Below, one piece after another: positions 1 to 64,000 of a stretch of DNA of 64,000 nt. The stretch covers positions 1,081,001 through 1,145,000 of the forward strand of contig NZ_CP030126.1 in assembly GCF_003568845.1 (NCBI RefSeq). Direction: 5' to 3'. Position 1 is the first letter of the stretch. Every line of letters starts with the position of its first letter. The notes beneath the pieces are model-generated. The model worked only from the letters and a program-made list of their open reading frames with translations, searched no databases and was not told the origin of the DNA. The DNA comes from Indioceanicola profundi. GTDB taxonomy: Bacteria > Pseudomonadota > Alphaproteobacteria > Azospirillales > Azospirillaceae. The position numbers were made by a program, and so were the translations under genes.

Positions 1-32
1 ACTGGGCCTATGCCACAGTGAAGGCGGGTTGA
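1..32 (+). CDS. C-terminal tail of a gene entering from the left, possibly serC
   Basis: An open frame from the window edge reads W-A-Y-A-T-V-K-A-G and stops with TGA at 30-32. This resembles the C-terminus of alphaproteobacterial phosphoserine aminotransferases, and serC normally sits just upstream of serA, which begins at 545. Only about nine residues are visible, so the identification rests mainly on context. Confidence 0.4.
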   Translation, partial: WAYATVKAG

Positions 33-42
33 GTTTTCCGTA

Positions 43-128
43 CGTCGGATCAAGCGTAGCGCCGATCCGACGCAGTGGTGACAGTTCTGCACCGGTGTGT
101 CGGATCATTGCCCAGGGCTCGATCCGAC
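43..128. repeat. Two adjacent GTCGGATC/GATCCGAC palindromes
   Basis: The first unit (43-72) has 9-bp arms CGTCGGATC and GATCCGACG, with an inner GCG/CGC pairing at 54-56 and 60-62. The second (99-128) has 8-bp arms GTCGGATC and GATCCGAC, with an inner GCCC/GGGC pairing at 110-113 and 115-118. Same outer arms with different loops is the pattern of a dispersed intergenic palindrome family (REP-like). They lie between the probable serC tail and the DUF486 gene, and no other copy was noticed in the window. Confidence 0.6.
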
Positions 129-166
129 CTACGGACGCCATGGCCCTCGTTCCGGCGAGCCACGAA

Positions 167-517
167 ATGCCCGTTTCCACCTATATCCTGCCTGTGCTGC
201 TGCTGGTGGCGTCTAACGTCTTCATGACGTTCGCCTGGTACGGGCACCTGAAGTTCAAGGCGACGCCGCTGGCGCTGGTCATCCTGGCCAGTTGGGGCAT
301 CGCCTTCTTCGAATACTGCCTGCAGGTTCCGGCCAACCGCATGGGTCATGCGGTCTATACGGCGCCTCAGCTCAAGATCATCCAGGAGGCCATCACCCTC
401 CTGGTCTTCGCCGCCTTCTCCACCCTCTATCTCGGAGAGCATCTGCGCTGGAACGACTGGGTCGCCTTCGCGCTGGTCGCCGCAGCAGTCTTCTTCTCCG
501 TCCACGATTGGCGCTGA
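167..517 (+). CDS. DMT-superfamily small membrane protein (DUF486)
   Basis: A 116-residue integral membrane protein with about four hydrophobic helices: residues 2-20, a second near 27-45, a third near 67-85 and a C-terminal one. The middle motif FFEYCLQVPANRMGH and the C-terminal SVHDWR are typical of the DUF486 family, related to small multidrug-resistance-type transporters; the substrate is unknown. The ATG at 167 is preferred over an upstream in-frame start because the extra 46 residues are non-hydrophobic and run through the palindromic repeats. It ends 27 bp before serA, so it may be co-transcribed with it. Confidence 0.8.
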   Translation: MPVSTYILPVLLLVASNVFMTFAWYGHLKFKATPLALVILASWGIAFFEYCLQVPANRMGHAVYTAPQLKIIQEAITLLVFAAFSTLYLGEHLRWNDWVAFALVAAAVFFSVHDWR

Positions 518-544
518 GCGCCGCTGGAACCCAAGGAGTTTCCC

Positions 545-2122
545 ATGCCCAAGGTCCTGATTTCCGACAAGCTGTCGCCCGCCGCCGTCGAGATTTTCAA
601 GCAGCGCGGCGTCGAGGTCGATGTGAAGACCGGCCTGAAGCCGGAAGAGCTGATGGCCATCATCGGCGAGTATGACGGCCTCGCCATCCGCTCGGCCACC
701 AAGGTGACCAAGGACGTGCTGGCCGCCGCGACCAACCTGAAGGTCGTCGGCCGCGCCGGCATCGGCGTCGACAATGTGGACGTGCCGGCCGCCACCGCGC
801 GCGGCGTCGTCGTGATGAACACGCCCTTCGGCAACTCCATCACCACGGCCGAGCATGCCATCGCCATGATGCTCTCGCTGGCCCGCGAAATCCCGGCCGC
901 CAACGCCTCCACCCATGCCGGCAAGTGGGAGAAGAACCGCTTCATGGGCGTGGAGCTGTACGGCAAGGTTCTGGGCGTGATCGGCTGCGGCAACATCGGC
1001 GCCATCGTCGCCGACCGCGCCATCGGCCTGAAGATGCGCGTGGTCGCCTACGACCCCTTCCTGTCGCCGGAGCGCGCCCAGGACCTCGGCGTGGAGAAGG
1101 TGGAGCTGGAGGACCTGCTGCGCCGGGCCGACTTCATCACCCTGCACACGCCGCTGACCGAGCAGACCCGCAACATCCTGGACGCCAAGGCGCTGTCCAA
1201 GACCAAGCCGGGCGTGCGCATCATCAACTGCGCCCGCGGCGGCCTGATCGTGGAGGAGGCGCTGAAGGCCGCCATCGACGCCGGCCATGTGGCGGGTGCC
1301 GCGCTGGACGTGTTCGCGGAGGAGCCGGCCAAGGCCCATCCGCTGTTCGGCAACGACAAGGTCATCGCCACCCCGCACCTGGGCGCGTCCACCACGGAAG
1401 CGCAGGAGAATGTGGCGCTCCAGGTCGCCGAGCAGATGAGCGACTACCTGACCACCGGCGCCGTCACCAACGCGCTGAACATGCCGTCGGTCAGCGCCGA
1501 GGATGCGCCGAAGCTGCGCCCCTACATGAAGCTTGCCGAGCAGCTCGGCGGTTTCGCCGGCCAAATCACCGAGACCGGTCTGAAGGCCGTCACCATCGAG
1601 TATGAGGGCCAGGTATCCGAGCTGAACACACGTCCGCTGACGGCCGTGGTGCTGAAGGGCCTGCTGTCGCCGCTGATGGAATCGGTGAACATGGTCAACG
1701 CTCCGGTCATCGCGAAGGAGCGGGACATCAAGATTTCGGAGACCAAGCGGGACAGCGCCGGCGACTACCAGACCCTGGTGCGTGTCATCGTCACCACCGA
1801 GCGGCAGACCCGGACCCTGGCCGGCACCCTGTTCGGCGGCGACAAGCCCCGCATCGTCGAGATCGAGGAAGTGCCGGTCGAGGCGGAGGTCACGCCGCAC
1901 ATGCTGTTCATCCGCAACGAGGACAAGCCGGGCTTCATCGGCAAGCTGGGCACCACGCTGGGCGATGCCGGCGTGAACATCGCCACCTTCCATCTGGGCC
2001 GCACCGCGCCGGGCGCCACCGCCATCGCCCTGGTCAGCGTCGACCAGCTTGTCGAGGAGCAGCTCCTGACCCGTATCGCGGCATTGCCGGGCGTCGTCCG
2101 GGCCAAGGGCTTGTCCTTCTAA
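545..2122 (+). CDS. serA: D-3-phosphoglycerate dehydrogenase
   Basis: A 525-residue cytosolic enzyme oxidising 3-phosphoglycerate to 3-phosphohydroxypyruvate with NAD, the first step of serine synthesis. The Rossmann motif is G147-x-G149-x-x-G152 with D170 as the ribose-binding acid. The catalytic set is Arg231 (NCARGG), a Glu near 260 and His278 (PHLGAST). Beyond residue 310 lie an allosteric substrate-binding domain and a C-terminal ACT domain (HMLFIRNEDKPGFIGKLG), so this is the long form in which the ACT domain usually binds L-serine. An AAGGAG site lies 8 bp before the ATG. The probable serC tail at the window edge agrees with a serine locus. Confidence 0.97.
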   Translation: MPKVLISDKLSPAAVEIFKQRGVEVDVKTGLKPEELMAIIGEYDGLAIRSATKVTKDVLAAATNLKVVGRAGIGVDNVDVPAATARGVVVMNTPFGNSITTAEHAIAMMLSLAREIPAANASTHAGKWEKNRFMGVELYGKVLGVIGCGNIGAIVADRAIGLKMRVVAYDPFLSPERAQDLGVEKVELEDLLRRADFITLHTPLTEQTRNILDAKALSKTKPGVRIINCARGGLIVEEALKAAIDAGHVAGAALDVFAEEPAKAHPLFGNDKVIATPHLGASTTEAQENVALQVAEQMSDYLTTGAVTNALNMPSVSAEDAPKLRPYMKLAEQLGGFAGQITETGLKAVTIEYEGQVSELNTRPLTAVVLKGLLSPLMESVNMVNAPVIAKERDIKISETKRDSAGDYQTLVRVIVTTERQTRTLAGTLFGGDKPRIVEIEEVPVEAEVTPHMLFIRNEDKPGFIGKLGTTLGDAGVNIATFHLGRTAPGATAIALVSVDQLVEEQLLTRIAALPGVVRAKGLSF

Positions 2123-2130
2123 AACTGTCT

Positions 2131-2164
2131 GATAGGGCCGGGTGCAATTGCACCCGGCCCTATC
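2131..2164. terminator. Perfect 34-nt palindrome after serA
   Basis: Two exact 17-nt arms (left arm GATAGGGCCGGGTGCAA) begin 8 bp after the serA stop. As RNA this is a very stable GC-rich hairpin and probably ends serA transcription or protects its 3' end. No T-run follows on the plus side (CCTTCGG), so it is not a canonical intrinsic terminator. Confidence 0.5.
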
Positions 2165-2293
2165 CCTTCGGAGAAAATCGTCACAATTGCGCGACCGCTT
2201 TCGTGCTATGACAGTGGCCGCGCCGGCGACCGCCTGCGCACAGGATCAGACCCGTTCATTATCCCTAACGGCCAACCGCAGCAGGTGCGTTCC

Positions 2294-2656
2294 ATGAAGT
2301 ACGGCAATGAAAGCCTCTCCAGCAACTCCATGACCAAGACCGAACTCTCCGCCGCCTTGCAGGAGATCAGCCGGGAGCTGGAAGGGCTGCGGAACGAGAT
2401 CGAGAAGGTCGGAACCGTTGCCCAACAGATCGACGCTATCGCTAAGCAGACCAACCTGCTGGCGTTGAACGCCACGATCGAGGCCGCGCGCGCTGGAGAA
2501 GCCGGCCGTGGTTTTGCGGTCGTTGCGGGCGAGGTCAAGAATCTGTCCGGCCAGACCGCGGCCGCTACGGCTGAGATTTCCTCCGTGCTTCAGAGCCTCA
2601 CCAAGCGGACCCATCACCTGGGCAATCTGGTCGACCGCGCCATTACCAGCGCCTGA
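2294..2656 (+). CDS. Stand-alone chemoreceptor signalling-hairpin protein
   Basis: A 120-residue soluble protein that is essentially only the cytoplasmic tip of a methyl-accepting chemotaxis protein. Residues about 43-84 carry the conserved hairpin ([20 protein letters not shown], then [10 protein letters not shown]) that contacts CheA and CheW in full receptors. There is no transmembrane segment, HAMP domain, sensory domain or methylation helix of normal length. Flanking residues look like coiled coil. The ATG at 2294 is chosen; a GTG nine bases earlier is in frame. No chemotaxis gene is nearby. It could be a degraded receptor, but the frame is intact and the key tip residues are kept. Confidence 0.75.
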
Positions 2657-2778
2657 GACCGCGTCCGTCAGGGCGACAGGGGACACGTCCGACTCCGTGC
2701 CTGCGGCATCCGAAGGGATTGCGCCGGGGGCTGAGCGGAACTAGGAGTGTCCCCTTTTCCTTTGCAGGCGGCGGACGA

Positions 2779-3990
2779 ATGACCGATTCCAGGCGCGTGG
2801 CGGTGGTCGGCGGCGGGCCGGCGGGGCTGATGGCGGCGGAAGTGATCTCCGCCCAGGGCATTCCGGTGGATGTCTATGACGCCATGCCGTCTGTCGGCCG
2901 CAAGTTCCTGATGGCCGGGCGCGGCGGCCTGAACATCACCCATTCCGAACCGCTGGACCGGTTCCTAACACGCTACGGTTCGGCACGCCCCCTGTTCGAG
3001 CGGCTGCTGAAGCGCTTCACCCCGTCCGACCTGCGGGCTTGGTGCGAGGGGCTGGGCGTTCCCACCTTCGTCGGTTCCTCCGGCCGGGTATTTCCGGAAA
3101 CCTTCAAGGCGAGCACGCTGCTGCGGGCGTGGCTGAGGCGACTGGACGGACAGGGCGTACGGGTTCACACCCGACACCGCTGGTCCGGCTGGGATGCCGA
3201 TGGCGCGCTCACCTTCGCAACGCCGGGCGGCTCGCTCTCCATTACCCCGACCGCCACGGTCCTCGCTCTCGGCGGGGCGAGCTGGCCGCGTCTGGGCTCG
3301 GACGGCGGCTGGGCGCCGCTGCTGGAGGAACGAGGCATCGCCCTGGCCCCGTTCCATCCCTCGAACAGCGGTTTCGATGTGGCCTGGTCTCCTGGCTTTG
3401 TCGAGCGGGCGGAGGGAGAGCCGCTGAAGCGGATCGCCCTGACCTTCGGGGGGCGCACGGTTAAGGGGGAACTGGTCATCACCCGCACCGGGCTGGAGGG
3501 TGGCGCGCTGTACGCCCTCTCGGCTGCGGTTCGTGATGCCATTCTGGCAGCCGGCAAGGCGGTCGTCTCGCTCGACCTCAAGCCGGACCTCAGCACGGCG
3601 CAGATCGCCGGCAAGCTCGGTCGGGTGTCTTCGGGAGAGAGTCTGGCCAACCGGCTACGCAAGGCTCTGACGCTTGGGCCGCCCACCGGTGCCCTGATCC
3701 GCGAGTTCGCCGATCCGGCGGACCTCGCCACGCCGGGGCGGCTGGCGCAGGTGGTAAAGGCCTTGCCGGTACCGCTGACGGGGCTGCGCGGACTGGACCG
3801 CGCCATCAGCAGTGCCGGGGGTGTCAGGTTGGATGCGCTGGATGAACATCTGATGCTGCCCAGGCTACCGGGTGTGTTCGTCTGCGGCGAGATGCTGGAC
3901 TGGGAAGCCCCTACCGGCGGATATCTGCTGCAAGGCTGCTTCGCCAGCGGCGTGGCTGCCGGCGAAGGCGTAGTTGAAAGGCTGAAGTAG
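2779..3990 (+). CDS. YhiN/HI0933-type FAD flavoprotein (TIGR03862-like)
   Basis: A 403-residue NAD(P)/FAD-dependent oxidoreductase. The N-terminus has the dinucleotide motif VAVVGGGPAGLMAAE, followed by KFLMAGRGGLNITHSE, characteristic of the HI0933/YhiN family, and the C-terminus has GVFVCGEMLDWEAPTGGY for FAD binding. The subfamily is usually annotated as aminoacetone oxidase family or TIGR03862; its physiological substrate is uncertain. The ATG at 2779 follows an AGGCGG site and starts right at the FAD motif; upstream in-frame sequence adds an unlikely 20 residues. Confidence 0.85.
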   Translation: MTDSRRVAVVGGGPAGLMAAEVISAQGIPVDVYDAMPSVGRKFLMAGRGGLNITHSEPLDRFLTRYGSARPLFERLLKRFTPSDLRAWCEGLGVPTFVGSSGRVFPETFKASTLLRAWLRRLDGQGVRVHTRHRWSGWDADGALTFATPGGSLSITPTATVLALGGASWPRLGSDGGWAPLLEERGIALAPFHPSNSGFDVAWSPGFVERAEGEPLKRIALTFGGRTVKGELVITRTGLEGGALYALSAAVRDAILAAGKAVVSLDLKPDLSTAQIAGKLGRVSSGESLANRLRKALTLGPPTGALIREFADPADLATPGRLAQVVKALPVPLTGLRGLDRAISSAGGVRLDALDEHLMLPRLPGVFVCGEMLDWEAPTGGYLLQGCFASGVAAGEGVVERLK

Positions 3991-4019
3991 GTCGCAAGAA
4001 GCCGAAGGCGGATTGCGAC
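3991..4019. terminator. Symmetric hairpin after the flavoprotein gene
   Basis: Arms GTCGCAA and TTGCGAC enclose an inner GCC/GGC pairing, starting immediately after the stop codon of the flavoprotein gene. There is no T-run, so it is a weak terminator or an RNA-stabilising hairpin. Confidence 0.35.
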
Positions 4020-4248
4020 TGCAGCCTGGAATATCAGCCGCTTGCCAACCCATCCGCCTGCGGATATATCTTTCCTCATCCGCCCGTTCTTGTGAGGGTT
4101 TTATGTCCGGGATTGTCATCGTCCGCTGACCGCCGCCTTCGGGCGCGACGGATCAGCCTTGCGTAAGTCCGGGCCGCCGTCCGCGTTGCGGGCGCCGGTG
4201 CTGCCGGCTGCGTCAGCTATTCCGCTGATCGACGACAGACAATCCATC

Positions 4249-4509
4249 ATGAACATCTCCAATCCGGAGCAGCGCACGCTGCACGCACTGGCCCGTGGCG
4301 GCCGTATCGAGGTCCAGAAGGACGAAAGCCGCCGCCCCATCGAGGTCGACTGCATCACCCGTGAGGGATGGCGCCTGCTCGACTGCGATATCGACATCTT
4401 CAAGAAGCTCCGCTCCAAACGCCTGATCGCGTCGGAGCAGGGCGGTCCCTACCGCATCACCCGCAAAGGCCTGACCGCGGTGCGCCCGCAGTTGGACAAC
4501 CGGGCTTAG
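4249..4509 (+). CDS. YjhX/TopAI-like protein (UPF0386)
   Basis: An 86-residue protein matching the YjhX family over its full length: it opens [15 protein letters not shown], has [13 protein letters not shown] and [10 protein letters not shown] in the middle, and ends [19 protein letters not shown], each resembling E. coli YjhX. In E. coli YjhX (TopAI) is reported to inhibit topoisomerase I and is paired with the GNAT-type antitoxin YjhQ. No YjhQ-like gene is adjacent here; the neighbours are a flavoprotein and the Lrp-type regulator, which is convergent with a 2-bp gap. The ATG at 4249 gives the family's usual length. Whether it is toxic or inhibits topoisomerase in this host is unknown. Confidence 0.85.
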
Positions 4510-4511
4510 CC

Positions 4512-5009
4512 TTACCGCCGCACCTCCCGCGGCACCGGAATCTCGTGCGTGGACTTGACCTCCTCCATCACCATGTAGGTGTGGGTCTGGGCCACGCCCG
4601 GGATGCTGGAAAGCTTGTCGCCCAAGAAGGCGCGGTAGGCGGACATGTCGGCGACCCTGACTTTGATCAGGTAGTCGAAGCCGCCGGCAACCATGTGGCA
4701 TTCCTGAATCTCGTCCAGCTTCGCCACCTCATCCGCGAAAATCCGGAAAACGTCGGGGTTCGTGCGGTCCAGCCGGACCTCGATGAAAGCCTGCAGGCCC
4801 CGGTCCAGCCGTTCCGCGTCCAGCAGGGCGACATAGCCGCGGATATAGCCTTCCCGCTCCAGCCTACGCACCCGCTCCAGGCAGGGCGTGGCTGAAAGGT
4901 TCACGCGCCGCGCCAGCTCCACATTCGTCAGCCGACCATCCTGCTGCAGAATGCGCAGGATATTCAGGTCAATCCTGTCCAGCCGGTGGCCGGCATCCGT
5001 GGTTGCCAT
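4512..5009 (-). CDS. Lrp/AsnC-family regulator, probably of putA
   Basis: A 165-residue regulator with an N-terminal winged helix-turn-helix (LDRIDLNILRILQQDGRLTN, then VELARRVNLSATPCLERVRR) and a C-terminal RAM effector domain (EIQECHMVAGGFDYLIKV). It is divergent from putA across 129 bp, the arrangement of proline-responsive Lrp-type activators (PutR-like) in alphaproteobacteria. PutA here lacks its own DNA-binding domain, which fits control by this protein. The start at 5009 puts the HTH at the usual position; upstream in-frame ATGs would add 15 residues lying in the AT-rich promoter region. Confidence 0.88.
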   Translation of the reverse strand: MATTDAGHRLDRIDLNILRILQQDGRLTNVELARRVNLSATPCLERVRRLEREGYIRGYVALLDAERLDRGLQAFIEVRLDRTNPDVFRIFADEVAKLDEIQECHMVAGGFDYLIKVRVADMSAYRAFLGDKLSSIPGVAQTHTYMVMEEVKSTHEIPVPREVRR

Positions 5010-5138
5010 ATCTTCCACTACATATGAGCTAATGTGCCGAGCATAATACTGCAAAACAGGTTATAACGGCGGGAAATCGTCCAGCGGATCGGCGATAATC
5101 CGGACAATCCGCCACATCCAGCTCGGGGCCTATTCGCC
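5010..5138. promoter_or_regulatory. Divergent lrp-putA promoter/operator region
   Basis: 129 bp separates the two divergent start codons. The part at about 5010-5070 is clearly AT-richer than its surroundings (for example CTACATATGAGC and AGGTTATAACGG), as expected for Lrp operators and both promoters. Individual boxes cannot be assigned confidently by eye. Confidence 0.4.
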
Positions 5139-8100
5139 ATGTCCGTGAGCATTTCCGCAGCGCCCGTCATTGATATCCCGTCCACACAGGACCTCTCCGC
5201 CCTGCGCAGCCGCATGCGCGCCGTGAAGCATCAGGAGGAAGTCGCCGCCGTCACGGCCCTGCTGAACGGGCACGGGCTGTCCGGGGATGAACGCTCAACC
5301 ATCCAGCACATGGCGGAGCAGGTCGTGGTGAATGCTCGCGGCCGACGGAACGAGCTGGGACCGCTGGACAGCTTCCTCCAGGAGTTCGGGCTGTCGAACC
5401 AGGAAGGCCTCGCGCTGATGTGCATTGCCGAGTGCCTGCTGCGCATCGCCGACCCGGATACGGCCGACCGGCTGATCGCGGAGAAAGTCTCGAAGGGCCA
5501 GTGGGACGCGCATCTGGGGCAGAGCGACAGCGCCTTCGTCAATGCCGCCGCCTGGGGCCTGATGATGACGGGGCGGGTGATCGATCTGGATCGCCAGGGC
5601 GATGCCAGGAGCGTCCTGAAGAAGCTGGTCGCCCGCTCCGGAGAGCCGGTGATCCGCACCGCCATGATGAAGGCCATGCGGATGATGGGCGGGCATTTCG
5701 TGATGGGGAAGACCATCCGGGAAGCGCTGTCCAAGGCCAAGGAGGCGAAGCCCGCCGGCACGGTGCACAGCTACGACATGCTGGGCGAGGGGGCGCGGAC
5801 CTGGGCCCAGGCCGACCGGTACTGGGACGCCTACCTGCACGCCATCAACGCGGTCGGGGAGACCGCAAAGGGCCGCGGACCGACCGCCTCCGACGGTGTT
5901 TCCATCAAGCTGTCCGCGCTGCACCCGCGCTACGTGGAAGCGCAGCGCGACGATGTGCTGGAAAAGCTGGTTACGAAGCTGAAGGAGCTGGCGCTCGCGG
6001 CGAAGCGGTGGGACATCAACCTCACCGTGGATGCGGAGGAGGCGGACCGCCTTGACCTCTCCCTCGATCTGGTCGCGGCACTGGCGCACGATCCCGACCT
6101 TGCCGGTTGGAACGGGCTGGGCCTTGCCATCCAGGCCTATGCCAAGCGCACGGCCCATCTGGTGGACTGGCTGGCGGCGCTGGGGCGGGCGGCGGGCCGC
6201 CGGCTGATGGTGCGGCTGGTCAAGGGCGCCTACTGGGACAGTGAGATCAAATGGTCCCAGATCGCCGGCCATGCCGACTACCCGGTCTTTACCCGGAAGG
6301 CCGCCACAGACCTGTCCTATCTGGTCTGCGCCCGCAGGATGCTGGAGGCCAGGGACGCCATCTATCCGCAGTTCGCCACCCACAACGCCTATACGATCGC
6401 GGCCATTCTGCACCTGGCGGGCGGAAACCGGGACTTCGAATTCCAGCGGCTGCACGGCATGGGCGAGCTGCTCTATGCCGCTGCCCGGGATGTGCTGAAG
6501 GACATGCCGCGGGTGCGCATCTATGCGCCGGTGGGCACGCATGAGGATCTGCTGCCCTATCTGGTCCGGCGACTGCTGGAGAACGGGGCTAATAGCAACT
6601 TCGTCAATGCCTACATGGACCCGGACGTGCCGGTGGACCAGGTCGTCGCCGACCCGGTCGCACTGCTCCAGACCGGGGGAGCGCTGCGGCATCCGCGCAT
6701 CCCGGTTCCAGCGGACATCTACGGAGCGGAGCGCAGGAATTCTAATGGCATCGACCTGACGGCGCGGGAAAAGCTGTCCGCACTGCATGCCGACATGGCG
6801 AAGGCGATGGAGCGGCGCTGGAGCGCCGGGCCGATCGTCGGCGGCAAGGAACTGCCGGGCGAGGGGAGCCCTGTCACCGATCCTTCCGACCGGTCGCGGA
6901 TCGTGGGCACGGTGGTGGATGCCGATGCGGCGGCGCTGGAGCAGGCGTTGATCCTGTCCACCCGCGCGCAGCCCGGCTGGGACGCCAGGGGCGGCAAACT
7001 GCGAGCCGAAGCGTTGCGCATGGCCGCCGACCTGATGGAAGCGGAGACGCCCACCCTGATGGCGCTGCTCGTCCGGGAGGCGGGCAAGACCCTGCCGGAC
7101 GCTGTCGCGGAAATTCGGGAAGCGGTTGATTTCTGTCGGTATTATGCCGCGCGTGCGGAAGAGCAGTTCGGTGCGCCCACCCGGCTGCCCGGTCCTACGG
7201 GGGAGAGCAATGAGCTCTACCTGCATGGCCGCGGCACGTTCCTGTGCATCAGCCCCTGGAACTTCCCCTTGGCGATCTTTGCCGGACAGGTTGCGGCGGC
7301 GCTGGCGGCCGGCAATGCCGTGGTCGCCAAGCCGGCGGAGCAGACCCCGCTGATCGCAGCGGAGGCTGTGCGCCTGTTCCATCGGGCAGGCGTGCCTGCT
7401 GACGTCCTGCATCTGCTGCCGGGCGATGGGGAAACTGTGGGAGCTGCGCTGACCACCGACCGCCGCGTGGTGGGCGTGGCCTTTACCGGTTCCACGGAGA
7501 CCGGCCGTGCCATCAACCGGGCACTGGCCAACCGGGAAGGACCGATCATTCCGCTGATTGCCGAGACCGGCGGGCAGAATGCGATGATCGTGGACTCGAC
7601 GGCCTTGCTGGAGCAGGTGGTGGATGACTGCGTCACCTCCGCCTTCCATTCCGCCGGCCAGCGCTGCTCGGCCCTGCGGGTGCTATTCGCGCAGGAGGAG
7701 ATCGCGGACCAGTTGGCAGGGATGCTGGCCGGGGCCATGGACCTGATGAAGCTCGGCGACCCGTGGAATGCCAGCACCGATGTCGGCCCGGTCATCGACC
7801 AGGCGGCGCGCAAGGTTCTGGAGGATCATGCCGCCCGTATGGATCGGGAAGCGAAGCTGATCAAGGCGGTGCCGGTTCCGGCGCATCTGTCCGGCGGCAC
7901 CTTCTTCGGGCCGCGCTTCTATGAAATCGACGGTCTTTCGCGCTTGCCGCGGGAGGTATTCGGGCCGGTGCTGCACATGGTGCGGTTCAAGGCGGGCGAA
8001 CTGGACCGAGTCGTAGCTGCCATTAACGCCACCGGTTACGGTCTCACCTTCGGCGTGCACAGCCGACTGGAAGGCCGCGCTCAGGAGCTGTTCAGCCGCA

Positions 8101-8303
8101 TGGGTTGCGGAAATACCTATGTTAACAGGAACATAATCGGCGCCGTCGTCGGCGTTCAACCCTTCGGCGGGCAGGGACTTTCCGGCACGGGCCCGAAGGC
8201 TGGCGGTCCGCACTACCTTATGCGATTTGCAACCGAGAAGACCCTTACCATCAACACCACCGCCTTCGGCGGAAATGCCTCTCTTCTGGAGCTAGGCGGC
8301 TGA
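5139..8303 (+). CDS. putA: Bifunctional proline dehydrogenase / P5C dehydrogenase
   Basis: A 1054-residue bifunctional enzyme oxidising proline to glutamate: an FAD proline dehydrogenase followed by an NAD-dependent delta-1-pyrroline-5-carboxylate dehydrogenase, with channelling between them. The N-terminal half carries the PRODH barrel (LMVRLVKGAYWDSEIK, FATHNAYTIAAI, and the C-terminal RRLLENGANSNF). The C-terminal half is an aldehyde dehydrogenase with general base Glu809 (ETGGQNAMIV) and nucleophile Cys843 (SAGQRCSALR). It has no N-terminal ribbon-helix-helix domain, so it is a non-autoregulating form, consistent with the divergent Lrp-type gene. Co-substrates are a quinone and NAD; the enzyme is peripheral to the inner membrane. 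Confidence 0.97.
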   Translation: MSVSISAAPVIDIPSTQDLSALRSRMRAVKHQEEVAAVTALLNGHGLSGDERSTIQHMAEQVVVNARGRRNELGPLDSFLQEFGLSNQEGLALMCIAECLLRIADPDTADRLIAEKVSKGQWDAHLGQSDSAFVNAAAWGLMMTGRVIDLDRQGDARSVLKKLVARSGEPVIRTAMMKAMRMMGGHFVMGKTIREALSKAKEAKPAGTVHSYDMLGEGARTWAQADRYWDAYLHAINAVGETAKGRGPTASDGVSIKLSALHPRYVEAQRDDVLEKLVTKLKELALAAKRWDINLTVDAEEADRLDLSLDLVAALAHDPDLAGWNGLGLAIQAYAKRTAHLVDWLAALGRAAGRRLMVRLVKGAYWDSEIKWSQIAGHADYPVFTRKAATDLSYLVCARRMLEARDAIYPQFATHNAYTIAAILHLAGGNRDFEFQRLHGMGELLYAAARDVLKDMPRVRIYAPVGTHEDLLPYLVRRLLENGANSNFVNAYMDPDVPVDQVVADPVALLQTGGALRHPRIPVPADIYGAERRNSNGIDLTAREKLSALHADMAKAMERRWSAGPIVGGKELPGEGSPVTDPSDRSRIVGTVVDADAAALEQALILSTRAQPGWDARGGKLRAEALRMAADLMEAETPTLMALLVREAGKTLPDAVAEIREAVDFCRYYAARAEEQFGAPTRLPGPTGESNELYLHGRGTFLCISPWNFPLAIFAGQVAAALAAGNAVVAKPAEQTPLIAAEAVRLFHRAGVPADVLHLLPGDGETVGAALTTDRRVVGVAFTGSTETGRAINRALANREGPIIPLIAETGGQNAMIVDSTALLEQVVDDCVTSAFHSAGQRCSALRVLFAQEEIADQLAGMLAGAMDLMKLGDPWNASTDVGPVIDQAARKVLEDHAARMDREAKLIKAVPVPAHLSGGTFFGPRFYEIDGLSRLPREVFGPVLHMVRFKAGELDRVVAAINATGYGLTFGVHSRLEGRAQELFSRMGCGNTYVNRNIIGAVVGVQPFGGQGLSGTGPKAGGPHYLMRFATEKTLTINTTAFGGNASLLELGG

Positions 8304-8321
8304 ACTGAAAGGGAAAATAGC

Positions 8322-8348
8322 GGGCCGGCGCTGGTTGTGCGCCGGCCC
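8322..8348 (+). terminator. Hairpin downstream of putA
   Basis: Ten-bp arms GGGCCGGCGC (8322-8331) and GCGCCGGCCC (8339-8348) with a 7-nt loop, 18 bp after the putA stop. The following TGTTGC is only mildly T-rich. Confidence 0.55.
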
Positions 8349-8462
8349 TGTTGCATACTGGGGTGCGACACTCTTTCGGAATTCCCTCTACAAAATGGCG
8401 AGGCGTGATATCTTTGCGCCGAATATGAACGGCTGAATCCCCAAAACGGGGCAGAGTCACGG

Positions 8463-9179
8463 ATGGCAGAGATCGCAGACGCACCCCTTGTCCTTATCGT
8501 AGAGGATGAACCGACAACGCGCGCAGCGCTCGTGGGCTATTTCCACGCGGCCGGCTTTCTGGTCGCGGAGGCGGAAAATGGACGGCAGACGCGCGAAGCC
8601 CTTCTCCGCCAGCCACCCGATCTCGTCCTGCTCGATATCGAGTTGCCGGACGAGGATGGATTTTCCATTGCCAAGAGCATCCGGGAAACGTCCAACGTCG
8701 GCATCATCATTGTCACCAATCGGGCTGGCGAGGATGACCGGGTGTTCGGGCTGGAAACAGGCGGCGATGATTACGTGACCAAGCCGCCGAACCCGCGGGA
8801 GTTGCTGGCCCGCGCCCGGAACCTGCTGCGCCGGACGCACCCCAGCAAGATGCGGAGGGCGGAGGGGACGGTCCGGCGTTTCGCCGGATGGACCATGGAT
8901 CTGGCCCGTCGCCGGCTGATCACGCCGGAGGGGCAGGAAATCCGGATCACCCGGGGGGAGTTCGAACTGCTGGCTCTGCTGGTGCGCTCCGGCGGGCGGG
9001 TGGTTACCCGTGATCAGTTGATCGATGCCGTATCCGGAACCGACCGGACGCCCAGCGACCGCACCGTGGACGTGCTGGTCAGCCGCCTGCGGCGGAAGAT
9101 GGGGGATGAGGGGAACGCGCCCAAACTCATCCTGACGGAAAAGGGCATGGGTTACCGCCTGGGGGCGGACATCACCTGA
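8463..9179 (+). CDS. OmpR/TorR-type response regulator
   Basis: A 238-residue two-component regulator. The receiver (residues about 9-120) has the acidic pair in VEDE, phospho-acceptor Asp58 (LVLLDIELPDED) and conserved Lys107 (DDYVTKPPNPREL). The winged-helix DNA-binding domain covers about 140-235 (ITRGEFELLALLV, DRTVDVLVSRLRRKMG). No histidine kinase is encoded nearby, so it is an orphan in this window. It converges on an Hpt protein gene with a 12-bp gap, which hints that both belong to a phosphorelay with a kinase elsewhere. Confidence 0.92.
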   Translation: MAEIADAPLVLIVEDEPTTRAALVGYFHAAGFLVAEAENGRQTREALLRQPPDLVLLDIELPDEDGFSIAKSIRETSNVGIIIVTNRAGEDDRVFGLETGGDDYVTKPPNPRELLARARNLLRRTHPSKMRRAEGTVRRFAGWTMDLARRRLITPEGQEIRITRGEFELLALLVRSGGRVVTRDQLIDAVSGTDRTPSDRTVDVLVSRLRRKMGDEGNAPKLILTEKGMGYRLGADIT

Positions 9180-9191
9180 GACCAGGCGGCG

Positions 9192-9596
9192 TCAGGCCGG
9201 CAGGTCTGCCAGCACGGCCCGCAACGCTCCGAAGGCATCCTCCACGGCGGCCGCGATCCCGGTGGCGGCGGCAATCGCCGCCTCGGCTTCCCCGCCCTTG
9301 GCCAGCCGCTCCACCGACCGGCTGAGTTCCGTCAGGGCGGGCAGACCCAAGGTCACAGCCCCGCTGCCGAGCTTGTGCGACTGCGCGCCCAGCGTCTTCA
9401 GATCGCCATCGCGGGCGGCCTGGACGATCTGGTTCACGGTTTCCGGAACGGTGTCCAGGAACTTGGCGATGATGCCGGCCACGCACTCGCTTCCCAGTAT
9501 CTCCAGATGCTGGTCCAGCACAGACCTGTCCAGGATTTCGGCCGCAGGCGACCCGGTGAGCGCGGACTGCGTCGAGGACGGGCTGCTCATGCTCAT
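9192..9596 (-). CDS. Hpt-domain phosphotransfer protein
   Basis: A 134-residue protein consisting of a single Hpt four-helix bundle. The phosphorylatable residue should be His74 in AQSHKLGSGAVTLG, matching the H-x-K-x-G Hpt signature, with supporting helices around FLDTVPETVNQI and ALTELSRSVERL. Such proteins shuttle phosphoryl groups between a hybrid kinase and a response regulator. The start at 9596 is preferred; upstream in-frame sequence adds residues with no domain character. Partners are not visible apart from the convergent OmpR-type regulator. Confidence 0.85.
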   Translation of the reverse strand: MSMSSPSSTQSALTGSPAAEILDRSVLDQHLEILGSECVAGIIAKFLDTVPETVNQIVQAARDGDLKTLGAQSHKLGSGAVTLGLPALTELSRSVERLAKGGEAEAAIAAATGIAAAVEDAFGALRAVLADLPA

Positions 9597-9759
9597 GGCG
9601 TGCCGGGCTCCTGGTAATGCATGGCTGAAGGGGGAGTTGCTGTGGCTGGAAACACATGGCCGGGCGAAATGAAATGTGCCGTCCGGCGGCATCTCGACCC
9701 GTTAACCTACCTCTGCTATCACCAAAGAGCCACATTCGCAAAGCAGCTTGAGTCGCGCC

Positions 9760-10656
9760 ATGATCGCCATCCTGTCCGCCCGTAGGCTCGTCCGTCCGCT
9801 GCTCGTTGCCGCAGCGCTGACCGTCTCCGCTCCTGCCATTGCGCAGGAAGGGCCGAGCGGCGCGGCGATCCAATGGGCGCAGCAGATTCTGGATGAGGCG
9901 GGGTTCTATAACGGGCGCGCCCATGGGCGCATGGATGCGGCCACTGCCGCCGCTATCTCCAAGTACCAGCAGTCGGTCGGGCTGAAGGCGACGGGCCGGC
10001 TGGACCAGTCGACCATCGACCGGATGCTGGCGGATCGGCAGGCGAAGGAAACGCCGACGATGGGCAACCTTGCCGATCCGGGTGCCCGCGCCAAGCCGTC
10101 CGCCCCCATCCTGAAGGAAAAGGATGTGGTGCCGCAGGCCGCGCCCAGTGCGCCGAGCGTGCAGGTTGAGCGGGGGGCCGAAATTCCGGCAGCCGGACCC
10201 GCCATCGGTACGCCATCGGCAGCACCCGGCATCGCCGGGGAAAGCCAGCCGGAGGCGGCCGCCCGTGCAGGCGTCGAGGTGGAGGGGGGAGCCCCTGCCG
10301 AGCCGGCATTTGATCTACGTAACCTTACAGCCCCGGGCTGGGTGCGCTACGCGCTGCTGGGCACGATTGCCGGCATTCTCGTAATGATGGCGCTGGTCTG
10401 GGCGTTCAGCGGGCGGCGGAAGACATCGGCGAAGCGCGCCGGCGGGAAGGGACCCAAGGGCGCAGCGCGGAACTCCGGCGGGCCTGTCCGCCAGCCGCCG
10501 ACGCTGACCCCTCCGCCGGCTGTGCAGCCGGGGGACGCCGGGACCCCTTTTTCCCCAGCTCCGGCGGCCAGACCCGTCCGGGCGGTCAGCCGGGACTGCG
10601 CGGCGGGCGGCTCTGATTCCAGGGCTCAGCCCGCACGGACTGCGACGGTTGTATGA
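9760..10656 (+). CDS. Peptidoglycan-binding, membrane-anchored protein
   Basis: A 298-residue envelope protein. Residues 1-29 form a signal peptide or anchor (AALTVSAPAIAQ). Residues about 35-75 are a PG_binding_1 repeat (ILDEAGFYNGRAHGRMDAAT, ISKYQQSVGLKATGRLD). A Pro/Ala-rich linker follows, then one transmembrane helix near 195-217 (VRYALLGTIAGILVMMALVW) and a basic tail. It probably tethers the inner membrane to peptidoglycan. The ATG at 9760 is chosen; an in-frame TTG lies 12 bases upstream. The last 35 or so codons have weaker third-position GC than another frame, so a frameshift near 10545 is possible. Confidence 0.75.
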   Translation: MIAILSARRLVRPLLVAAALTVSAPAIAQEGPSGAAIQWAQQILDEAGFYNGRAHGRMDAATAAAISKYQQSVGLKATGRLDQSTIDRMLADRQAKETPTMGNLADPGARAKPSAPILKEKDVVPQAAPSAPSVQVERGAEIPAAGPAIGTPSAAPGIAGESQPEAAARAGVEVEGGAPAEPAFDLRNLTAPGWVRYALLGTIAGILVMMALVWAFSGRRKTSAKRAGGKGPKGAARNSGGPVRQPPTLTPPPAVQPGDAGTPFSPAPAARPVRAVSRDCAAGGSDSRAQPARTATVV

Positions 10657-10871
10657 ATGGGACATGACGTTTCGTTCGCCGACGCATCCGTGGCGTGAAT
10701 CGTGCGGATGCGCGTTCAACAACGAAATCGACCCTGGCCTGCGATTGAAAATAAAATCAGTCCCATAAGCCCCGCCAAGGGGTATCGGCAACCGGCCGCC
10801 CGGAGCGGAATGCGAAGGCGGTGCGACGGTTGGCCGAGGGGAGTGGTTTGCGTAGCGCAGGAGACGCCGGC

Positions 10872-11942
10872 ATGGTGTTCGAGGCCCCCGATTTCGACAA
10901 TCACGAGCTTGTCCTGTTCGGCCGCGACGAGGCGACGGGGCTGAAGGCCATCATTGCCGTGCATGATACGGCGCTCGGCCCGGCTTGCGGCGGCTGCCGC
11001 ATGTGGCCCTATGCGACGGAGGCGGAGGCGGTCAGCGATGTGCTGCGCCTGTCCCGCGGCATGAGCTACAAGAACGCCATGGCGGGCCTGCCGCTGGGCG
11101 GCGGCAAGTCTGTGATCATCGGCGACAGCCGCAAGGACAAGTCCGATGATCTGTTCCGCGCCTTCGGCCGGGTGGTGGACAGCTTGGGCGGCCGCTACAT
11201 CGCGGCCGAGGATGTCGGGATCACGGTGGCCGACGTCCATACGATGGGCCAGACGACGCGGCATGTGGCCGGCCTGTCCAAGGGCGATGCCGCCAGCGGC
11301 GACCCGTCGCCGTTCACGGCTTACGGCATCTATCTCGGCATCAAGGCCGCCGTCCGGCACAAGCTCGGCGCAGACAGCCTCAAAGGGCTGCGTGTCGCCG
11401 TCCAGGGGCTCGGGAATGTCGGCAGCAATCTCTGCCGTCATCTGGCGGAGGAGGGGGCCGTACTGCTGGTCAGCGACATCCATGCGGACAACGTCGCGCG
11501 CATTGTCGACCAGTACGGCGCTACTTCGGTCGATCCGGCCTTGATCCATGCGGTAGAGGCAGACGTGTTCGCGCCCTGCGCCCTGGGCGCCATCCTGAGC
11601 GAGCGCAGCCTGCCGCAGATCAAGGCGAAGGTTGTCGCCGGCGGCGCCAACAACCAGCTTGCCACCGACTCGGTTGGTGAGCTGGTGCGACAGGCCGGCA
11701 TTCTCTACGCCCCGGACTACGTCATCAATGCCGGCGGCATCATCAACGTGTCGGCCGAGGTCGTGCAGGCCTATGACCGCGATGCCGTGATGCAGTCCGT
11801 CGAGCGTATCCCGCATACGCTGACCGACATTTTCCGCCGTGCTGACCAGGAAAGCCGGGCGACCAGTGCGGTGGCCGACCAGATGGCGCGGGAGCGGTTG
11901 GCGGCGGCACGCCGCCCGAATCTGGCCCAAGTTGCGGAATAG
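10872..11942 (+). CDS. Leu/Val/Phe-type amino-acid dehydrogenase
   Basis: A 356-residue NAD-dependent amino-acid dehydrogenase, converting a branched-chain or aromatic amino acid to its 2-oxo acid. The signature MSYKNAMAGLPLGGGKSVI contains substrate-binding Lys67 and catalytic Lys79. The NAD fold has VAVQGLGNVGSN, followed by the typical ADVFAPCALGAIL and GGANNQL segments. The ATG at 10872 follows GGAG and starts at the family's usual N-terminus; a further 17 upstream in-frame residues are not family-like. Leucine, valine and phenylalanine specificity cannot be separated by eye. Confidence 0.88.
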   Translation: MVFEAPDFDNHELVLFGRDEATGLKAIIAVHDTALGPACGGCRMWPYATEAEAVSDVLRLSRGMSYKNAMAGLPLGGGKSVIIGDSRKDKSDDLFRAFGRVVDSLGGRYIAAEDVGITVADVHTMGQTTRHVAGLSKGDAASGDPSPFTAYGIYLGIKAAVRHKLGADSLKGLRVAVQGLGNVGSNLCRHLAEEGAVLLVSDIHADNVARIVDQYGATSVDPALIHAVEADVFAPCALGAILSERSLPQIKAKVVAGGANNQLATDSVGELVRQAGILYAPDYVINAGGIINVSAEVVQAYDRDAVMQSVERIPHTLTDIFRRADQESRATSAVADQMARERLAAARRPNLAQVAE

Positions 11943-12105
11943 AACCGGCCGGATTGCCGGAAAAATGGATCAGGGCGGTGTCCGGCGACGGCGCCGCCCT
12001 TTCCATTTGGCGGGCCCGCTGAACCGACGCTCCTTCGTCGTGCTTGAACGGTCGGCCCCATCCACAGCAATCTTATGGATCGAACGGTTCTTTGGAGGAA
12101 CGCTC

Positions 12106-12615
12106 TTGGCGCGCCGCGTCATTCTTGGACTTCTCATGCTGGTCCTGTCGACCGCGCCCGCTATGGCCGTAGGCGCCATCGAGGTCGGAGTCCTGCTGTT
12201 CCGGGTGCCGGACGCATGGGTGCAGATTCCGGCCGCGGGTCACCGCGTCGCGGCCTTTGAAGTCCCGACTGAACATGGCTCCGCCATCGTCACCTTCGAC
12301 AGAATTCCCGACGCCAGTGCCTCCGCCGTCACCGCCTCGTGGGCGGAGCTGTTCGAGGAAGCTCCGGAGGACATCGTGCAGAAGAGCTGGACGGAGCGGA
12401 TCGCGGATTGTCCCGTCCACTTCGCCCGCCTGTACGGGGCATGGCGCGGCGGAGACGGGATCGGTCCGGGCAAGGTGTCCATGGCCACCGCCCTGTTCGA
12501 AAGCCGGCGCGGGTTGGTGCTTGTCCGCCTGCTGGGACAGCCCGACGCCGTCGAGGCGGCTGCGGGAACCTTCCTTTCCGTCGTGAAGCGCGGCGAGGAT
12601 GGCTGGAAGCCTTGA
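12106..12615 (+). CDS. Exported protein of unknown function
   Basis: A 169-residue protein with a signal peptide (RRVILGLLMLVLSTAPAMA) and no family I recognise. The mature part is a mixed alpha/beta segment (FEVPTEHGSAIVTFDRIP, ATALFESRRGLVLVRLLGQ) with a single Cys. The start is assigned to TTG at 12106 because a GGAGGAA site sits 7 bp upstream and the signal peptide begins there; no in-frame ATG offers a better choice. It sits between the amino-acid dehydrogenase and topoisomerase IB genes. Confidence 0.6.
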   Translation: MARRVILGLLMLVLSTAPAMAVGAIEVGVLLFRVPDAWVQIPAAGHRVAAFEVPTEHGSAIVTFDRIPDASASAVTASWAELFEEAPEDIVQKSWTERIADCPVHFARLYGAWRGGDGIGPGKVSMATALFESRRGLVLVRLLGQPDAVEAAAGTFLSVVKRGEDGWKP

Positions 12616-12698
12616 GGGGCCGGCGTCCTCTCGCGATCTTCTGTTAGTACGGCGGTTGAGGGTGGTCCGATCCCGAACAGGTGCTGCGGACCCCGATC

Positions 12699-13886
12699 AT
12701 GGATGCCAGAGCGGAGATATCCACCGCCGATCTTCCCAAATCTTTGCCCCCGGCCGACATTTCCCCAGCAGCCGACCCGGAGGGGGTTGCCGCGGCGGCG
12801 GCGGCGGATCTCCGGTACGTGAATGATCACGAGCCGGGGATCACCCGGCGGCGGCGGGGGAAGGGGTTCAGCTACCATGATCCGGACGGAAGCCCCGTGA
12901 GAGACGAGCAGACGCTCGCCCGGATCAGGAGCCTTGCCATCCCGCCGGCATATACAGATGTCTGGATATGTCCGGACCCGCACGGACATATCCAGGCAAC
13001 GGGGCGGGATGCGCGCGGGCGCAAGCAGTACCGCTACCATCCCCGCTGGATCGAACAGCGCGACGCCGACAAGTACCACCGCATCCTGGCCTTCTCCCGC
13101 GCATTGCCGGAAATCCGGCGACGGGTGGATTCGGACATGCGCCGCCGGGGTCTTCCTCGCGAGAAGGTGCTGGCCTGCGTGGTGAAGCTGCTGGACACCA
13201 CCATGATCCGGGTCGGAAACGACATCTACGCGAAGGAGAACAAGAGCTTCGGCCTGACCACGCTCCGCGACCAGCATGTGGAGGTCGAAGGCGGGAAGGT
13301 GCGGTTCGAGTTCCGTGGAAAAAGCGGGAAGACCTGGAACCTGCAGCTCAAGGACAGACGTCTGGCGAAGCTGGTGAAGGACTGCCAGGACGTGCCGGGT
13401 CAGCGTCTTTTCCAATATCTTGACGAGGAGGGCAACCGCCACTCCATCAGCTCGCAGGACGTGAACGAATATATCCATGCCATCGCCGGCGAGGAATTCA
13501 GCGCCAAGGACTTCCGCACCTGGGCCGGAACCGTCCTGGCAGCGTTCGCACTCCAGGAATTCGAGAAGGTGGACAGCCAGACGGCGCGCAAGCGGAACCT
13601 GACCCAGGCGATCCGAACGGTCTCATCGCGCCTGGGCAATACGCCGGCAGTCTGCCGACGCTGCTACGTCCATCCGGAGGTGTTGAACTCCTACATGGAC
13701 GGCAGCCTGATCGAGCAGGTGAAGGCGGAGGTGGAGCGAGAACTGCGGGAAGATCTGGCCGGCTTGTCGCCGGAGGAGACGGCTGTGCTCTGCTTCCTGG
13801 AAACGCGGCTTCGCCGTGAGGTCAGGAAGCGGTCCGGTCGCACCAGAGCAGGGACAAGTGAGGCACAGCAGGCCATCCGGCATTGA
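12699..13886 (+). CDS. DNA topoisomerase IB
   Basis: A 395-residue poxvirus-like type IB topoisomerase, relaxing supercoils through a 3'-phosphotyrosyl intermediate. The N-terminal part has GFSYHDPDGSPVRD and IPPAYTDVWICPDPHGHIQA, typical of bacterial TopIB. The catalytic domain carries LLDTTMIRVGNDIYAKEN, the Lys/Arg segment FRGKSGKTW, KDFRTWAGT and the nucleophile Tyr332 in HPEVLNSYMDG. Bacterial copies are accessory to topoisomerase I and gyrase. The ATG at 12699 is chosen, with an in-frame GTG 18 bases upstream. Confidence 0.93.
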   Translation: MDARAEISTADLPKSLPPADISPAADPEGVAAAAAADLRYVNDHEPGITRRRRGKGFSYHDPDGSPVRDEQTLARIRSLAIPPAYTDVWICPDPHGHIQATGRDARGRKQYRYHPRWIEQRDADKYHRILAFSRALPEIRRRVDSDMRRRGLPREKVLACVVKLLDTTMIRVGNDIYAKENKSFGLTTLRDQHVEVEGGKVRFEFRGKSGKTWNLQLKDRRLAKLVKDCQDVPGQRLFQYLDEEGNRHSISSQDVNEYIHAIAGEEFSAKDFRTWAGTVLAAFALQEFEKVDSQTARKRNLTQAIRTVSSRLGNTPAVCRRCYVHPEVLNSYMDGSLIEQVKAEVERELREDLAGLSPEETAVLCFLETRLRREVRKRSGRTRAGTSEAQQAIRH

Positions 13887-13913
13887 CAGGACTGTACGGT
13901 TCCGGCAGTTGAG

Positions 13914-13963
13914 GCGCTTCGGCCTGCGACCGGCGGGTTACCCCGACCGGCTTGCCGAAGCGC
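13914..13963. other. Long-loop inverted repeat upstream of the SapC-family gene
   Basis: Arms GCGCTTCGGC (13914-13923) and GCCGAAGCGC (13954-13963) match exactly over 10 bp. The 30-nt interior can itself pair (CCGG near 13930 with CCGG near 13947). It lies 33 bp before the start codon and could be a terminator for topoisomerase IB or a leader structure for the next gene. Confidence 0.4.
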
Positions 13964-13996
13964 AATACTGGCAACCTCCAGTCTGGGACCCGATCA

Positions 13997-14758
13997 ATGA
14001 CCGACGAAGCCGTCGCCGCCGGCGCGCCGCCCGCCATGCCGCTGCTGTACAAGCGGCCCACCCCGGTGACTCTCGAGCGTCACAAGGACCTCAAGATCCG
14101 GCAGAAGCGCAACTACTCCTACGCGGCCTCGGCCCATGCGGTTCCCGCGGTGCTGGACGAGATCCCGCTGCTCTCCGGCCATTATCCGCTGGTCTTCACG
14201 CCGGGCGACAACCCCGCCCTGGTGGCGCTGCTGGGACTGCGCCCCGAGGAAAGCCTTGTGGTGAACAAGGACGGCAGCTTCGAGCCGGGCTGGCCGATCC
14301 CTGCTTATCTCACGCGCTATCCCTTCATGCTCGTGCCCGTGCCCCAGGACGACCGCATGATCCTGGTGATGGAAGAGGACAGCAATGTCGTCGCCCAGGA
14401 TGGCGACCATCCGCTGTTCGAGAACGGACAGGGCAGCAAGCACGGCCAGGAAGTGATGAACTACTGCATGGCCTTCAACCGTTCCGTCGAGCAGACCCAG
14501 GCCTTCTGCAAGGAGCTGAACGACCGCGGGCTGCTGATCGACCAGCGCGCCGACCTGATGACGCCCGACCGGAAGCAGATCGCCCTTTCCGGCTTCCGCA
14601 TCGTGGATGAGCAGAAGCTGAACGAGCTGCCGGACGAGGTCTTCATCGCCTGGCGTCGGAAGAACTGGGTGGGGATTATCTATGCCCACCTGCTGTCGCT
14701 CAGCCGCTGGAACAACCTGCTGCGTCTGGCGGGTGAGCGCGTTGCGGCGAACGACTGA
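13997..14758 (+). CDS. SapC-family protein
   Basis: A 253-residue protein of the SapC family, named for a Campylobacter S-layer secretion gene; its role in alphaproteobacteria is not established. Recognisable segments are PLLSGHYPLVFTPGD, SLVVNKDGSFEPGWPIPAYL, RYPFMLVP, AFCKELNDRGLL and the C-terminal FIAWRRKNWVGIIYAHLLSL. No signal peptide or transmembrane helix is evident. The ATG at 13997 starts after the hairpin region; an upstream in-frame ATG would add 15 residues. Confidence 0.8.
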   Translation: MTDEAVAAGAPPAMPLLYKRPTPVTLERHKDLKIRQKRNYSYAASAHAVPAVLDEIPLLSGHYPLVFTPGDNPALVALLGLRPEESLVVNKDGSFEPGWPIPAYLTRYPFMLVPVPQDDRMILVMEEDSNVVAQDGDHPLFENGQGSKHGQEVMNYCMAFNRSVEQTQAFCKELNDRGLLIDQRADLMTPDRKQIALSGFRIVDEQKLNELPDEVFIAWRRKNWVGIIYAHLLSLSRWNNLLRLAGERVAAND

Positions 14759-14776
14759 GCCTTCGTTCTGAATGAA

Positions 14777-14808
14777 AGGGGCCGGCTCCAGCGATGGGGC
14801 CGGCCCTT
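14777..14808. terminator. Bidirectional terminator between sapC-like and gor
   Basis: Arms GGGCCGGC (14779-14786) and GCCGGCCC (14799-14806) are flanked by AA on the left and TT on the right, between two convergent stop codons. It is placed to serve both genes. Confidence 0.6.
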
Positions 14809-14820
14809 CTGCTTTCCGGC

Positions 14821-16203
14821 TCAGTCCTCGTCGCCGGCAGGTTCCGGCGCTTTGGTCCGCATGGTCACGAACTCCTCGGCCGCCGTGGGATGCAGGCCGA
14901 TGGTACGGTCGAAGACCTGCTTGGTGGCTCCGGCATTCATGGCTACGGCAATGCCCTGGATCATCTCCGGCGTATCGGCGCCCACCATGTGGACGCCGAC
15001 GACCCGCTGGCTCTCCCGCTCCACCACCAGCTTCATCATGGTCCGCTGGTCGCGACCGGACAGGGTGTGCCGCATCGGCTTGAAGTTGGAGCGGTAGACA
15101 TCGACGTTCCCGAAGCGGGCGCGCGCTTCCTCCTCGGTCAGGCCACAGGTAGCGACCGGCGGGATGGAGAAAACGGCTGTCGGTATGTTGTCGTAGTTCA
15201 CATCCCGTTCCTCCCTGCCGCCGAACAACCGGTCGGCCAGAACGTGGCCCTCGGCCAGCGCCACGGGTGTCAGGTTCACGCGGTTGGTGACGTCGCCCAG
15301 CGCATAGATGTGCGGCACGCTGGTCTGGTACTGATCGTTCACCTTGATGGCGCCGCCCTTGTCCATCTCCACCCCGGCTTCTTCCAGCCCCAGCCCGCGG
15401 CTCATGGGAACCCGGCCGATGGCGTAGATCACCGCATCGACTTCCAATTGCCGCTCGTCGGACAGGCTGGCCATCAGGCAATCGCCAGCTTTCTCGATCC
15501 GGCTGATGATGGTGTTGTAGCGGATGTTGATGCCGGTCTTTACCAGCTCCTCCGATACGAACTCGCGCACATCCCGGTCGAAGCCGCGCAGGATCTGATG
15601 GCCGCGGTAGAGCTGCGTCACCTCCGCGCCAAGCCCGTTGAAGATACTGGCGAACTCGGTCGCGATATAGCCGCCGCCGGCGATGATGACACGGCGGGGA
15701 AAGCGATCCAGGTGGAAGACCTCGTTGGAGGTGATGCCATATTCCTTCGCGCCCGGCTCGCTCGGCAGCTCCGGCCAGCCGCCGGTGGCGATCAGAATCC
15801 GTTCCGCCGTCACGGTCTGGCCGTTCACGACGACGCTGTGGGGCTCTTCACCCAGGCGGGCGCGTCCCTCGAAGATGGTGACACCGGCCCCCTCCAGCAG
15901 GCGGCGGTAGATGCCGTTCAGGCGCTGGATTTCCCGGTCCTTGTTGGCGATCAGGGTCTGCCAGTCGAACGACCGCTCGCCCACCGACCAGCCGTAGCCG
16001 GCCGCATCCTCGAAGTCGTGAGCGTAGCTTGCACCGAAGACGAGGAACTTCTTGGGCACGCAGCCGACATTGACGCAGGTGCCGCCAAAATACCGTTCCT
16101 CGGCCACAGCCACGCGGGCGCCGTACTGGCCCGCGATCCGGGCCGCCCGCACGCCGCCGGAGCCGGCACCGATCACGAAGAGGTCGTAGTCGTAGCGCGC
16201 CAT
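14821..16203 (-). CDS. gor: Glutathione-disulfide reductase
   Basis: A 460-residue FAD/NADPH enzyme reducing glutathione disulfide. The N-terminal FAD motif is [15 protein letters not shown], the redox-active pair is Cys43 and Cys48 in [13 protein letters not shown], the NADPH motif is [13 protein letters not shown], and the dimerisation domain ends with catalytic His in [10 protein letters not shown]. The GGVRAAR variant of the first motif is characteristic of Gor rather than lipoamide dehydrogenase. It is a single gene, convergent with the SapC-family gene. Confidence 0.94.
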
Positions 16204-16333
16204 GATCCTGCTCTCCTGCCACTGGTCCGGGCCTGTTGTGCCCCAGCCCTTGCCGAGGGTCCACCCCTACGATACTCATCGCCGCACCCGCGCGGCTCTG
16301 TGATACCGCGCACGGATCGGAGGCCGGGCTGGC

Positions 16334-16846
16334 ATGACGGTGCTGCATGAGGAGGCGGGGTTTCGCCTGCGCCACCTGCGCAGGTCGGATGCTGAGGATC
16401 TGCTGACGGTGACGTCCGATCCGGACGTGGTCCGTCATGTCGGTGACGGCAGCACCCTGACGCCAGCGCTGGTCGATCTCTGGATCGAGCGGTCCTTGGC
16501 TAATTATGTGGCCCACGGATATGGGACCTTCGCGCTGGGCGATCCGGCCGATGACCGGCTGTTCGGTTGGGCCGGATTTGTCCCGCCGGGTGCGGAGCCT
16601 GTGCCGGAGATCATCTATGGATTCGAGAAGGCGCGATGGGGCGGCGGGCTTGGCAGCCGCATCGCGCTCGCGCTCGTGCGGCTGGCGCGTGAGCAGTTCC
16701 GCTTCCCGCTTGTCCTCGCCACCGTCGACGAGGCGAATCATCGGTCCTGTCGGATCGTTGAACGGCTGGGCTTTCGCCTGGACGCGGTGGTGATGGAGGA
16801 CGGGGTTCCGGTGCGCCGCTACCTTCTCAGCGGCCCGGAAAGCTGA
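16334..16846 (+). CDS. GNAT-family N-acetyltransferase
   Basis: A 170-residue GNAT of the RimJ/Acetyltransf_3 type. It opens GFRLRHLRRSDAEDLLTVTSD, has the acceptor-side strand YGFEKARWGGGLGSRIA (the acetyl-CoA pyrophosphate loop is the glycine-rich part), and ends with the usual ANHRSCRIVERLGFRLDAV. The substrate is unknown. It is divergent from gor, 130 bp apart. Confidence 0.85.
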   Translation: MTVLHEEAGFRLRHLRRSDAEDLLTVTSDPDVVRHVGDGSTLTPALVDLWIERSLANYVAHGYGTFALGDPADDRLFGWAGFVPPGAEPVPEIIYGFEKARWGGGLGSRIALALVRLAREQFRFPLVLATVDEANHRSCRIVERLGFRLDAVVMEDGVPVRRYLLSGPES

Positions 16847-16873
16847 TCCCGGCCGACGACGCCGTTCCCTGGC

Positions 16874-17269
16874 TTACTCGTCCTTCTGGGGAAGCTGCCA
16901 GATGTTCAGGATGGTGCAGCGCTCTCCGCCGATGATCAGCGCGTCCCCGCCATAGGGGCAGAGGCGGCTGTCCCGCGACACCACGCCGATTTCGTGCTCG
17001 AACCGGGGATTGGCGATGCAGGCGCCGGAGAATTGGACCAGATATTCCTCCCGGCCCATTCCCTTGATGATGATGTGGTCCCGGTCCACGGCCTCCCAGT
17101 CGTCGATCGAGCGGGCATAGGTGCAGTCATTGCCGCGGCCGAGCTGTTCCTTCGGCGGAATCCTTGGCTTCCCTTCCGCGCGGTCCTGCGCCGCTACTGG
17201 CCCCGCCGCCAGTAGCACCGCCGCCAACAGAACCGCGGCACATATCGCTGATCTCGAGGGCTTGGCCAC
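16874..17269 (-). CDS. Exported DUF6491-like protein
   Basis: A 131-residue exported protein: signal peptide (AICAAVLLAAVLLAAGPVAAQ), then a small domain with three Cys residues (NDCTYARSIDDWEAVDRDHI, FSGACIANP, SRLCPYGGD) and RCTILNIWQLP at the end. This pattern resembles DUF6491, a family without known function. The start is assigned to GTG at 17269 because GGGAGG lies 7 bp upstream and the signal peptide begins there; the longer in-frame reading adds 30 residues with no signal character. Confidence 0.7.
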   Translation of the reverse strand: MAKPSRSAICAAVLLAAVLLAAGPVAAQDRAEGKPRIPPKEQLGRGNDCTYARSIDDWEAVDRDHIIIKGMGREEYLVQFSGACIANPRFEHEIGVVSRDSRLCPYGGDALIIGGERCTILNIWQLPQKDE

Positions 17270-17416
17270 GAGTCTCCCTCCCGCTTTCCGGAACTCTCCC
17301 CATCTGCCGGAAACAATGCCGGAGGATTGCGGCATAGCAAGGGCGGCGTCCGATCCCACCCCATTTTCGGGGGGAGGGCCGGGCGCCGCCCATCATCCAT
17401 TCAGATTTCCAGCTGA

Positions 17417-17806
17417 TCAGCAGAGCGCCACTTCGGGGGACGCCTTGCGTTCCAGCATGCGGCGCACCGCGGTCTTGATCTGCATGGTGTCGAACGGCTT
17501 GCGCACCAGGGGCAGGTCGTCGTCCTGACCGTCCAGATCCTCCGGCTGCGTGCCGGAGACAAGAACGACGTCCAGCTTCAACTCCCGGCGCATCTGACGC
17601 GCGGCGGCGAAGCCGTCAGTACCCTTGGCGAGCTTGACGTCGACCAGCGCCAGGTCCGGCCGGTGGTAATCGGCCAGGGCGACGCCGCGCGGTCCGGTCG
17701 AGGCAAGGCCGATCACCTCGCATCCCATCTCCGTCATCACGTTGGAGAGCAGCAGGGCCGTCATGGCATCGTCTTCGACAATGAGAACCCGGGGCTGTTC
17801 TTGCAT
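17417..17806 (-). CDS. Receiver-only response regulator
   Basis: A 129-residue single-domain response regulator: acidic pair in IVEDDAM, phospho-acceptor Asp56 (LALVDVKLAKGTDG), conserved Ser in VLVSGTQPEDL and Lys in LVRKPFD. It has no output domain, so it probably acts by protein contact or as a phosphate sink. GGAGG precedes the ATG at 17806. No kinase is encoded beside it. Homologous proteins often sit with HWE-kinase or general-stress genes, but none is visible here. Confidence 0.85.
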   Translation of the reverse strand: MQEQPRVLIVEDDAMTALLLSNVMTEMGCEVIGLASTGPRGVALADYHRPDLALVDVKLAKGTDGFAAARQMRRELKLDVVLVSGTQPEDLDGQDDDLPLVRKPFDTMQIKTAVRRMLERKASPEVALC

Positions 17807-18208
17807 GGGGCTCCTCCGTCCTTTTGGGCGGTCCGCAGCGGACCCCCGACTGAGGGTGAGTGTCACGAACGGCCCTAGTCCCGTCACTTGTGCATTCGGC
17901 GAAGCTCCGAAGGGGCAGGCGGAGTGGCGGCCGGCGTTACCCGGAATCGTAACCTCTATCGGGATGGCTCGACCGGACAGCCCTGGTCATAGACCGAGCG
18001 GCAACGGGGCATAAACCGGCTAGGACCACAAGAAAACGGCCCGCCGGGCGGGGACCGGGCGGGCCGTACTCAATTCGGACGGGCGGGGTATGCGGGGAGA
18101 TTGTCCGTCCGGCCACCGGCGGGGAACCAGTGGTGAAGGGAAGCTAGCCCGGTATCCCGCCGCGAACTGTGACGGCAATCACGCAGGCAAATTTCTTTTT
18201 GCTTCCGG
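17807..18208. other. 402-bp gene-free stretch
   Basis: This lies between the start of the receiver gene and the end of the SDR gene. It holds the SDR terminator hairpin (18036-18067) and presumably the receiver-gene promoter; reading both strands, no convincing coding frame, repeat or RNA gene is seen. Confidence 0.6.
18036..18067 (-). terminator. Terminator of the SDR gene
   Basis: Arms ACGGCCCGCC and GGCGGGCCGT match over 10 bp with a 12-nt loop. Read on the minus strand the stem is followed by TTTTCTTG, an acceptable U-tract, about 140 bp after the SDR stop codon. Confidence 0.65.
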
Positions 18209-18928
18209 TCAGCCCTGAAGCCGGATCAGTCCGCCATGCTCCTGGTACTCCGGCAGTGTCAGCGCCGCGATGGCAGGCGCGACATCGGCCGGCTGCCGCA
18301 GGGTCTCCGGATTCTCCCCTGGGAAGGCCTTGGCCCGCAGGGCCGTGGCGACCGGGCCGGGATCGACCAGATTGACGCGGAGGTTCGTCTTCAGGGTCTC
18401 CGCGGCATAGGTCCGGGCCATCATCTCCAGCGCCGCCTTCGCCGCGGCATAGCCGTTCCAGTAGGCAGTCGGCTCATGGCCGACGCGGTCGGTCAGGAAC
18501 ACGGCACGGCCGGCGTCTGACCCGCGCAGAAGCGGGTCGAGCGTGCGGACCAAGCGCATGGTGGCGGTGACGCCAACCGCAAAGCTCCGGTCCCACTCCT
18601 TGGGATTGGCGTGCGCCATCGGCCCGACCACGCCGAGGTGCGCGGCGGCGGCCACCAGGATGTCCATCCGCTTGAAGCGCTCGAACAGGGCAGGACCCAG
18701 CCCGTCCAGCTTGGCGACATCGGTCAGATCCTGGGGGATCAGCGTGGCGCTGCCGCCGGCCGCCCGGATGCGGTCGTCGACTTCCTCCAGCCCGCCGACG
18801 GTACGGGCCATCAGCACCACATGCGCACCCTCGGCGGCCAGGGCCTCCGCGACCGCGGCCCCGATCCCGCGGGAGGCGCCGGTAACGAGGGCGACGCGGC
18901 CGGTGAGGCGGGGGGCGGAGGTGGTCAT
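18209..18928 (-). CDS. SDR-family oxidoreductase
   Basis: A 239-residue short-chain dehydrogenase. The nucleotide motif is VALVTGASRGIGAAVAEAL; the active-site region has LTDRVGHEPTAYWNGYAAAK, giving the Y-x-x-x-K pair. The usual Ser is not obvious, since the position reads VFLTDRVG where the family normally has a Ser in the ISS/VSS segment. The later LRVNLVDPGPVATALR is standard. Substrate unknown. ATG at 18928 follows AGG at a 9-bp spacing. Confidence 0.85.
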   Translation of the reverse strand: MTTSAPRLTGRVALVTGASRGIGAAVAEALAAEGAHVVLMARTVGGLEEVDDRIRAAGGSATLIPQDLTDVAKLDGLGPALFERFKRMDILVAAAAHLGVVGPMAHANPKEWDRSFAVGVTATMRLVRTLDPLLRGSDAGRAVFLTDRVGHEPTAYWNGYAAAKAALEMMARTYAAETLKTNLRVNLVDPGPVATALRAKAFPGENPETLRQPADVAPAIAALTLPEYQEHGGLIRLQG

Positions 18929-19090
18929 GATCTGCAACCTGACTGGAAAAGGTAGGCTGGATTAACCGAAGGCGGCGACCGACGCAAAGGCAGAATGGTC
19001 GCGGCGCAACCGTTCCGGCTCCGCCATCATCGCGGATGGGCGCTCCCGATGCCGGAAGGTCCGGGAGCGCCGATCGCCTGCCGGAATGGC

Positions 19091-20542
19091 CTAGGCCCGA
19101 CGCTCAGCCAGATAGGATACTTCCGCCCGGCCGGCATCGTAGTCGGTCAGGGCGATGGGATAGTCGCCCGTGAAGCAGGCGTCGCAGTACTGGGGGATGT
19201 CGCCATCGCGCTTGGCATGGCCCAGCGCCTTGTAGAGCCCATCCAGGGAGATAAAGGCAAGGCTGTCGGCCTTGATGTACTCACGCATCTGCTCGACCGT
19301 GTTCTTATGCGCCAGCAGCTTCTCCTTCTCCGGCGTATCAATGCCGTAGAAGCAGGAATTGTTCGTCGGCGGGCTGGAGATGCGCATATGCACCTCCTTG
19401 GCGCCGGCCTGCCGCATCATCTCCACGATCTTGACCGAGGTGGTGCCGCGCACAATGGAATCGTCCACCAGAACGACGCGCTTGCCCTCAATGAAGTGGC
19501 GGTTCGCATTGTGCTTCAGCTTCACCCCCAGGTGACGGATCTTGTCCGTGGGCTGGATGAAGGTGCGGCCGACATAGTGGTTACGGATGATGCCGAGATC
19601 GAAGGGGATCCTGCTCTCCTCCGCATAGCCCAGCGCCGCCGGCACGCCCGAGTCCGGGACTGGGATGATCAGGTCCGCATCGACATGGCTTTCCCGTGCC
19701 AGTTCTGCGCCGATCTTCTTGCGGACATCATAGACCGAGTGACCCTCGACGAAGCTGTCGGGGCGGGCGAAGTAGATGAACTCGAACACACAGAAGCGCG
19801 TGCCCTGGGGCGTGAAGGGACGCAGGCTGGTGACGCCGTTCTTCTTGTCCAGAACGACCATCTCGCCCGGCTCGATATCACGGACGAAATCCGCCCCGAT
19901 GATGTCGAGCGCCACCGTCTCGCTGGCCAGCACCGGCGCGTCGCCCAGCATGCCCAGCACCAGCGGACGGACGCCCAGCGGGTCGCGGACGCCGATCACC
20001 ATGTCTTTGGCGAGGCAGACCAGGGAGTAGGCGCCCTCCACCTGCCGGACGGCTTCCACCAGCCGGTCGATGACGCTGCCGCCGCGCGAGGTCGCCATCA
20101 GGTGGATGATGACTTCGGTATCGGTGGTGGATTGGAACAGGCAGCCGCGCCGGACGAGCTGGCGGCGGAGCTGCAGCGCGTTCGTCAGATTGCCGTTATG
20201 GGCGACCGCGAAGCCGCCGAACTCGAACTCGGCATAGAGCGGCTGGACATTGCGCAGCGCCGTTTCGCCGGTGGTGGCGTAGCGGACATGGCCGATGGCG
20301 GCATCGCCCTTCAGCGTCCGCATCACCTGCTCGCTGCCGAAGATGTCGCCGACCTGCCCCATCGAACGGTGGGCATGGAAGTCGCCGTCGAAGCTGACGA
20401 TGCCGGCCGCCTCCTGCCCGCGATGCTGCAGGGCATGAAGGCCGAGCGCCGCAAGCGCCGCCGCGTCCTGGGGACCGAGGATGCCGAAGACGCCGCACTC
20501 CTCGCGGAGCTTGTCATCGTCGAAAGGGTGGGTCGTCAACAT
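19091..20542 (-). CDS. purF: Amidophosphoribosyltransferase
   Basis: A 483-residue enzyme converting PRPP and glutamine to 5-phosphoribosylamine, the first step of purine synthesis. A short propeptide precedes the N-terminal nucleophile Cys16 (REECGVFGILG), which becomes the glutaminase residue after cleavage. The PRPP loop is VVLVDDSIVRGTTS. Cysteines in NNSCFYGIDTP and YCDACFTGDYP match the positions of the 4Fe-4S ligands in the Bacillus-type enzyme, so an Fe-S cluster is likely. It lies downstream of radA and cvpA on the same strand with a 42-bp gap to cvpA, as is common in bacteria. Confidence 0.96.
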   Translation of the reverse strand: MLTTHPFDDDKLREECGVFGILGPQDAAALAALGLHALQHRGQEAAGIVSFDGDFHAHRSMGQVGDIFGSEQVMRTLKGDAAIGHVRYATTGETALRNVQPLYAEFEFGGFAVAHNGNLTNALQLRRQLVRRGCLFQSTTDTEVIIHLMATSRGGSVIDRLVEAVRQVEGAYSLVCLAKDMVIGVRDPLGVRPLVLGMLGDAPVLASETVALDIIGADFVRDIEPGEMVVLDKKNGVTSLRPFTPQGTRFCVFEFIYFARPDSFVEGHSVYDVRKKIGAELARESHVDADLIIPVPDSGVPAALGYAEESRIPFDLGIIRNHYVGRTFIQPTDKIRHLGVKLKHNANRHFIEGKRVVLVDDSIVRGTTSVKIVEMMRQAGAKEVHMRISSPPTNNSCFYGIDTPEKEKLLAHKNTVEQMREYIKADSLAFISLDGLYKALGHAKRDGDIPQYCDACFTGDYPIALTDYDAGRAEVSYLAERRA

Positions 20543-20584
20543 GGGCGTGCGCCTTTCGCCAGTGGCACTCGGTGTCATCGGCCC

Positions 20585-21274
20585 TCAATCCCGCGAAGGA
20601 GGAGGGGGTTCGTTGGTCGGTGTCGTTCGAATCAACTGCTCGAACTGCCCACGCTCCTGCGGGGCGTAACCGCGATCCGTATCCGGCCGGCCCGAGCCGG
20701 CGGCTGGGCGGGGATTGGTTGCGTTCTCCAGGTCCAGTGCGCGCTCCGCCTCCCGGCGCAGCCGCTCCGCCTCCCGCTCCGCAGCGCTCATGTCGCTCGG
20801 AAGCAGTTCCCGGATCGCATCTGACCCGGCGACCATCATGGGCTTGGTCCGCGCCTGCGCCAACAGCGCCGGCTGGTCGTCGGCCCAAAGATAAACCGCG
20901 AACATGTACGCTAAGCTAACGACCACGGCCCCCCGGAAGACGCCGAAGACGACGCCCAGGGATCGGTCGATGGCCGAAAGGGAACTGTCCTGCACCCGTT
21001 CCGAGATCATGTGCGTCACGATGGAGAACAGGATCAGGGCAACGACGAATACCCCGATCGCCGCCACAGCATCCGCGACCATGCGGCTCTCGATGAAATC
21101 CCGGGAATACTGGGCCGCGACGGGAAAGCTGTACAGGGTGACGAAGGCCGCTCCGACCCAGCCGGCGATGGACAGAACCTCGCGGACGAATCCGCGCGCA
21201 AAAGCCAGAAGCGCCGATATGGCGATAACGGCGATGACGGCCAGATCGATGGGATTGAAACTGCTCTCCCCCAT
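20585..21274 (-). CDS. cvpA: CvpA-family membrane protein
   Basis: A 229-residue inner-membrane protein with four hydrophobic segments at about 9-27, 30-50, 63-87 and 105-125 (LAVIAVIAISALLAFARGFV, VAAIGVFVVALILFSIVTHM). This is the CvpA family, required for colicin V export in E. coli and linked to purF. The C-terminal third is charged and probably cytoplasmic (AEREAERLRREAERALDLE). It starts 2 bp after the radA stop codon, so the two are translationally coupled. Confidence 0.88.
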   Translation of the reverse strand: MGESSFNPIDLAVIAVIAISALLAFARGFVREVLSIAGWVGAAFVTLYSFPVAAQYSRDFIESRMVADAVAAIGVFVVALILFSIVTHMISERVQDSSLSAIDRSLGVVFGVFRGAVVVSLAYMFAVYLWADDQPALLAQARTKPMMVAGSDAIRELLPSDMSAAEREAERLRREAERALDLENATNPRPAAGSGRPDTDRGYAPQERGQFEQLIRTTPTNEPPPPSRD

Positions 21275-21276
21275 GT

Positions 21277-22671
<1,395 letters not shown>

Positions 22672-22805
22672 AGGTCGCGGACTCCCGGAGGGCAGAAAGC
22701 AGTCGGTATATAGCGCGATCTGCCTAGCCTTCGCAGGGGTTCATAACACGATTGCAACATACGCGGACCTGCAAAAGAGCCTAGCCCGGCTGGCTCCTCT
22801 GCCCG

Positions 22806-22839
22806 AAAAAGCGGGCCGCATCCCGGGGGAGCGGCCCGC
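22806..22839 (-). terminator. Intrinsic terminator of the lipoprotein gene
   Basis: Arms GCGGGCCGC (22811-22819) and GCGGCCCGC (22831-22839) form a 9-bp stem. On the minus strand TTTTT follows directly. It starts 10 bp after the stop of the lipoprotein gene and separates it from radA. Confidence 0.8.
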
Positions 22840-22848
22840 GCTATACCC

Positions 22849-24390
22849 TCAACGCGCCCCGCCCATCGCTCCCATCAGGGCCGACAGGTCATTGCCGTTG
22901 AGCAGGATATTACCGTCCGGCGCGATCTTGATGTCGTAGGTCAGAGTCTGCACGCCGTCTTCCGCAGCGCCGGCTCGTCCCATCCCCTGCAGCATGCCGA
23001 GGAACATCAGTGCGCCCGTCATCTTCTGATCCGGCTGCTGGCCGGCCGCGGGGGAAAGGGCCTTAGTAACGGAGCCCATGTCACGCACGACCAGCGTATA
23101 ATCCGCGGTCATTCCCATCGCGGCCTCCTTGGAGACCGTCAGTCCGCCGGAGGCGTCCAGGGCGCTTGTCGCGCTGGCGATCGAGAAGTTCTGCAATCGC
23201 AACTCGCTGGTCGCGGCCGATAAGGCGGCGACCATGTCCTGTCCGATCAGGGCCTGCATTTTCGGGTCGATGCTCCCGGACTCGTCCTGCAACTCCATCA
23301 GACGGACGAAATTTGCCCAGACTTCCTTGACTGGAAGGTTGCCGGCCTGAAGATCCATGGCGAATCGGGTAGGCAGGAGTTCCCCCGGAAGCGGCGCAGG
23401 GTCCATGCCAAATCCGTCCAGCCCGAAGCGCACGCCCATGCTGCCCAGGGAGCCATTGACGGTATTCATCCCCAGGGTCAACCCGTCGAGGGTCATCCGC
23501 TTGCCATTCCCGTCCAGGGCGATGCCCTTGACCGACCAATCTAAACTCAGACCTTCACCATAGCTGGTGATCAGGTCTTCCATGAGCGCCAGGACCTGCT
23601 TCTTGGCCTCGGGGCCCGCCACGCCTGAAAGCCCGGCAACAGTATGTTTCGCCTGGAACTGCTGGAGTTCCTCCAAGGCGCCCATGAACCGACCGACATC
23701 GATGCTGTTCATCGCCGATTCAATCCGGTTGGATTTCACGCTCAGTGCGCCATCCGGGGCCGAGACACTGAAGTCGGCGGCTTCGAAGTGCGACTTCACG
23801 TCGAGCAGATCGCCCTTGGTCGGCGTGGTGCTTGAGACGCCAGCGAGGCGACCGATATCGATCCGCACCTTGTCCTCGCCGGGCGGCTGGATATCGATGG
23901 AGACCTTGTCATACGCAAACTTGTAGTCCAGGGACGTGGACCAGGCAGGAAGCCAGAGTCCGGTATGAGATTGACCGCCGATCGAGAGACGGGCGATTTC
24001 GATTCCGTCATAGTCGGAGGCGGTCATCTCCGGCGGGAGCTTGGCGTCGAACCGGTAGGTTCCGTCGGCATTGGCGATTACCGTCAGCTTTACCTGACCG
24101 ATATCAAATCGGCCCCCATCGATAACCGCTCCGACTGCCGGAAGGGTCACTTCGTAATGATCCCCTGCCGGAACGGCGGTAACTTCCCCGACCCACTGGA
24201 AATCCACTTCCGGCGTGTCGGCCAGATAGATGTCCATATGCTCCTTGATCCCGGCGACAATCCGGGCCGCGCCCTCTTCGGTAGCGGAAACGACCTGATC
24301 CTCGGAGGAGCAGGCGGCAAGAACCAGGAGGGCGGCGAAAAGGCTTCCCGCCCGGAAGTAAACACGATGCACGTAGGCCCCCTGAAGCAT
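22849..24390 (-). CDS. Large lipoprotein of unknown function
   Basis: A 513-residue predicted lipoprotein: hydrophobic leader and lipobox LLVLAAC followed by SSED, then a long beta-rich body with repeated patterns of the type VDFQWVGEVTAVP, YDGIEIARLSIGG and VRFGLDGFGMDP. I do not recognise the family with certainty; the layout is reminiscent of DUF2125/DUF945-like proteins (large periplasmic domains of unknown role). The Ser-Glu after the Cys suggest outer-membrane sorting. The ATG at 24390 is preferred over an upstream in-frame start; no strong ribosome-binding site is seen. It has its own strong terminator. Confidence 0.65.
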   Translation of the reverse strand: MLQGAYVHRVYFRAGSLFAALLVLAACSSEDQVVSATEEGAARIVAGIKEHMDIYLADTPEVDFQWVGEVTAVPAGDHYEVTLPAVGAVIDGGRFDIGQVKLTVIANADGTYRFDAKLPPEMTASDYDGIEIARLSIGGQSHTGLWLPAWSTSLDYKFAYDKVSIDIQPPGEDKVRIDIGRLAGVSSTTPTKGDLLDVKSHFEAADFSVSAPDGALSVKSNRIESAMNSIDVGRFMGALEELQQFQAKHTVAGLSGVAGPEAKKQVLALMEDLITSYGEGLSLDWSVKGIALDGNGKRMTLDGLTLGMNTVNGSLGSMGVRFGLDGFGMDPAPLPGELLPTRFAMDLQAGNLPVKEVWANFVRLMELQDESGSIDPKMQALIGQDMVAALSAATSELRLQNFSIASATSALDASGGLTVSKEAAMGMTADYTLVVRDMGSVTKALSPAAGQQPDQKMTGALMFLGMLQGMGRAGAAEDGVQTLTYDIKIAPDGNILLNGNDLSALMGAMGGAR

Positions 24391-24511
24391 TCTTATTCTG
24401 AGTTGTGGCGATTTTTTCGCGCACAAGCATAAGCTTACAGGAGACTAGCTGCGCACGTCCATGCCGCCGAATGCCCGCGGGTCGGCTTCGTTCAACGTAC
24501 GGTAATTTCCC

Positions 24512-25165
24512 TTAAACGGAGCGGACTGCCTCGGCGCCGCTGGTCAGCAGTCTGGGAATTTCGTCCAGATTTGTGAACAGGATCGGAGCGCCATGGGCCT
24601 GGAGCGTGCTGGGATGGGCGTAGCCCCAGGTCACACCGGCGGCCGCCACGCCGGCCTTGCGAGCCGCGTCCAGGTCGCGCACCTCGTCCCCGACGCACAG
24701 TGCCTCGGATGCGGGAATGCCGGTTGAAACCAGACATTTCCGGATGTGCGGCACCTTGCCGAACAGGGAGCTGCCGCAGCCGAAGTGGCTCACCAGCGGC
24801 ACAAGCTCGGGACCCAGGACACGGCGCACATTGGACGCGCTGTTGGAACTCACGATGGCGATGCGGATTCCATCGGCATGCAGCTGCCGGAACATGTCGT
24901 CCACGCCAGGGAACAGGCGGATCTGGCCGATCTCCTCCGCCATGCGGCGGCGCATGTGGGCCGCGATCATGGGCAGCTTCCACATCGGCACGTTTACACG
25001 CGCCAGGATTTCCCTGCTTCCCAGCCTCCGGACCTCCTCCATTTCCTCATGGCCGAGTTGGCGGAAGTTGAACCGGACGGCGACTTGGTTCAGGACCGTG
25101 CGGAACCAGGGAATGCTGTCGGCCAGCGTTCCGTCGAAGTCGAAAATGACGAGGCGGGTGGGCAT
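24512..25165 (-). CDS. HAD-family phosphatase (phosphoglycolate-phosphatase-like)
   Basis: A 217-residue haloacid-dehalogenase-type hydrolase. Motif I is VIFDFDGTLADS (nucleophile and general acid aspartates), motif II is IAIVSSNSASN, and motifs III/IV are KCLVSTGI and ALCVGDEVRDLDAARKAG. The helical cap between about 15 and 85 is of the phosphoglycolate phosphatase type. The substrate is not predictable. It lies between gmk and the lipoprotein gene on the same strand. Confidence 0.88.
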   Translation of the reverse strand: MPTRLVIFDFDGTLADSIPWFRTVLNQVAVRFNFRQLGHEEMEEVRRLGSREILARVNVPMWKLPMIAAHMRRRMAEEIGQIRLFPGVDDMFRQLHADGIRIAIVSSNSASNVRRVLGPELVPLVSHFGCGSSLFGKVPHIRKCLVSTGIPASEALCVGDEVRDLDAARKAGVAAAGVTWGYAHPSTLQAHGAPILFTNLDEIPRLLTSGAEAVRSV

Positions 25166-25267
25166 GGCGGACGGAAATCTGTCGAGTGCGTCCGCCTGTC
25201 TATCCAGGATCGCCGCGCTGCACAACCGCTTGGGCGGCGGTACCCCGCATGCCTGCCGTGGCCGGTG

Positions 25268-25963
25268 TCAGAGCCCGGACTGGAGCCCGCGCACGAACTC
25301 CGCCAAGCCGACCTGACGGCGGCGCTTCAGCCGCTCCGCAGTCAGGATGGCGCGGACCTGTTCGACAGAGCGGTCCACATCCCGGTTCACGATGACATAG
25401 TCATACTCGAACCAGTGGCTCATCTCGTCATTCGCCTTGGCCATGCGACGGGCGATCTCCTCCGCCGAGTCCTGCGCGCGGGTGGTCAGGCGGCGCTCCA
25501 GCTCGCGGGCGCCCGGCGGCAGGATGAAGATGCTGACCAGATCGTCGCGGGCGGATTCGGAAAGCTGCTGGGTGCCCTGCCAGTCGATGTCGAACAGCAC
25601 GTCCTTGCCCGCCTTCAGGGCGTTCTCCACCGCGCTCTTCGGCGTGCCATAGTAGTTGCCGAACACCTTGGCATGCTCCAGCAGCTCCCGCCGGTTGACC
25701 ATCAGGTTGAACTCGGTGGGATCGATGAAGAAATAGTCGCGCCCATGCACCTCGCCCGGCCGCTTGGAACGGGTGGTGACCGACACTGACATGGACAGGT
25801 TTCCGTCCAACTCCAGCATACGGCGGGAGATGGTGGTCTTGCCGGCGCCGGACGGAGAGGACAGCACCAGCATCAGGCCGCGGCGGTGGATGTCATCCGG
25901 GAACTGTTCAGGCGCGGTGGCGGTGGCGTCGGTCATGTCGGGCGTCCGGGTCATGGTCAGCAT
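25268..25963 (-). CDS. gmk: Guanylate kinase
   Basis: A 231-residue enzyme phosphorylating GMP to GDP. The P-loop is LSSPSGAGKTTI; GMP-binding residues are in SVTTRSKRPGEVHGRDYFF; the lid includes RRLTTRAQDSAEEIARRM. The start is uncertain: ATG at 25963, 25951 and 25936 are all in frame and lack a clear ribosome-binding site, so the N-terminus may be up to nine residues shorter. It follows yicC by 31 bp, the common yicC-gmk arrangement. Confidence 0.95.
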   Translation of the reverse strand: MLTMTRTPDMTDATATAPEQFPDDIHRRGLMLVLSSPSGAGKTTISRRMLELDGNLSMSVSVTTRSKRPGEVHGRDYFFIDPTEFNLMVNRRELLEHAKVFGNYYGTPKSAVENALKAGKDVLFDIDWQGTQQLSESARDDLVSIFILPPGARELERRLTTRAQDSAEEIARRMAKANDEMSHWFEYDYVIVNRDVDRSVEQVRAILTAERLKRRRQVGLAEFVRGLQSGL

Positions 25964-25994
25964 AATCGGCAACAACTCTTTTCGCGGCAGTGAA

Positions 25995-26969
25995 TTACTC
26001 GATGTTCTGCACCTGCTCCCTGAACTGCTCGATCGTGGCTTTCAACTCCAGCCCGACGCGGGTCAGCTCAACGTCCGCGGACTTGGAGCAGAGGGTATTG
26101 GCCTCGCGGTTGAACTCCTGGCAGAGGAAGTCCAGCCGTCGTCCGACCGCCCCCCCTTCCGTCAGCAGCCCCTTTGCCTGGGAGATATGGGCGCGCAGCC
26201 GGTCCAGTTCTTCCCGGACATCGGCCTTGGCGATCAGCAGGGCGGCCTCCTGGGCCAGCCGCTCCTCCGACAATGCGGGAACGGCTTCCGTCAAGGCGGC
26301 GAGCTGGTTGCGCAGCTTGGCCCGCAGCGTCTCCGGCTGCAGGGCGGCGGTGCCAGCGGCGGCATCGGTCAGGCGGGCGATCTGATCCAGGTGGGCCAAC
26401 AGCACGTCGCGCAGATGCATGCCTTCGGCCAGACGTGCGGCGGCCAGATCGGCGACCGCGCGTCCCACGGTGACGGCGATGGCGGCTTCCAGCTCCGCGC
26501 GCGCTTCCTCCGTCTCGGCCTGCTCCTCGGGTTCGATGATGCCGCGCACCGCCAGCAGGGCATCCAGCCGGGGCGGGGCAGCGCCTTCGCCCTCGATCTC
26601 ACGAGCCAGGGCCAGCACGTCGCGCAGAAGGTCGCGGTTCAGGCGCAGGGCCTGCGTCTGGCTTGTCCGGGTGACGTTCAGGGCGATGTTTACGCTACCG
26701 CGGCGGATCAGCTTCCCCACTTCGGCGCGGGCCGCGCCCTCTACCGAATCAAAGCCGGGCGGCATCCGGCAGCGCACATCCAGGGCCCGTCCGTTCACGC
26801 TCTTGATCTCGACCGTCCAGTGGACGGAGGGGGCAGAGCCGTCAGCACGGGCGAAGCCCGTCATGCTGGCGATTGCGCTGCCGGCGGAATTGGCGGAACG
26901 GGGGGATGTGTTGGCGGGCACCGCGGACTCGGCTAATGCTGTGGGACGAGGTGATCCGGCGAAGGTCAT
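25995..26969 (-). CDS. YicC-family endoribonuclease
   Basis: A protein of the YicC family, whose E. coli member is reported to have RNase activity; the family is widely linked to gmk. The conserved start of the domain is SMTGFARADG, and the C-terminus has the family's EGGAVGRRLDFLCQEFNREA, NTLCSKS and VELKATIEQFREQVQNIE. Coordinates use the ATG at 26969 (324 residues). Most homologues begin two or three residues before SMTGFAR, and the first 35 residues here look disordered, so a start nearer 26870 is possible. Co-oriented with gmk. Confidence 0.88.
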   Translation of the reverse strand: MTFAGSPRPTALAESAVPANTSPRSANSAGSAIASMTGFARADGSAPSVHWTVEIKSVNGRALDVRCRMPPGFDSVEGAARAEVGKLIRRGSVNIALNVTRTSQTQALRLNRDLLRDVLALAREIEGEGAAPPRLDALLAVRGIIEPEEQAETEEARAELEAAIAVTVGRAVADLAAARLAEGMHLRDVLLAHLDQIARLTDAAAGTAALQPETLRAKLRNQLAALTEAVPALSEERLAQEAALLIAKADVREELDRLRAHISQAKGLLTEGGAVGRRLDFLCQEFNREANTLCSKSADVELTRVGLELKATIEQFREQVQNIE

Positions 26970-27048
26970 CCGCCGAACGGTAGTGGGGTTATAGACCCGA
27001 TGCCGCTGTGCAACAAGAAACTCGGCCCTGGTCGGGAAGGACCCATCC

Positions 27049-27807
27049 ATGCGCGATCCCGCCTGCATCCTCATTACCGGCGCGTCCAGCGGCATCGGTG
27101 AGGCGCTGGCCCTCGCTTACGCCCGTCAGGGACGCAGGCTGCTTCTGACCGGTCGCGATGCCGAACGCCTGACCGCCGTCGCAGCAGCCTGTACAGGGAA
27201 GGGGGCGGCCGTGGAGACCAGCACCGTGCCTGTAACGGACCGGGAGGCGTTTGCCGCCTGGGTGCTGGCGCAGGATGAGACGGCGCCCATTGATCTGGTC
27301 ATCGCCAATGCAGGCATCTCCGCCGGCACAGGCAGGGGCGGAGAGACGGAGGAGCAGGCGCGCGCCATCTTCGCCACCAACCTGGACGGCGTTCTGAACA
27401 CCATCCACCCGCTGATTCCCCGCATGGCGGCGCGCAGGCGCGGGCAGATCGCCCTGATGGCCTCACTGGCCGGATTCCGGGGAATGCCGGGAGCACCCGC
27501 CTACTGCGCATCCAAGGCGGCGGTGCGGGTCTATGGCGAGGCGTTGCGCGGGGACCTGAAGGGGCAGGGCATATCCGTGAACGTCATCTGTCCCGGCTTC
27601 GTGAGGAGCAGGATGACGGCGGTGAACCGCTTCCCCATGCCATTCCTGATGGATGCGGACAGGGCTGCCGCGCTGATTGTCGCCAGATTGGCCGCAGACC
27701 GGTCCCGCATCGCTTTTCCCTGGCCGACCTATGCGGCGACCTGGCTGCTGGCCGCACTGCCGCCGGCCTGGACGGACAGGCTGCTCGCTAGGGCGCCGCG
27801 GAAATAG
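27049..27807 (+). CDS. SDR-family NAD(P)-dependent oxidoreductase
   Basis: A 252-residue classical SDR: ILITGASSGIGEALALAYAR, NAG motif (LVIANAGISAG), catalytic Ser (LMASLAGFRG) and Y-x-x-x-K (AYCASKAAVRVYGEALRG), then NVICPGFVRSRM. A hydrophobic C-terminal stretch (TYAATWLLAALPPAW) suggests membrane association, as in several bacterial SDRs of lipid metabolism. Convergent with a PmtA-like methyltransferase gene (16-bp gap). Confidence 0.9.
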   Translation: MRDPACILITGASSGIGEALALAYARQGRRLLLTGRDAERLTAVAAACTGKGAAVETSTVPVTDREAFAAWVLAQDETAPIDLVIANAGISAGTGRGGETEEQARAIFATNLDGVLNTIHPLIPRMAARRRGQIALMASLAGFRGMPGAPAYCASKAAVRVYGEALRGDLKGQGISVNVICPGFVRSRMTAVNRFPMPFLMDADRAAALIVARLAADRSRIAFPWPTYAATWLLAALPPAWTDRLLARAPRK

Positions 27808-27823
27808 GGTCGTCGGTTCCCGG

Positions 27824-28447
27824 TTACTTCCGGGTAAAGCCCCAGACGCTGGCCGGCGGGATATTCGCCATGGTGAAGCCCAGGCGCTTGCCCTCCACGC
27901 CGAGCGCCTTGCGCTTCAGCGGGCAGCGGGCGGAGTAGGTGTACGCCAGGAACTGGCGGCCTTCCGGCATGATCTTGAAGATCTCATCCACGATCTGCCG
28001 CTGGGCTTCCAGCGGGATCAGGATCATCGGGATGCCGACCACCACGGTGCCGACCTTGCCGATATGCTGCGGCGGCAGGAGGGAGCGGATGTTGCGGACA
28101 TCGCCCTGGAGCACATTGATGTCCGGGAACTGGCCGCGGAGATAGGTGGCGAGCTCCTTGTCCATCTCCACCGAATAGAGGCGGGAAGGAGGGATGCCGA
28201 AATCCAGCAGGGCCTTGGTGATCGCCCCGGTTCCGCCGCCATACTCGACGATCACTTCATCCTGTTCACGGCGGACGAAGCTGGAGATCAGATTTGAAAG
28301 GGCCGGACCCGAGGGGGTGATCGACGCCACCGCTATCGGGTTGGCCAGCCACCGCCGGAGGAACAACAGGGCGGGGTGCTGTGGCTTGGTAGCCGACCTA
28401 GCCTCGACACGGTCCAGCGGCATCGCGAAACGACCCTTTCGTGACAT
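27824..28447 (-). CDS. PmtA-like class I SAM-dependent methyltransferase
   Basis: A 207-residue methyltransferase resembling phospholipid N-methyltransferases of alphaproteobacteria. The region FLRRWLANPIAVASITPSG precedes the SAM motif VIVEYGGGTGAITKALL, with the acidic residue in YSVEMDKEL and motif post-II VVVGIPMILIPLE. The N-terminal basic amphipathic stretch is as in PmtA, which makes phosphatidylcholine or methylated phosphatidylethanolamine. rRNA methyltransferases of the KsgA type are the alternative, but the spacing fits PmtA better. Confidence 0.75.
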   Translation of the reverse strand: MSRKGRFAMPLDRVEARSATKPQHPALLFLRRWLANPIAVASITPSGPALSNLISSFVRREQDEVIVEYGGGTGAITKALLDFGIPPSRLYSVEMDKELATYLRGQFPDINVLQGDVRNIRSLLPPQHIGKVGTVVVGIPMILIPLEAQRQIVDEIFKIMPEGRQFLAYTYSARCPLKRKALGVEGKRLGFTMANIPPASVWGFTRK

Positions 28448-28590
28448 GGAATGGAGCGGGCGGGTGGAGGAGAAATGGCATGCATATCCGGCCGGCGCAA
28501 TGATTCGGCCTGGAGGAGAGGCTTGCGCAGAGGAACCCGGCCGAACCGGAAACGTTCCACGCTGCCCCGAGAAGAGTTTGTGCGTGGATG

Positions 28591-30480
28591 TCAGGCGGGC
28601 GCCTCCGCACCTGCCTGTTCAAACTGCTCCGACAGATCCAGCCACTGCGACTCGACCTCCTCGATTTCCTTTTCCAGTGTTCCGAGCTCGATCTGCAGCC
28701 GGGTGACCTTGTCGGCCGGACCGGAATAAAGCGCGGGATCGGCGAGCTTCGCCGACAGCTCGCCGCGCTTGGCGGTCAGCCTGGCCAGCTTCTTCTCCGC
28801 CTCTTCGATCTTCCGGCGCAGCGGGGCCAACTGTGCGCGCATTTCAGCTGCGGCGCGCCGCTCCTCCTTGCGCTGCTCCTTGGATCTGGCCTCGCCCTTC
28901 GCCTCCCGGTTGGCCGAGCGGGCCCGGTCGAGAAGCAGCTTCTTGTATTCCTCAAGGTCGCCTTCGAACGGCTTGGCGGTGCCATCCGCGACCAGGACCA
29001 GCCGGTCGGCCGTCAGCTCGATCAGGTTGGGATCGTGGCTGATGACGATGACCGCGCCCTCATAGTTGTTCAGCGCCTCAACCAGCGCATCGCGGCTGTC
29101 GATGTCCAGATGGTTGGTCGGCTCATCCAGCATCAGGATATGCGGGGCGTCGCGGGTCATCATGGCGAGAAGCAGCTTTGCCTTCTCGCCGCCCGACAGG
29201 CTGCCGATCTTCGTCTCCGCCTTCTGCTGGCCAAGGCCAAAGCGGCCGAGATGACTGCGGAGCTGGGTTTCGTTCGCCTGCGGCATGATGGTGGCGAGCT
29301 GCTGCACCGGCGTCCAGTCCAGGTTCAGCTCATCCGTCTGGTGCTGTGCGAAGTAGCCGACGCGCAGCTTGCCGGACCGTTTCACCTCGCCCGCCATGGC
29401 CTTCAGCTTGCCGGCCAGCAGCTTCACCAGCGTCGACTTGCCGTTGCCGTTGGCGCCCAGCAGCGCGATGCGATCGTCGGCATCGATGCGCAAGCCCACA
29501 TCCCGCAGCACCGCCTTCTCGCCATAGCCGATGGTGACGCCGTCCAGCGCGATCAGCGGCGGCGCCAGCTCGTCGGGGGAGGGGAAGTCGAAGCTGGTGG
29601 TCTCGTCCTCCAGCACCTGGATGCGGGGCCCCAGCCGCTCGATGGCCTTGATGCGACTCTGCGCCTGCCGGGCCTTGGTGGCCTTGGCGCGGAACCGGTC
29701 CACGAAGCTCTGCAGGTGCTTGCGCTGCATGTCCTGCTTTGCCGCCTGCGCTTTCAGCAGCTCCATCTGCATGGCGCGCGTCTTGGCGAAGGTGTCGTAA
29801 TTGCCGGTGTAGGAGGTGAGCTTCAGCCGGTCCAGATGCACGATGGTGGTCGGCACCTTGTTCAGCAGGTCCTTGTCGTGGCTGACGATGATCACCGTGC
29901 GCGGATAGGCGCGCAGATAATCCTCCAGCCAGAGCGTCGCCTCCAGGTCCAGGTGGTTGGTCGGCTCGTCCAGCAGCAGCAGGTCGGGTTCGGTAAAGAG
30001 CACCGCTGCCAGGGCGACACGCATGCGCCAGCCGCCGGAGAAGTCGCTGCAGGGGCGTTGCTGAGCCTCGGCGTCGAACCCCAGGCCGGACAGGATGCGG
30101 GCGGCCCGGCTTTCCGCCGAATGCGCCTCGATGTCCACCAGACGGGCGTGGATGTCGGCAATGCGGGACGGGTCGGTGGCCGTCTCCGCCTCTGCCAGCA
30201 GGCTTGCCCGTTCCGTGTCCGCGGCCAGCACGGTCTCGATCAGGGAGCGGCTGTCGCTCGGCGCTTCCTGCCGGACCCAACCCATACGGGCGCCGCTGTT
30301 CAGGCGGATGTCGCCGGCATCGGGCTGAAGCTCCCCCGCGATCAGCTTCAGCAGGGTGGACTTGCCGGTACCGTTGCGGCCGACGATGGCGACGCGGTGC
30401 CCGTCAGGGATGGTCACGGTCGCCTGGTCCAGCAGCACGCGCCCGGCCACGCGGTATGTAAGATCGTTGATCAGCAGCAT
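28591..30480 (-). CDS. ABC-F family ATPase
   Basis: A 629-residue protein with two ABC domains and no transmembrane segment. Walker A motifs are GRNGTGKSTLLKL and GANGNGKSTLVKL; signature motifs are FSGGWRMRVALA and LSGGEKAKLLLA; Walker B motifs are LLLLDEPTNHLD and ILMLDEPTNHLD. The P-site tRNA interaction motif lies between domains, and the last 90 residues form a coiled coil (RRKIEEAEKKLARLTAKRGE), as in Uup/YheS-type members acting on ribosomes. The ATG at 30480 (MLLINDL) matches the family start. Divergent from ndk across 225 bp. Confidence 0.92.
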   Translation of the reverse strand: MLLINDLTYRVAGRVLLDQATVTIPDGHRVAIVGRNGTGKSTLLKLIAGELQPDAGDIRLNSGARMGWVRQEAPSDSRSLIETVLAADTERASLLAEAETATDPSRIADIHARLVDIEAHSAESRAARILSGLGFDAEAQQRPCSDFSGGWRMRVALAAVLFTEPDLLLLDEPTNHLDLEATLWLEDYLRAYPRTVIIVSHDKDLLNKVPTTIVHLDRLKLTSYTGNYDTFAKTRAMQMELLKAQAAKQDMQRKHLQSFVDRFRAKATKARQAQSRIKAIERLGPRIQVLEDETTSFDFPSPDELAPPLIALDGVTIGYGEKAVLRDVGLRIDADDRIALLGANGNGKSTLVKLLAGKLKAMAGEVKRSGKLRVGYFAQHQTDELNLDWTPVQQLATIMPQANETQLRSHLGRFGLGQQKAETKIGSLSGGEKAKLLLAMMTRDAPHILMLDEPTNHLDIDSRDALVEALNNYEGAVIVISHDPNLIELTADRLVLVADGTAKPFEGDLEEYKKLLLDRARSANREAKGEARSKEQRKEERRAAAEMRAQLAPLRRKIEEAEKKLARLTAKRGELSAKLADPALYSGPADKVTRLQIELGTLEKEIEEVESQWLDLSEQFEQAGAEAPA

Positions 30481-30705
30481 AGGCGCGTCATAGCATGGGT
30501 TTTGGTCGGGCCAAAGCCCGCCCCTCATATGGGCCCGCTTGCCCCCCATGCCAGGGGCGGGGGACAACCTTGGCGGCCTGTCGCTACGCGCAGTGCGACC
30601 GGCGCAACGCTGCCACTCATCCTCATGGCGTAAAAAGGCCGTTGCCCGCCGGCACGCCCGCCGCTATAAGCTCGCGCAAATTTCCAGGTATCCAGGAGAA
30701 TAGAC

Positions 30706-31128
30706 ATGGCCGTCGAACGGACGCTCTCGATCGTCAAGCCCGACGCGACCCGCCGCAACCTCACCGGCAAGATCAACGCCCGCTTCGAGGATGCCGGTCT
30801 GCGCATCGTCGCGCAGAAGCGCGTCCGCCTGACGAAGGAGCAGGCCGAGAAGTTCTATGAGGTGCATGCCGAGCGCCCGTTCTACGGCGAGCTGGTGTCC
30901 TTCATGATCTCCGGCCCGGTCGTCGTGCAGGTGCTGGAGGGTGAGAACGCCGTCGCGAAGAATCGCGAGATCATGGGCGCCACCAACCCGGCCAATGCCG
31001 CCCCGGGCACCATCCGCAAGGATTTCGCCGAGAGCATCGAGGCGAACTCGGTTCACGGCTCCGACAGCCTGGAGAACGCGAACCGTGAGGTCGCCTTCTT
31101 CTTCAGCGAGATCGAGATCGTCGGCTGA
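30706..31128 (+). CDS. ndk: Nucleoside-diphosphate kinase
   Basis: A 140-residue kinase transferring phosphate between NTPs and NDPs through a phosphohistidine. It starts [20 protein letters not shown] and the active-site His is His117 in ANSVHGSDS, with the downstream EIAFFFSE-like end ([13 protein letters not shown]). Length and order are standard. A strong terminator follows. Confidence 0.97.
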
Positions 31129-31153
31129 TTGCAGCCCGGTCCGGTTAGGACGG

Positions 31154-31185
31154 AAAGGCCGCCGGAGCGATCCGGCGGCCTTTTT
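31154..31185 (+). terminator. Intrinsic terminator of ndk
   Basis: AAA and a perfect 10-bp stem GGCCGCCGGA/TCCGGCGGCC with a GCGA tetraloop, then TTTTTC, 25 bp after the ndk stop. It is a textbook intrinsic terminator. Confidence 0.9.
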
Positions 31186-31220
31186 CGTATCCAGCTTCAG
31201 TGGGGCGCGGGCAAGACAAA

Positions 31221-31246
31221 GGGCCGCCGGATCGCTCCGGCGGCCC
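31221..31246 (-). terminator. Facing terminator of the oxidase subunit gene
   Basis: Arms GGGCCGCCGGA (31221-31231) and TCCGGCGGCCC (31236-31246) form an 11-bp stem. On the minus strand TTTGTCTTG follows. Its 24-nt core is the same sequence as the ndk terminator in the opposite orientation, 41 bp away. Confidence 0.75.
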
Positions 31247-31272
31247 TGGAAATCCTGTCCGCGGCCGGCGCG

Positions 31273-31494
31273 TCAGACCTTGCCCAGCATCGCAGCGATG
31301 GCGAGAGCGATATGGCCGAGGATCATGAAGACGACGGCGTAGCCCCAGCCCACGAAGAAGTGCAGCAGGAACATCAGCAGGATCAGGATGACGCTGATGA
31401 TTCCCATGGTGACGAAGCGGGTGAAGCCCGCCCAGTTCGCCGCATGCTCGCGAACGAGCGCATCGTTGACGACGGTGTTGTCGTGACCGGCCAT
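31273..31494 (-). CDS. aa3-type cytochrome c oxidase subunit IV
   Basis: A 73-residue membrane protein with the aa3-type cytochrome oxidase subunit IV pattern of alphaproteobacteria: a short hydrophilic N-terminus (NTVVNDALVREHAANWAGFT) and two hydrophobic stretches (MGIISVILILLMFLLHFFVG and YAVVFMILGHIALAIAAML). It is far from the catalytic subunit genes, as is usual for this accessory subunit. The family normally has one transmembrane helix, so the second is longer than typical. Confidence 0.7.
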   Translation of the reverse strand: MAGHDNTVVNDALVREHAANWAGFTRFVTMGIISVILILLMFLLHFFVGWGYAVVFMILGHIALAIAAMLGKV

Positions 31495-31613
31495 GTCTCT
31501 TACCCCTGGATTGATGCCGTACCCTTTGCCCAGGGTTTAAGCAGTCCCTGTGCTGCTGACAAGTCGGATGTGCGTTTCGGCGCAGGAACCGTTGCCGCAG
31601 GTCCGGCGATCCC

Positions 31614-32264
31614 TCAACCCGGCGGGTTCAGGACCGGTTCGGGCGCGGTAGGCTGGCCCGTGATCTCCGCCCGCTCGTCCACGACCCGCACCCGGCCCTC
31701 CGCGATCAGCTTGACCGCAAGCGGATAAAGCCGGTGCTCCTGGGTCAGTACCCTGTCCGCCAGCGCATCCTCCGTATCGCCGGGCAGGATCGGCACCGCC
31801 GCCTGGCCAATGATCGGGCCGTTATCCATGGCCGCACGAACATAGTGCACGGTGCAGCCATGGAAGCGCACGCCTGTCTCCAGGGCGCGGCGATGAGTAT
31901 CCAGGCCGGGGAAGGCGGGCAGCAGCGACGGGTGGATGTTGATCAGCCGGTCATGCCAATGTTCCACGAACCATGGCGACAGCAGGCGCATGAAGCCGGC
32001 CAAGCAGACAAGCTCCACCCCCGCCGTTTCCAGGGCTTCCGTCATCGCCTGCTCAAAGGTCGGCTTGTCGGCAAAGCCGCGGTGGGACACGATCGCAGTG
32101 GCGATGCCGGCTTTGCGCGCCCGTTCCAGTCCCAGCGCATCCGCCTTATTGGAAAGAACCAGCGCGATTTCGGCGGGAAAAGCGGGATCGGCGGCTGCGT
32201 CGATCAGGGCCTGGAGATTCGATCCGCGCCCCGAGATCAGAACCCCGAGCTTCAGCCGCGCCAT
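31614..32264 (-). CDS. purN: Phosphoribosylglycinamide formyltransferase
   Basis: A 216-residue folate-dependent GAR transformylase, a purine-synthesis step. It opens [19 protein letters not shown]; the catalytic region has [36 protein letters not shown] with the catalytic His, and [17 protein letters not shown] with the Asp. Its start overlaps the end of purM by 13 bp, so the two form one translationally coupled operon. Confidence 0.95.
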
Positions 32265-33313
32265 CCGTCCAGCCCTGCAATCCGAACACGCTCCTGACCA
32301 TCGGCGCTGGCGGCGACCTTTCCGATGCGGGTCACTGTCTCACCGGAATCGGCCAGGATTTTCGCCGCCTCCTCGGCCCGGTCGGCGGGGCAGACCACGA
32401 CCATGCCGATACCGCAGTTGAAGGTGCGTGCCATCTCATGCGGGGCGATGTCGCCCGTCCGCATCAGCCAGCGAAAAACCGGGGGCAGGGTCCAGGCGGC
32501 GGCATCCAGCTCTACGCCGGTGCCGTCCGGCAGGACGCGCGGGATATTCTCGATCAGCCCGCCGCCGGTGATGTGGGCAAGGGCCTTCACCGTGCCAGCC
32601 TTTACGGCGGCCAACACCGGCTTCACATAAATCCGGGTCGGGGTGAGCAAGGCCTCGCCAAGCGTGCGGCCCGAGTCCCACGGGCACTGGTCGCCGTAGG
32701 TCAGGCCCGAAACTTCCACCAGCTTGCGGACCAGACTGTAGCCGTTCGAGTGGACGCCGGAGCTGGCGAGACCCAGCACGACGTCCCCTTCCGCCACGCC
32801 GACGCCGGTCAGGACCCGGCTGCGTTCCACCGCACCGACGGAGAAGCCGGCGAGGTCGTAATCACCCTCGGCGTACATGCCGGGCATTTCCGCCGTCTCA
32901 CCGCCGACGAGGGCGCAGCCGGCCTGACGGCACCCCTCGGCGATGCCGGAGACGATGGCCCGGCCTGCGGCGACGTCCAGCTTGCCCGTCGCGAAATAGT
33001 CCAGGAAAAGCAGCGGTTCCGCCCCTTGCACGACAAGGTCGTTGACGCACATGGCAACCAGGTCGATTCCCACCGTATCGTGCTTTCCGGCCTCGATGGC
33101 GACCTTCAGCTTGGTGCCGACGCCGTCGGTGGTGGAGACCAGAAGAGGGTCCTGAAACCCGGCAGCGCGGAGGTCGAAAAGGGCGCCGAAACCGCCGAGT
33201 CCTGCGTCGGAACCGGTGCGCGCCGTGCTCTTGGCCAGGGGTTTGATTGCCTCGACCAGCGCGTTGCCTGCGTCGATGTCGACGCCGGCGTCCTTGTAGG
33301 AGTAGCTGCTCAA
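32252..33313 (-). CDS. purM: Phosphoribosylformylglycinamidine cyclo-ligase
   Basis: A 353-residue AIR synthetase that closes the imidazole ring using ATP. Recognisable parts are [34 protein letters not shown], the [20 protein letters not shown] loop, [17 protein letters not shown] and [18 protein letters not shown]. The start is assigned to TTG at 33313, with GAGG 5 bp upstream and the family's usual first residues; no in-frame ATG is near. The reading frame stays open far upstream, but that part is unrelated antisense of the DUF2066 gene. Confidence 0.95.
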
Positions 33314-33472
33314 GGTATCCTCGCTTCTGGCAATCGCGGTAGCGGCTGGGCTAAAACAGCAAAAGCACCGTTCCCTGACAGGCGGCTGTGCATCCGTGCA
33401 CCCGCCTGTAACCATGGGGGCCGCCGGTCGTTGTAACCGGGGCCGAACATAGCAAGATCGGAATCCATTGCA

Positions 33473-34990
33473 ATGCTGGTCCGCTGCATTCCCCTCCTGC
33501 GCAGGTTCCTCCCGCTGGCCCTCGTGGCGATGCCCCTGGCGGGCATGACCGCGCTGTCGCCGGTCCCCTCCGTCGCCCAGACCCGGGACGATGTCTTCAC
33601 GGTTGAGCGGGTGCCGGCGGACGTGACCGCAGCCAGCGCTGCGGTGGCCCGCGAGCAGGGGATCGCCCAGGCTCAGCGCGACGCCTTCGCCCGTCTGTTC
33701 GATCGGCTGACCCTGGATGAGGACGGGGCAAGGCTGCCCGCCCTCGGAGCGGCCGAGATCGAGCAGATGGTGGACAGCTTCGAGGTGGTGTCCGAGCGGA
33801 GTTCCTCCGTTCGCTATGTGGCGGAGATCAATGTCAGCTTTCGGCCGGCTGCCGTGCGGTCGCTGATGCTCTCGAACGGCATCCGCTATGCGGAGGTCAG
33901 GTCGAAGCCGGTGCTGATTCTGCCTGTGGACGAGACGGGACAGGAGCCGGTGCTGTGGCAGCGGGAAACTCCGTGGCGTCAGGCGTGGGAGAACTTCTCC
34001 GCCCCGCCGAGCCTGCTGCCGATCCTGGTGCCCTATGGCGAAATCCAGGATGTGACGGATATTGATGTCAATGAGGCCCTGGCCGGAAACGAGGAGGCGA
34101 TGCGCCGGATCGCCGACCGTTACGGGGCCGGAGCGGTGGCAGTGGCCCGGCTCGGGCTGGATGGCGAGCTTCAGCCCCCGCCGCCGCCCCAGGACCCGTT
34201 CGCTCCCGCCGACCCGACGTCTTTCCTGGCAAGCCCCGGTTCCGCCATGACCTCGCCCGATCAGGCGGCAGAAGCGGTACCGTCCGAGGGCGGTGCGGAG
34301 GACACGGACCGTCCGCGCGGGCTCATGTCCATCGTTACCATCCACCGGTTCCAGGGACAGCCGGAGGTGCTGACGGTTGAACTGCCTCCCTCGGCGGCGC
34401 TGCCGGAGGACGGAGCGGTGACTGTCGGTGTCGAGCCGGCGGCGACCGGCGAGGAGCCTGCAGCCGGATTCAGCGAGGAACTGCCCGAGGATGGTGCCGG
34501 CGCGGTTCCGCCGGAGGCGGCCCAGCTTGTTCCTGCGGCCGTTACCCAGGTCGCGGCAGCGTTGGAGCAGAACTGGATTCGGGCCAATCTTCTGGAAACC
34601 GGCAATGAAAGCGTGCTCAGCGTGCGCGTGCCGCTGTCCAGCCTGAAGGAATGGATGGAGACGCGCTCGCGTCTGGCCCAGGTTCCGACCGTGACCCGGA
34701 CACGGCTGATCGAACTGTCGCGCGATCAGGCGGACATCGAACTCTACTATCTTGGCGATTCGAATGGGCTCCGCACGGCGCTGGCCCAGCGGGACCTGCT
34801 GCTGAGCGAGCCGCCGCCGGCCTTCGTCGGCCAGATGCCGCTTTCCGGCGCGATGCCGCCGCAGGCGGAGCCGCGCTGGCAATTGCAGTGGCGTGGCGCC
34901 GCCGCGGTGCAGCCGCAGCCGGCGGTGTACGGAACGCCGGTGCCGGCCGACATGGGCGGGACCGGAACCCTTCCGCCCGGAACGCCGTGA
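33473..34990 (+). CDS. DUF2066-domain exported protein
   Basis: A 505-residue exported protein. Residues 1-36 form a signal peptide ([20 protein letters not shown]). The DUF2066 signature follows: [42 protein letters not shown] and [15 protein letters not shown]. The middle is Pro/Glu/Ala-rich linker; the end is a low-complexity Pro/Gly tail. Function unknown. It is divergent from purM and is followed after 9 bp by a CDP-alcohol transferase gene, a conserved arrangement in Rhodospirillales. Confidence 0.85.
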
Positions 34991-34999
34991 GGCCGCCAC

Positions 35000-35587
35000 T
35001 TGCGAATCCTCGTCGTCAATCTTCCGAACATCATCACCGTGGCCCGGCTGCTGGCTGTGCCGCTTCTGGTCTGGCTGATCCTGAACGGCCGGCTGGGGGC
35101 GGCCTTCTGGTTGTTCGTCGCCTGTGGCGTGTCCGACGCGCTGGACGGGTTCATTGCGCGCAGCTTCCGCGCCCGTACCAAGATTGGCGGCTACCTGGAC
35201 CCGATCGCCGACAAGACGCTTCTGGTCGGCAGCTTCATTGCGCTGGGGATCGTCGGCATAGTGCCGATGTGGCTGGTCGTGCTGGCGGTTGCCCGCGACA
35301 TCATAATCGTGGCCGGCGTGTCCTACCTTACCCTCCGGCGGGAGCGGCTGGCCATGCAGCCGCTCTGGATCAGCAAGGTGAATACCTTCCTGCAGATCGC
35401 GCTGGTGGCGCTGGAGCTGGCGGTTCACGGGGCGGGCGTAGGGCTGGCCCCCTATGTGGTTCCGCTGGAGTATGTGGTGGCGGCAACCACCGCCTGGTCG
35501 CTGGTCGGCTACATCACCCGTGGCATCATCATCCTGCGCTCCCCCGGTGAGGGGCGGGACGTGCCGCGGGCAGGGGAGAAGACATGA
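35000..35587 (+). CDS. CDP-alcohol phosphatidyltransferase family protein
   Basis: A 195-residue membrane enzyme, resembling phosphatidylglycerophosphate or cardiolipin synthases. The CDP-OH-P signature is intact: D-A-L-D-G-F-I-A-R, then eight residues, G, three residues, D, three residues, D (within [10 protein letters not shown] and [10 protein letters not shown]). About four to five transmembrane helices follow. The start is TTG at 35000 with GAGG 8 bp upstream. Its stop overlaps the next gene's ATG (ATGA), so both are coupled. Confidence 0.88.
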
Positions 35588-36753
35588 GTCCGGGACGACA
35601 GCTCCGCATCTGGTTGTTGGTCTTCCTGGCCTTTGCAGCCTTCATCTGGCTGTTTTCGGAGATGCTGCTGCCCTTCGTGGCCGGCATGGCGATCGCCTAC
35701 TTCCTCGATCCCCTGGCGGACCGGCTGGAGCGGCTGGGTGCGCCGCGCTGGATGGCCGCCACCATCGTGCTGCTGTCCTTTGCGCTGGTGGCGATACTGG
35801 CATTCATCCTGGTGCTTCCGCTGGTCCGCTCCCAGATCGTCCAGTTCGCCCACGCCGTTCCCGGATGGGTCGCCTGGATTCGGGAAGAAGGCATTCCCCG
35901 CGCCGTCGCCCTGGCCGAGCGGCTGAGCCCGGAAGAGGTGGAGCGGCTGAAGGCGGCTGTCAGCGATTATGCCGGCACGGCTGTCGGCTGGGTCGCTGGA
36001 ATGCTGCGCGGACTTCTCTCCGGCGGCGTCGCCTTGTTCGACGTCATCTCCATCCTGCTTATCACGCCCATCGTCGCCTTCTATCTTCTGCGCGACTGGG
36101 ACCGGTTGGTGGGGGCGGTGGATGGCTGGCTGCCACGTCAGCATGTGGAGACGGTGCGGGAGCAGGCGCGGGAGGTGGACGACACTCTGGCGGGCTTCGT
36201 GCGCGGGCAGGCGACAGTCTGTCTGGTGCTGGGAACCTTCTATGCCGTGGCCCTGTCGCTGGCGGGGCTGCAGTTCGGGCTGGTCATCGGCATGACAGCA
36301 GGGCTGCTGTCCTTCATTCCCTATGTCGGTTCGCTGGTCGGGTTCGTGGCCAGCGTGGGTATCGCCTTCTTCCAGTATGACGAGCTGTGGCGCGTGGGTC
36401 TGGTGGTCGGCATCTTCATCTTCGGGCAGGCGGTCGAGGGCAATTTCCTGACGCCGAAGCTGGTGGGGGAAAGGGTTGGACTTCACCCGGTCTGGGTGAT
36501 GTTCGCCCTGCTTGCCGGAGGCAGCCTGTACGGCTTCACCGGGGTGCTTCTGGCCGTGCCGGTGGCAGCGGTGATCGGGGTACTGGTCCGCTTCCTGCTG
36601 ACGCAGTATCTTTCCAGCTCCCTCTATACGGGGGGCACCGGAAATGGTACCTCGGCTGGCCCGGATGGAACGGCCGGCGCACCGGCGGAGTTGCCGCCTG
36701 CGCCGCCGGCCACCAAGGTGAGGGCGCCGGTCGACGCGACACCGGCCCCCTGA
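35584..36753 (+). CDS. AI-2E/PerM-family transporter
   Basis: A 389-residue polytopic membrane protein of the AI-2E/PerM family, with an N-terminal pair of helices (ISLIVFLAF-like), [19 protein letters not shown], a large extracellular/periplasmic loop, and the conserved C-terminal block [40 protein letters not shown] and [20 protein letters not shown]. Some members export autoinducer-2 or act in Na+/H+ exchange; the substrate here is unknown. It overlaps the preceding gene by 4 bp and hdaA follows 28 bp later. Confidence 0.9.
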
Positions 36754-36781
36754 CCGGCATCGGCATGGCGAGCAGGATGTG

Positions 36782-37495
36782 ATGAAGCAGTTGCCCCTTG
36801 ATCTCGGGCACCGCTCCGCCATGGGCGAGGCGGATTTTCTCGTGGCCCCCGGCAATGCCGATGCAGTGGCGTGGTTGGATTCCTGGCCAGACTGGCCGGC
36901 GCCGGCCCTGGTGCTGTTCGGGCCGAAGGGCAGCGGGAAAAGCCATCTTGCGCAGATCTGGCGCGCCCGCAGCCGCGCCAGCCTGATCGGTCCGGAGGAC
37001 CTCAGCATCGAGGATGTGCCGGAATTGCTGCGCCCCATGCGCGCGATCGTCCTGGACCGGGCGCAGGAGGTTGCCGGCGACCCATTGATGGAACGGGCGC
37101 TGCTCCACCTCTACAATGCGGCGAAGGAGGTCAACGGCTATCTGCTGCTGCTGGCCGACAATGCGCCGATCAACTGGGTACTGCGCCTGCCGGACCTTCG
37201 CTCGCGCTTGCTGGCGGCGCCGGCCGTGGGCATGGCGGCGCCCGACGATGCGCTGCTGATGGCGGTGCTGGTCAAGCTGTTCATGGACCGGCAGATCCGG
37301 GTGGGGGAGGATGTCATCACCTGGCTGATGACCCATACCGAGCGCAGCTTCGCCAATGCCCGGCGGGTGGTCGACGCGCTTGACCGCGCAGCCCTGGCCG
37401 CAAAGAAGCCGATTACGCCGCATTTCTGTCGGCAGGTGCTGGGCGAACGGACGCCGGCTGTCAGGTCGCCGGAGAATCCGGAACCGGGCGTCTGA
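36782..37495 (+). CDS. hdaA: DnaA-related replication regulator (HdaA)
   Basis: A 237-residue DnaA-AAA+ homologue lacking the DnaA DNA-binding domain. It begins with a clamp-binding-like peptide (MKQLPLDLGHR), as in Hda, which binds the DNA polymerase sliding clamp and stimulates DnaA-ATP hydrolysis. Walker A is FGPKGSGKSHLAQIW; the Walker B region is weak (AIVLDRAQEV); sensor-like parts are LLLLADNAPINWVLRLPDLR and RSFANARRVVDALD. The ATG at 36782 follows an AGGA site; a GTG directly upstream is in frame. Confidence 0.88.
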   Translation: MKQLPLDLGHRSAMGEADFLVAPGNADAVAWLDSWPDWPAPALVLFGPKGSGKSHLAQIWRARSRASLIGPEDLSIEDVPELLRPMRAIVLDRAQEVAGDPLMERALLHLYNAAKEVNGYLLLLADNAPINWVLRLPDLRSRLLAAPAVGMAAPDDALLMAVLVKLFMDRQIRVGEDVITWLMTHTERSFANARRVVDALDRAALAAKKPITPHFCRQVLGERTPAVRSPENPEPGV

Positions 37496-37599
37496 TCAGG
37501 CCGGCGGGCGTGCCGGATCGTCGCATTCGCCGGCTTCGGATTGACCGCCGACACGGATGAAGTACACCCGCGCATCCTTCCTGTTCATCCGGTTCACCG

Positions 37600-39738
37600 A
37601 TGCGTATGTCTCTCCTGCTCCTCTGCACCAGTTCCATTGCCGCCCTTGCCGCATCCCCTGCGACAGCGGCGGACAGCGCGTTTGATGAGATCGTGGTGAC
37701 GGCCAGCCGCAGGGCGGAGCCTCTGCGTGATGTCGCTGCCAGCGTTTCGACCCTGTCCCGTGCGGAGTTCGAGCCGATGGCGACCCGCTTCATCGGGGAG
37801 GAGCTTCGGGGGCTGCCCGGTGTGTCGCTGAAGACCAACGATGCCGGAACCTATACCGACATCACCATCCGCGGCATTCCGAACCGCGTCCATAACGACA
37901 CGCTTGTCGTGTTGATGGACGGGGTTCCCTTCGTCACCGGCGACGATGAGGTGGATCTGGAGCAGCTTCCATTCGGCGCGACCGGGCGGGTCGATGTGGT
38001 GCGTGGGCCGATGTCGGCCCTGTACGGCCGCGGCGCCATCGCCGGCACCATCAACTACATCACCCGCAATGTCGGGGATGCGTTGGAAGGGCAGGTGGAG
38101 GCAGGCATCGGAAGCCACGGCTGGCGCAGTATCGGCGCACTTCTACAGACGCCGACGGTGGAGGGCGGAGCGCTGCTGCTGTCCGGCGAGGTGCAGCGCG
38201 GCGATGGCTGGCGCGACCGCACCGGCCGCAATGAGGAAAACCTGTTCGCCAAACACTTCTTGAACCTCGCGGAATGGGGACAACTGACCCTGACCGCGAC
38301 CTGGGTGGATGCCGAGCAGGAACTGGCCGGCGAACTGCCGGTCAATGCGCAGGGCGAACTCTACGGCCTGCCCGGCGGTCGGGAAGCGAACTGGAACGAG
38401 GACGATGCCGGCTTCTCCAAGCGCATGCTGACCGGCACCGCCATCCTGGAAGCGGAGATCGCCCCTGGGCTCACCGGCACCACCCGCCTGCATGCGCGGC
38501 AGAGCAAGACCACGGCCCGGCAGGGCTTTCTCGTTCCGTTCGATCCGTCACAGGGCTGGATCGCCTTCTCCGGCTTCCAGGTGGACGGGGATACCGACAC
38601 GCTGTTCGCCGAGCAGCAGGTGAACTGGAGCCTGGGCCCGGTCGAACTGGTGGGCGGGGTCAGCTTCGAGCAGGTGGATGCCCATCATGTCGAGACCTGG
38701 GAGGGGGAGCTGGACGACCAGTTCTTCTTCGCCCAGCGCCGCGACCTCACGACGGGACAGCATATCAATCGCGACGCCTGGCTGGCGGAGCGGCTGCTGG
38801 ACGGCGACAGCACGGCACGGACCTATGCCGGCTATCTGCAGGGCGACCTGGATATCGGGTCGGTGACCCTGAGCGCGGGTGCCCGTTTCGACCGGTTCAG
38901 CCGGGATGTGACCTATGCGCCCGACTTCAATGCCGGAGAGGTTCAGCGGACCGAGGACACGGACCAGAGGATCAGCCCGAAGCTGTCGGCGCGCTGGCGC
39001 ATCAGCGACGAGGTGACGGCCTATGCCGCCTACGGCGAGGGCTTCAGCCCGGGTTTCGGGCCGATCTGGTCCTTCCGGGGGCGGGATACCGGGCTGGACC
39101 CGGAACTGGCCCGGAACGTCGAGGCCGGGGTGAAGGGTAGCCTGCTGAAGGGGCGGCTGTCCGGCAGCCTGACCGTCTACCAGCTTACCCGGCGAGACCT
39201 GTTGCAGCTTCTGCCGGTGAACGGGACCGCACAGACGATCAACAGCGGACGTCAGCGCTCCCGCGGGGTCGAGCTGGAGGCAGAGGCCAATCTGTCCGAT
39301 GCGGTTCCGGGATTATTGGTCGGAATCACCTACGGGCTGACGGACTCCGAATGGACGGAGAACGCCTTCATCGAGCCTGAGACCGAACGGCCCTTCGATT
39401 TCACCGGCAACCATGTTGCCGGCGTGCCGCGCCATGCCGGGCGGGTTACGGTAACGCAGGCGCTGCCGGAAGCTGGCCTCACGGCGAGGCTCTGGGCGGA
39501 TGTCGCCGGGGACTACTGGTACGATCCGGCCAATACGGTCAAAGCCGGCGGATATGCCCTGCTGGGCGCAGCGGTGAGCTGGACGCCGAGGGCATACGAC
39601 CGGCTGGAGCTGACCGCCACCGTGCGGAACCTTCTGGACCGGGAGGTGAAAACGGTCGTCGCCAGCAATGACGGCCCGCTCGCCGCCTATCCGCAGCCGC
39701 CTCGGGAGCTGTTCCTGTCGGCAAAGGTCAAATTCTGA
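37600..39738 (+). CDS. TonB-dependent outer-membrane receptor
   Basis: A 712-residue receptor: signal peptide (SLLLLCTSSIAALAASPATA), TonB box and plug (FDEIVVTASRRAEPLRDVAA, LPGVSLKTNDAGTYTDITIR), VRGPMSALYGRGAIAGTINY, and a 22-strand barrel ending LDREVKTVVASN...LSAKVKF with terminal Phe. It imports siderophore, cobalamin or another large ligand; specificity is not visible. No ABC transporter, ExbB/D, sigma/anti-sigma or riboswitch is beside it. It is preceded by hdaA and convergent with ppx. Confidence 0.92.
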   Translation: MRMSLLLLCTSSIAALAASPATAADSAFDEIVVTASRRAEPLRDVAASVSTLSRAEFEPMATRFIGEELRGLPGVSLKTNDAGTYTDITIRGIPNRVHNDTLVVLMDGVPFVTGDDEVDLEQLPFGATGRVDVVRGPMSALYGRGAIAGTINYITRNVGDALEGQVEAGIGSHGWRSIGALLQTPTVEGGALLLSGEVQRGDGWRDRTGRNEENLFAKHFLNLAEWGQLTLTATWVDAEQELAGELPVNAQGELYGLPGGREANWNEDDAGFSKRMLTGTAILEAEIAPGLTGTTRLHARQSKTTARQGFLVPFDPSQGWIAFSGFQVDGDTDTLFAEQQVNWSLGPVELVGGVSFEQVDAHHVETWEGELDDQFFFAQRRDLTTGQHINRDAWLAERLLDGDSTARTYAGYLQGDLDIGSVTLSAGARFDRFSRDVTYAPDFNAGEVQRTEDTDQRISPKLSARWRISDEVTAYAAYGEGFSPGFGPIWSFRGRDTGLDPELARNVEAGVKGSLLKGRLSGSLTVYQLTRRDLLQLLPVNGTAQTINSGRQRSRGVELEAEANLSDAVPGLLVGITYGLTDSEWTENAFIEPETERPFDFTGNHVAGVPRHAGRVTVTQALPEAGLTARLWADVAGDYWYDPANTVKAGGYALLGAAVSWTPRAYDRLELTATVRNLLDREVKTVVASNDGPLAAYPQPPRELFLSAKVKF

Positions 39739-39747
39739 ACTCGGAAC

Positions 39748-39776
39748 AAGGGCCGCGGTACGCGACTGCGGCCCTT
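39748..39776. terminator. Bidirectional terminator between the TonB receptor and ppx
   Basis: Arms AAGGGCCGC and GCGGCCCTT pair over 9 bp with an 11-nt loop between the two convergent stop codons. T-runs are minimal. Confidence 0.6.
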
Positions 39777-39790
39777 CGAAGCGATCTGGC

Positions 39791-41314
39791 TCAGCCGGCC
39801 AGTTTCGGCGCGGTCTGGATGATGATCTCGCCGCTCCGGTTCAGGGCCTTGGCAAGGCTGTCCAGGCGGCGTTGCACCGCCTCGCCCACCAGGGCCGCCG
39901 CATCCTCCGGCAGGATGAGGGAAAGTTTTTCGTCGCCGAGCCGCAGGGCTGTGCGCTGGAGCATCATCATCGCCCCACCGGTCAGAGTCTGCGCAAGACG
40001 CAGGGCCAGCCCCAGGATGTAGGCCCGCTGGATCGGCCCGTCCTTCAGCAGGCCCTTGGCCGGGGCCAGAACCTCCCCATCCAGAGTGCCGCTGTAGCGG
40101 ACGAAGCTGGCCGTTGCCAGGAAGGCGCGTTCGGCGTGGTCTATGCCGGCGAACGGCATGCGCAGGATACGCAGGAAGGCATGTTCCGCCCTGTAGTCCG
40201 GATGTTCCGCCCAACCAAGGTCGGAGAGCAGGCAAGCTGCCTGACGCAGCCGCCCGGCATTCTCGTCCTCCCCGGCGAAGAGGGGGGCGGTCCATTGGCT
40301 GATCGTCTCCGCAGCGCCGAAGCGCCCCAGCCGTTGGGCGATCTCGGTGCAGGCGGTGAGCAGCGGGTCCTGCCGGCGGTGATCCGCCGACAGCAGTTCG
40401 AAAAGGTGCCCCTCGCGCAATCCGAAGGCGGAGAAGACGACGCGGGCCGGCTGCACCGTCCTGACCACCCGCTCCAGCACCAATGCCGCCAGCGACAGCG
40501 TCTCCAGGCGGCGGCGGGATACGCCGGGCACCTTCTCAAGGGAAGACCGGCTCTGCCGGGCGATCAGGCCGGCGAAGCCGGCAGCGTCGTCGCCGGCGAT
40601 GCTGTAGTGATGGATGATGTGGACGGGGTGGTTGGCCTGCTCCATGTGCATCTTGGCAAGTGCCCGCCAGCTTCCGCCCACGGGATAGAAGGTGCGGCCC
40701 CGCGCCTCATGAATCCAGGGCAGGGCTGAAAGATGCTGGTCGATCACTTTGGTCGCGGCAGCTATCTTCCCGTCAGTCGACTCCATGAGCCGCAGGGGAC
40801 CGAGCGGGGTCGTTGTCTGCTGTCCGATGATGCCGCGGTCCAGCGTTACCAGTTCCAGGCTGCCGCCGCCGAGATCACCGGCCAGCCCGTCGGCGCCCGG
40901 CGTCCCGGACAGCACGCCCATGGCGGCAAGACGCGCCTCGTCCGTACCGGTCAGAATCTGGATGTCGAGACCGGTCCGGCGCTTCACCTCGGCGACGAAT
41001 GCCTCCCCATCGGCGGCGTCGCGCACGGCTGCCGTGGCCAGGACGTCGACTCGGACCACCTGCATTCCATCGATCAGGCGCTGGAACCGGGTCAGGTTCT
41101 CCAGCGCCTGCTTGACACCCTCGGGGTTCAGTCGGCCTGTGCGCTCCAGCGTCTTTCCCAGACCGCATAGAACCTTCTCGTTGAAGACCGCCGTCGGGGA
41201 GCGGGAGAGACGGTCATAGACGACCAACCGGATGGAATTGGACCCGATATCAATGACCGCGACGCGGCCCTCCAGCGGCTGGTCGGCGGCCTGACGGTGA
41301 TGCTGTGTCGGCAT
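39791..41314 (-). CDS. ppx: Exopolyphosphatase
   Basis: A 507-residue Ppx/GppA-family enzyme that degrades polyphosphate. The N-terminal phosphate-binding motif is VAVIDIGSNSIRLVVYD; the second is GLAGDLGGGSLELVTLD; the C-terminal helical HD-like domain is present (AACLLSDLGWAEHPDYRAEH, FVRYSGTLDGEVLAPAKGLL), so this is the long Ppx form rather than the short Ppx/GppA form seen at 62851. It follows ppk1 with a 42-bp gap on the same strand. Confidence 0.93.
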   Translation of the reverse strand: MPTQHHRQAADQPLEGRVAVIDIGSNSIRLVVYDRLSRSPTAVFNEKVLCGLGKTLERTGRLNPEGVKQALENLTRFQRLIDGMQVVRVDVLATAAVRDAADGEAFVAEVKRRTGLDIQILTGTDEARLAAMGVLSGTPGADGLAGDLGGGSLELVTLDRGIIGQQTTTPLGPLRLMESTDGKIAAATKVIDQHLSALPWIHEARGRTFYPVGGSWRALAKMHMEQANHPVHIIHHYSIAGDDAAGFAGLIARQSRSSLEKVPGVSRRRLETLSLAALVLERVVRTVQPARVVFSAFGLREGHLFELLSADHRRQDPLLTACTEIAQRLGRFGAAETISQWTAPLFAGEDENAGRLRQAACLLSDLGWAEHPDYRAEHAFLRILRMPFAGIDHAERAFLATASFVRYSGTLDGEVLAPAKGLLKDGPIQRAYILGLALRLAQTLTGGAMMMLQRTALRLGDEKLSLILPEDAAALVGEAVQRRLDSLAKALNRSGEIIIQTAPKLAG

Positions 41315-41356
41315 GGGGTCCGGATCGTTGAGATAGAGGACAGACGAGCGAGGTGC

Positions 41357-43663
41357 TTACCGCGCCGATTTCAGAACAAGCTTCGGGGGCAAACGTGCCT
41401 CGCTCAATGCGCTGCCGCGGCCGGACAGGCTGGGATTGGTCATGAAGTAGGTATGCGCGCTGAACCCGTCCGGCTGCGCTTCGACCCGGTGGTACTGGCC
41501 GTCGCCGGTCAATGTCCAGCTCTGCGCATCGTCTTTCAGGTCGGCGACCATGATCTGGTCCAGCACCTGCTGATGCACCGTCGGGTTCTCGATGGGAACA
41601 AGGGTCTCAATCCGGCGGTCCAGGTTGCGCGGCATCCAGTCGGCGGAGCTGATGAAGACTTTGGCCTGCTGGTGCGGCAGCCCGTGCCCGTTGCCGAAGC
41701 AGATCATGCGGGCATGCTCCAGGAAGCGGCCGACGATGGACTTCACCCGGATGTTCTCCGACAGGCCCGTGATGCCGGGCCGCAGACAGCAGATGCCGCG
41801 GATGATCAGGTCGATCTGCACCCCGTGTTGGGATGCCTCGTACAGCTTGTCGATCATGCGGGCATCGACCAGCGAGTTCAGCTTCACCCAGATCTGCGCC
41901 GGGCGGCCGGCATGGGCGTGCGCGATCTCCGCATCGATCAGCGACAGCAGCGTCTGGCGCAGGGTGATCGGCGCGATGGCGATCTTCTCCAGTGACTTCG
42001 GCGTGGCGTAGCCGGTCATGTAATTGAACATGTGGGCCGCGTCATGCCCCAGGCCGGGGTCGCAGGTGAAGAAGGACAGGTCGGTGTAAACCTTGGCCGT
42101 GATCGGGTGGTAGTTGCCCGTGCCGAAATGCACGTAGGTGCGCAGCCCATGGCTTTCGCGCCGGACCACCAGGCTGACCTTGGCATGGGTCTTCAGGTCG
42201 ACGAAGCCATAGACCACCTGCACGCCCGCCCGCTCCATGTCGCGGGCCCAGCGGATGTTCGCCTCCTCATCGAAGCGGGCCTTCAGCTCCACCAGCGCGG
42301 TGACGCTCTTGCCCTGCTCCGCCGCCTCGATCAGGGCGGCGACGATGGGTGAATTCTTGGAGGTGCGGTAGAGCGTCTGCTTGATCGCCAGCACGTTCGG
42401 GTCCTGCGCGGCTTGCCGCAGGAACTGCACCACCACGTCGAAACTCTCAAACGGGTGGTGGACGATGATGTCCTTGTGCCGGATCGCGGCGAAGCAATCG
42501 CCGCCGAAATCACGGATGCGCTCCGGGAATCGGGCATTGTAGGGCGGGAACAGCAGGTCGGGACGGTTATCCACGATCAGCTGCTTGGTGTCCGCCATGC
42601 CCAGCAGCCCGTCCAGCATGAACACATCATCGGCGGAAACGTGAAGCTGGTTCGTCAGGAACTCCCGCAGCTCCGCTCCCATCCCGGCATTGATCGCCAG
42701 CCGGATCACGACGCCGCGCTTGCGCCGCTTCAGTGCCGTCTCGAAGGTCCGGACCAGATCCTCCGACTCTTCCTCGATTTCGATATCGCTGTCGCGCAGA
42801 ACCCGGAAGACCCCGTGCCCCTTCAGCACGAAGGGAGGAAACAGCCGGTCGATGAACATCAGGATGAGCTGTTCCATGAGGACGAAGCGCAGCTCCGACC
42901 CCGGAAGGCGCACGAACCGGTCCAGCTGCTGCGGAATCAGCACCAGCGCGTCGAGATTATTGGCCTTCACCGGGTCCCAGAGCTGGAGCGCCAAGGCGAA
43001 TCCGCCATTGTGCACGAACGGGAAGGGGTGCGCCGGGTCCACGGCGATGGGCGTCAGAACCGGGAAGACATCGTCCAGGAACTTGGCTTCCAGCCAATCA
43101 TGCTCGGCCGGGCTCAGCTCCTCCGGCTCGATCACGGCGATGCCGGCCTCCCGCAGTTCCCGCCGCATGATCAGCCAGCAGGCCTGCTGGTCCCGCATCA
43201 GGTCGCTGACCCGGGCGTTGATGGCGGCAAGCTGCTGCGCCGGGGTCAGATTGTCGTCCGACGGCGTCGTCACCCCAGCGGCCACCTGCGCCTTCAGACC
43301 GGCGACGCGGACCATGTAGAACTCATCCAGGTTGCTGGCGGAGATGGACAGGAACCGCAGCCGCTCCAACAGGGGGTGGTTCCTGTTATAGGCTTCCTCC
43401 AGGACCCGTTGGTTGAAGGCCAGCCAGGAGAGTTCCCGGTTGATGAAGCGGTCGGGGGAAGACGTATCGATCGTAGGTTCCAGGAGCTCGCTCACAGGGG
43501 CCTCGGTCAGCTGCGCAGCAGAAGGTTCCGCCATTTCACCGGCGGAAGGGGCGGCAGTATAGGTTGCGTCCGTTACGGTTTTAGGCTTGGCTACGGATGC
43601 GGCAAGTGGCCTTTGGGCCGATGGCCGCCGCCGGGGACCGGAGCTGGATGTCCGCGTTGCCAT
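41357..43663 (-). CDS. ppk1: Polyphosphate kinase 1
   Basis: A 768-residue enzyme polymerising ATP gamma-phosphate into polyphosphate. The core begins [19 protein letters not shown], continues through the [20 protein letters not shown] block, and has the phospholipase-D-like catalytic region with autophosphorylated His in [20 protein letters not shown]. The first 70 residues are low-complexity Ser/Ala/Pro-rich. The farthest ATG (43663) overlaps the start codon of the divergent sixA-like gene; ATG at 43534 is also in frame and would leave a normal promoter gap. It forms an operon with ppx. Confidence 0.95.
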
Positions 43664-44189
43664 GAAAACACTCTACTTACTGCGTCACGCAAAGTCGGCC
43701 TGGGACGATCCGGACCTGGATGATCACGACCGGCCGCTCGCGCCGCGTGGCCAAAGGGCTGCCGCGACCATGGCGAAATATCTGGGGGAGCGCAAGGCCG
43801 GGCCGCCCATGCTCGACCTCGTCCTCTGCTCCACCGCGGTGCGCGCGCGCCAGACGCTGGAGCGCGTGCTGCCGGCCTGGACGTCCCCGCCGCGGGTCCT
43901 GGTGGAGCGCGACCTCTATCTCTGCGGCGCGGACGCCCTGCTGGAGCGGCTGCGCGGCCTGCCGGAGGAGGTAGGGGCTGCAATGGTGGTGGCGCACAAT
44001 CCGGACCTTCACAAGCTGGCGACCGGCCTCGCCGCGGACGGGCCGGAGGAGTTGATGCACTCCCTCCATGCGAAACTGCCGACGGCGGGCTTCGTCACGC
44101 TCTCCATCAACTCGGGGGAGGGGTGGGGCGGCCTGGACTGGGGCCAGGCGATGCTGGCCGATTACGTGACGCCCCGCAGCCTGGACTGA
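43662..44189 (+). CDS. SixA-like histidine phosphatase
   Basis: A 175-residue member of the histidine phosphatase superfamily. The catalytic R-H-A/G motif is [20 protein letters not shown], a SixA-type variant; the second His is in [14 protein letters not shown]. coli SixA dephosphorylates phosphohistidine on Hpt domains or PTS proteins, so a role on the orphan Hpt or on a small phosphoester is possible. The ATG at 43662 overlaps the farthest ppk1 start (CATG). It is followed by the CYTH-CHAD gene after a 103-bp gap. Confidence 0.88.
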
Positions 44190-44292
44190 CCCCAATCCAT
44201 GGTGGAGGTCCATTAGGGCTTAACGTACCGTTCAGCATGCGCTATGTGAGGCGGGTCCGTTTCCGAGCAGGCGGCCCGCTCCATTGACCCGA

Positions 44293-45897
44293 ATGCCACC
44301 ATCAGATCCCGTCGGTGCAGCGTGGCCGGACCCGGTGCCCCGGACTGCCGGAACCTCCAGCGGCGGCCGTGAGGTCGAACTCAAGCTGCATGCGACGCCC
44401 GGCGACCTGACCCAGATCGCGGAGCTGGATCTGGTGAGTGCGGCGACAATCGCCGGACCGGGGCGTAAACGTCAGCACACCACCTACTACGATACGCCCG
44501 GCCTGGAGCTTGCCCGGCGCGGGCTTGCCCTGCGTGTCCGCCGCGAGGCCGGCAGGCAGGTGCAGGCCGTAAAGACCATGGGCGGCGGCGGTGCCGGCGA
44601 CTCCGCCGCCATCGCCATCCGCCGCGAGTGGGAGTGGGAGATCACGGGCGATGGTCCAGATCTCGCCACGTTGCGGACCGGGGAACTGGCGACAGTGGTT
44701 CCGGCGGACCTGCTGGATCAGCTCGGCCCCGTCTTTAGCACCGACGTACAACGCGCGACATTTCAGCTGCGTCCACATCCCCAGGCGGAGGTGGAGCTTG
44801 CCCTCGATCGCGGGCAGATCAGCGCGCGGAGCCTGGATGGCGGCACCACCCATGCCGCGATCAGCGAGGTCGAACTCGAGCTGAAGAATGGCCGGCTGGC
44901 CGACCTGTTCAGCCTGGCGCTGGCGATCCACGAGCGGGTGCCGCTGCGGTTGGCCTCCCGCTCAAAGGCGGATCTCGGCTTGACGTTGCTGACGGGCAGG
45001 CTGCCTGCGGCGGCGCCGGCGCGGCCCCTGGGCCTGACGCCGTTCACGACCGTGGCGGAGGCGTTCCGGCATATCGGCCGCAATGGACTGAGTCATCTGC
45101 TCGACAACGAGCCCGCCGTGCTGGCGGGCAGCGATCCGGAGGCGTTGCGGGAGATGGCGGCAGCCGTGCGCCGCCTCGATGCTGCCTTCGGGCTTTTCAA
45201 GACAGTGGTGACAAGTGCGCGCGGCAAAGGGCTGCGGACGGAACTCCGGCATTTGGGAGCGGCGCTCGAAACGGCGCGGACGTGGGAGCGGATGCACGAC
45301 CGCCACATCGCCCCGCTGATGCATGACGCCGACAGTCCGCGCTCACTCGCCGCCGCAGTGGCGGGGCGTCGACGGGTGGCGCGCGTGGCCGCGCTGGAGA
45401 GCCTGGCATCTCCCCGCTGGACCGGCTGGATGCTGGCCTTTGGGGCATGGCTGGAAGGCGGGGATTGGGCGGAGGGCGGACCCTTTGCTGTGCCGATGAC
45501 CGAACTCGCTCCCACCCTTCTGGCCGAACGCCTGGATCGTGTGGCCCGAGCCGCCAAGGTGCTGTCCGGCAAGGAGGGGGGGGAGAACTGGCGCAAGCTG
45601 TGGCGGCGGACCCAGCGGCTTCGCTACGCGGTGGATTTCTGCCGCGCCGTCTTCCCGCCGGATCGGGTCCGTCCGCTCCGCACGGCGGTGGAGGATTTCC
45701 GCGCCGTTCTGAAGGTGGCGGCTGATGCGGATCAGGCCATCGGACTCCTGGACGATCTGGCCGAGGAGACCGGTCCGGCGGCCAGGGCGGAACTCAAGCC
45801 GCTCCGCCGGAAGCTGGACCGTGTCCGGGCGGAGGCCCGGCGCGATCTGGTCCGGAGTTGGACCGCGTTGCGGACCGCGCCCCAACCTTTCGGCTGA
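44293..45897 (+). CDS. CYTH-CHAD protein with atypical CHAD part
   Basis: A 534-residue two-domain protein. Residues about 26-220 are a CYTH triphosphate-tunnel domain: the E-x-E-x-K motif is Glu27, Glu29, Lys31 (REVELKLHA), then TTYYDTPGLELARRGLALRV and later EVELELKNGRLADLF. Residues about 255-530 look like a CHAD domain by layout (LLDNEPAVLAGS, VRRLDAAFGLFK, RTQRLRYAVDFCRAVFPP) but its signature histidines are replaced. CYTH domains hydrolyse inorganic triphosphate (YgiF) or make cAMP; CHAD domains bind polyphosphate. The position beside ppk1, ppx and a sixA-like gene fits polyphosphate metabolism. The ATG at 44293 is preferred over a TTG nine bases upstream. Confidence 0.88.
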   Translation: MPPSDPVGAAWPDPVPRTAGTSSGGREVELKLHATPGDLTQIAELDLVSAATIAGPGRKRQHTTYYDTPGLELARRGLALRVRREAGRQVQAVKTMGGGGAGDSAAIAIRREWEWEITGDGPDLATLRTGELATVVPADLLDQLGPVFSTDVQRATFQLRPHPQAEVELALDRGQISARSLDGGTTHAAISEVELELKNGRLADLFSLALAIHERVPLRLASRSKADLGLTLLTGRLPAAAPARPLGLTPFTTVAEAFRHIGRNGLSHLLDNEPAVLAGSDPEALREMAAAVRRLDAAFGLFKTVVTSARGKGLRTELRHLGAALETARTWERMHDRHIAPLMHDADSPRSLAAAVAGRRRVARVAALESLASPRWTGWMLAFGAWLEGGDWAEGGPFAVPMTELAPTLLAERLDRVARAAKVLSGKEGGENWRKLWRRTQRLRYAVDFCRAVFPPDRVRPLRTAVEDFRAVLKVAADADQAIGLLDDLAEETGPAARAELKPLRRKLDRVRAEARRDLVRSWTALRTAPQPFG

Positions 45898-45915
45898 GCA
45901 GCAGATCATCGGCCT

Positions 45916-46248
45916 CTAGATCATCGGCCCGTCGAAGGGATGGCTTCCATCCCGGCTTTCCACTTCGATCACCCAGATGTCGGGATCGCGCATGACCTGA
46001 CGCTCGATGTAAGCGTTGGCATCGGCTTCCGGAACAAGATCGCCGCCAAGCCCCGCCAGCCAGCCCAACCGCCCCTCCATATCCCGGCTCTGGCTATAGA
46101 CCTTCGATCCGCCGGGCTGGGCGACTTTCAGAAGAATCATCCCGCTCTCCCGCTCCCCGCGGCGCACGACGTAGACGGGAATGCCCTCCGCGCTGCAGCG
46201 CCAGAGGTGGCTCTGGACATAGAGGTGGGTCGGCAGCCGCTCTTCCAT
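45916..46248 (-). CDS. DUF1491 family protein
   Basis: A 110-residue cytosolic protein of the alphaproteobacterial DUF1491 family, function unknown. Typical features are LPTHLYVQSHLWRCSAEGIP, VVRRGERESGMILLKV and the end EADANAYIERQVMRDPDIWV-x-E. The ATG at 46248 follows GGAAAG; a longer in-frame reading adds 62 unlikely residues. Divergent from surE. Confidence 0.88.
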   Translation of the reverse strand: MEERLPTHLYVQSHLWRCSAEGIPVYVVRRGERESGMILLKVAQPGGSKVYSQSRDMEGRLGWLAGLGGDLVPEADANAYIERQVMRDPDIWVIEVESRDGSHPFDGPMI

Positions 46249-46355
46249 TGAGGTACTTTCCACGCTCGACTTTGCGGGGCGGGTGGGCTTTCTTGTCGGC
46301 GCCCGGATATCGGTTCCGGTGCGCCGCTGTCTAACAACACCCGTGGAGCCCCAGG

Positions 46356-47138
46356 ATGCAAGCTTCCAGCCGTCGCCGCTTCGCCCGTGCATTGCTGACC
46401 AACGATGACGGGATCGACGCGCCGGGGCTGGCAACGCTGGCGGAGGCGGCGGAAGAGCTGGCCGACGAAGTCTGGATTGTCGCGCCGGAGCACGATCAGA
46501 GCGGCACCTCCCGCTCCGTCAGCCTGCACAACCCCCTGCGGATCTATTCCCGCGGGCCGCGCCGTTTTGCCGTCGGCGGAACGCCCAGCGACTGCACCAT
46601 CCTTGGCATTCGACAGATTATGGAAGCAGCGCCGCCCGACATCGTGCTGTCCGGTATCAACCGCGGCGCCAATATCGGGGACGAGGTCACCTATTCCGGC
46701 ACGGTCGCGGCGGCGATGACAGCGCGTCTGTTCGGTATCCCGGCGATTGGCTTCAGTCTCGCCTTCCGCGACCGCGATGCGGTGCGCTGGCCCACTGCCC
46801 GCGCCCTGGTCCCCAAGCTGTTCGACTGGCTGGACGCGCAGGGCGGAGTGGAGGAGCTGGGCGGAACCGTGCTGAATGTGAACTTCCCGGACGTTGATCT
46901 GGACCAGATCACCGGGATCGAGGTGACCAGGCAGGGTCGGGGTTCGCTGATGGGCGTGGATGTGGAGAGCCGGACCGACACGCGCGGTCTCAGCTACCAT
47001 TGGCTCGGCTTCCGCCGGCATCCGGGTGAGCAGCCGGACGACAGCGACGTGGCCGCCCTGCGCCGCCGCGCTGTGGCCGTGACTCCGCTGGGCACCGATA
47101 TGACGGATATGGCGGCGCTGACCCGGCTACGGGGCTGA
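46356..47138 (+). CDS. surE: 5'-nucleotidase SurE
   Basis: A 260-residue metal-dependent nucleotidase of stationary-phase survival. The N-terminal acidic pair is ALLTNDDGIDAPGL; further active-site parts are VAPEHDQSGTSRSVSL, VGGTPSDC and LSGINRGANIGDEVTYSGTV. Length and order are normal. Alphaproteobacterial surE commonly precedes pcm and a peptidase, but here an unrelated minus-strand gene follows. Confidence 0.95.
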   Translation: MQASSRRRFARALLTNDDGIDAPGLATLAEAAEELADEVWIVAPEHDQSGTSRSVSLHNPLRIYSRGPRRFAVGGTPSDCTILGIRQIMEAAPPDIVLSGINRGANIGDEVTYSGTVAAAMTARLFGIPAIGFSLAFRDRDAVRWPTARALVPKLFDWLDAQGGVEELGGTVLNVNFPDVDLDQITGIEVTRQGRGSLMGVDVESRTDTRGLSYHWLGFRRHPGEQPDDSDVAALRRRAVAVTPLGTDMTDMAALTRLRG

Positions 47139-47147
47139 GCCCGCGGC

Positions 47148-48590
47148 TCAGGTCTCAACCTGCGGGTCGTAACGCATGGGGCTCAGCCCGAAGGTCCAGG
47201 CAACTCCGGCATGGGCGCTCGTCGTGGATGGCGGCACACGCAGCCAGTAGGGCTTGAAGCTGCCATCCGGCTCCGGCGAGGAGTTGATGACGCGCACCAT
47301 CACCAACGGCTCCCCATCGAAATCATCGACCCGCCATAACTCGCCGGTTTTGTCCTGGGCGACGCGGCGTCCCATCTCCCGCATGATGCGTTCGGGCCCG
47401 TAGTGAGAGATCAGGGCACGGCGCACGCCGGGGTCCGGTTCCTGCCGGATCTGCAGTGCTGACAAGGTCTCCGGCGCGAACAGTATCTGCGGATCGGCAG
47501 GGAAGCGCCCCTCCACCGCGAACAGCAGGCTGCCGTCCTTCCATCTCACGGCCGGCCCGTCCATGTGGTGGAACCGTCCGCGCTCATCCAGATGGACCTC
47601 CACCGGCGGCTCCATGGCCACCGCGACCTTGGAGAAAGCCCAGATGCAGTCGACACGGAACACCATGTCGCTGAATGCAGCGAGCTTCTCCTGAAGTTTC
47701 AAGGTGTCGGGGGTCGAAATCCTGTTCGGGTCGGGCGCGACGCGGATCAGCCGATCCACCGCATAGAAGGCGACTGGCGTATCAAAGTTGGGCGGGCTGG
47801 CGGTCGCCAGCAGCCGGACATGGGAGGAGAGAAGCTCCGCCATCTCCAGCCCGTAGGGGCGGGGCCGGGTGCTCTCGCGCGCGCGGTCCAGCAAATGTCG
47901 GAAGGCATTCGACATCTTCGGCCCGACGGATCGCCCGAAGCGCGGCAGTTTCCGGAATCCGGGCTCGGGCGCAGGCGCAACCGCAAGCGCGATGGAGGCC
48001 GGAAGGGCCAGCAGCGCGCCAAGCGCCGCCAACGGAGGCAGCTCGCCGACGGCGCTTCCCAATGTGCCGATGAGGATGCAGCTCAATGCCACGATGACGG
48101 GAAGCGTATTCAGCTTCCAGTCCGGACGCGGCCGGGCGTTGGTAGCACCGGTCAGCACGATCGCGAATATCCAAGGCGCGATCAGCAGGAAACCCAGAAC
48201 GACCAACGCGCCCTGCGGAAGGTCGGTGACATCCGGCGACAGGCCTATGGCCGGACCGACAAAGCCAAGTGCCGCGGCAAGGCCTGCGATCCCCAGCAGC
48301 CCCCAAGCCCAGGCGCGTCTCCAACCCGACCGGGTCAGCACGGACTGGGCCTGACCGGGGCCGCCGACCCATATCACCTGCATCGGCGGGGCAAGCCCGG
48401 CGGCCTCGTAGCTGCGGGCGATGCTCCCCTCCGCGACGGCACGTTCGGCCTGGTCCAGGTCGGGATCGGCACGCCGCCGTATCCTGCGCCAGGTCAGACG
48501 CTCACGCCATTCCGCCAAGCTGGGCCAGACGGGGACAGCAGGGAGGACTTCGGGTCCGGCAGGCGCCGGACCCGGACCATCCGCCTCCAT
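47148..48590 (-). CDS. DUF6745-like membrane protein
   Basis: A 480-residue protein. The N-terminus has YEAAGLAPPMQVIWVGGPGQ, a segment common at the start of DUF6745 proteins. Four hydrophobic helices lie near 94-116, 127-148, 161-182 and 187-206. The C-terminal third carries the repeat-like LDERGRFHHMDGPAVRWKDG and ends LWRVDDFDGEPLVMVRVINS, PEPDGSFKPYWLRVP and AHAGVAWTFGLSP, characteristic of DUF6745. Function unknown. It is the second gene of an operon: the small partner ends 11 bp upstream, and GAGGAG overlaps that stop region. The membrane insert distinguishes it from the soluble members I recall. Confidence 0.75.
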   Translation of the reverse strand: MEADGPGPAPAGPEVLPAVPVWPSLAEWRERLTWRRIRRRADPDLDQAERAVAEGSIARSYEAAGLAPPMQVIWVGGPGQAQSVLTRSGWRRAWAWGLLGIAGLAAALGFVGPAIGLSPDVTDLPQGALVVLGFLLIAPWIFAIVLTGATNARPRPDWKLNTLPVIVALSCILIGTLGSAVGELPPLAALGALLALPASIALAVAPAPEPGFRKLPRFGRSVGPKMSNAFRHLLDRARESTRPRPYGLEMAELLSSHVRLLATASPPNFDTPVAFYAVDRLIRVAPDPNRISTPDTLKLQEKLAAFSDMVFRVDCIWAFSKVAVAMEPPVEVHLDERGRFHHMDGPAVRWKDGSLLFAVEGRFPADPQILFAPETLSALQIRQEPDPGVRRALISHYGPERIMREMGRRVAQDKTGELWRVDDFDGEPLVMVRVINSSPEPDGSFKPYWLRVPPSTTSAHAGVAWTFGLSPMRYDPQVET

Positions 48591-48601
48591 GAGCCGACTC
48601 C

Positions 48602-48973
48602 TCAGTCCGCAACGGCCCGCGGACGCGCCTTCGGCTCATATTCGCGCTGCCGCACGACCTCGTAGGTGCCGGGCTCAAGCGAGATCGGGCTGTGCTCCTC
48701 ATGGCTGAGCGCCACGGGCTCGCTGCCATGGACCTGGATGAAGCCGCGGCCGGAACCATCCTCGCGGAAGAACTGGACGCGCTCGCTCCAGATCGCGTGG
48801 GCATGGCCGGTGACTTCGCCATAGGCGAGGACGATCCGGCCATCATCCCGCGCCACCGGCGAGACATGGGTGGGAAGGGTATCGACGCCGACCAATAGGA
48901 CATCGCCCTGCCGGTACATACGGCTCTGTACCGCGACGCTCATGCCGGGGCGGGCAGGGGCGGTGACATTCAT
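48602..48973 (-). CDS. Small partner protein with YRQGDVLL motif
   Basis: A 123-residue soluble protein. Core residues are MYRQGDVLLVGVDTLP, RIVLAYGEVTGHAHAI, RGFIQVHGSEPVALSHEEH and PISLEPGTYEVVRQREYEPK. Similar proteins accompany DUF6745 genes in many bacteria, but I know of no demonstrated function. Conserved His residues in GHAHAI and SHEEH could bind metal. AAGGAGG precedes the ATG at 48973. It leads the two-gene unit with the DUF6745-like gene. Confidence 0.75.
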   Translation of the reverse strand: MNVTAPARPGMSVAVQSRMYRQGDVLLVGVDTLPTHVSPVARDDGRIVLAYGEVTGHAHAIWSERVQFFREDGSGRGFIQVHGSEPVALSHEEHSPISLEPGTYEVVRQREYEPKARPRAVAD

Positions 48974-49256
48974 AGCGGGCCTCCTTGCGACTGGCTGATC
49001 CCAGGAGCTGGGTGTTGCGCATGTTCCCGGCTCGGTCTTGCGGGCCGCAGCATGGCTGCCATTCCGTCGGGCCGGACGTATTCACAACACCTTGCAGAAG
49101 CTATCGTCGCCCGCTTCCCGCCGCTTCGCCTCTGGGCACGCGCGGTAGCCGGGGTGCAACCGGGTTAACCCCGCGACCACCATGGGATTGCACCCTTCCA
49201 CACCACCCCCCAGAAAGCGAATTCCGCAGCGGGAAGAACGACCGGAGATGCGGGAG

Positions 49257-50684
49257 TCATGCTGCCGCCCGCGGGGGCCGCGGCGGAGGCAGCGGCTCCT
49301 GCTCGGCTTGGTCCGACGGGCGGCGCAGCAGCGACAGGAAGCCATCCACCCAGGCGCCCACCGTATTGCGTCGCAGCCCCTCCATCATGACCTCCCAGCG
49401 CGCACGCCGTTCGGCGAGCGGCATGATCAACGCCCTGTGCAAGGCATCGGCTGTTTCCTCCATGTTCAGCGGATTGACCCGCAGCGCCCCGGTCAGTTCC
49501 TGCGCCGCCCCGGCAAAGCGGGACAGCACCAGCACGCCCGGATCGTCGGGGTTCTGGCTGGCGACGTATTCCTTGGCTACCAGGTTCATGCCGTCGCGCA
49601 GGGGCGTCACCAGCCCGACCCGTGCGGTCCTGTTGAACCCCGCCAGCAATTCCCGCCGGTGGGTCCGGCCGACATAGCGGATCGGTGTCCAGTCGAACTC
49701 GGCGAAGCGGCCGTTGATGCGTCCGGCCGCCTGCTCCAGTTCGCGCCGCAGGGCCTTGTACTGGGCCAGGGCGGACCGGGAAGGCGGGGCGATCTGCAGA
49801 AGGGTAACGTTGCCGCGATGCTCCGGCCTTGTCGCCAGCAGATGTTCGAATGCCGCCAATCTGTGGGGAAGGCCCTTGGAATAATCCAGCCGGTCCACGC
49901 CGATGATCAGCGACCTGCCGGCCAGGCTGTCCCTCAATCGCCGGGCCTCCTCGGACTCGGCCGCTTCAGTCGACAGGGTCTCCATGGTGGGCGTGTCGAT
50001 GCCGATCGGGAACGCGCCTGCGCGGAAGACGCGGCTGAAGGCAAGGATATGTCCGTCATCCGTTACCTCACCGCCTGCTTCCTCCCGGATATAGGACTGG
50101 AACGCGTGAAGGTCCCGGCGGGTCTGGAACCCGACCAGATCATAGGCCGCAAGCGCTTCCGTCAGCGCGGCATGTCCCGGCAGTGCGACAAGGACATCGG
50201 GGCTGGGCAGGGGGGTATGCAGGAAAAAGCCGATGCGGTTGCCGACGCCGAGCCGGCGAAGCTCCGAGGCCAGCGGGATCAGGTGATAATCATGCACCCA
50301 GATCACGTCATCCGGCTGTAGCAACGGCGCCAGCATGGCGGCCAGTCTGGCGTTCACGCGCAGATAGCCGTCGAACTCCTCCCGCACATAGCGAAGCAGA
50401 TCCAGGCGGTAGTGGAAGATGGGCCAGAGCGCGCCGTTGGCATAGCCCTCGTAATAAGGGCGATGATCCGAGTGGCCGAGATCGACCGTGGCATAGGTGA
50501 TGTCGTTGAGGGTGGTCAGCTTCGGTGCGGTGGATGTCGCCTCCGCCACCTGCCCGCTCCACCCGAACCAGAGCCCGCCCTTGGCCTGTAGCGCCTCGGT
50601 CAACGCGACCTCGAGACCGCCGGCGCGCCCCCCGCGGGAACTCGGCAGGCCGACACGATTGGACACCACGACGAGTCGGGACAT
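49257..50684 (-). CDS. otsA: Trehalose-6-phosphate synthase
   Basis: A 475-residue GT20 glycosyltransferase making trehalose 6-phosphate from UDP-glucose and glucose 6-phosphate. Features: LVVVSNRVGLPSSRGGRAGG at the start, VIWVHDYHLIPLASELRR, GVDRLDYSKGLPHRLAAFE, VTPLRDGMNLVAKEYVASQ and VLVLSRFAGAAQEL. The ATG at 50684 follows GGAG at 8 bp. No otsB is adjacent, so trehalose-phosphatase must be elsewhere. Trehalose gives osmotic and desiccation protection. Confidence 0.95.
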   Translation of the reverse strand: MSRLVVVSNRVGLPSSRGGRAGGLEVALTEALQAKGGLWFGWSGQVAEATSTAPKLTTLNDITYATVDLGHSDHRPYYEGYANGALWPIFHYRLDLLRYVREEFDGYLRVNARLAAMLAPLLQPDDVIWVHDYHLIPLASELRRLGVGNRIGFFLHTPLPSPDVLVALPGHAALTEALAAYDLVGFQTRRDLHAFQSYIREEAGGEVTDDGHILAFSRVFRAGAFPIGIDTPTMETLSTEAAESEEARRLRDSLAGRSLIIGVDRLDYSKGLPHRLAAFEHLLATRPEHRGNVTLLQIAPPSRSALAQYKALRRELEQAAGRINGRFAEFDWTPIRYVGRTHRRELLAGFNRTARVGLVTPLRDGMNLVAKEYVASQNPDDPGVLVLSRFAGAAQELTGALRVNPLNMEETADALHRALIMPLAERRARWEVMMEGLRRNTVGAWVDGFLSLLRRPSDQAEQEPLPPPRPPRAAA

Positions 50685-50952
50685 GCGCACACTCCATTCT
50701 GGACGCGGCAGTCCTCGATGCTGACGAACAAGCAAGCGCAGACAGCCGCCCTTTCGACCGCAATGCGGCCGTGCGAACCTCCATGTGCCTTAGCAGTAGA
50801 CAAAGAGAAGGGCCGGGATATCCGGCTCGGTTATAGTCCATGCTGCACGCATGAAATGTCAACCCGTACGTGGCAATACCAGCCGTAAGGGATGAAATCC
50901 TGGCGCGGAGCCTATGACGTGTGCCGGTATTTCGGGCGCATCCTCCGGATGT

Positions 50953-53154
50953 TCAGCGACGCTTCGGCCCGTACCGCTTACGCGCCGCACCGCGGAAACC
51001 TGCCTTCGGCGCCTTTTCCCTCCGGCGCCGGGCGGTTGAGGCCAGAATATCGGAGAGCCGGCTGCTGACTTCCGCCCGGCGCCTCTGCACTTCTGTGCGG
51101 TCGGGGAAGAGGGAGGGGAACTTGCGCGAGGCCCAGTAGTAGAGATCGCAGGTCCGCGACAGCTCCTCCAGCGACAGCCCGTCCAGCCGGTCGAAGCGCG
51201 CGGGAATGACGGTGCCGACGGGCACCGCTTCTCCCGTCTCCACCGCACGGGCCATGCGGTGGAAGAAGCGGGCATCGTTCTCCCTTTCCAGATCGGCAGG
51301 GATGAAGAGCAGGGCCAGCTTCTGCTCGAAGCTCATATCCCGGTCATCCAGGGCCTGGGCCAGTTGGCGCAGCGGGGCCAGATCGGCGACACGGAAGGGG
51401 GAGCCGGCTGTCTTTGCGGCGGCGAAGCAGTCCACCAGCAGGGACAGACTATGACTGCCGATGCGGCTGGCCAGCCTGTCCACCATGGCGCGGGTGGGCC
51501 GGACGGTGAGCTGGGTCTTCGGCCCGAATACCACGTCCGGGCGGTTCAGCAGCATGCGCAGGGCCTGCGGCGTGCCGCGCCCCACCACGCCGAACTCACC
51601 CATCTCATGATGGCCGAAGCGGCCGGCGCGGCCGGCGATCTGCTTCACCTCGGTGGATGTCAGTGGCCGTTGTTCCACGCCATCGAACTTCTCAAGCGCC
51701 GTGAACAGCACGCGGCGGACCGGCAGGTTCAGGCCCATGCCGATTGCATCGGTCGCCACCACCACGTCGGCCTCACCCGTCGCGAACCGCTCCGCCTCGC
51801 GGCGGCGCACATCGGGGGCCAGGGCGCCATAGATCACGGCGGCGGTCAGCCCACGGGCCAACACCGTGTCGCGCACGGAATGCACCTCCCTGCGGGAGAA
51901 GGCGATCAAGGCATCGCCCCTCTTAACGTCGCCCCATTCCAGCCGGTCTTCCATCAGGTGCAGCGGCTGCTTCCGCTCAAGCTCCACCACCTCCAGCTCC
52001 TCGCCCAGATGAGCGGCGGCTTTCTCGATCAGGGGCCGGGACTCGGGCGCGCCGAGCAGATAGACGGTGCGGGCCGGGGCACCCATCAGAGCCGCGGTCC
52101 AGGCCCAGCCGCGATCCTTGTCGGCCAGCATCTGCACCTCGTCGATCACCGCCACATCCACCGGATCGTCGGGATCGAGCATCTCGATGGTGGAGGCGAC
52201 ATGGCGGGCATCAGGAACCCTTATCTCCTCCTCGCCGGTCAGCAGGGTGCAGGGCGTGCCGTCCCGGTTCAGCCGGTCCATGATCTCCAGTGCCAGGAGA
52301 CGCAGCGGGGCGAGGTAGATGCCGGTCTCCGCCCGCTTCAGCGCCTCCATGGCCCGGTGGGTCTTGCCGGAATTGGTGGGGCCGATGACCAGGACCAGCT
52401 TGCGGTTCAGGGAGCGGGCAAGGGGGAAGAGCCGCTCGAACCGGGCGAAGTCGAACTCAGTGTTGACGTAGTCGCGTCCGCGGGCAATGGCGCGGTCGTG
52501 CCGCCAGGTCTCCTCCACTTCTACCCAGCGGCGCAGGATGTCGTTGGGCTGGTGGTTGGTGCGGGTTACCTTCCACAGTCGCTCGGCAAGGTTCTCGAAG
52601 GTCCAGCTGTCATCGGCGTCGCCCACCGTGTCCTGAAGCTTCCAGAGCCGCTGGGCCACATCGCCCAACGCCTGCTCCAGCCGCTGGTGAAGTTGCGGGT
52701 CGCCGGTCAGGCGTGTGCGAAGCTCCTCATCCTCCAGTCCGGACAGCTCATCGATATCCACCGTCCTGGATGCCTCAAGCCGGATCGGGCCGGGCATCCC
52801 CGGCCAGTCCAGCGCCTCCATCATCCGCACCTTCAGCCGGTCCCGCGCTTCGGCCACTGTCAGGGTCACGTCGGTGCCCTCAAGAGCGCGGCGGCCCTGT
52901 TCCAGGATCGCGGCACGGCGTTGCGCGCGGTCGATCTGCGCCTCGATCTCCCGGACCACGGACTCTCGCCGCTCCGCCGGCACCAGCAGGTCGCGCCGGC
53001 CCTTCGGCAGCGGCAGGCCCAGCGGCGCCAAGCCCAGCGCATCCGCATGCTCGATCCGGTCCAGCCCGACCTTCTCCAAGGTCAGAATTTCCGGATGATG
53101 GCGGGCGATGGAAAAGATCAGATCGGGGTCGGCGGTGAGGATGCTGTCGTCCAT
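50953..53154 (-). CDS. Suv3-like DExH RNA helicase
   Basis: A 733-residue helicase. Walker A is LVIGPTNSGKTHRAMEAL; motif Ia LAPLRLLALEIMDRL; motif II VAVIDEVQMLADKDRG (DEVQ); helicase C-terminal segments AVIYGALAPDVRRREAERF, VVVATDAIGMGLNLPVRRV and EVKQIAGRAGRFGHHE, as in mitochondrial Suv3 helicases, which partner polynucleotide phosphorylase-type nucleases. The N-terminal 270 residues are a helical domain. The basic C-terminal tail (RRRREKAPKAGFRGAARKR) may bind RNA. The ATG at 53154 is preferred over a longer in-frame reading. Confidence 0.9.
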   Translation of the reverse strand: MDDSILTADPDLIFSIARHHPEILTLEKVGLDRIEHADALGLAPLGLPLPKGRRDLLVPAERRESVVREIEAQIDRAQRRAAILEQGRRALEGTDVTLTVAEARDRLKVRMMEALDWPGMPGPIRLEASRTVDIDELSGLEDEELRTRLTGDPQLHQRLEQALGDVAQRLWKLQDTVGDADDSWTFENLAERLWKVTRTNHQPNDILRRWVEVEETWRHDRAIARGRDYVNTEFDFARFERLFPLARSLNRKLVLVIGPTNSGKTHRAMEALKRAETGIYLAPLRLLALEIMDRLNRDGTPCTLLTGEEEIRVPDARHVASTIEMLDPDDPVDVAVIDEVQMLADKDRGWAWTAALMGAPARTVYLLGAPESRPLIEKAAAHLGEELEVVELERKQPLHLMEDRLEWGDVKRGDALIAFSRREVHSVRDTVLARGLTAAVIYGALAPDVRRREAERFATGEADVVVATDAIGMGLNLPVRRVLFTALEKFDGVEQRPLTSTEVKQIAGRAGRFGHHEMGEFGVVGRGTPQALRMLLNRPDVVFGPKTQLTVRPTRAMVDRLASRIGSHSLSLLVDCFAAAKTAGSPFRVADLAPLRQLAQALDDRDMSFEQKLALLFIPADLERENDARFFHRMARAVETGEAVPVGTVIPARFDRLDGLSLEELSRTCDLYYWASRKFPSLFPDRTEVQRRRAEVSSRLSDILASTARRRREKAPKAGFRGAARKRYGPKRR

Positions 53155-53362
53155 CGGGGCAGGTCGGTCCTGTTCTTGTGGTCTGGCATCAGATGCACGC
53201 GGAATGGTGTTCCGCCAAGAGTAATGGTGCGGGCGATCCGATCCGGAAACGCGAGCCGGATATAGCAGACCGGCCTGATGGAACATCGGTGGCGGGCGTT
53301 AGTTCATGGCAAGCCCGCCGCCGATGGGGCGTCGGGTGACGGAATGCAGGCTGCAGGTGGCG

Positions 53363-55138
53363 GTGACAGCGGATCAGACAATCGTCTTCATCATCCTGGG
53401 GGGAACCCTGGGCCTGTTCATCTGGAACCGCTGGCGGTTCGATGTGGTGGCCCTCGTGGCGCTGCTGTCATCGGTCGTTCTGGGGGTTGTACCGGCGGAC
53501 GAAGCCTTCGCTGGCTTCTCTGACCCGGCGGTGGTGACCGTGGCGGCCGTGCTGGTGCTGAGCGCCGCCATCCGATCCTCGGGATTCCTGGACATGGCGC
53601 TCAAGCCGCTGCTGCCGCGGCTGACCCATCCTGACGTCCAGGTGTTCGTGCTGGCCGGCATGGTGGCGCTGCTGTCCGGCTTCATGAACAATGTCGGGGC
53701 GCTCGCGGTCTTTCTGCCCGTAGCCTTGCGCGTCGCACAGCGGACGGGGCGGAGCCCGGCCGCCCTGCTGATGCCGCTGTCCTTCGCCTCCCTTCTGGGC
53801 GGGCTCATCACCCTGATCGGGACGCCGCCGAACCTGCTGATCTCCGGCGTCCGGAGGGACATGCTTGGAGAAGGGTTCGGCATCTTCGACTTCGCGCCGG
53901 TGGGCATCGGAGTAACGCTGGCCGGTCTGGTCATCATCACCTTCGGCTGGCGGCTGATCCCCACCGACCGGCGCGGCCGAGGCGCGCCGGAGGACACGTT
54001 CCGGATCGAGGACTACACGACGGAGGTGCGCGTGCCGCCGACCAGCCCTTTCGTCGGTCGCACCGTGGCCGATCTGGAGGAGGAAGGGGAAGGCGACCTG
54101 ACCGTTTCGACCATCATCCGGGACCGGATGCGGGAATATGTGCCGCATGGGCACTGGATCATCCTGTCCGACGACATTCTGCTGCTGGAGGGTGATCCCA
54201 GCGTGGTGAAGCGCGTGGCCGATGCCGCGGAACTCGCCCTGGTCGGCGGGGAGGAGATTGCCGCCGACCCATCCGGCGGCGGCTATGGCGTGATGGAGGC
54301 CGTGGTCACCGACAGCTCCCCGATCATCGGCAGCTCGCCGGCGCAGCTTCAGCTTCGCCGTCGGCATGGGGTGAATCTGCTGGCCATCGGGCGGCGCGAC
54401 CGGACGGAAATTTCTCGTCTGAACCGGTCCAAGATCAGCGCCGGCGACAAGCTTGTGCTGCAAGGCCGGCTGGAGGGGATGCCGGAAACCCTCTCCACCC
54501 TGGGGCTTCTTCCGCTTGCGGAACGGAATCTGCGCCTCGGCCAGCCCCGCCATCTCTGGCTTCCCGCGGCGGTGACGGGCGCAGCGGTCATCGTGGCTAC
54601 GACCGGGCTGCTGCCGGTCAGCGTTACCTTCCTGGCGGCGGTGGTGGCGCTGGTCGTCAGCGGGACGCTGCCTCTGAAGGAAGCGTATGGGGCCGTGGAA
54701 TGGCCTGTGCTGATCCTTCTCGCCGCCCTGATCCCGGTCAGCGAGGCCCTGCAGACTACCGGCGGGACGGAGCTGCTGGCCGGAGCGCTGGCAGAAGGAA
54801 TGCGGGCATTGCCGCCGGTGGGGGCGCTGGCCCTCATCCTTGGCGCAACCATGCTGGTGACGCCGGTGCTGAACAACGCGGCGACCGTTCTGGTCATGGC
54901 CCCCATCGGGGTCGGGTTGGCCGGCCAGCTCGGCCTCAATCCCGATCCGTTCCTGATGGCAGTGGCCGTGGGGGCGTCCTGCGACTTCCTAACCCCTATC
55001 GGCCATCAGTCGAACACGCTGGTGATGAGCCCGGCCGGATACCGCTTCGGAGATTACTGGCGGCTGGGGTTGCCGGTGTCGCTGACCGTGCTTGCCGTGG
55101 CGGTGCCGCTGATCGCCTGGACATGGCCTTTGTCCTGA
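53363..55138 (+). CDS. SLC13-family permease with TrkA-C domains
   Basis: A 591-residue anion/dicarboxylate-type permease. The N-terminal half has several transmembrane helices, the conserved LLSGFMNNVGALAVFLPVAL and PLSFASLLGGLITLIGTPPN; residues about 200-390 contain two soluble TrkA-C (RCK-C) regulatory domains; the C-terminal half repeats the permease pattern (MLVTPVLNNAATVLVMAPIG, GASCDFLTPIGHQSNTLVM). The GTG at 53363, with AGG upstream, fits the family start; an ATG at 53306 is also in frame. Its 3' end overlaps the convergent antiporter gene by 85 bp. Confidence 0.85.
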   Translation: MTADQTIVFIILGGTLGLFIWNRWRFDVVALVALLSSVVLGVVPADEAFAGFSDPAVVTVAAVLVLSAAIRSSGFLDMALKPLLPRLTHPDVQVFVLAGMVALLSGFMNNVGALAVFLPVALRVAQRTGRSPAALLMPLSFASLLGGLITLIGTPPNLLISGVRRDMLGEGFGIFDFAPVGIGVTLAGLVIITFGWRLIPTDRRGRGAPEDTFRIEDYTTEVRVPPTSPFVGRTVADLEEEGEGDLTVSTIIRDRMREYVPHGHWIILSDDILLLEGDPSVVKRVADAAELALVGGEEIAADPSGGGYGVMEAVVTDSSPIIGSSPAQLQLRRRHGVNLLAIGRRDRTEISRLNRSKISAGDKLVLQGRLEGMPETLSTLGLLPLAERNLRLGQPRHLWLPAAVTGAAVIVATTGLLPVSVTFLAAVVALVVSGTLPLKEAYGAVEWPVLILLAALIPVSEALQTTGGTELLAGALAEGMRALPPVGALALILGATMLVTPVLNNAATVLVMAPIGVGLAGQLGLNPDPFLMAVAVGASCDFLTPIGHQSNTLVMSPAGYRFGDYWRLGLPVSLTVLAVAVPLIAWTWPLS

Positions 55139-56436
55139 GACTGCTTCGCCGTCAGCGGTTCGGGATCGACGCGGCGGCTGTAGCGGTCCATCAGGCGCAT
55201 GGTGGGCGTGACGGTGATCCCGTGCAGGACGATTGAAACCAGGATGACGAAACCCACCAGCGCCCAGAGCGGTGCTTCCTGCCCGCCCCAATCGGCCTCG
55301 TTGAAGGCGTAGGCCAGGTAGTACATCGACCCGACGCCTCGGATGCCGAAGAACCCGATGACGATGTTTTCAGGGAAGGGCCGGTTCAGCCCGATGAAGG
55401 ATATCCAGGTTGCGATCGGCCGGACCACGAACAGGATCAGCATCCCGGCCAGCACGCCCCACCAGGTGAGGGGGGCCAGCAGGCCATGCGCGACGGCGCC
55501 GCCGAACAGCAGCAGGACGAGCATCATGAACAGCCGCTCCAACTGCTCGGCGAACTCATGCAGACGGGCATGGTAGCGGTTGTTGCGCTCCGCCCGCCGG
55601 AAGGCGAGCGCCGTGATGAACACGGCCAGGAAGCCGTAGCCGTGCGCAAGCTCCGTCAGCCCGTAGGACAGAAGCGTCATGGCCAAGGCCAGGAATCCGT
55701 CGCCCGTCGCCGACAGCCTGGCCCGGTTCGGAAGGTGGAAGGTCAGGTATCCCAGAACCCGCCCGATGACCCAGCCGATCACGATGCCCGCCGCCAGCTT
55801 CCAGGCCACGTCCACCGCCAGCCAATGCAGGAACCAGGGTTGCCCCACCGCGGCGCCGGGCGGCCCATCCTCCGGCGTGGCGGTCCCGGCATAGAGCGCC
55901 AGAGCCAGGGCCAGATTGGTGAAGGGGAAGGCCAGGCCGTCATTCAGCCCGGCCTCCGACGTGAGGCTGAAGCGGACTTCATCCTCCCTGCCAGTCCCCG
56001 GCGGACCGACCTGGACGTCCGAGGCGAGAACAGGGTCCGTCGGGGCCAGGGCTGCGCCGAGCAGGACCGCGGCCCCGATCGACAATCCAAGGAAAGACCA
56101 GCCTATCGCCGCCATGGCGGCGATGCTGATCGGCATGGCTATGCCCAGCAGCCGCCAGGTGATCGTCCAGCTTCGCCAGCCCAGAGGCCGGTCCAGTTTC
56201 AGCCCGCTGCCCATCAGGGCCACGATGACCAGCAGCTCCGTCATGCGCTCCGTCACATGGGGGTAGCGCATAGGATGCGGTTGATCCGCGGGAAAGACAT
56301 AAGCGAAGAGCAGATAGCCGATACCGACGCAGAAGATCGGCAATGACAGCGGCAGCTCGCGCAGCAGCATGGGAAGCCATGCCACCAGCAGGATCAGCAG
56401 CCCCGCCCCGACGAGTACGAGGATATAGGGGTCCAT
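55054..56436 (-). CDS. CPA1-type cation:proton antiporter
   Basis: A 460-residue membrane transporter with about a dozen hydrophobic segments. The substrate-binding pattern is AAVLLGAALAPTDPVLASDV and SLTSEAGLNDGLAFPFTNLA, typical of CPA1 antiporters, and IGFFGIRGVGSMYYLAYAFN is the later conserved helix. Exchange is probably Na+ or K+ for H+. The last 28 residues are encoded inside the overlap with the SLC13 gene and look unlike a membrane segment (RYSRRVDPEPLTAKQSQD). Confidence 0.9.
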   Translation of the reverse strand: MDPYILVLVGAGLLILLVAWLPMLLRELPLSLPIFCVGIGYLLFAYVFPADQPHPMRYPHVTERMTELLVIVALMGSGLKLDRPLGWRSWTITWRLLGIAMPISIAAMAAIGWSFLGLSIGAAVLLGAALAPTDPVLASDVQVGPPGTGREDEVRFSLTSEAGLNDGLAFPFTNLALALALYAGTATPEDGPPGAAVGQPWFLHWLAVDVAWKLAAGIVIGWVIGRVLGYLTFHLPNRARLSATGDGFLALAMTLLSYGLTELAHGYGFLAVFITALAFRRAERNNRYHARLHEFAEQLERLFMMLVLLLFGGAVAHGLLAPLTWWGVLAGMLILFVVRPIATWISFIGLNRPFPENIVIGFFGIRGVGSMYYLAYAFNEADWGGQEAPLWALVGFVILVSIVLHGITVTPTMRLMDRYSRRVDPEPLTAKQSQDKGHVQAISGTATASTVSDTGNPSRQ

Positions 56437-56482
56437 TCAGTCTTCTTCAGCACCGGATTCGCGGGGGCGGGGCAATTATTGC

Positions 56483-56971
56483 CTATTGGCGCGGCGTCAC
56501 CGTCCCCGGCATGGGACTTCCCAGGACGGCACGGGCCTCCTCCAGCCTTGCGGCGCATTGGGCCTCGTCGCCCTGCTCGGCAGCGGCGAGGGCCGAGCCG
56601 AGAAGCGATTCCGCCTGGTGCGCTACCGCGGTCTGGTCCTGCCCGGTCATACCGCCTCCCGGCACGCTGGAACCGCTGCCCGTCATGGGCGGCGCCGTCG
56701 GCATGGATGGTGTCGCCTCCGGCTCGATCACCGGGGTCTCACCCGTCGAGGGCGGCGCGATCACGCCGCCGGAGCGCTGGAGATCGCCGGCCGAAATCTC
56801 CGGGTCCCGCTCCCCCATGCCGGCGGGCGTCGAAGGGACGATGCCGTAACGCTCCGCCAGATCCGCCACCGCTTCGGGACAGGTGGACGGCGCTGCATGG
56901 CCCGTCGAGGCCAGGAGCGATCCGGCAAGTAGCGGAATGAGTACGCAAAGTACGCCTGCGCGGCTGGCCAT
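56483..56971 (-). CDS. Small exported protein of unknown function
   Basis: A 162-residue exported protein: signal peptide (VLCVLIPLLAGSLLASTGHA), two Cys, a Pro/Gly/Thr-rich middle (PPSTGETPVIEPEATPS) and a C-terminal helix pair (HQAESLLGSALAAAEQGDEA, CAARLEEARAVLG). I do not recognise a family. The ATG at 56971 follows GGAGGAAA; a longer reading frame upstream is antisense-like and rejected. Confidence 0.7.
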   Translation of the reverse strand: MASRAGVLCVLIPLLAGSLLASTGHAAPSTCPEAVADLAERYGIVPSTPAGMGERDPEISAGDLQRSGGVIAPPSTGETPVIEPEATPSMPTAPPMTGSGSSVPGGGMTGQDQTAVAHQAESLLGSALAAAEQGDEAQCAARLEEARAVLGSPMPGTVTPRQ

Positions 56972-57015
56972 GGCTGTTTCCTCCGATCTGTTTTGACTGG
57001 AACAGTGCTCGGCGC

Positions 57016-58560
57016 TCACGAGGTTCCATCGGCCTCGCAGAACTGCCGGAATGCCATGGTCAGGCTGGTCCGGATGGTCTTGGAGAGCACTTCCTGCGGC
57101 GGGCCGGTGAAGCGATGCTCCTCCACGATCGGTTCCTGTCCGCGCCGGGCCACGGCGATGTAGACCAGCCCCTGAGGCTTGCCGCAGTCGGGGCCGGGCC
57201 CGGCAACGCCGGTCACGGCGATGGCAATTGTGGCCGGGCCGGTGCGTTCCAGAGCGCCCGTCGCCATGCTGATGGCGACCTCCGGATGATAAGGCGTCTT
57301 CTCCTTCAGCAGTTCCGCGGGAACGCCGAGAGCGGCCGTCTTCATGTCCATGCGGTAGGTGGCATAACCGCCGGCGAACACGTCCGATGCGCCGGAGCAA
57401 GCGGCAAGACTGGCGCCAATCAGGCCGGCGGTGCAGGATTCCGCCGTCACCAGCTTGTCCCCGCGTCTCTGAAGGGCGGTGACCAGACGCTGGGCCATAT
57501 GATGCAGGTCGGCCGGGAAACCCACCGGCTGTTCATTCTGGCGCAGCACCGCCGGGCGGAACAGACGCACATCCAGCGCATCCAGCGGGCCAAATCGATC
57601 GCCCTTGGGATGGTCCAGCCGGACAGGGCTCAGCCGTTTGAACCAAGTACGCCCCAGCCGCTTCAGCGCGGTTTGCAGCACACCGGCGGCATGGTCGTCC
57701 CCCTTGAACCCAAGCAAGTCCGGCAGTTCTTCGGGTCCGGCTCCCGGATTCTCGAACACGGCCTGGAGGATGGCGAAGACCATCAAGTCCCATTCCAGAT
57801 AGCTGGAGCCGATCTGCGCCTCATCCCCGCCGCCGGTAATGCCCAGACCGTCGGTGGGCATGGCGCGCCAGGTCCGCTCCGGCACGCCCACGGCGCGGGC
57901 CATCCACGGCACCTCCCAGCTCTTCAGCAGGGACTGCACGGGAGCGAGGTCGCCGACGTCGCCATGAAGGGTCCAGAAGCCGGCGGCGAGTTCCGAAAGG
58001 TTGTCGGTGCTGACGACCAGCCCGCCATAGCGGTGCGCCTGATCGTACAGGGTGACCATGCGCAGGCGTGCGCGGATGTTGCCCCGGCGGATGCGTACGC
58101 CCTCGTCATCTCCCGAGGTCATGCGTTCATCCAGCCCGCCCAGCGCCGTGACCATGGCGCGGTATTGGTCCGTCAGGTCCAGATGCCTGTGTTCGATGTC
58201 CAGGGCGCTGCAGGCCTCGACCCCGCGCTCCGTCTCCTCCGGGTTCTGGTCGATGGGGAGGGTGTGGCCGACCACCCGCCAGCCGGCCCGTTTCAGCAGC
58301 GCCGCCGTCAGCGCGCTGTCCACGCCGCCGGACATTCCCAGCACGGCGGTCGATGCGCCAGTCTGATCCCGGTACGCTGCCAGATCGGCGGTCAACTTGT
58401 CGGTGACCTGCTCCAGTGCCTCTCCATCCAGATACAGCCCACGCTCGATCTGCCGGTCCAGCTCGGCCATGAACCAAGGGGAGAGGGGGGCCAGCCGGGC
58501 TTGGCGGCTGAGGTCCAGGATTTCCTCGCGAAGGTTCGTCATGGTTTTCTTGCCCGTCAT
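57016..58560 (-). CDS. nadE: NAD synthase fused to a CinA-C/PncC amidohydrolase
   Basis: A 514-residue two-domain protein. Residues about 7-345 are an ammonia-type NadE that converts nicotinate adenine dinucleotide to NAD with ATP: PP-loop S77GGVDS82 (VLGMSGGVDSALTAALLKRA) plus RIRRGNIRARLRM, LVVSTDNLSELAAGFWTLHG and the aspartate/Gly-rich GDVGDLAPVQSLLK. Residues about 355-514 are a CinA C-terminal (PncC) domain that hydrolyses nicotinamide mononucleotide to nicotinate mononucleotide: Ser375 in AESCTAGLIGASLAACSGAS, then YATYRMDMKTAALGV and IAVTGVAGPGPD. No glutaminase domain precedes NadE. The ATG at 58560 has GGGAAG 6 bp upstream. Confidence 0.92.
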   Translation of the reverse strand: MTGKKTMTNLREEILDLSRQARLAPLSPWFMAELDRQIERGLYLDGEALEQVTDKLTADLAAYRDQTGASTAVLGMSGGVDSALTAALLKRAGWRVVGHTLPIDQNPEETERGVEACSALDIEHRHLDLTDQYRAMVTALGGLDERMTSGDDEGVRIRRGNIRARLRMVTLYDQAHRYGGLVVSTDNLSELAAGFWTLHGDVGDLAPVQSLLKSWEVPWMARAVGVPERTWRAMPTDGLGITGGGDEAQIGSSYLEWDLMVFAILQAVFENPGAGPEELPDLLGFKGDDHAAGVLQTALKRLGRTWFKRLSPVRLDHPKGDRFGPLDALDVRLFRPAVLRQNEQPVGFPADLHHMAQRLVTALQRRGDKLVTAESCTAGLIGASLAACSGASDVFAGGYATYRMDMKTAALGVPAELLKEKTPYHPEVAISMATGALERTGPATIAIAVTGVAGPGPDCGKPQGLVYIAVARRGQEPIVEEHRFTGPPQEVLSKTIRTSLTMAFRQFCEADGTS

Positions 58561-58619
58561 CGCATTCTTCCCACCACAACGGACCGGAATGGGAAAACGG
58601 CACGGCGGGCGCTGCTGCC

Positions 58620-59480
58620 CTAACGCTCCACCGCCGTCTGCTCCAGACCGGCGAAGAAGGACATGATGGCGGGGCCGGCGGCATCGGGCCAGTTGTGGGG
58701 GTAGAACCGGCCTCCATAGGCATGGTCCTGCCCGTGCGGGCACCATAGGACAGGCATAGGCGTGTCGGGCGGGCCGAGCTGGCGGCAATTCATGCCGTAA
58801 TCCGGGGCCGGGCGGGCGGATTTCGGTTCGAGGCCGTTCTGGGCCAGGAAGCTGGACAGGGCGCGCCGCCCCTCGCTGACCGGCACCAACTCATCCTTCG
58901 GATTGTGGATGACCATGGCCGCCACCTCGCCGGCGCAGGCGGTGGGCTGGATGCCGCCGCCGACCACGGCAACGCCGCGGATGCGGTCACCGCGCACGCA
59001 GGCCAGCGTGGCGGCGAAGGACGCCCCCAGCGAATGGCCGGTGACGAAGACACGGTCGGAATCGATGCAGTAGGTCCGCCCAACCTCGTCCAGCAGGCGG
59101 TCGAAGAGGGCGATGTCACGCAGGTTGCCAGCGCTGTCGCCGGGATCGGACCAGGAGAAAGTGCCATCCGCCTGCGTCAGCGCCTGGGGATAAATGAACA
59201 GCGTCGGCTCCTTCGCCGCCTCTTCCAGGTCGTAATAGCGCCGTACCTGCTCGGCCGCATTGGTGCGGCCATGAAAGGCGAAGACAACCTTCCGCCGCTC
59301 GCCCTCCGCCGGGGTTCCGCCCGCGGCCGCCAGGATAGCTTCCCGCTCCACGCCGTCCAACATGGTGCGGATCACGGTTCCCTCCTCTGGCGGTACCGCG
59401 GTCGGGCATGGTGGGGCCCGTGCCGCCGCAGGAAGCGCAAGCAGCAGAAGGAGAAGCATCGCGACTGCCCGGATGGTCAT
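58620..59480 (-). CDS. Exported PHB-depolymerase-type esterase
   Basis: A 286-residue exported alpha/beta-hydrolase of the LpqC/PHB-depolymerase esterase type. Signal peptide MTIRAVAMLLLLLLALPAAA, oxyanion strand VVFAFHGRTNAAEQVRR, nucleophile elbow GHSLGASFAATLAC (Ser in GHSLG), and later NPKDELVPVSEG and CPHGQDHAYGG with the probable Asp and His. The true substrate may be an acylated polysaccharide or other ester. Divergent from the MDR gene across 226 bp. Confidence 0.85.
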   Translation of the reverse strand: MTIRAVAMLLLLLLALPAAARAPPCPTAVPPEEGTVIRTMLDGVEREAILAAAGGTPAEGERRKVVFAFHGRTNAAEQVRRYYDLEEAAKEPTLFIYPQALTQADGTFSWSDPGDSAGNLRDIALFDRLLDEVGRTYCIDSDRVFVTGHSLGASFAATLACVRGDRIRGVAVVGGGIQPTACAGEVAAMVIHNPKDELVPVSEGRRALSSFLAQNGLEPKSARPAPDYGMNCRQLGPPDTPMPVLWCPHGQDHAYGGRFYPHNWPDAAGPAIMSFFAGLEQTAVER

Positions 59481-59706
59481 GGCTGCCCGGAATTGGTGTC
59501 ACCGCCGGACTCAATAGCCCTTGCCCGGAAAGCGTTCCTGATGCGACGGGGCAGGGAGGTTCGGGGCGTTACCGCACCCGATGCAGTGCCGGACGGTGGT
59601 GCAGTGCAACGGCCAAGAGGCGTTACCGATTAGGAGCGCGTGAACAACAACTCTGCTTCTGCCTTCCTAAAGGGTGTCGTGCACCTCAATGAAGTGGGAC
59701 GAGTTG

Positions 59707-60717
59707 ATGAGTGATGGAGTGAGCGCCGCCGTCATGGACGGTGAGGCCGCCAACACCGGAACCATGCGGGCCGCGGTCGTTACCGGTCCGGGGCAGATGG
59801 CCGTCCGGCAGGTCGGGCTTCCCGAGCCGGGTCCCGGACAGGTGCGTGTGCGCCTGGAGGGATGCGGCGTCTGCGCTTCCAACCTGACCCCGTGGGAGGG
59901 GCCGGAATGGATGCAGTTCCCGACCGAGCCCGGCGGGCTGGGCCATGAGGGCTGGGGCGTTGTGGACGCCGTGGGCGACGGTGTCCAAGGGCTGGCCGTG
60001 GGGGACCGCGTCGCGGCCCTGTCCTACCATGCCTATGCCGAATACGACATCGCCGACGCGGATGCGGTGGTCCGCCTGCCGGACTCGCTGAAGGGCCAGC
60101 CCTTCCCGGGCGAGCCGCTGGGCTGTGCCATGAACATCTTCCGCCGCAGCGGGATCGAGGCGGGGCAGACCGTCGCGATCATCGGGATCGGCTTCCTAGG
60201 CGCCATCCTCACCAGGCTCTGCACCGATGCCGGGGCGCGGGTGATCGCCATTTCCCGCCGCCCCTTCTCTCTGGACGTGGCCCGGCGTATGGGGGCTGCG
60301 GAGGTGATCCCGATGGAGGATCACAACGCCATCATCGCGCAGGTGAAGGACCTCACCGGCGGCGTGTTCTGCGACCGGGTGATCGAGGCGGTGGGCAAGC
60401 AATGGCCCCTCGACCTCGCGGCGGAGCTGACCAGGGAGCGCGGCCGGCTGATCGTCGCCGGCTACCACCAGGACGGGCCGCGGCAGGTCAATATGTGGCT
60501 CTGGAACTGGCGCGGGATCGACGTGATCAATGCCCATGAGCGCGATCCCAAAACCTATATCGACGGCATCCGCCAAGCGGTGGAGGCCGTGGCCTCGGGC
60601 CGGCTCGACCCCAGTAGCCTTTATACCCACTCCTACAGCCTGGACCGGCTGGACGAAGCGTTGAACGCCACCCGCGACCGGCCGGACGGCTTCCTCAAAG
60701 CACTGGTGACGCCCTGA
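59707..60717 (+). CDS. Medium-chain dehydrogenase, zinc-loop lacking
   Basis: A 336-residue MDR-superfamily oxidoreductase. N-terminal catalytic domain: VRLEGCGVCASNLTPWEG (a zinc-ligand Cys), GGLGHEGWGVVDAVGDGV (GHE), VAALSYHAYAEY. The Rossmann motif is VAIIGIGFLGAILTRLC. The four-Cys structural zinc loop normally found after the GHE motif is absent. The ATG at 59707 follows GGGACGAG; other in-frame ATGs exist up- and downstream. Its stop overlaps the following gene's start (TGATG), so the two are coupled; together they probably act on one sugar or polyol. Confidence 0.85.
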   Translation: MSDGVSAAVMDGEAANTGTMRAAVVTGPGQMAVRQVGLPEPGPGQVRVRLEGCGVCASNLTPWEGPEWMQFPTEPGGLGHEGWGVVDAVGDGVQGLAVGDRVAALSYHAYAEYDIADADAVVRLPDSLKGQPFPGEPLGCAMNIFRRSGIEAGQTVAIIGIGFLGAILTRLCTDAGARVIAISRRPFSLDVARRMGAAEVIPMEDHNAIIAQVKDLTGGVFCDRVIEAVGKQWPLDLAAELTRERGRLIVAGYHQDGPRQVNMWLWNWRGIDVINAHERDPKTYIDGIRQAVEAVASGRLDPSSLYTHSYSLDRLDEALNATRDRPDGFLKALVTP

Positions 60718-61742
60718 TGAGCGAACTCATGACCGACACGCCGCGAGCGGCGGCAACCGACCGTCCGCGTATCGGCTTCCTCGGCGTGGGCTGGATCGGT
60801 CGGCACCGCATGCAGGCCATGCTGGAGACGGGCGCCGTGGAGGCCGCGGCCATCGCCGATCCTTCGCCGGAAATGGCTGCCGAAGCGCAGAAGCTGGCGC
60901 CGGGGGCGGAGCTGGTTGCGGACCTGGACGGATTGCTCGACGCCGGCGTCGACGGGGTGGTGATCGCCACGCCGAGCGCGATGCATGCCGAGCAGTCCAT
61001 CCGCGCCCTGGAACGTGGCGTCGCCGTGTTCTGCCAGAAGCCGCTGGGGCGCACGGCGGCGGAGGCCAAGGCCGTGGTGGATGCCGCGCGCCGGGCCGAC
61101 AGGCTGCTGGGCGTCGATCTCTCCTACCGCGCCACGGATGGGATGCGGCACATCCGCGAGATCGTGCAGCGGGGGGATCTGGGACGCATCTATGCCGTCG
61201 ACCTCGTCTTCCACAACGCCTATGGCCCGGACAAGCAGTGGTTCTACGATCCGGCACTGTCGGGCGGCGGCTGCGTGATGGATCTCGGGGTCCATCTGGT
61301 CGATCTGGCCCTCTGGACTCTCAGCTTCCCCAAGGTCACCGACGTATCCGGAAAGCTGTTCTCCGGCGGTGAGCCGCTGGGACCCAGCCCGGACCGGGTG
61401 GAGGATTTTGCCGTTGCGACCATCGGGTTGGAGACGGGGACTGCGGTCCAGGTGGCCTGCTCCTGGCGGCTCCAGGCCGGCTGCGATGCCATGATCTCTG
61501 CCGCCTTCTACGGCACCCAGGGCGGGGCGGCGTTGCGGAACGTGGACGGTTCCTTCTACGACTTCGTGGCGGAGCGGTATCGGGGCACGTCGCGTGAGAC
61601 GCTGGCGAGCCCGCCGGATGCCTGGGGCGGCCGCGCGGCAGCGGAATGGGCGCGGCGGCTGGCATCGGGCGACCGCTTCGATCCGGAGGCTGATCGGCTG
61701 GTGGAGGTCTCCGCCGTGTTGGACCGTATCTACGGACGGTGA
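60717..61742 (+). CDS. Gfo/Idh/MocA-family oxidoreductase
   Basis: A 341-residue NAD(P)-dependent oxidoreductase. The N-terminal Rossmann motif is IGFLGVGWIGRHRMQAML; the E-K-P region reads CQKPLGRTAAEAKAVVD, where the family usually has E-K-P, so Gln replaces Glu. The C-terminal sheet carries GGGCVMDLGVHLVDLALW with the typical catalytic Asp and His. Substrate unknown, probably a sugar or inositol. Coupled to the MDR gene and ended by a strong hairpin. Confidence 0.88.
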   Translation: MSELMTDTPRAAATDRPRIGFLGVGWIGRHRMQAMLETGAVEAAAIADPSPEMAAEAQKLAPGAELVADLDGLLDAGVDGVVIATPSAMHAEQSIRALERGVAVFCQKPLGRTAAEAKAVVDAARRADRLLGVDLSYRATDGMRHIREIVQRGDLGRIYAVDLVFHNAYGPDKQWFYDPALSGGGCVMDLGVHLVDLALWTLSFPKVTDVSGKLFSGGEPLGPSPDRVEDFAVATIGLETGTAVQVACSWRLQAGCDAMISAAFYGTQGGAALRNVDGSFYDFVAERYRGTSRETLASPPDAWGGRAAAEWARRLASGDRFDPEADRLVEVSAVLDRIYGR

Positions 61743-61767
61743 TTCGACGATGTAGATGTGATCTGAG

Positions 61768-61802
61768 TTACGGCGCAGGCGACGCTTCCGCCTGCGCCGT
61801 AA
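61768..61802 (+). terminator. Strong hairpin after the MDR/Gfo operon
   Basis: Perfect 14-bp arms TTACGGCGCAGGCG and CGCCTGCGCCGTAA with a 7-nt loop, 25 bp after the stop. The trailing CTGCTGTT is weakly T-rich. Confidence 0.7.
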
Positions 61803-61984
61803 CTGCTGTTGGACGGGGCACATTCCTGGGAGCGGTCATCGAGCGATTGAGTGTTCCAACCTCTTGACTCGTGAAGATGGAAACGACTTGGAACCGCAGG
61901 AAATCGCCTGTGGGTACTGTCGTTGCGCTGTGTTGTTCTGCTATAGTTCCGGTTTGGCCGCGGATTCGGCCTGTGAGGGGCGGG

Positions 61985-62311
61985 ATGGCGCGCGGCGGCT
62001 TGAGACGGCAGATACGATCGATGCTGAGCTGGCTCGGCGTCGTCGTGTTTGGTGCAGGCGTCGCCGGGGTCTCGTCACCCCAGCCCGACATCCACCAGAG
62101 CATACAATCCATCCTCCCTGAATCCATCAGGAAGCTGATCCCGACCGTTGCAGACCCGATTCGTGACCGCTTGGCCTGCGAGCGGGCGGTGGAGTTGCTG
62201 TTCAAAGCGGATTCCAGGTCTGAGCGGGCAGAGGCCGCAGCCATCGTGGATCATCTCGACTGCCATCTGGCAGAGCATGTCGCGCAGATGGGCAACGCCA
62301 ACTCCCGATAA
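61985..62311 (+). CDS. Small hypothetical protein
   Basis: A 108-residue protein with a basic N-terminus and one hydrophobic helix (MLSWLGVVVFGAGVAGVSS), then HQSIQSILPESIRKLIPTVA and a Cys-containing C-terminal helix (ERAEAAAIVDHLDCHLAEHV). No family recognised. GAGGGGCGGG precedes the ATG at 61985; longer in-frame reading is less convincing. Short and uncertain. Confidence 0.5.
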   Translation: MARGGLRRQIRSMLSWLGVVVFGAGVAGVSSPQPDIHQSIQSILPESIRKLIPTVADPIRDRLACERAVELLFKADSRSERAEAAAIVDHLDCHLAEHVAQMGNANSR

Positions 62312-62482
62312 AAGCGGTCTGACAAACCGGACGCGTGAGTCGGGATTGATAAAGGCAGAAACCAAACGAGCAACAATGGGCAGCCATGGGTCCACATGGT
62401 GCCATGGCACCAAATCGGTGCGCGCCTGCCGAGCCGCGCCGTGCCGACTCTGATCCGATGTATAAGCTATCCAGGAAGAGAT

Positions 62483-62556
62483 TGGCTGGGGGACTAGGAT
62501 TCGAACCTAGACTGGCGGAGTCAGAGTCCGCTGTCCTACCGTTAGACGATCCCCCA
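62483..62556 (-). tRNA. tRNA-Gln(CTG)
   Basis: On the minus strand an acceptor stem TGGGGGA/TCCCCCA, discriminator G and encoded CCA are visible. The anticodon stem GCGGA/TCCGC encloses the loop CTCTGAC with anticodon CTG, which reads glutamine CAG codons. The T arm has CTAGGTTCGAATCCTAG. Confidence 0.95.
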
Positions 62557-62850
62557 ACCGGGTCGATGACTGTCAAAACTCCGCCGCTTGGGCTCGGTTC
62601 CGGCTGGTGCGGTGTTGGCCGCGCCGTTTGCCGTCGGTCATCGTGTGGGGCGGGCTTCTAGCACAGGGTTTCAGGCTTGTGAACCCCTTCTGTTCAGAAA
62701 TTTTTTTGTCATGAACCGGCGCGGTGCCGCAGTTTGGCGGCCGGGGTCCTTGCACATGGCGGGCCATGCGCTACCATGAGGGATAGGCATGGCTGCATGC
62801 CTGCGGCGATCCGGTGAATGGGGCGGCGAGTCCGCCCCGGCGGAGGACAA
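62557..62850. other. Gene-free stretch between tRNA-Gln and ppx/gppA
   Basis: 294 bp. It contains a 7-T run at 62701-62707 preceded by a small TTCT/AGAA stem (62689-62699) and a possible promoter for the downstream gene. No coding frame is convincing. Confidence 0.5.
62750..62777 (+). promoter_or_regulatory. Possible sigma-70-type promoter of ppx/gppA gene
   Basis: TTGCAC, a 16-bp spacer and TACCAT, 73 bp before the GTG start. Only four of six bases match each consensus or fewer, so the assignment is tentative. Confidence 0.25.
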
Positions 62851-63915
62851 GTGGACGCGGCGGTCGCATCAGAGTCGTTCCAGCCCCAGAGCGCTGAGTC
62901 GAGCGCGTGCGGCGGCTGGCAGTCCGAGCCAGGGGAAGCGCCCTGGCGCCGACGCGCGCCCGTACTGGCGGCGCTCGACCTGGGGACCAACAACTGCCGC
63001 CTGCTGATCGCAAGGCCCCAGCGCGACGGATTCAGGATCATCGATGCTTTCTCCCGCGTCGTGCGGCTCGGCGAAGGGCTGACGCGCAGCGATCATCTTT
63101 CCGATGAAGCCATGGGGCGCACGGTTTCCGCCCTGAAGGTCTGCCGGTCAAAGATGGATCGGCGCGGTGTCACACTGGCGCGCGCCGTGGCGACCGAAGC
63201 CTGCCGGCGGGCGGGGAATTGCCGGGAGTTCCTTGAGCGGGTCCAGAGCGAGGCCGGGCTGGATCTGGAGATCATTTCCACCCGGGAGGAGGCGCGGCTG
63301 GCGTTGAACGGCTGCGCGCCGCTGCTGAATCCGTTCCTGCAGCACGCCATCGTCTTCGATATCGGCGGCGGCTCCACCGAGCTGATGTGGATTCGCATCC
63401 AGCGGGGGCGGCCTAAACTGATCGACCAGGTCTCCATCCCGCTGGGCGTGGTGAACCTGACTGAGCTGCATGGCGGCGACCGGGTCACCCAGGCCGATTA
63501 TCAGGCCATGGTCGGCCGGGTCGCCGCGGCGATCGCGCCGTTCGAGCAACGCAATCACATCTCGGACATGGTGCGCGCCGGGCGGGTCCAGATGCTGGGA
63601 GCGTCCGGAACCGTCACGACCTTGGCCGGCATCCGCATCGGGTTGCAGCGCTACGACCGGTCCAAGGTGGATGGGACCTGGCTGCCGCGCACAGACGCCC
63701 GGGATATCAGCCGCAAGCTGTTGGAGCTCGATTATCTGGGTCGGGCCGAATATGCCTGTGTCGGACGCGACCGGGCCGATCTGGTCATTGCCGGCTGCGC
63801 CGTGCTGGAAGCGATCTGGGACCTCTGGCCGGTGTCGCAACTCCGCATCGCGGACCGCGGGGTACGTGAGGGTATCCTGTTCGATCTCGCCGCGTCCGCC
63901 CGCCATCGGGATTGA
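62851..63915 (+). CDS. Short Ppx/GppA-family phosphatase
   Basis: A 354-residue protein of the two-lobed Ppx/GppA family without the C-terminal HD-like domain of ppx at 39791. Phosphate motifs are LAALDLGTNNCRLLIARP and IVFDIGGGSTELMWIRI; GASGTVTTLAGIRIGL and DRADLVIAGCAVLEAI follow. Members split guanosine pentaphosphate or polyphosphate. In alphaproteobacteria this gene usually precedes rlmE. The GTG at 62851 has GGAGG 4 bp upstream and is preferred over an ATG at 62818. Confidence 0.9.
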   Translation: MDAAVASESFQPQSAESSACGGWQSEPGEAPWRRRAPVLAALDLGTNNCRLLIARPQRDGFRIIDAFSRVVRLGEGLTRSDHLSDEAMGRTVSALKVCRSKMDRRGVTLARAVATEACRRAGNCREFLERVQSEAGLDLEIISTREEARLALNGCAPLLNPFLQHAIVFDIGGGSTELMWIRIQRGRPKLIDQVSIPLGVVNLTELHGGDRVTQADYQAMVGRVAAAIAPFEQRNHISDMVRAGRVQMLGASGTVTTLAGIRIGLQRYDRSKVDGTWLPRTDARDISRKLLELDYLGRAEYACVGRDRADLVIAGCAVLEAIWDLWPVSQLRIADRGVREGILFDLAASARHRD

Positions 63916-63953
63916 GACTGAGCGGCCCGGCGGCGCGGGACGGGCATGCCGCG

Positions 63954-64000
63954 TCAGTGCTTGCCTTTGGGCGCGTCTCCGCCGATATGGCAGAGCCAGT
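63954..64000 (-). CDS. Possible C-terminal end of a gene beyond the window
   Basis: On the minus strand the frame from the window edge reads W-L-C-H-I-G-G-D-A-P-K-G-K-H and stops with TGA at 63954-63956. It is too short to identify. Confidence 0.25.
   Translation of the reverse strand, partial: WLCHIGGDAPKGKH

Follow-up and report, generated by a model that had tools for sequence, protein, structure and literature searches.

The window (the whole 64,000-nucleotide stretch of Indioceanicola profundi DNA that was analysed) contains on its minus strand a gene at 57016–58560, comprising 514 codons plus a stop with the ATG at 58560, which encodes a NadE domain followed by a CinA/PncC domain. The fusion is a real and inherited joint of two families on a single chain, and at least six more full-length fusions are encoded in other genomes. 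It joins two families of NAD metabolism in a conserved manner, and its amidase half departs from the residue pattern that holds for NMN deamidases.

Architecture and validity of the fusion

The NadE half (residues 1–334, 57559–58560) matches the NAD_synthase family PF02540 over residues 55–260 with E=5.2e-36 and 124.4 bits against a Pfam cut-off of 21. It carries the PP-loop SGGVDS (residues 77–82, 58315–58332), identified by motif and by residue alignment, and a C-terminal KR motif at residues 308–309. The CinA/PncC half (residues 351–514, 57019–57510) matches PF02464 over residues 354–504 (E=6.1e-39, 133.6 bits, cut-off 23.5). At the level of NCBIfam models the protein reaches 120 bits with TIGR00552 nadE (cut-off 63.65) and 95.5 bits with TIGR00199 PncC_domain (cut-off 68.9), so that both domains lie above the cut-offs of both collections within one ORF, as the first-pass annotation of this DNA had proposed. 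The placement and strand of its ORF, the length of 514 aa and the motifs it had read, SGGVDS at residues 77–82, LVVSTDNLSELAAGFW and AESCTAG with Ser375, were all re-found. An AlphaFold model based on a six-row alignment (mean pLDDT 78.4, pTM 0.64) consists of two folded halves connected by a low-confidence linker (residues 335–350, 57511–57558). Immediately 5' of the ATG lies a Shine-Dalgarno-like GGGAAGA (58566–58572), read by eye.

An assembly or sequencing error joining two adjacent genes is excluded as the origin of the fusion because six more genomes encode the same two-domain ORF, which brings the genomes with full-length fusions to seven. A pseudogene is likewise ruled out by the open reading frame, the coding GC3 of its two halves (0.82 and 0.81), the catalytic residues and the comparison of substitution rates: across the 15 pairs that do not involve genome G449, dN between fusions is 0.17–0.30 in the NadE half and 0.20–0.47 in the PncC half, as opposed to a dS of 0.66–2.83 which is near saturation. 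The protein matched 0 families in PADLOC, and a defence protein listed there was rejected.

Distribution of the fusion and of its separate halves

By 16S the window genome lies nearest to Azospirillum among the twelve best-covered plasmid records (92–94% over 65–66% of the query), with one further record in the 95–99% band outside these twelve, which suggests an Azospirillum-like alphaproteobacterium. At least seven full-length fusions are present in seven alphaproteobacterial genomes, and the other six are 51–68% identical to the window protein by tblastn. Four of the seven belong to the family of the window genome (the window genome itself, G000, along with G003, G430 and G449) and thus to 4 of the 82 genomes of its order; two come from another order, in which both genomes sampled, G128 and G237, encode a full-length fusion; and the seventh (L042) is found in a Paracoccaceae MAG, G821. 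A class-wide sample gave a full-length match in 3 of 385 genomes (G000, G128 and G237) with three more detected by the CinA domain alone, and a phylum-wide sample gave one in 398, G000 itself, the best three candidates being scored in most genomes of both samples. The contig scan kept the best 80 of 363 relatives, one fusion included, and since the widespread motif GMSGGVDS dominated its matches the named occurrences are a lower bound. This patchy occurrence suggests horizontal transfer or repeated loss. A plasmid- or phage-borne fusion was rejected for the collections searched: none of the 407 plasmid records and none of the 38 phage records with a match covers 80% of the protein at a single place, and no relative was confirmed in viral contigs, where records close to the window's own genome may be missing.

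The two halves also occur apart. The NadE half alone is encoded on two Rhodobacterales plasmids, CP081101.1 and NZ_CP123585.1 (53.5 and 55.1% identical to the window protein), where the genes end at a stop before the PncC half. There is no CinA match on either plasmid and no detectable PncC remnant beside these genes, the best hit (E 0.25) lying elsewhere in the loci. The genes annotated as nadE on plasmids at L040:9049-9969 and L041:9019-9969 are members of the NadE subfamily of the fusion, and their homology starts upstream of the annotated starts, which may have been called too late.

Genome G443 encodes a PncC half without a NadE half (L127:8518-9102, minus strand). This PncC half nests within the fusion clade next to that of G003 (support 87/89), which makes a loss of the NadE half likely; its gene is located near a histidine-kinase-like gene, the family of which was named by reading. 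The fusion in G449 (L126:8026-9657, plus strand) is an open, coding-like frame with a GC3 of 0.92 in both halves. In its NadE half SGRAGS replaces SGGVDS, Lys213, the PTDGLG stretch and GDEAQIG are gone, and evolution is faster, with a dN of 0.44–0.51 versus 0.17–0.30 among intact members, while its PncC half is intact. Because the catalytic motifs are lost in an open frame, the PncC half of G449 persists without a working NadE half.

The NadE half

The NadE half shares with ammonia-dependent NAD synthetases (NadE, TIGR00552) the fold, SGGxDS, the catalytic set and the KR motif near the C-terminus. SGGVDS, Asn161, Arg165, Arg167, Glu190, Asp201, Lys213, Asp246-Glu247 and Lys308-Arg309 are kept in eight of the nine members of the subfamily, the window protein among them, and so are the positions that we take to be the PP-loop, Mg-binding Glu, GD, Lys, PT/PS, DE and KR; the ninth is G449, which has lost most of these positions, and the set is intact in six of the seven fusions. 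Unlike E. coli NadE, the fusion has about 30 extra N-terminal residues, a C-terminal amidase, an inserted Trp215 and the motif TLHGDVG (TINGDVG in the plasmid forms) in place of TKYGDGG, and it falls into a separate clade. Fused and plasmid NadEs together form this clade (100/100) on a long branch, apart from the glutamine-type enzymes, including that of the host itself, and from the E. coli type. The fused NadE halves by themselves receive no firm support as a clade (68/17 if G449 is included, 82/39 without it), and a cyanophage neighbour in this tree that rests on long branches is not relied on. L079, presumably an MnmA-like protein, was dropped from the NadE set.

Within the NadE family the NadE half is closest in sequence to the Francisella NMN synthetase 3fiu with 77.6 bits, followed by 4xfd with 69.8, a small margin of about 8 bits. 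By structure, for which the model halves were also matched with Foldseek, 3fiu (Z 25.4, 236 aligned, 2.4 Å) is tied with 1xng (Z 26.0, 257 aligned, 3.2 Å) and 2e18 (Z 25.2, 249 aligned, 4.1 Å). The top sequence match is at most a hint at NaMN as the substrate.

The Pfam scan at E <= 1 found no nitrilase-like glutaminase domain in the fusion, in contrast to glutamine-dependent (type F) NadE, and since this domain is missing ammonia rather than glutamine is the probable donor of the NadE half. The ammonia might conceivably come from within the chain, if the PncC half cut an amide and handed the ammonia to the NadE half, thus replacing the glutaminase of type F enzymes. The missing glutaminase domain favours such a role, and so does the combination of a synthetase with an amidohydrolase, which resembles the type F architecture as presented in the accessible text of PMC3376133, in which CinA has 0 occurrences. 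It is nevertheless very unlikely, and ranks fourth among the explanations considered, given that in G449 the PncC half is retained beside a NadE half without a PP-loop, that in G443 it stands alone, and that the plasmid NadEs have no detectable PncC remnant.

The PncC half

The C-terminal half superimposes onto the A. tumefaciens CinA structure 2a9s with Z 28.4 over 164 aligned residues at 1.5 Å. Its residues were compared between eight sequences of the clade (the seven fusions and G443) and 26 ordinary PncCs, which comprise those of E. coli and of the window genome and 24 of 26 loci chosen by AESC[TS][AGS]G, all members other than E. coli being from the same class. The two loci dropped, L018 (AESFTGG) and L033 (VESCTGG), have kept GAVS and the arginines. 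With the characterised CinA-domain NMN deamidases (E. coli PncC/YgaD, A. tumefaciens 2A9S and T. thermophilus CinA) the fused half has in common the fold, the Ser/Lys dyad and the equivalents of Tyr58 and Thr105-Gly106. The equivalents of S31, Y58, K63, T105 and G106 are kept in all eight clade members, among them Ser375 (57436–57438), which corresponds to the nucleophile S31/S29, and Lys407 (57340–57342), which corresponds to the general base K63/K61. Ser31, Lys63, Tyr58 and Thr105 also have equivalents in 26/26 ordinary PncCs, position 105 being T in 25 and S in E. coli. The catalytic residues of both families are hence present in the fusion, and those of PncC survive alignment.

The substrate site, on the other hand, differs from that of the ordinary enzymes at several positions. 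Pro488 (57097–57099) replaces the phosphate-binding Arg (R145 in A. tumefaciens, R142 in E. coli), a position at which Pro is found in 8/8 of the clade and Arg in 26/26 ordinary PncCs, and the second Arg of block P-VIII has become Leu or Ile in all eight as opposed to Arg in all 26. Thr422-Pro-Tyr-His425 (57286–57297) takes the place of GAVS in block P-IV, the clade having TPY[HD] throughout (8/8) whereas the ordinary enzymes have G, A and V in 26/26 and S in 24/26. The Asn of YxNxxK (Asn60) is kept in none of the eight but in 25 of the 26, the first G of GG in AESCTGG is lost in every clade member, and AGPxGG is one residue shorter. The equivalent of the phosphate-contact residue Ser48 is still Ser in six of the eight, and its partner Gly46 still Gly in five. 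The 'complete PncC domain' of the first-pass annotation therefore stands as far as catalytic residues are concerned and falls short at the substrate site. Judged by these residues, the amide-cutting core is present, and a part which characterised enzymes need for holding NMN is absent.

The importance of the arginine is documented for several enzymes, as far as the accessible parts of the respective papers go. The A. tumefaciens R145A variant has no detectable activity and its Tm is lowered by 31 degrees, which the authors blame on a destabilised structure; the same paper equates R145 with E. coli R142 (PMC5384747). The E. coli R142A variant has lost both activity and NMN binding (PMC8231969), and in T. 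thermophilus CinA Arg-377 forms a salt bridge with the phosphate of the ligand (PMC4246079). The fused proteins evolved with Pro at this site, and as the loss in R145A was attributed to stability, compensation is possible: other residues may make up for the arginine and NMN deamidation may persist, which argues against a changed specificity, as do the Ser48 and Gly46 equivalents still present in part of the clade.

The replacements could also mean that the PncC half is inactive altogether, since both arginines are likewise missing from E. coli YdeJ, a CinA paralogue reported to be inactive on NMN. According to the accessible text of PMC3855486, which lists the CinA blocks, inactive lineages including that of YdeJ do not conserve the phosphate Arg, and the fused half shares with YdeJ the replacement of both P-VIII arginines and of the YxNxxK Asn. 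The PncC half would then be a pseudo-enzyme serving dimerisation or regulation of the NadE half. This is improbable and ranks third, because Ser, Tyr, Lys and Thr are all kept throughout the clade whereas YdeJ (L177:6774-7292), which in the alignment has Cys and Leu at the two P-VIII Arg positions, has Phe for the Tyr, and because G449 and G443 have kept a PncC half although neither has a functional NadE half joined to it. TPY[HD]P is kept in all eight clade sequences at pairwise identities of 51–77%, which would argue against decay and for constraint or a new specificity.

The PncC halves group together as a single clade (99/100), in a tree for which the bootstrap had not settled and in which YdeJ and L159 are very long branches. 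Genome G009 encodes a stand-alone PncC (L008) that is 50% identical to the fused half; it has lost the Asn, reads GAVD, has a shortened AGP loop and keeps the arginines. L008 is possibly a sister of the pre-fusion amidase by these features, its place in the tree being unsettled.

Other NAD genes and the genomic neighbourhood

A separate CinA-domain protein that outscores the fused one is encoded in all eight genomes with a fusion or a PncC half. The separate PncCs (that of the window genome and L152-L158) keep GAVS and the phosphate-binding Arg in 8/8, and the Asn is present in six of the seven L152-L158 proteins. In G128 and G237 there are two additional CinA matches apiece, among them the very divergent L159. 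By PF02540 score seven of these eight genomes also encode another NadE-like protein. The exception is G821, a MAG of 2.8 Mb with no completeness given, in which the fusion alone matches PF02540 strongly, the other two matches being weak (1.4e-6 and 1.5e-4). Extra PF02540 matches occur in G443 and G430, and contig C77 of G449 has NadE-like matches at 8883-9401 and 29510-30364 (frames of 687 and 341 aa) about 20 kb apart.

The window genome, where a search for separate pncC/cinA and nadE genes found both, has a glutamine-type NadE that scores 824 bits with PRK13981 (cut-off 479) as well as a NadD (276 bits, cut-off 240). PF01467 matches in three places of this genome, two of which are CoaD and NadD according to NCBIfam and the third of which we take to be HldE. 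NAPRTase has 0 matches in the window genome and is present in three of the eight genomes with a fusion or a PncC half. In Azospirillum brasilense the NadE2 of the glutamine type is under PII control and subject to inhibition by NAD, as described in the accessible text of PMC7196632; nitrogen control of NAD synthesis is thus known in the group, and none of the present findings ties the fusion to PII.

The first-pass annotation had read the fusion as a single chain that carries the opening and the closing step of an NMN recycling route. The PncC half would convert NMN to NaMN, an external NadD would form NaAD, and the NadE half would complete NAD. Both domains exceed their family cut-offs, the Ser/Lys dyad, Tyr and Thr are kept in 8/8, NadD is encoded in the genome, and PncC is known in fusion with another NAD-recycling domain, COG1058 (PMC3680494, accessible text), all of which is in line with such a route. 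The proposal is nonetheless supported in part: a true fusion with the catalytic residues of both families stands, the joining of these two steps is not supported, and the recycling role, although ranked second, is considered unlikely. The arginine needed in two characterised enzymes is Pro in every clade member, the fusion lacks NadD, all three activities are already encoded elsewhere in the window genome, and the halves also occur apart, which weakens the need for coupling; in G449 the NadE half has decayed beside an intact PncC half.

The gene is located between two genes on the same strand with gaps of 59 and 44 bases, which makes local co-transcription possible. The upstream neighbour (58620-59480, minus strand) is by reading esterase/depolymerase-like, and the downstream one (56483-56971, minus strand) a small protein with a signal-like start. 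A conserved operon was rejected since no neighbour recurs across the fusion loci (ORFs of at least 110 aa at ten loci). That comparison left out the pair L040/L041, whose neighbourhoods match each other, and yielded just scattered neighbour pairs at 27–39% identity, which we take to be regulator-, kinase-, dehydrogenase- and membrane-protein-like.

Relation to described fusions

The two-domain CinA proteins (COG1058/MocF-CinA) are comparable in that their CinA domain is likewise the C-terminal half of a NAD-metabolism protein, whereas the N-terminal partner in the fusion is a NAD-synthase domain (NadE) and not an ADP-ribose pyrophosphatase. Occasional fusions of CinA with other domains are mentioned in the accessible text of PMC3855486, which did not analyse them. 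A NadE-PncC/CinA fusion, which the first-pass annotation did not recall as a described enzyme, was not found described in the open-access library that was searched.

Possible function

The favoured reading, put at somewhat under even odds, is that the fusion is an accessory two-activity enzyme that combines a synthetase of the ammonia type with an amidohydrolase whose specificity has changed, and that it would operate alongside the ordinary PncC, NadD and NadE. The NadE half would adenylate a nicotinate carboxylate with ATP and amidate it with free ammonia, its substrate probably being NaAD or NaMN. The PncC half would be a working Ser/Lys amidohydrolase with a pocket that no longer binds the phosphate of NMN in the known way, and it may have moved to another amide, perhaps that of a nicotinamide compound which is larger or carries no phosphate. 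On this view the halves would work in opposite directions, one making and the other cutting an amide, and would not be the start and end of a single route.

A related but very doubtful idea is that both activities act on nicotinamide nucleotides, so that the chain would amidate them with ATP and NH3 and deamidate them again. With the phosphate-binding Arg and GAVS gone, the amidase pocket would in that case have opened for a dinucleotide such as NAD in place of NMN, and if this were true the ratio of NAD to NaAD would be set by ammonia and ATP, like opposing pairs in other bifunctional regulators.

Implications

Under the favoured reading the fused amidase, if active, would add a new substrate to those of the CinA-family amidohydrolases, and the purpose of pairing an amide-making with an amide-cutting domain would be directly testable. 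G449 offers a naturally occurring case in which to ask whether the PncC half is functional by itself. If G821 is truly without another NadE, the fused NadE alone may sustain NAD synthesis in this organism. For the family as a whole, the label 'nicotinamide-nucleotide amidohydrolase', whose model is passed by the fused domain, need not mean NMN deamidation.
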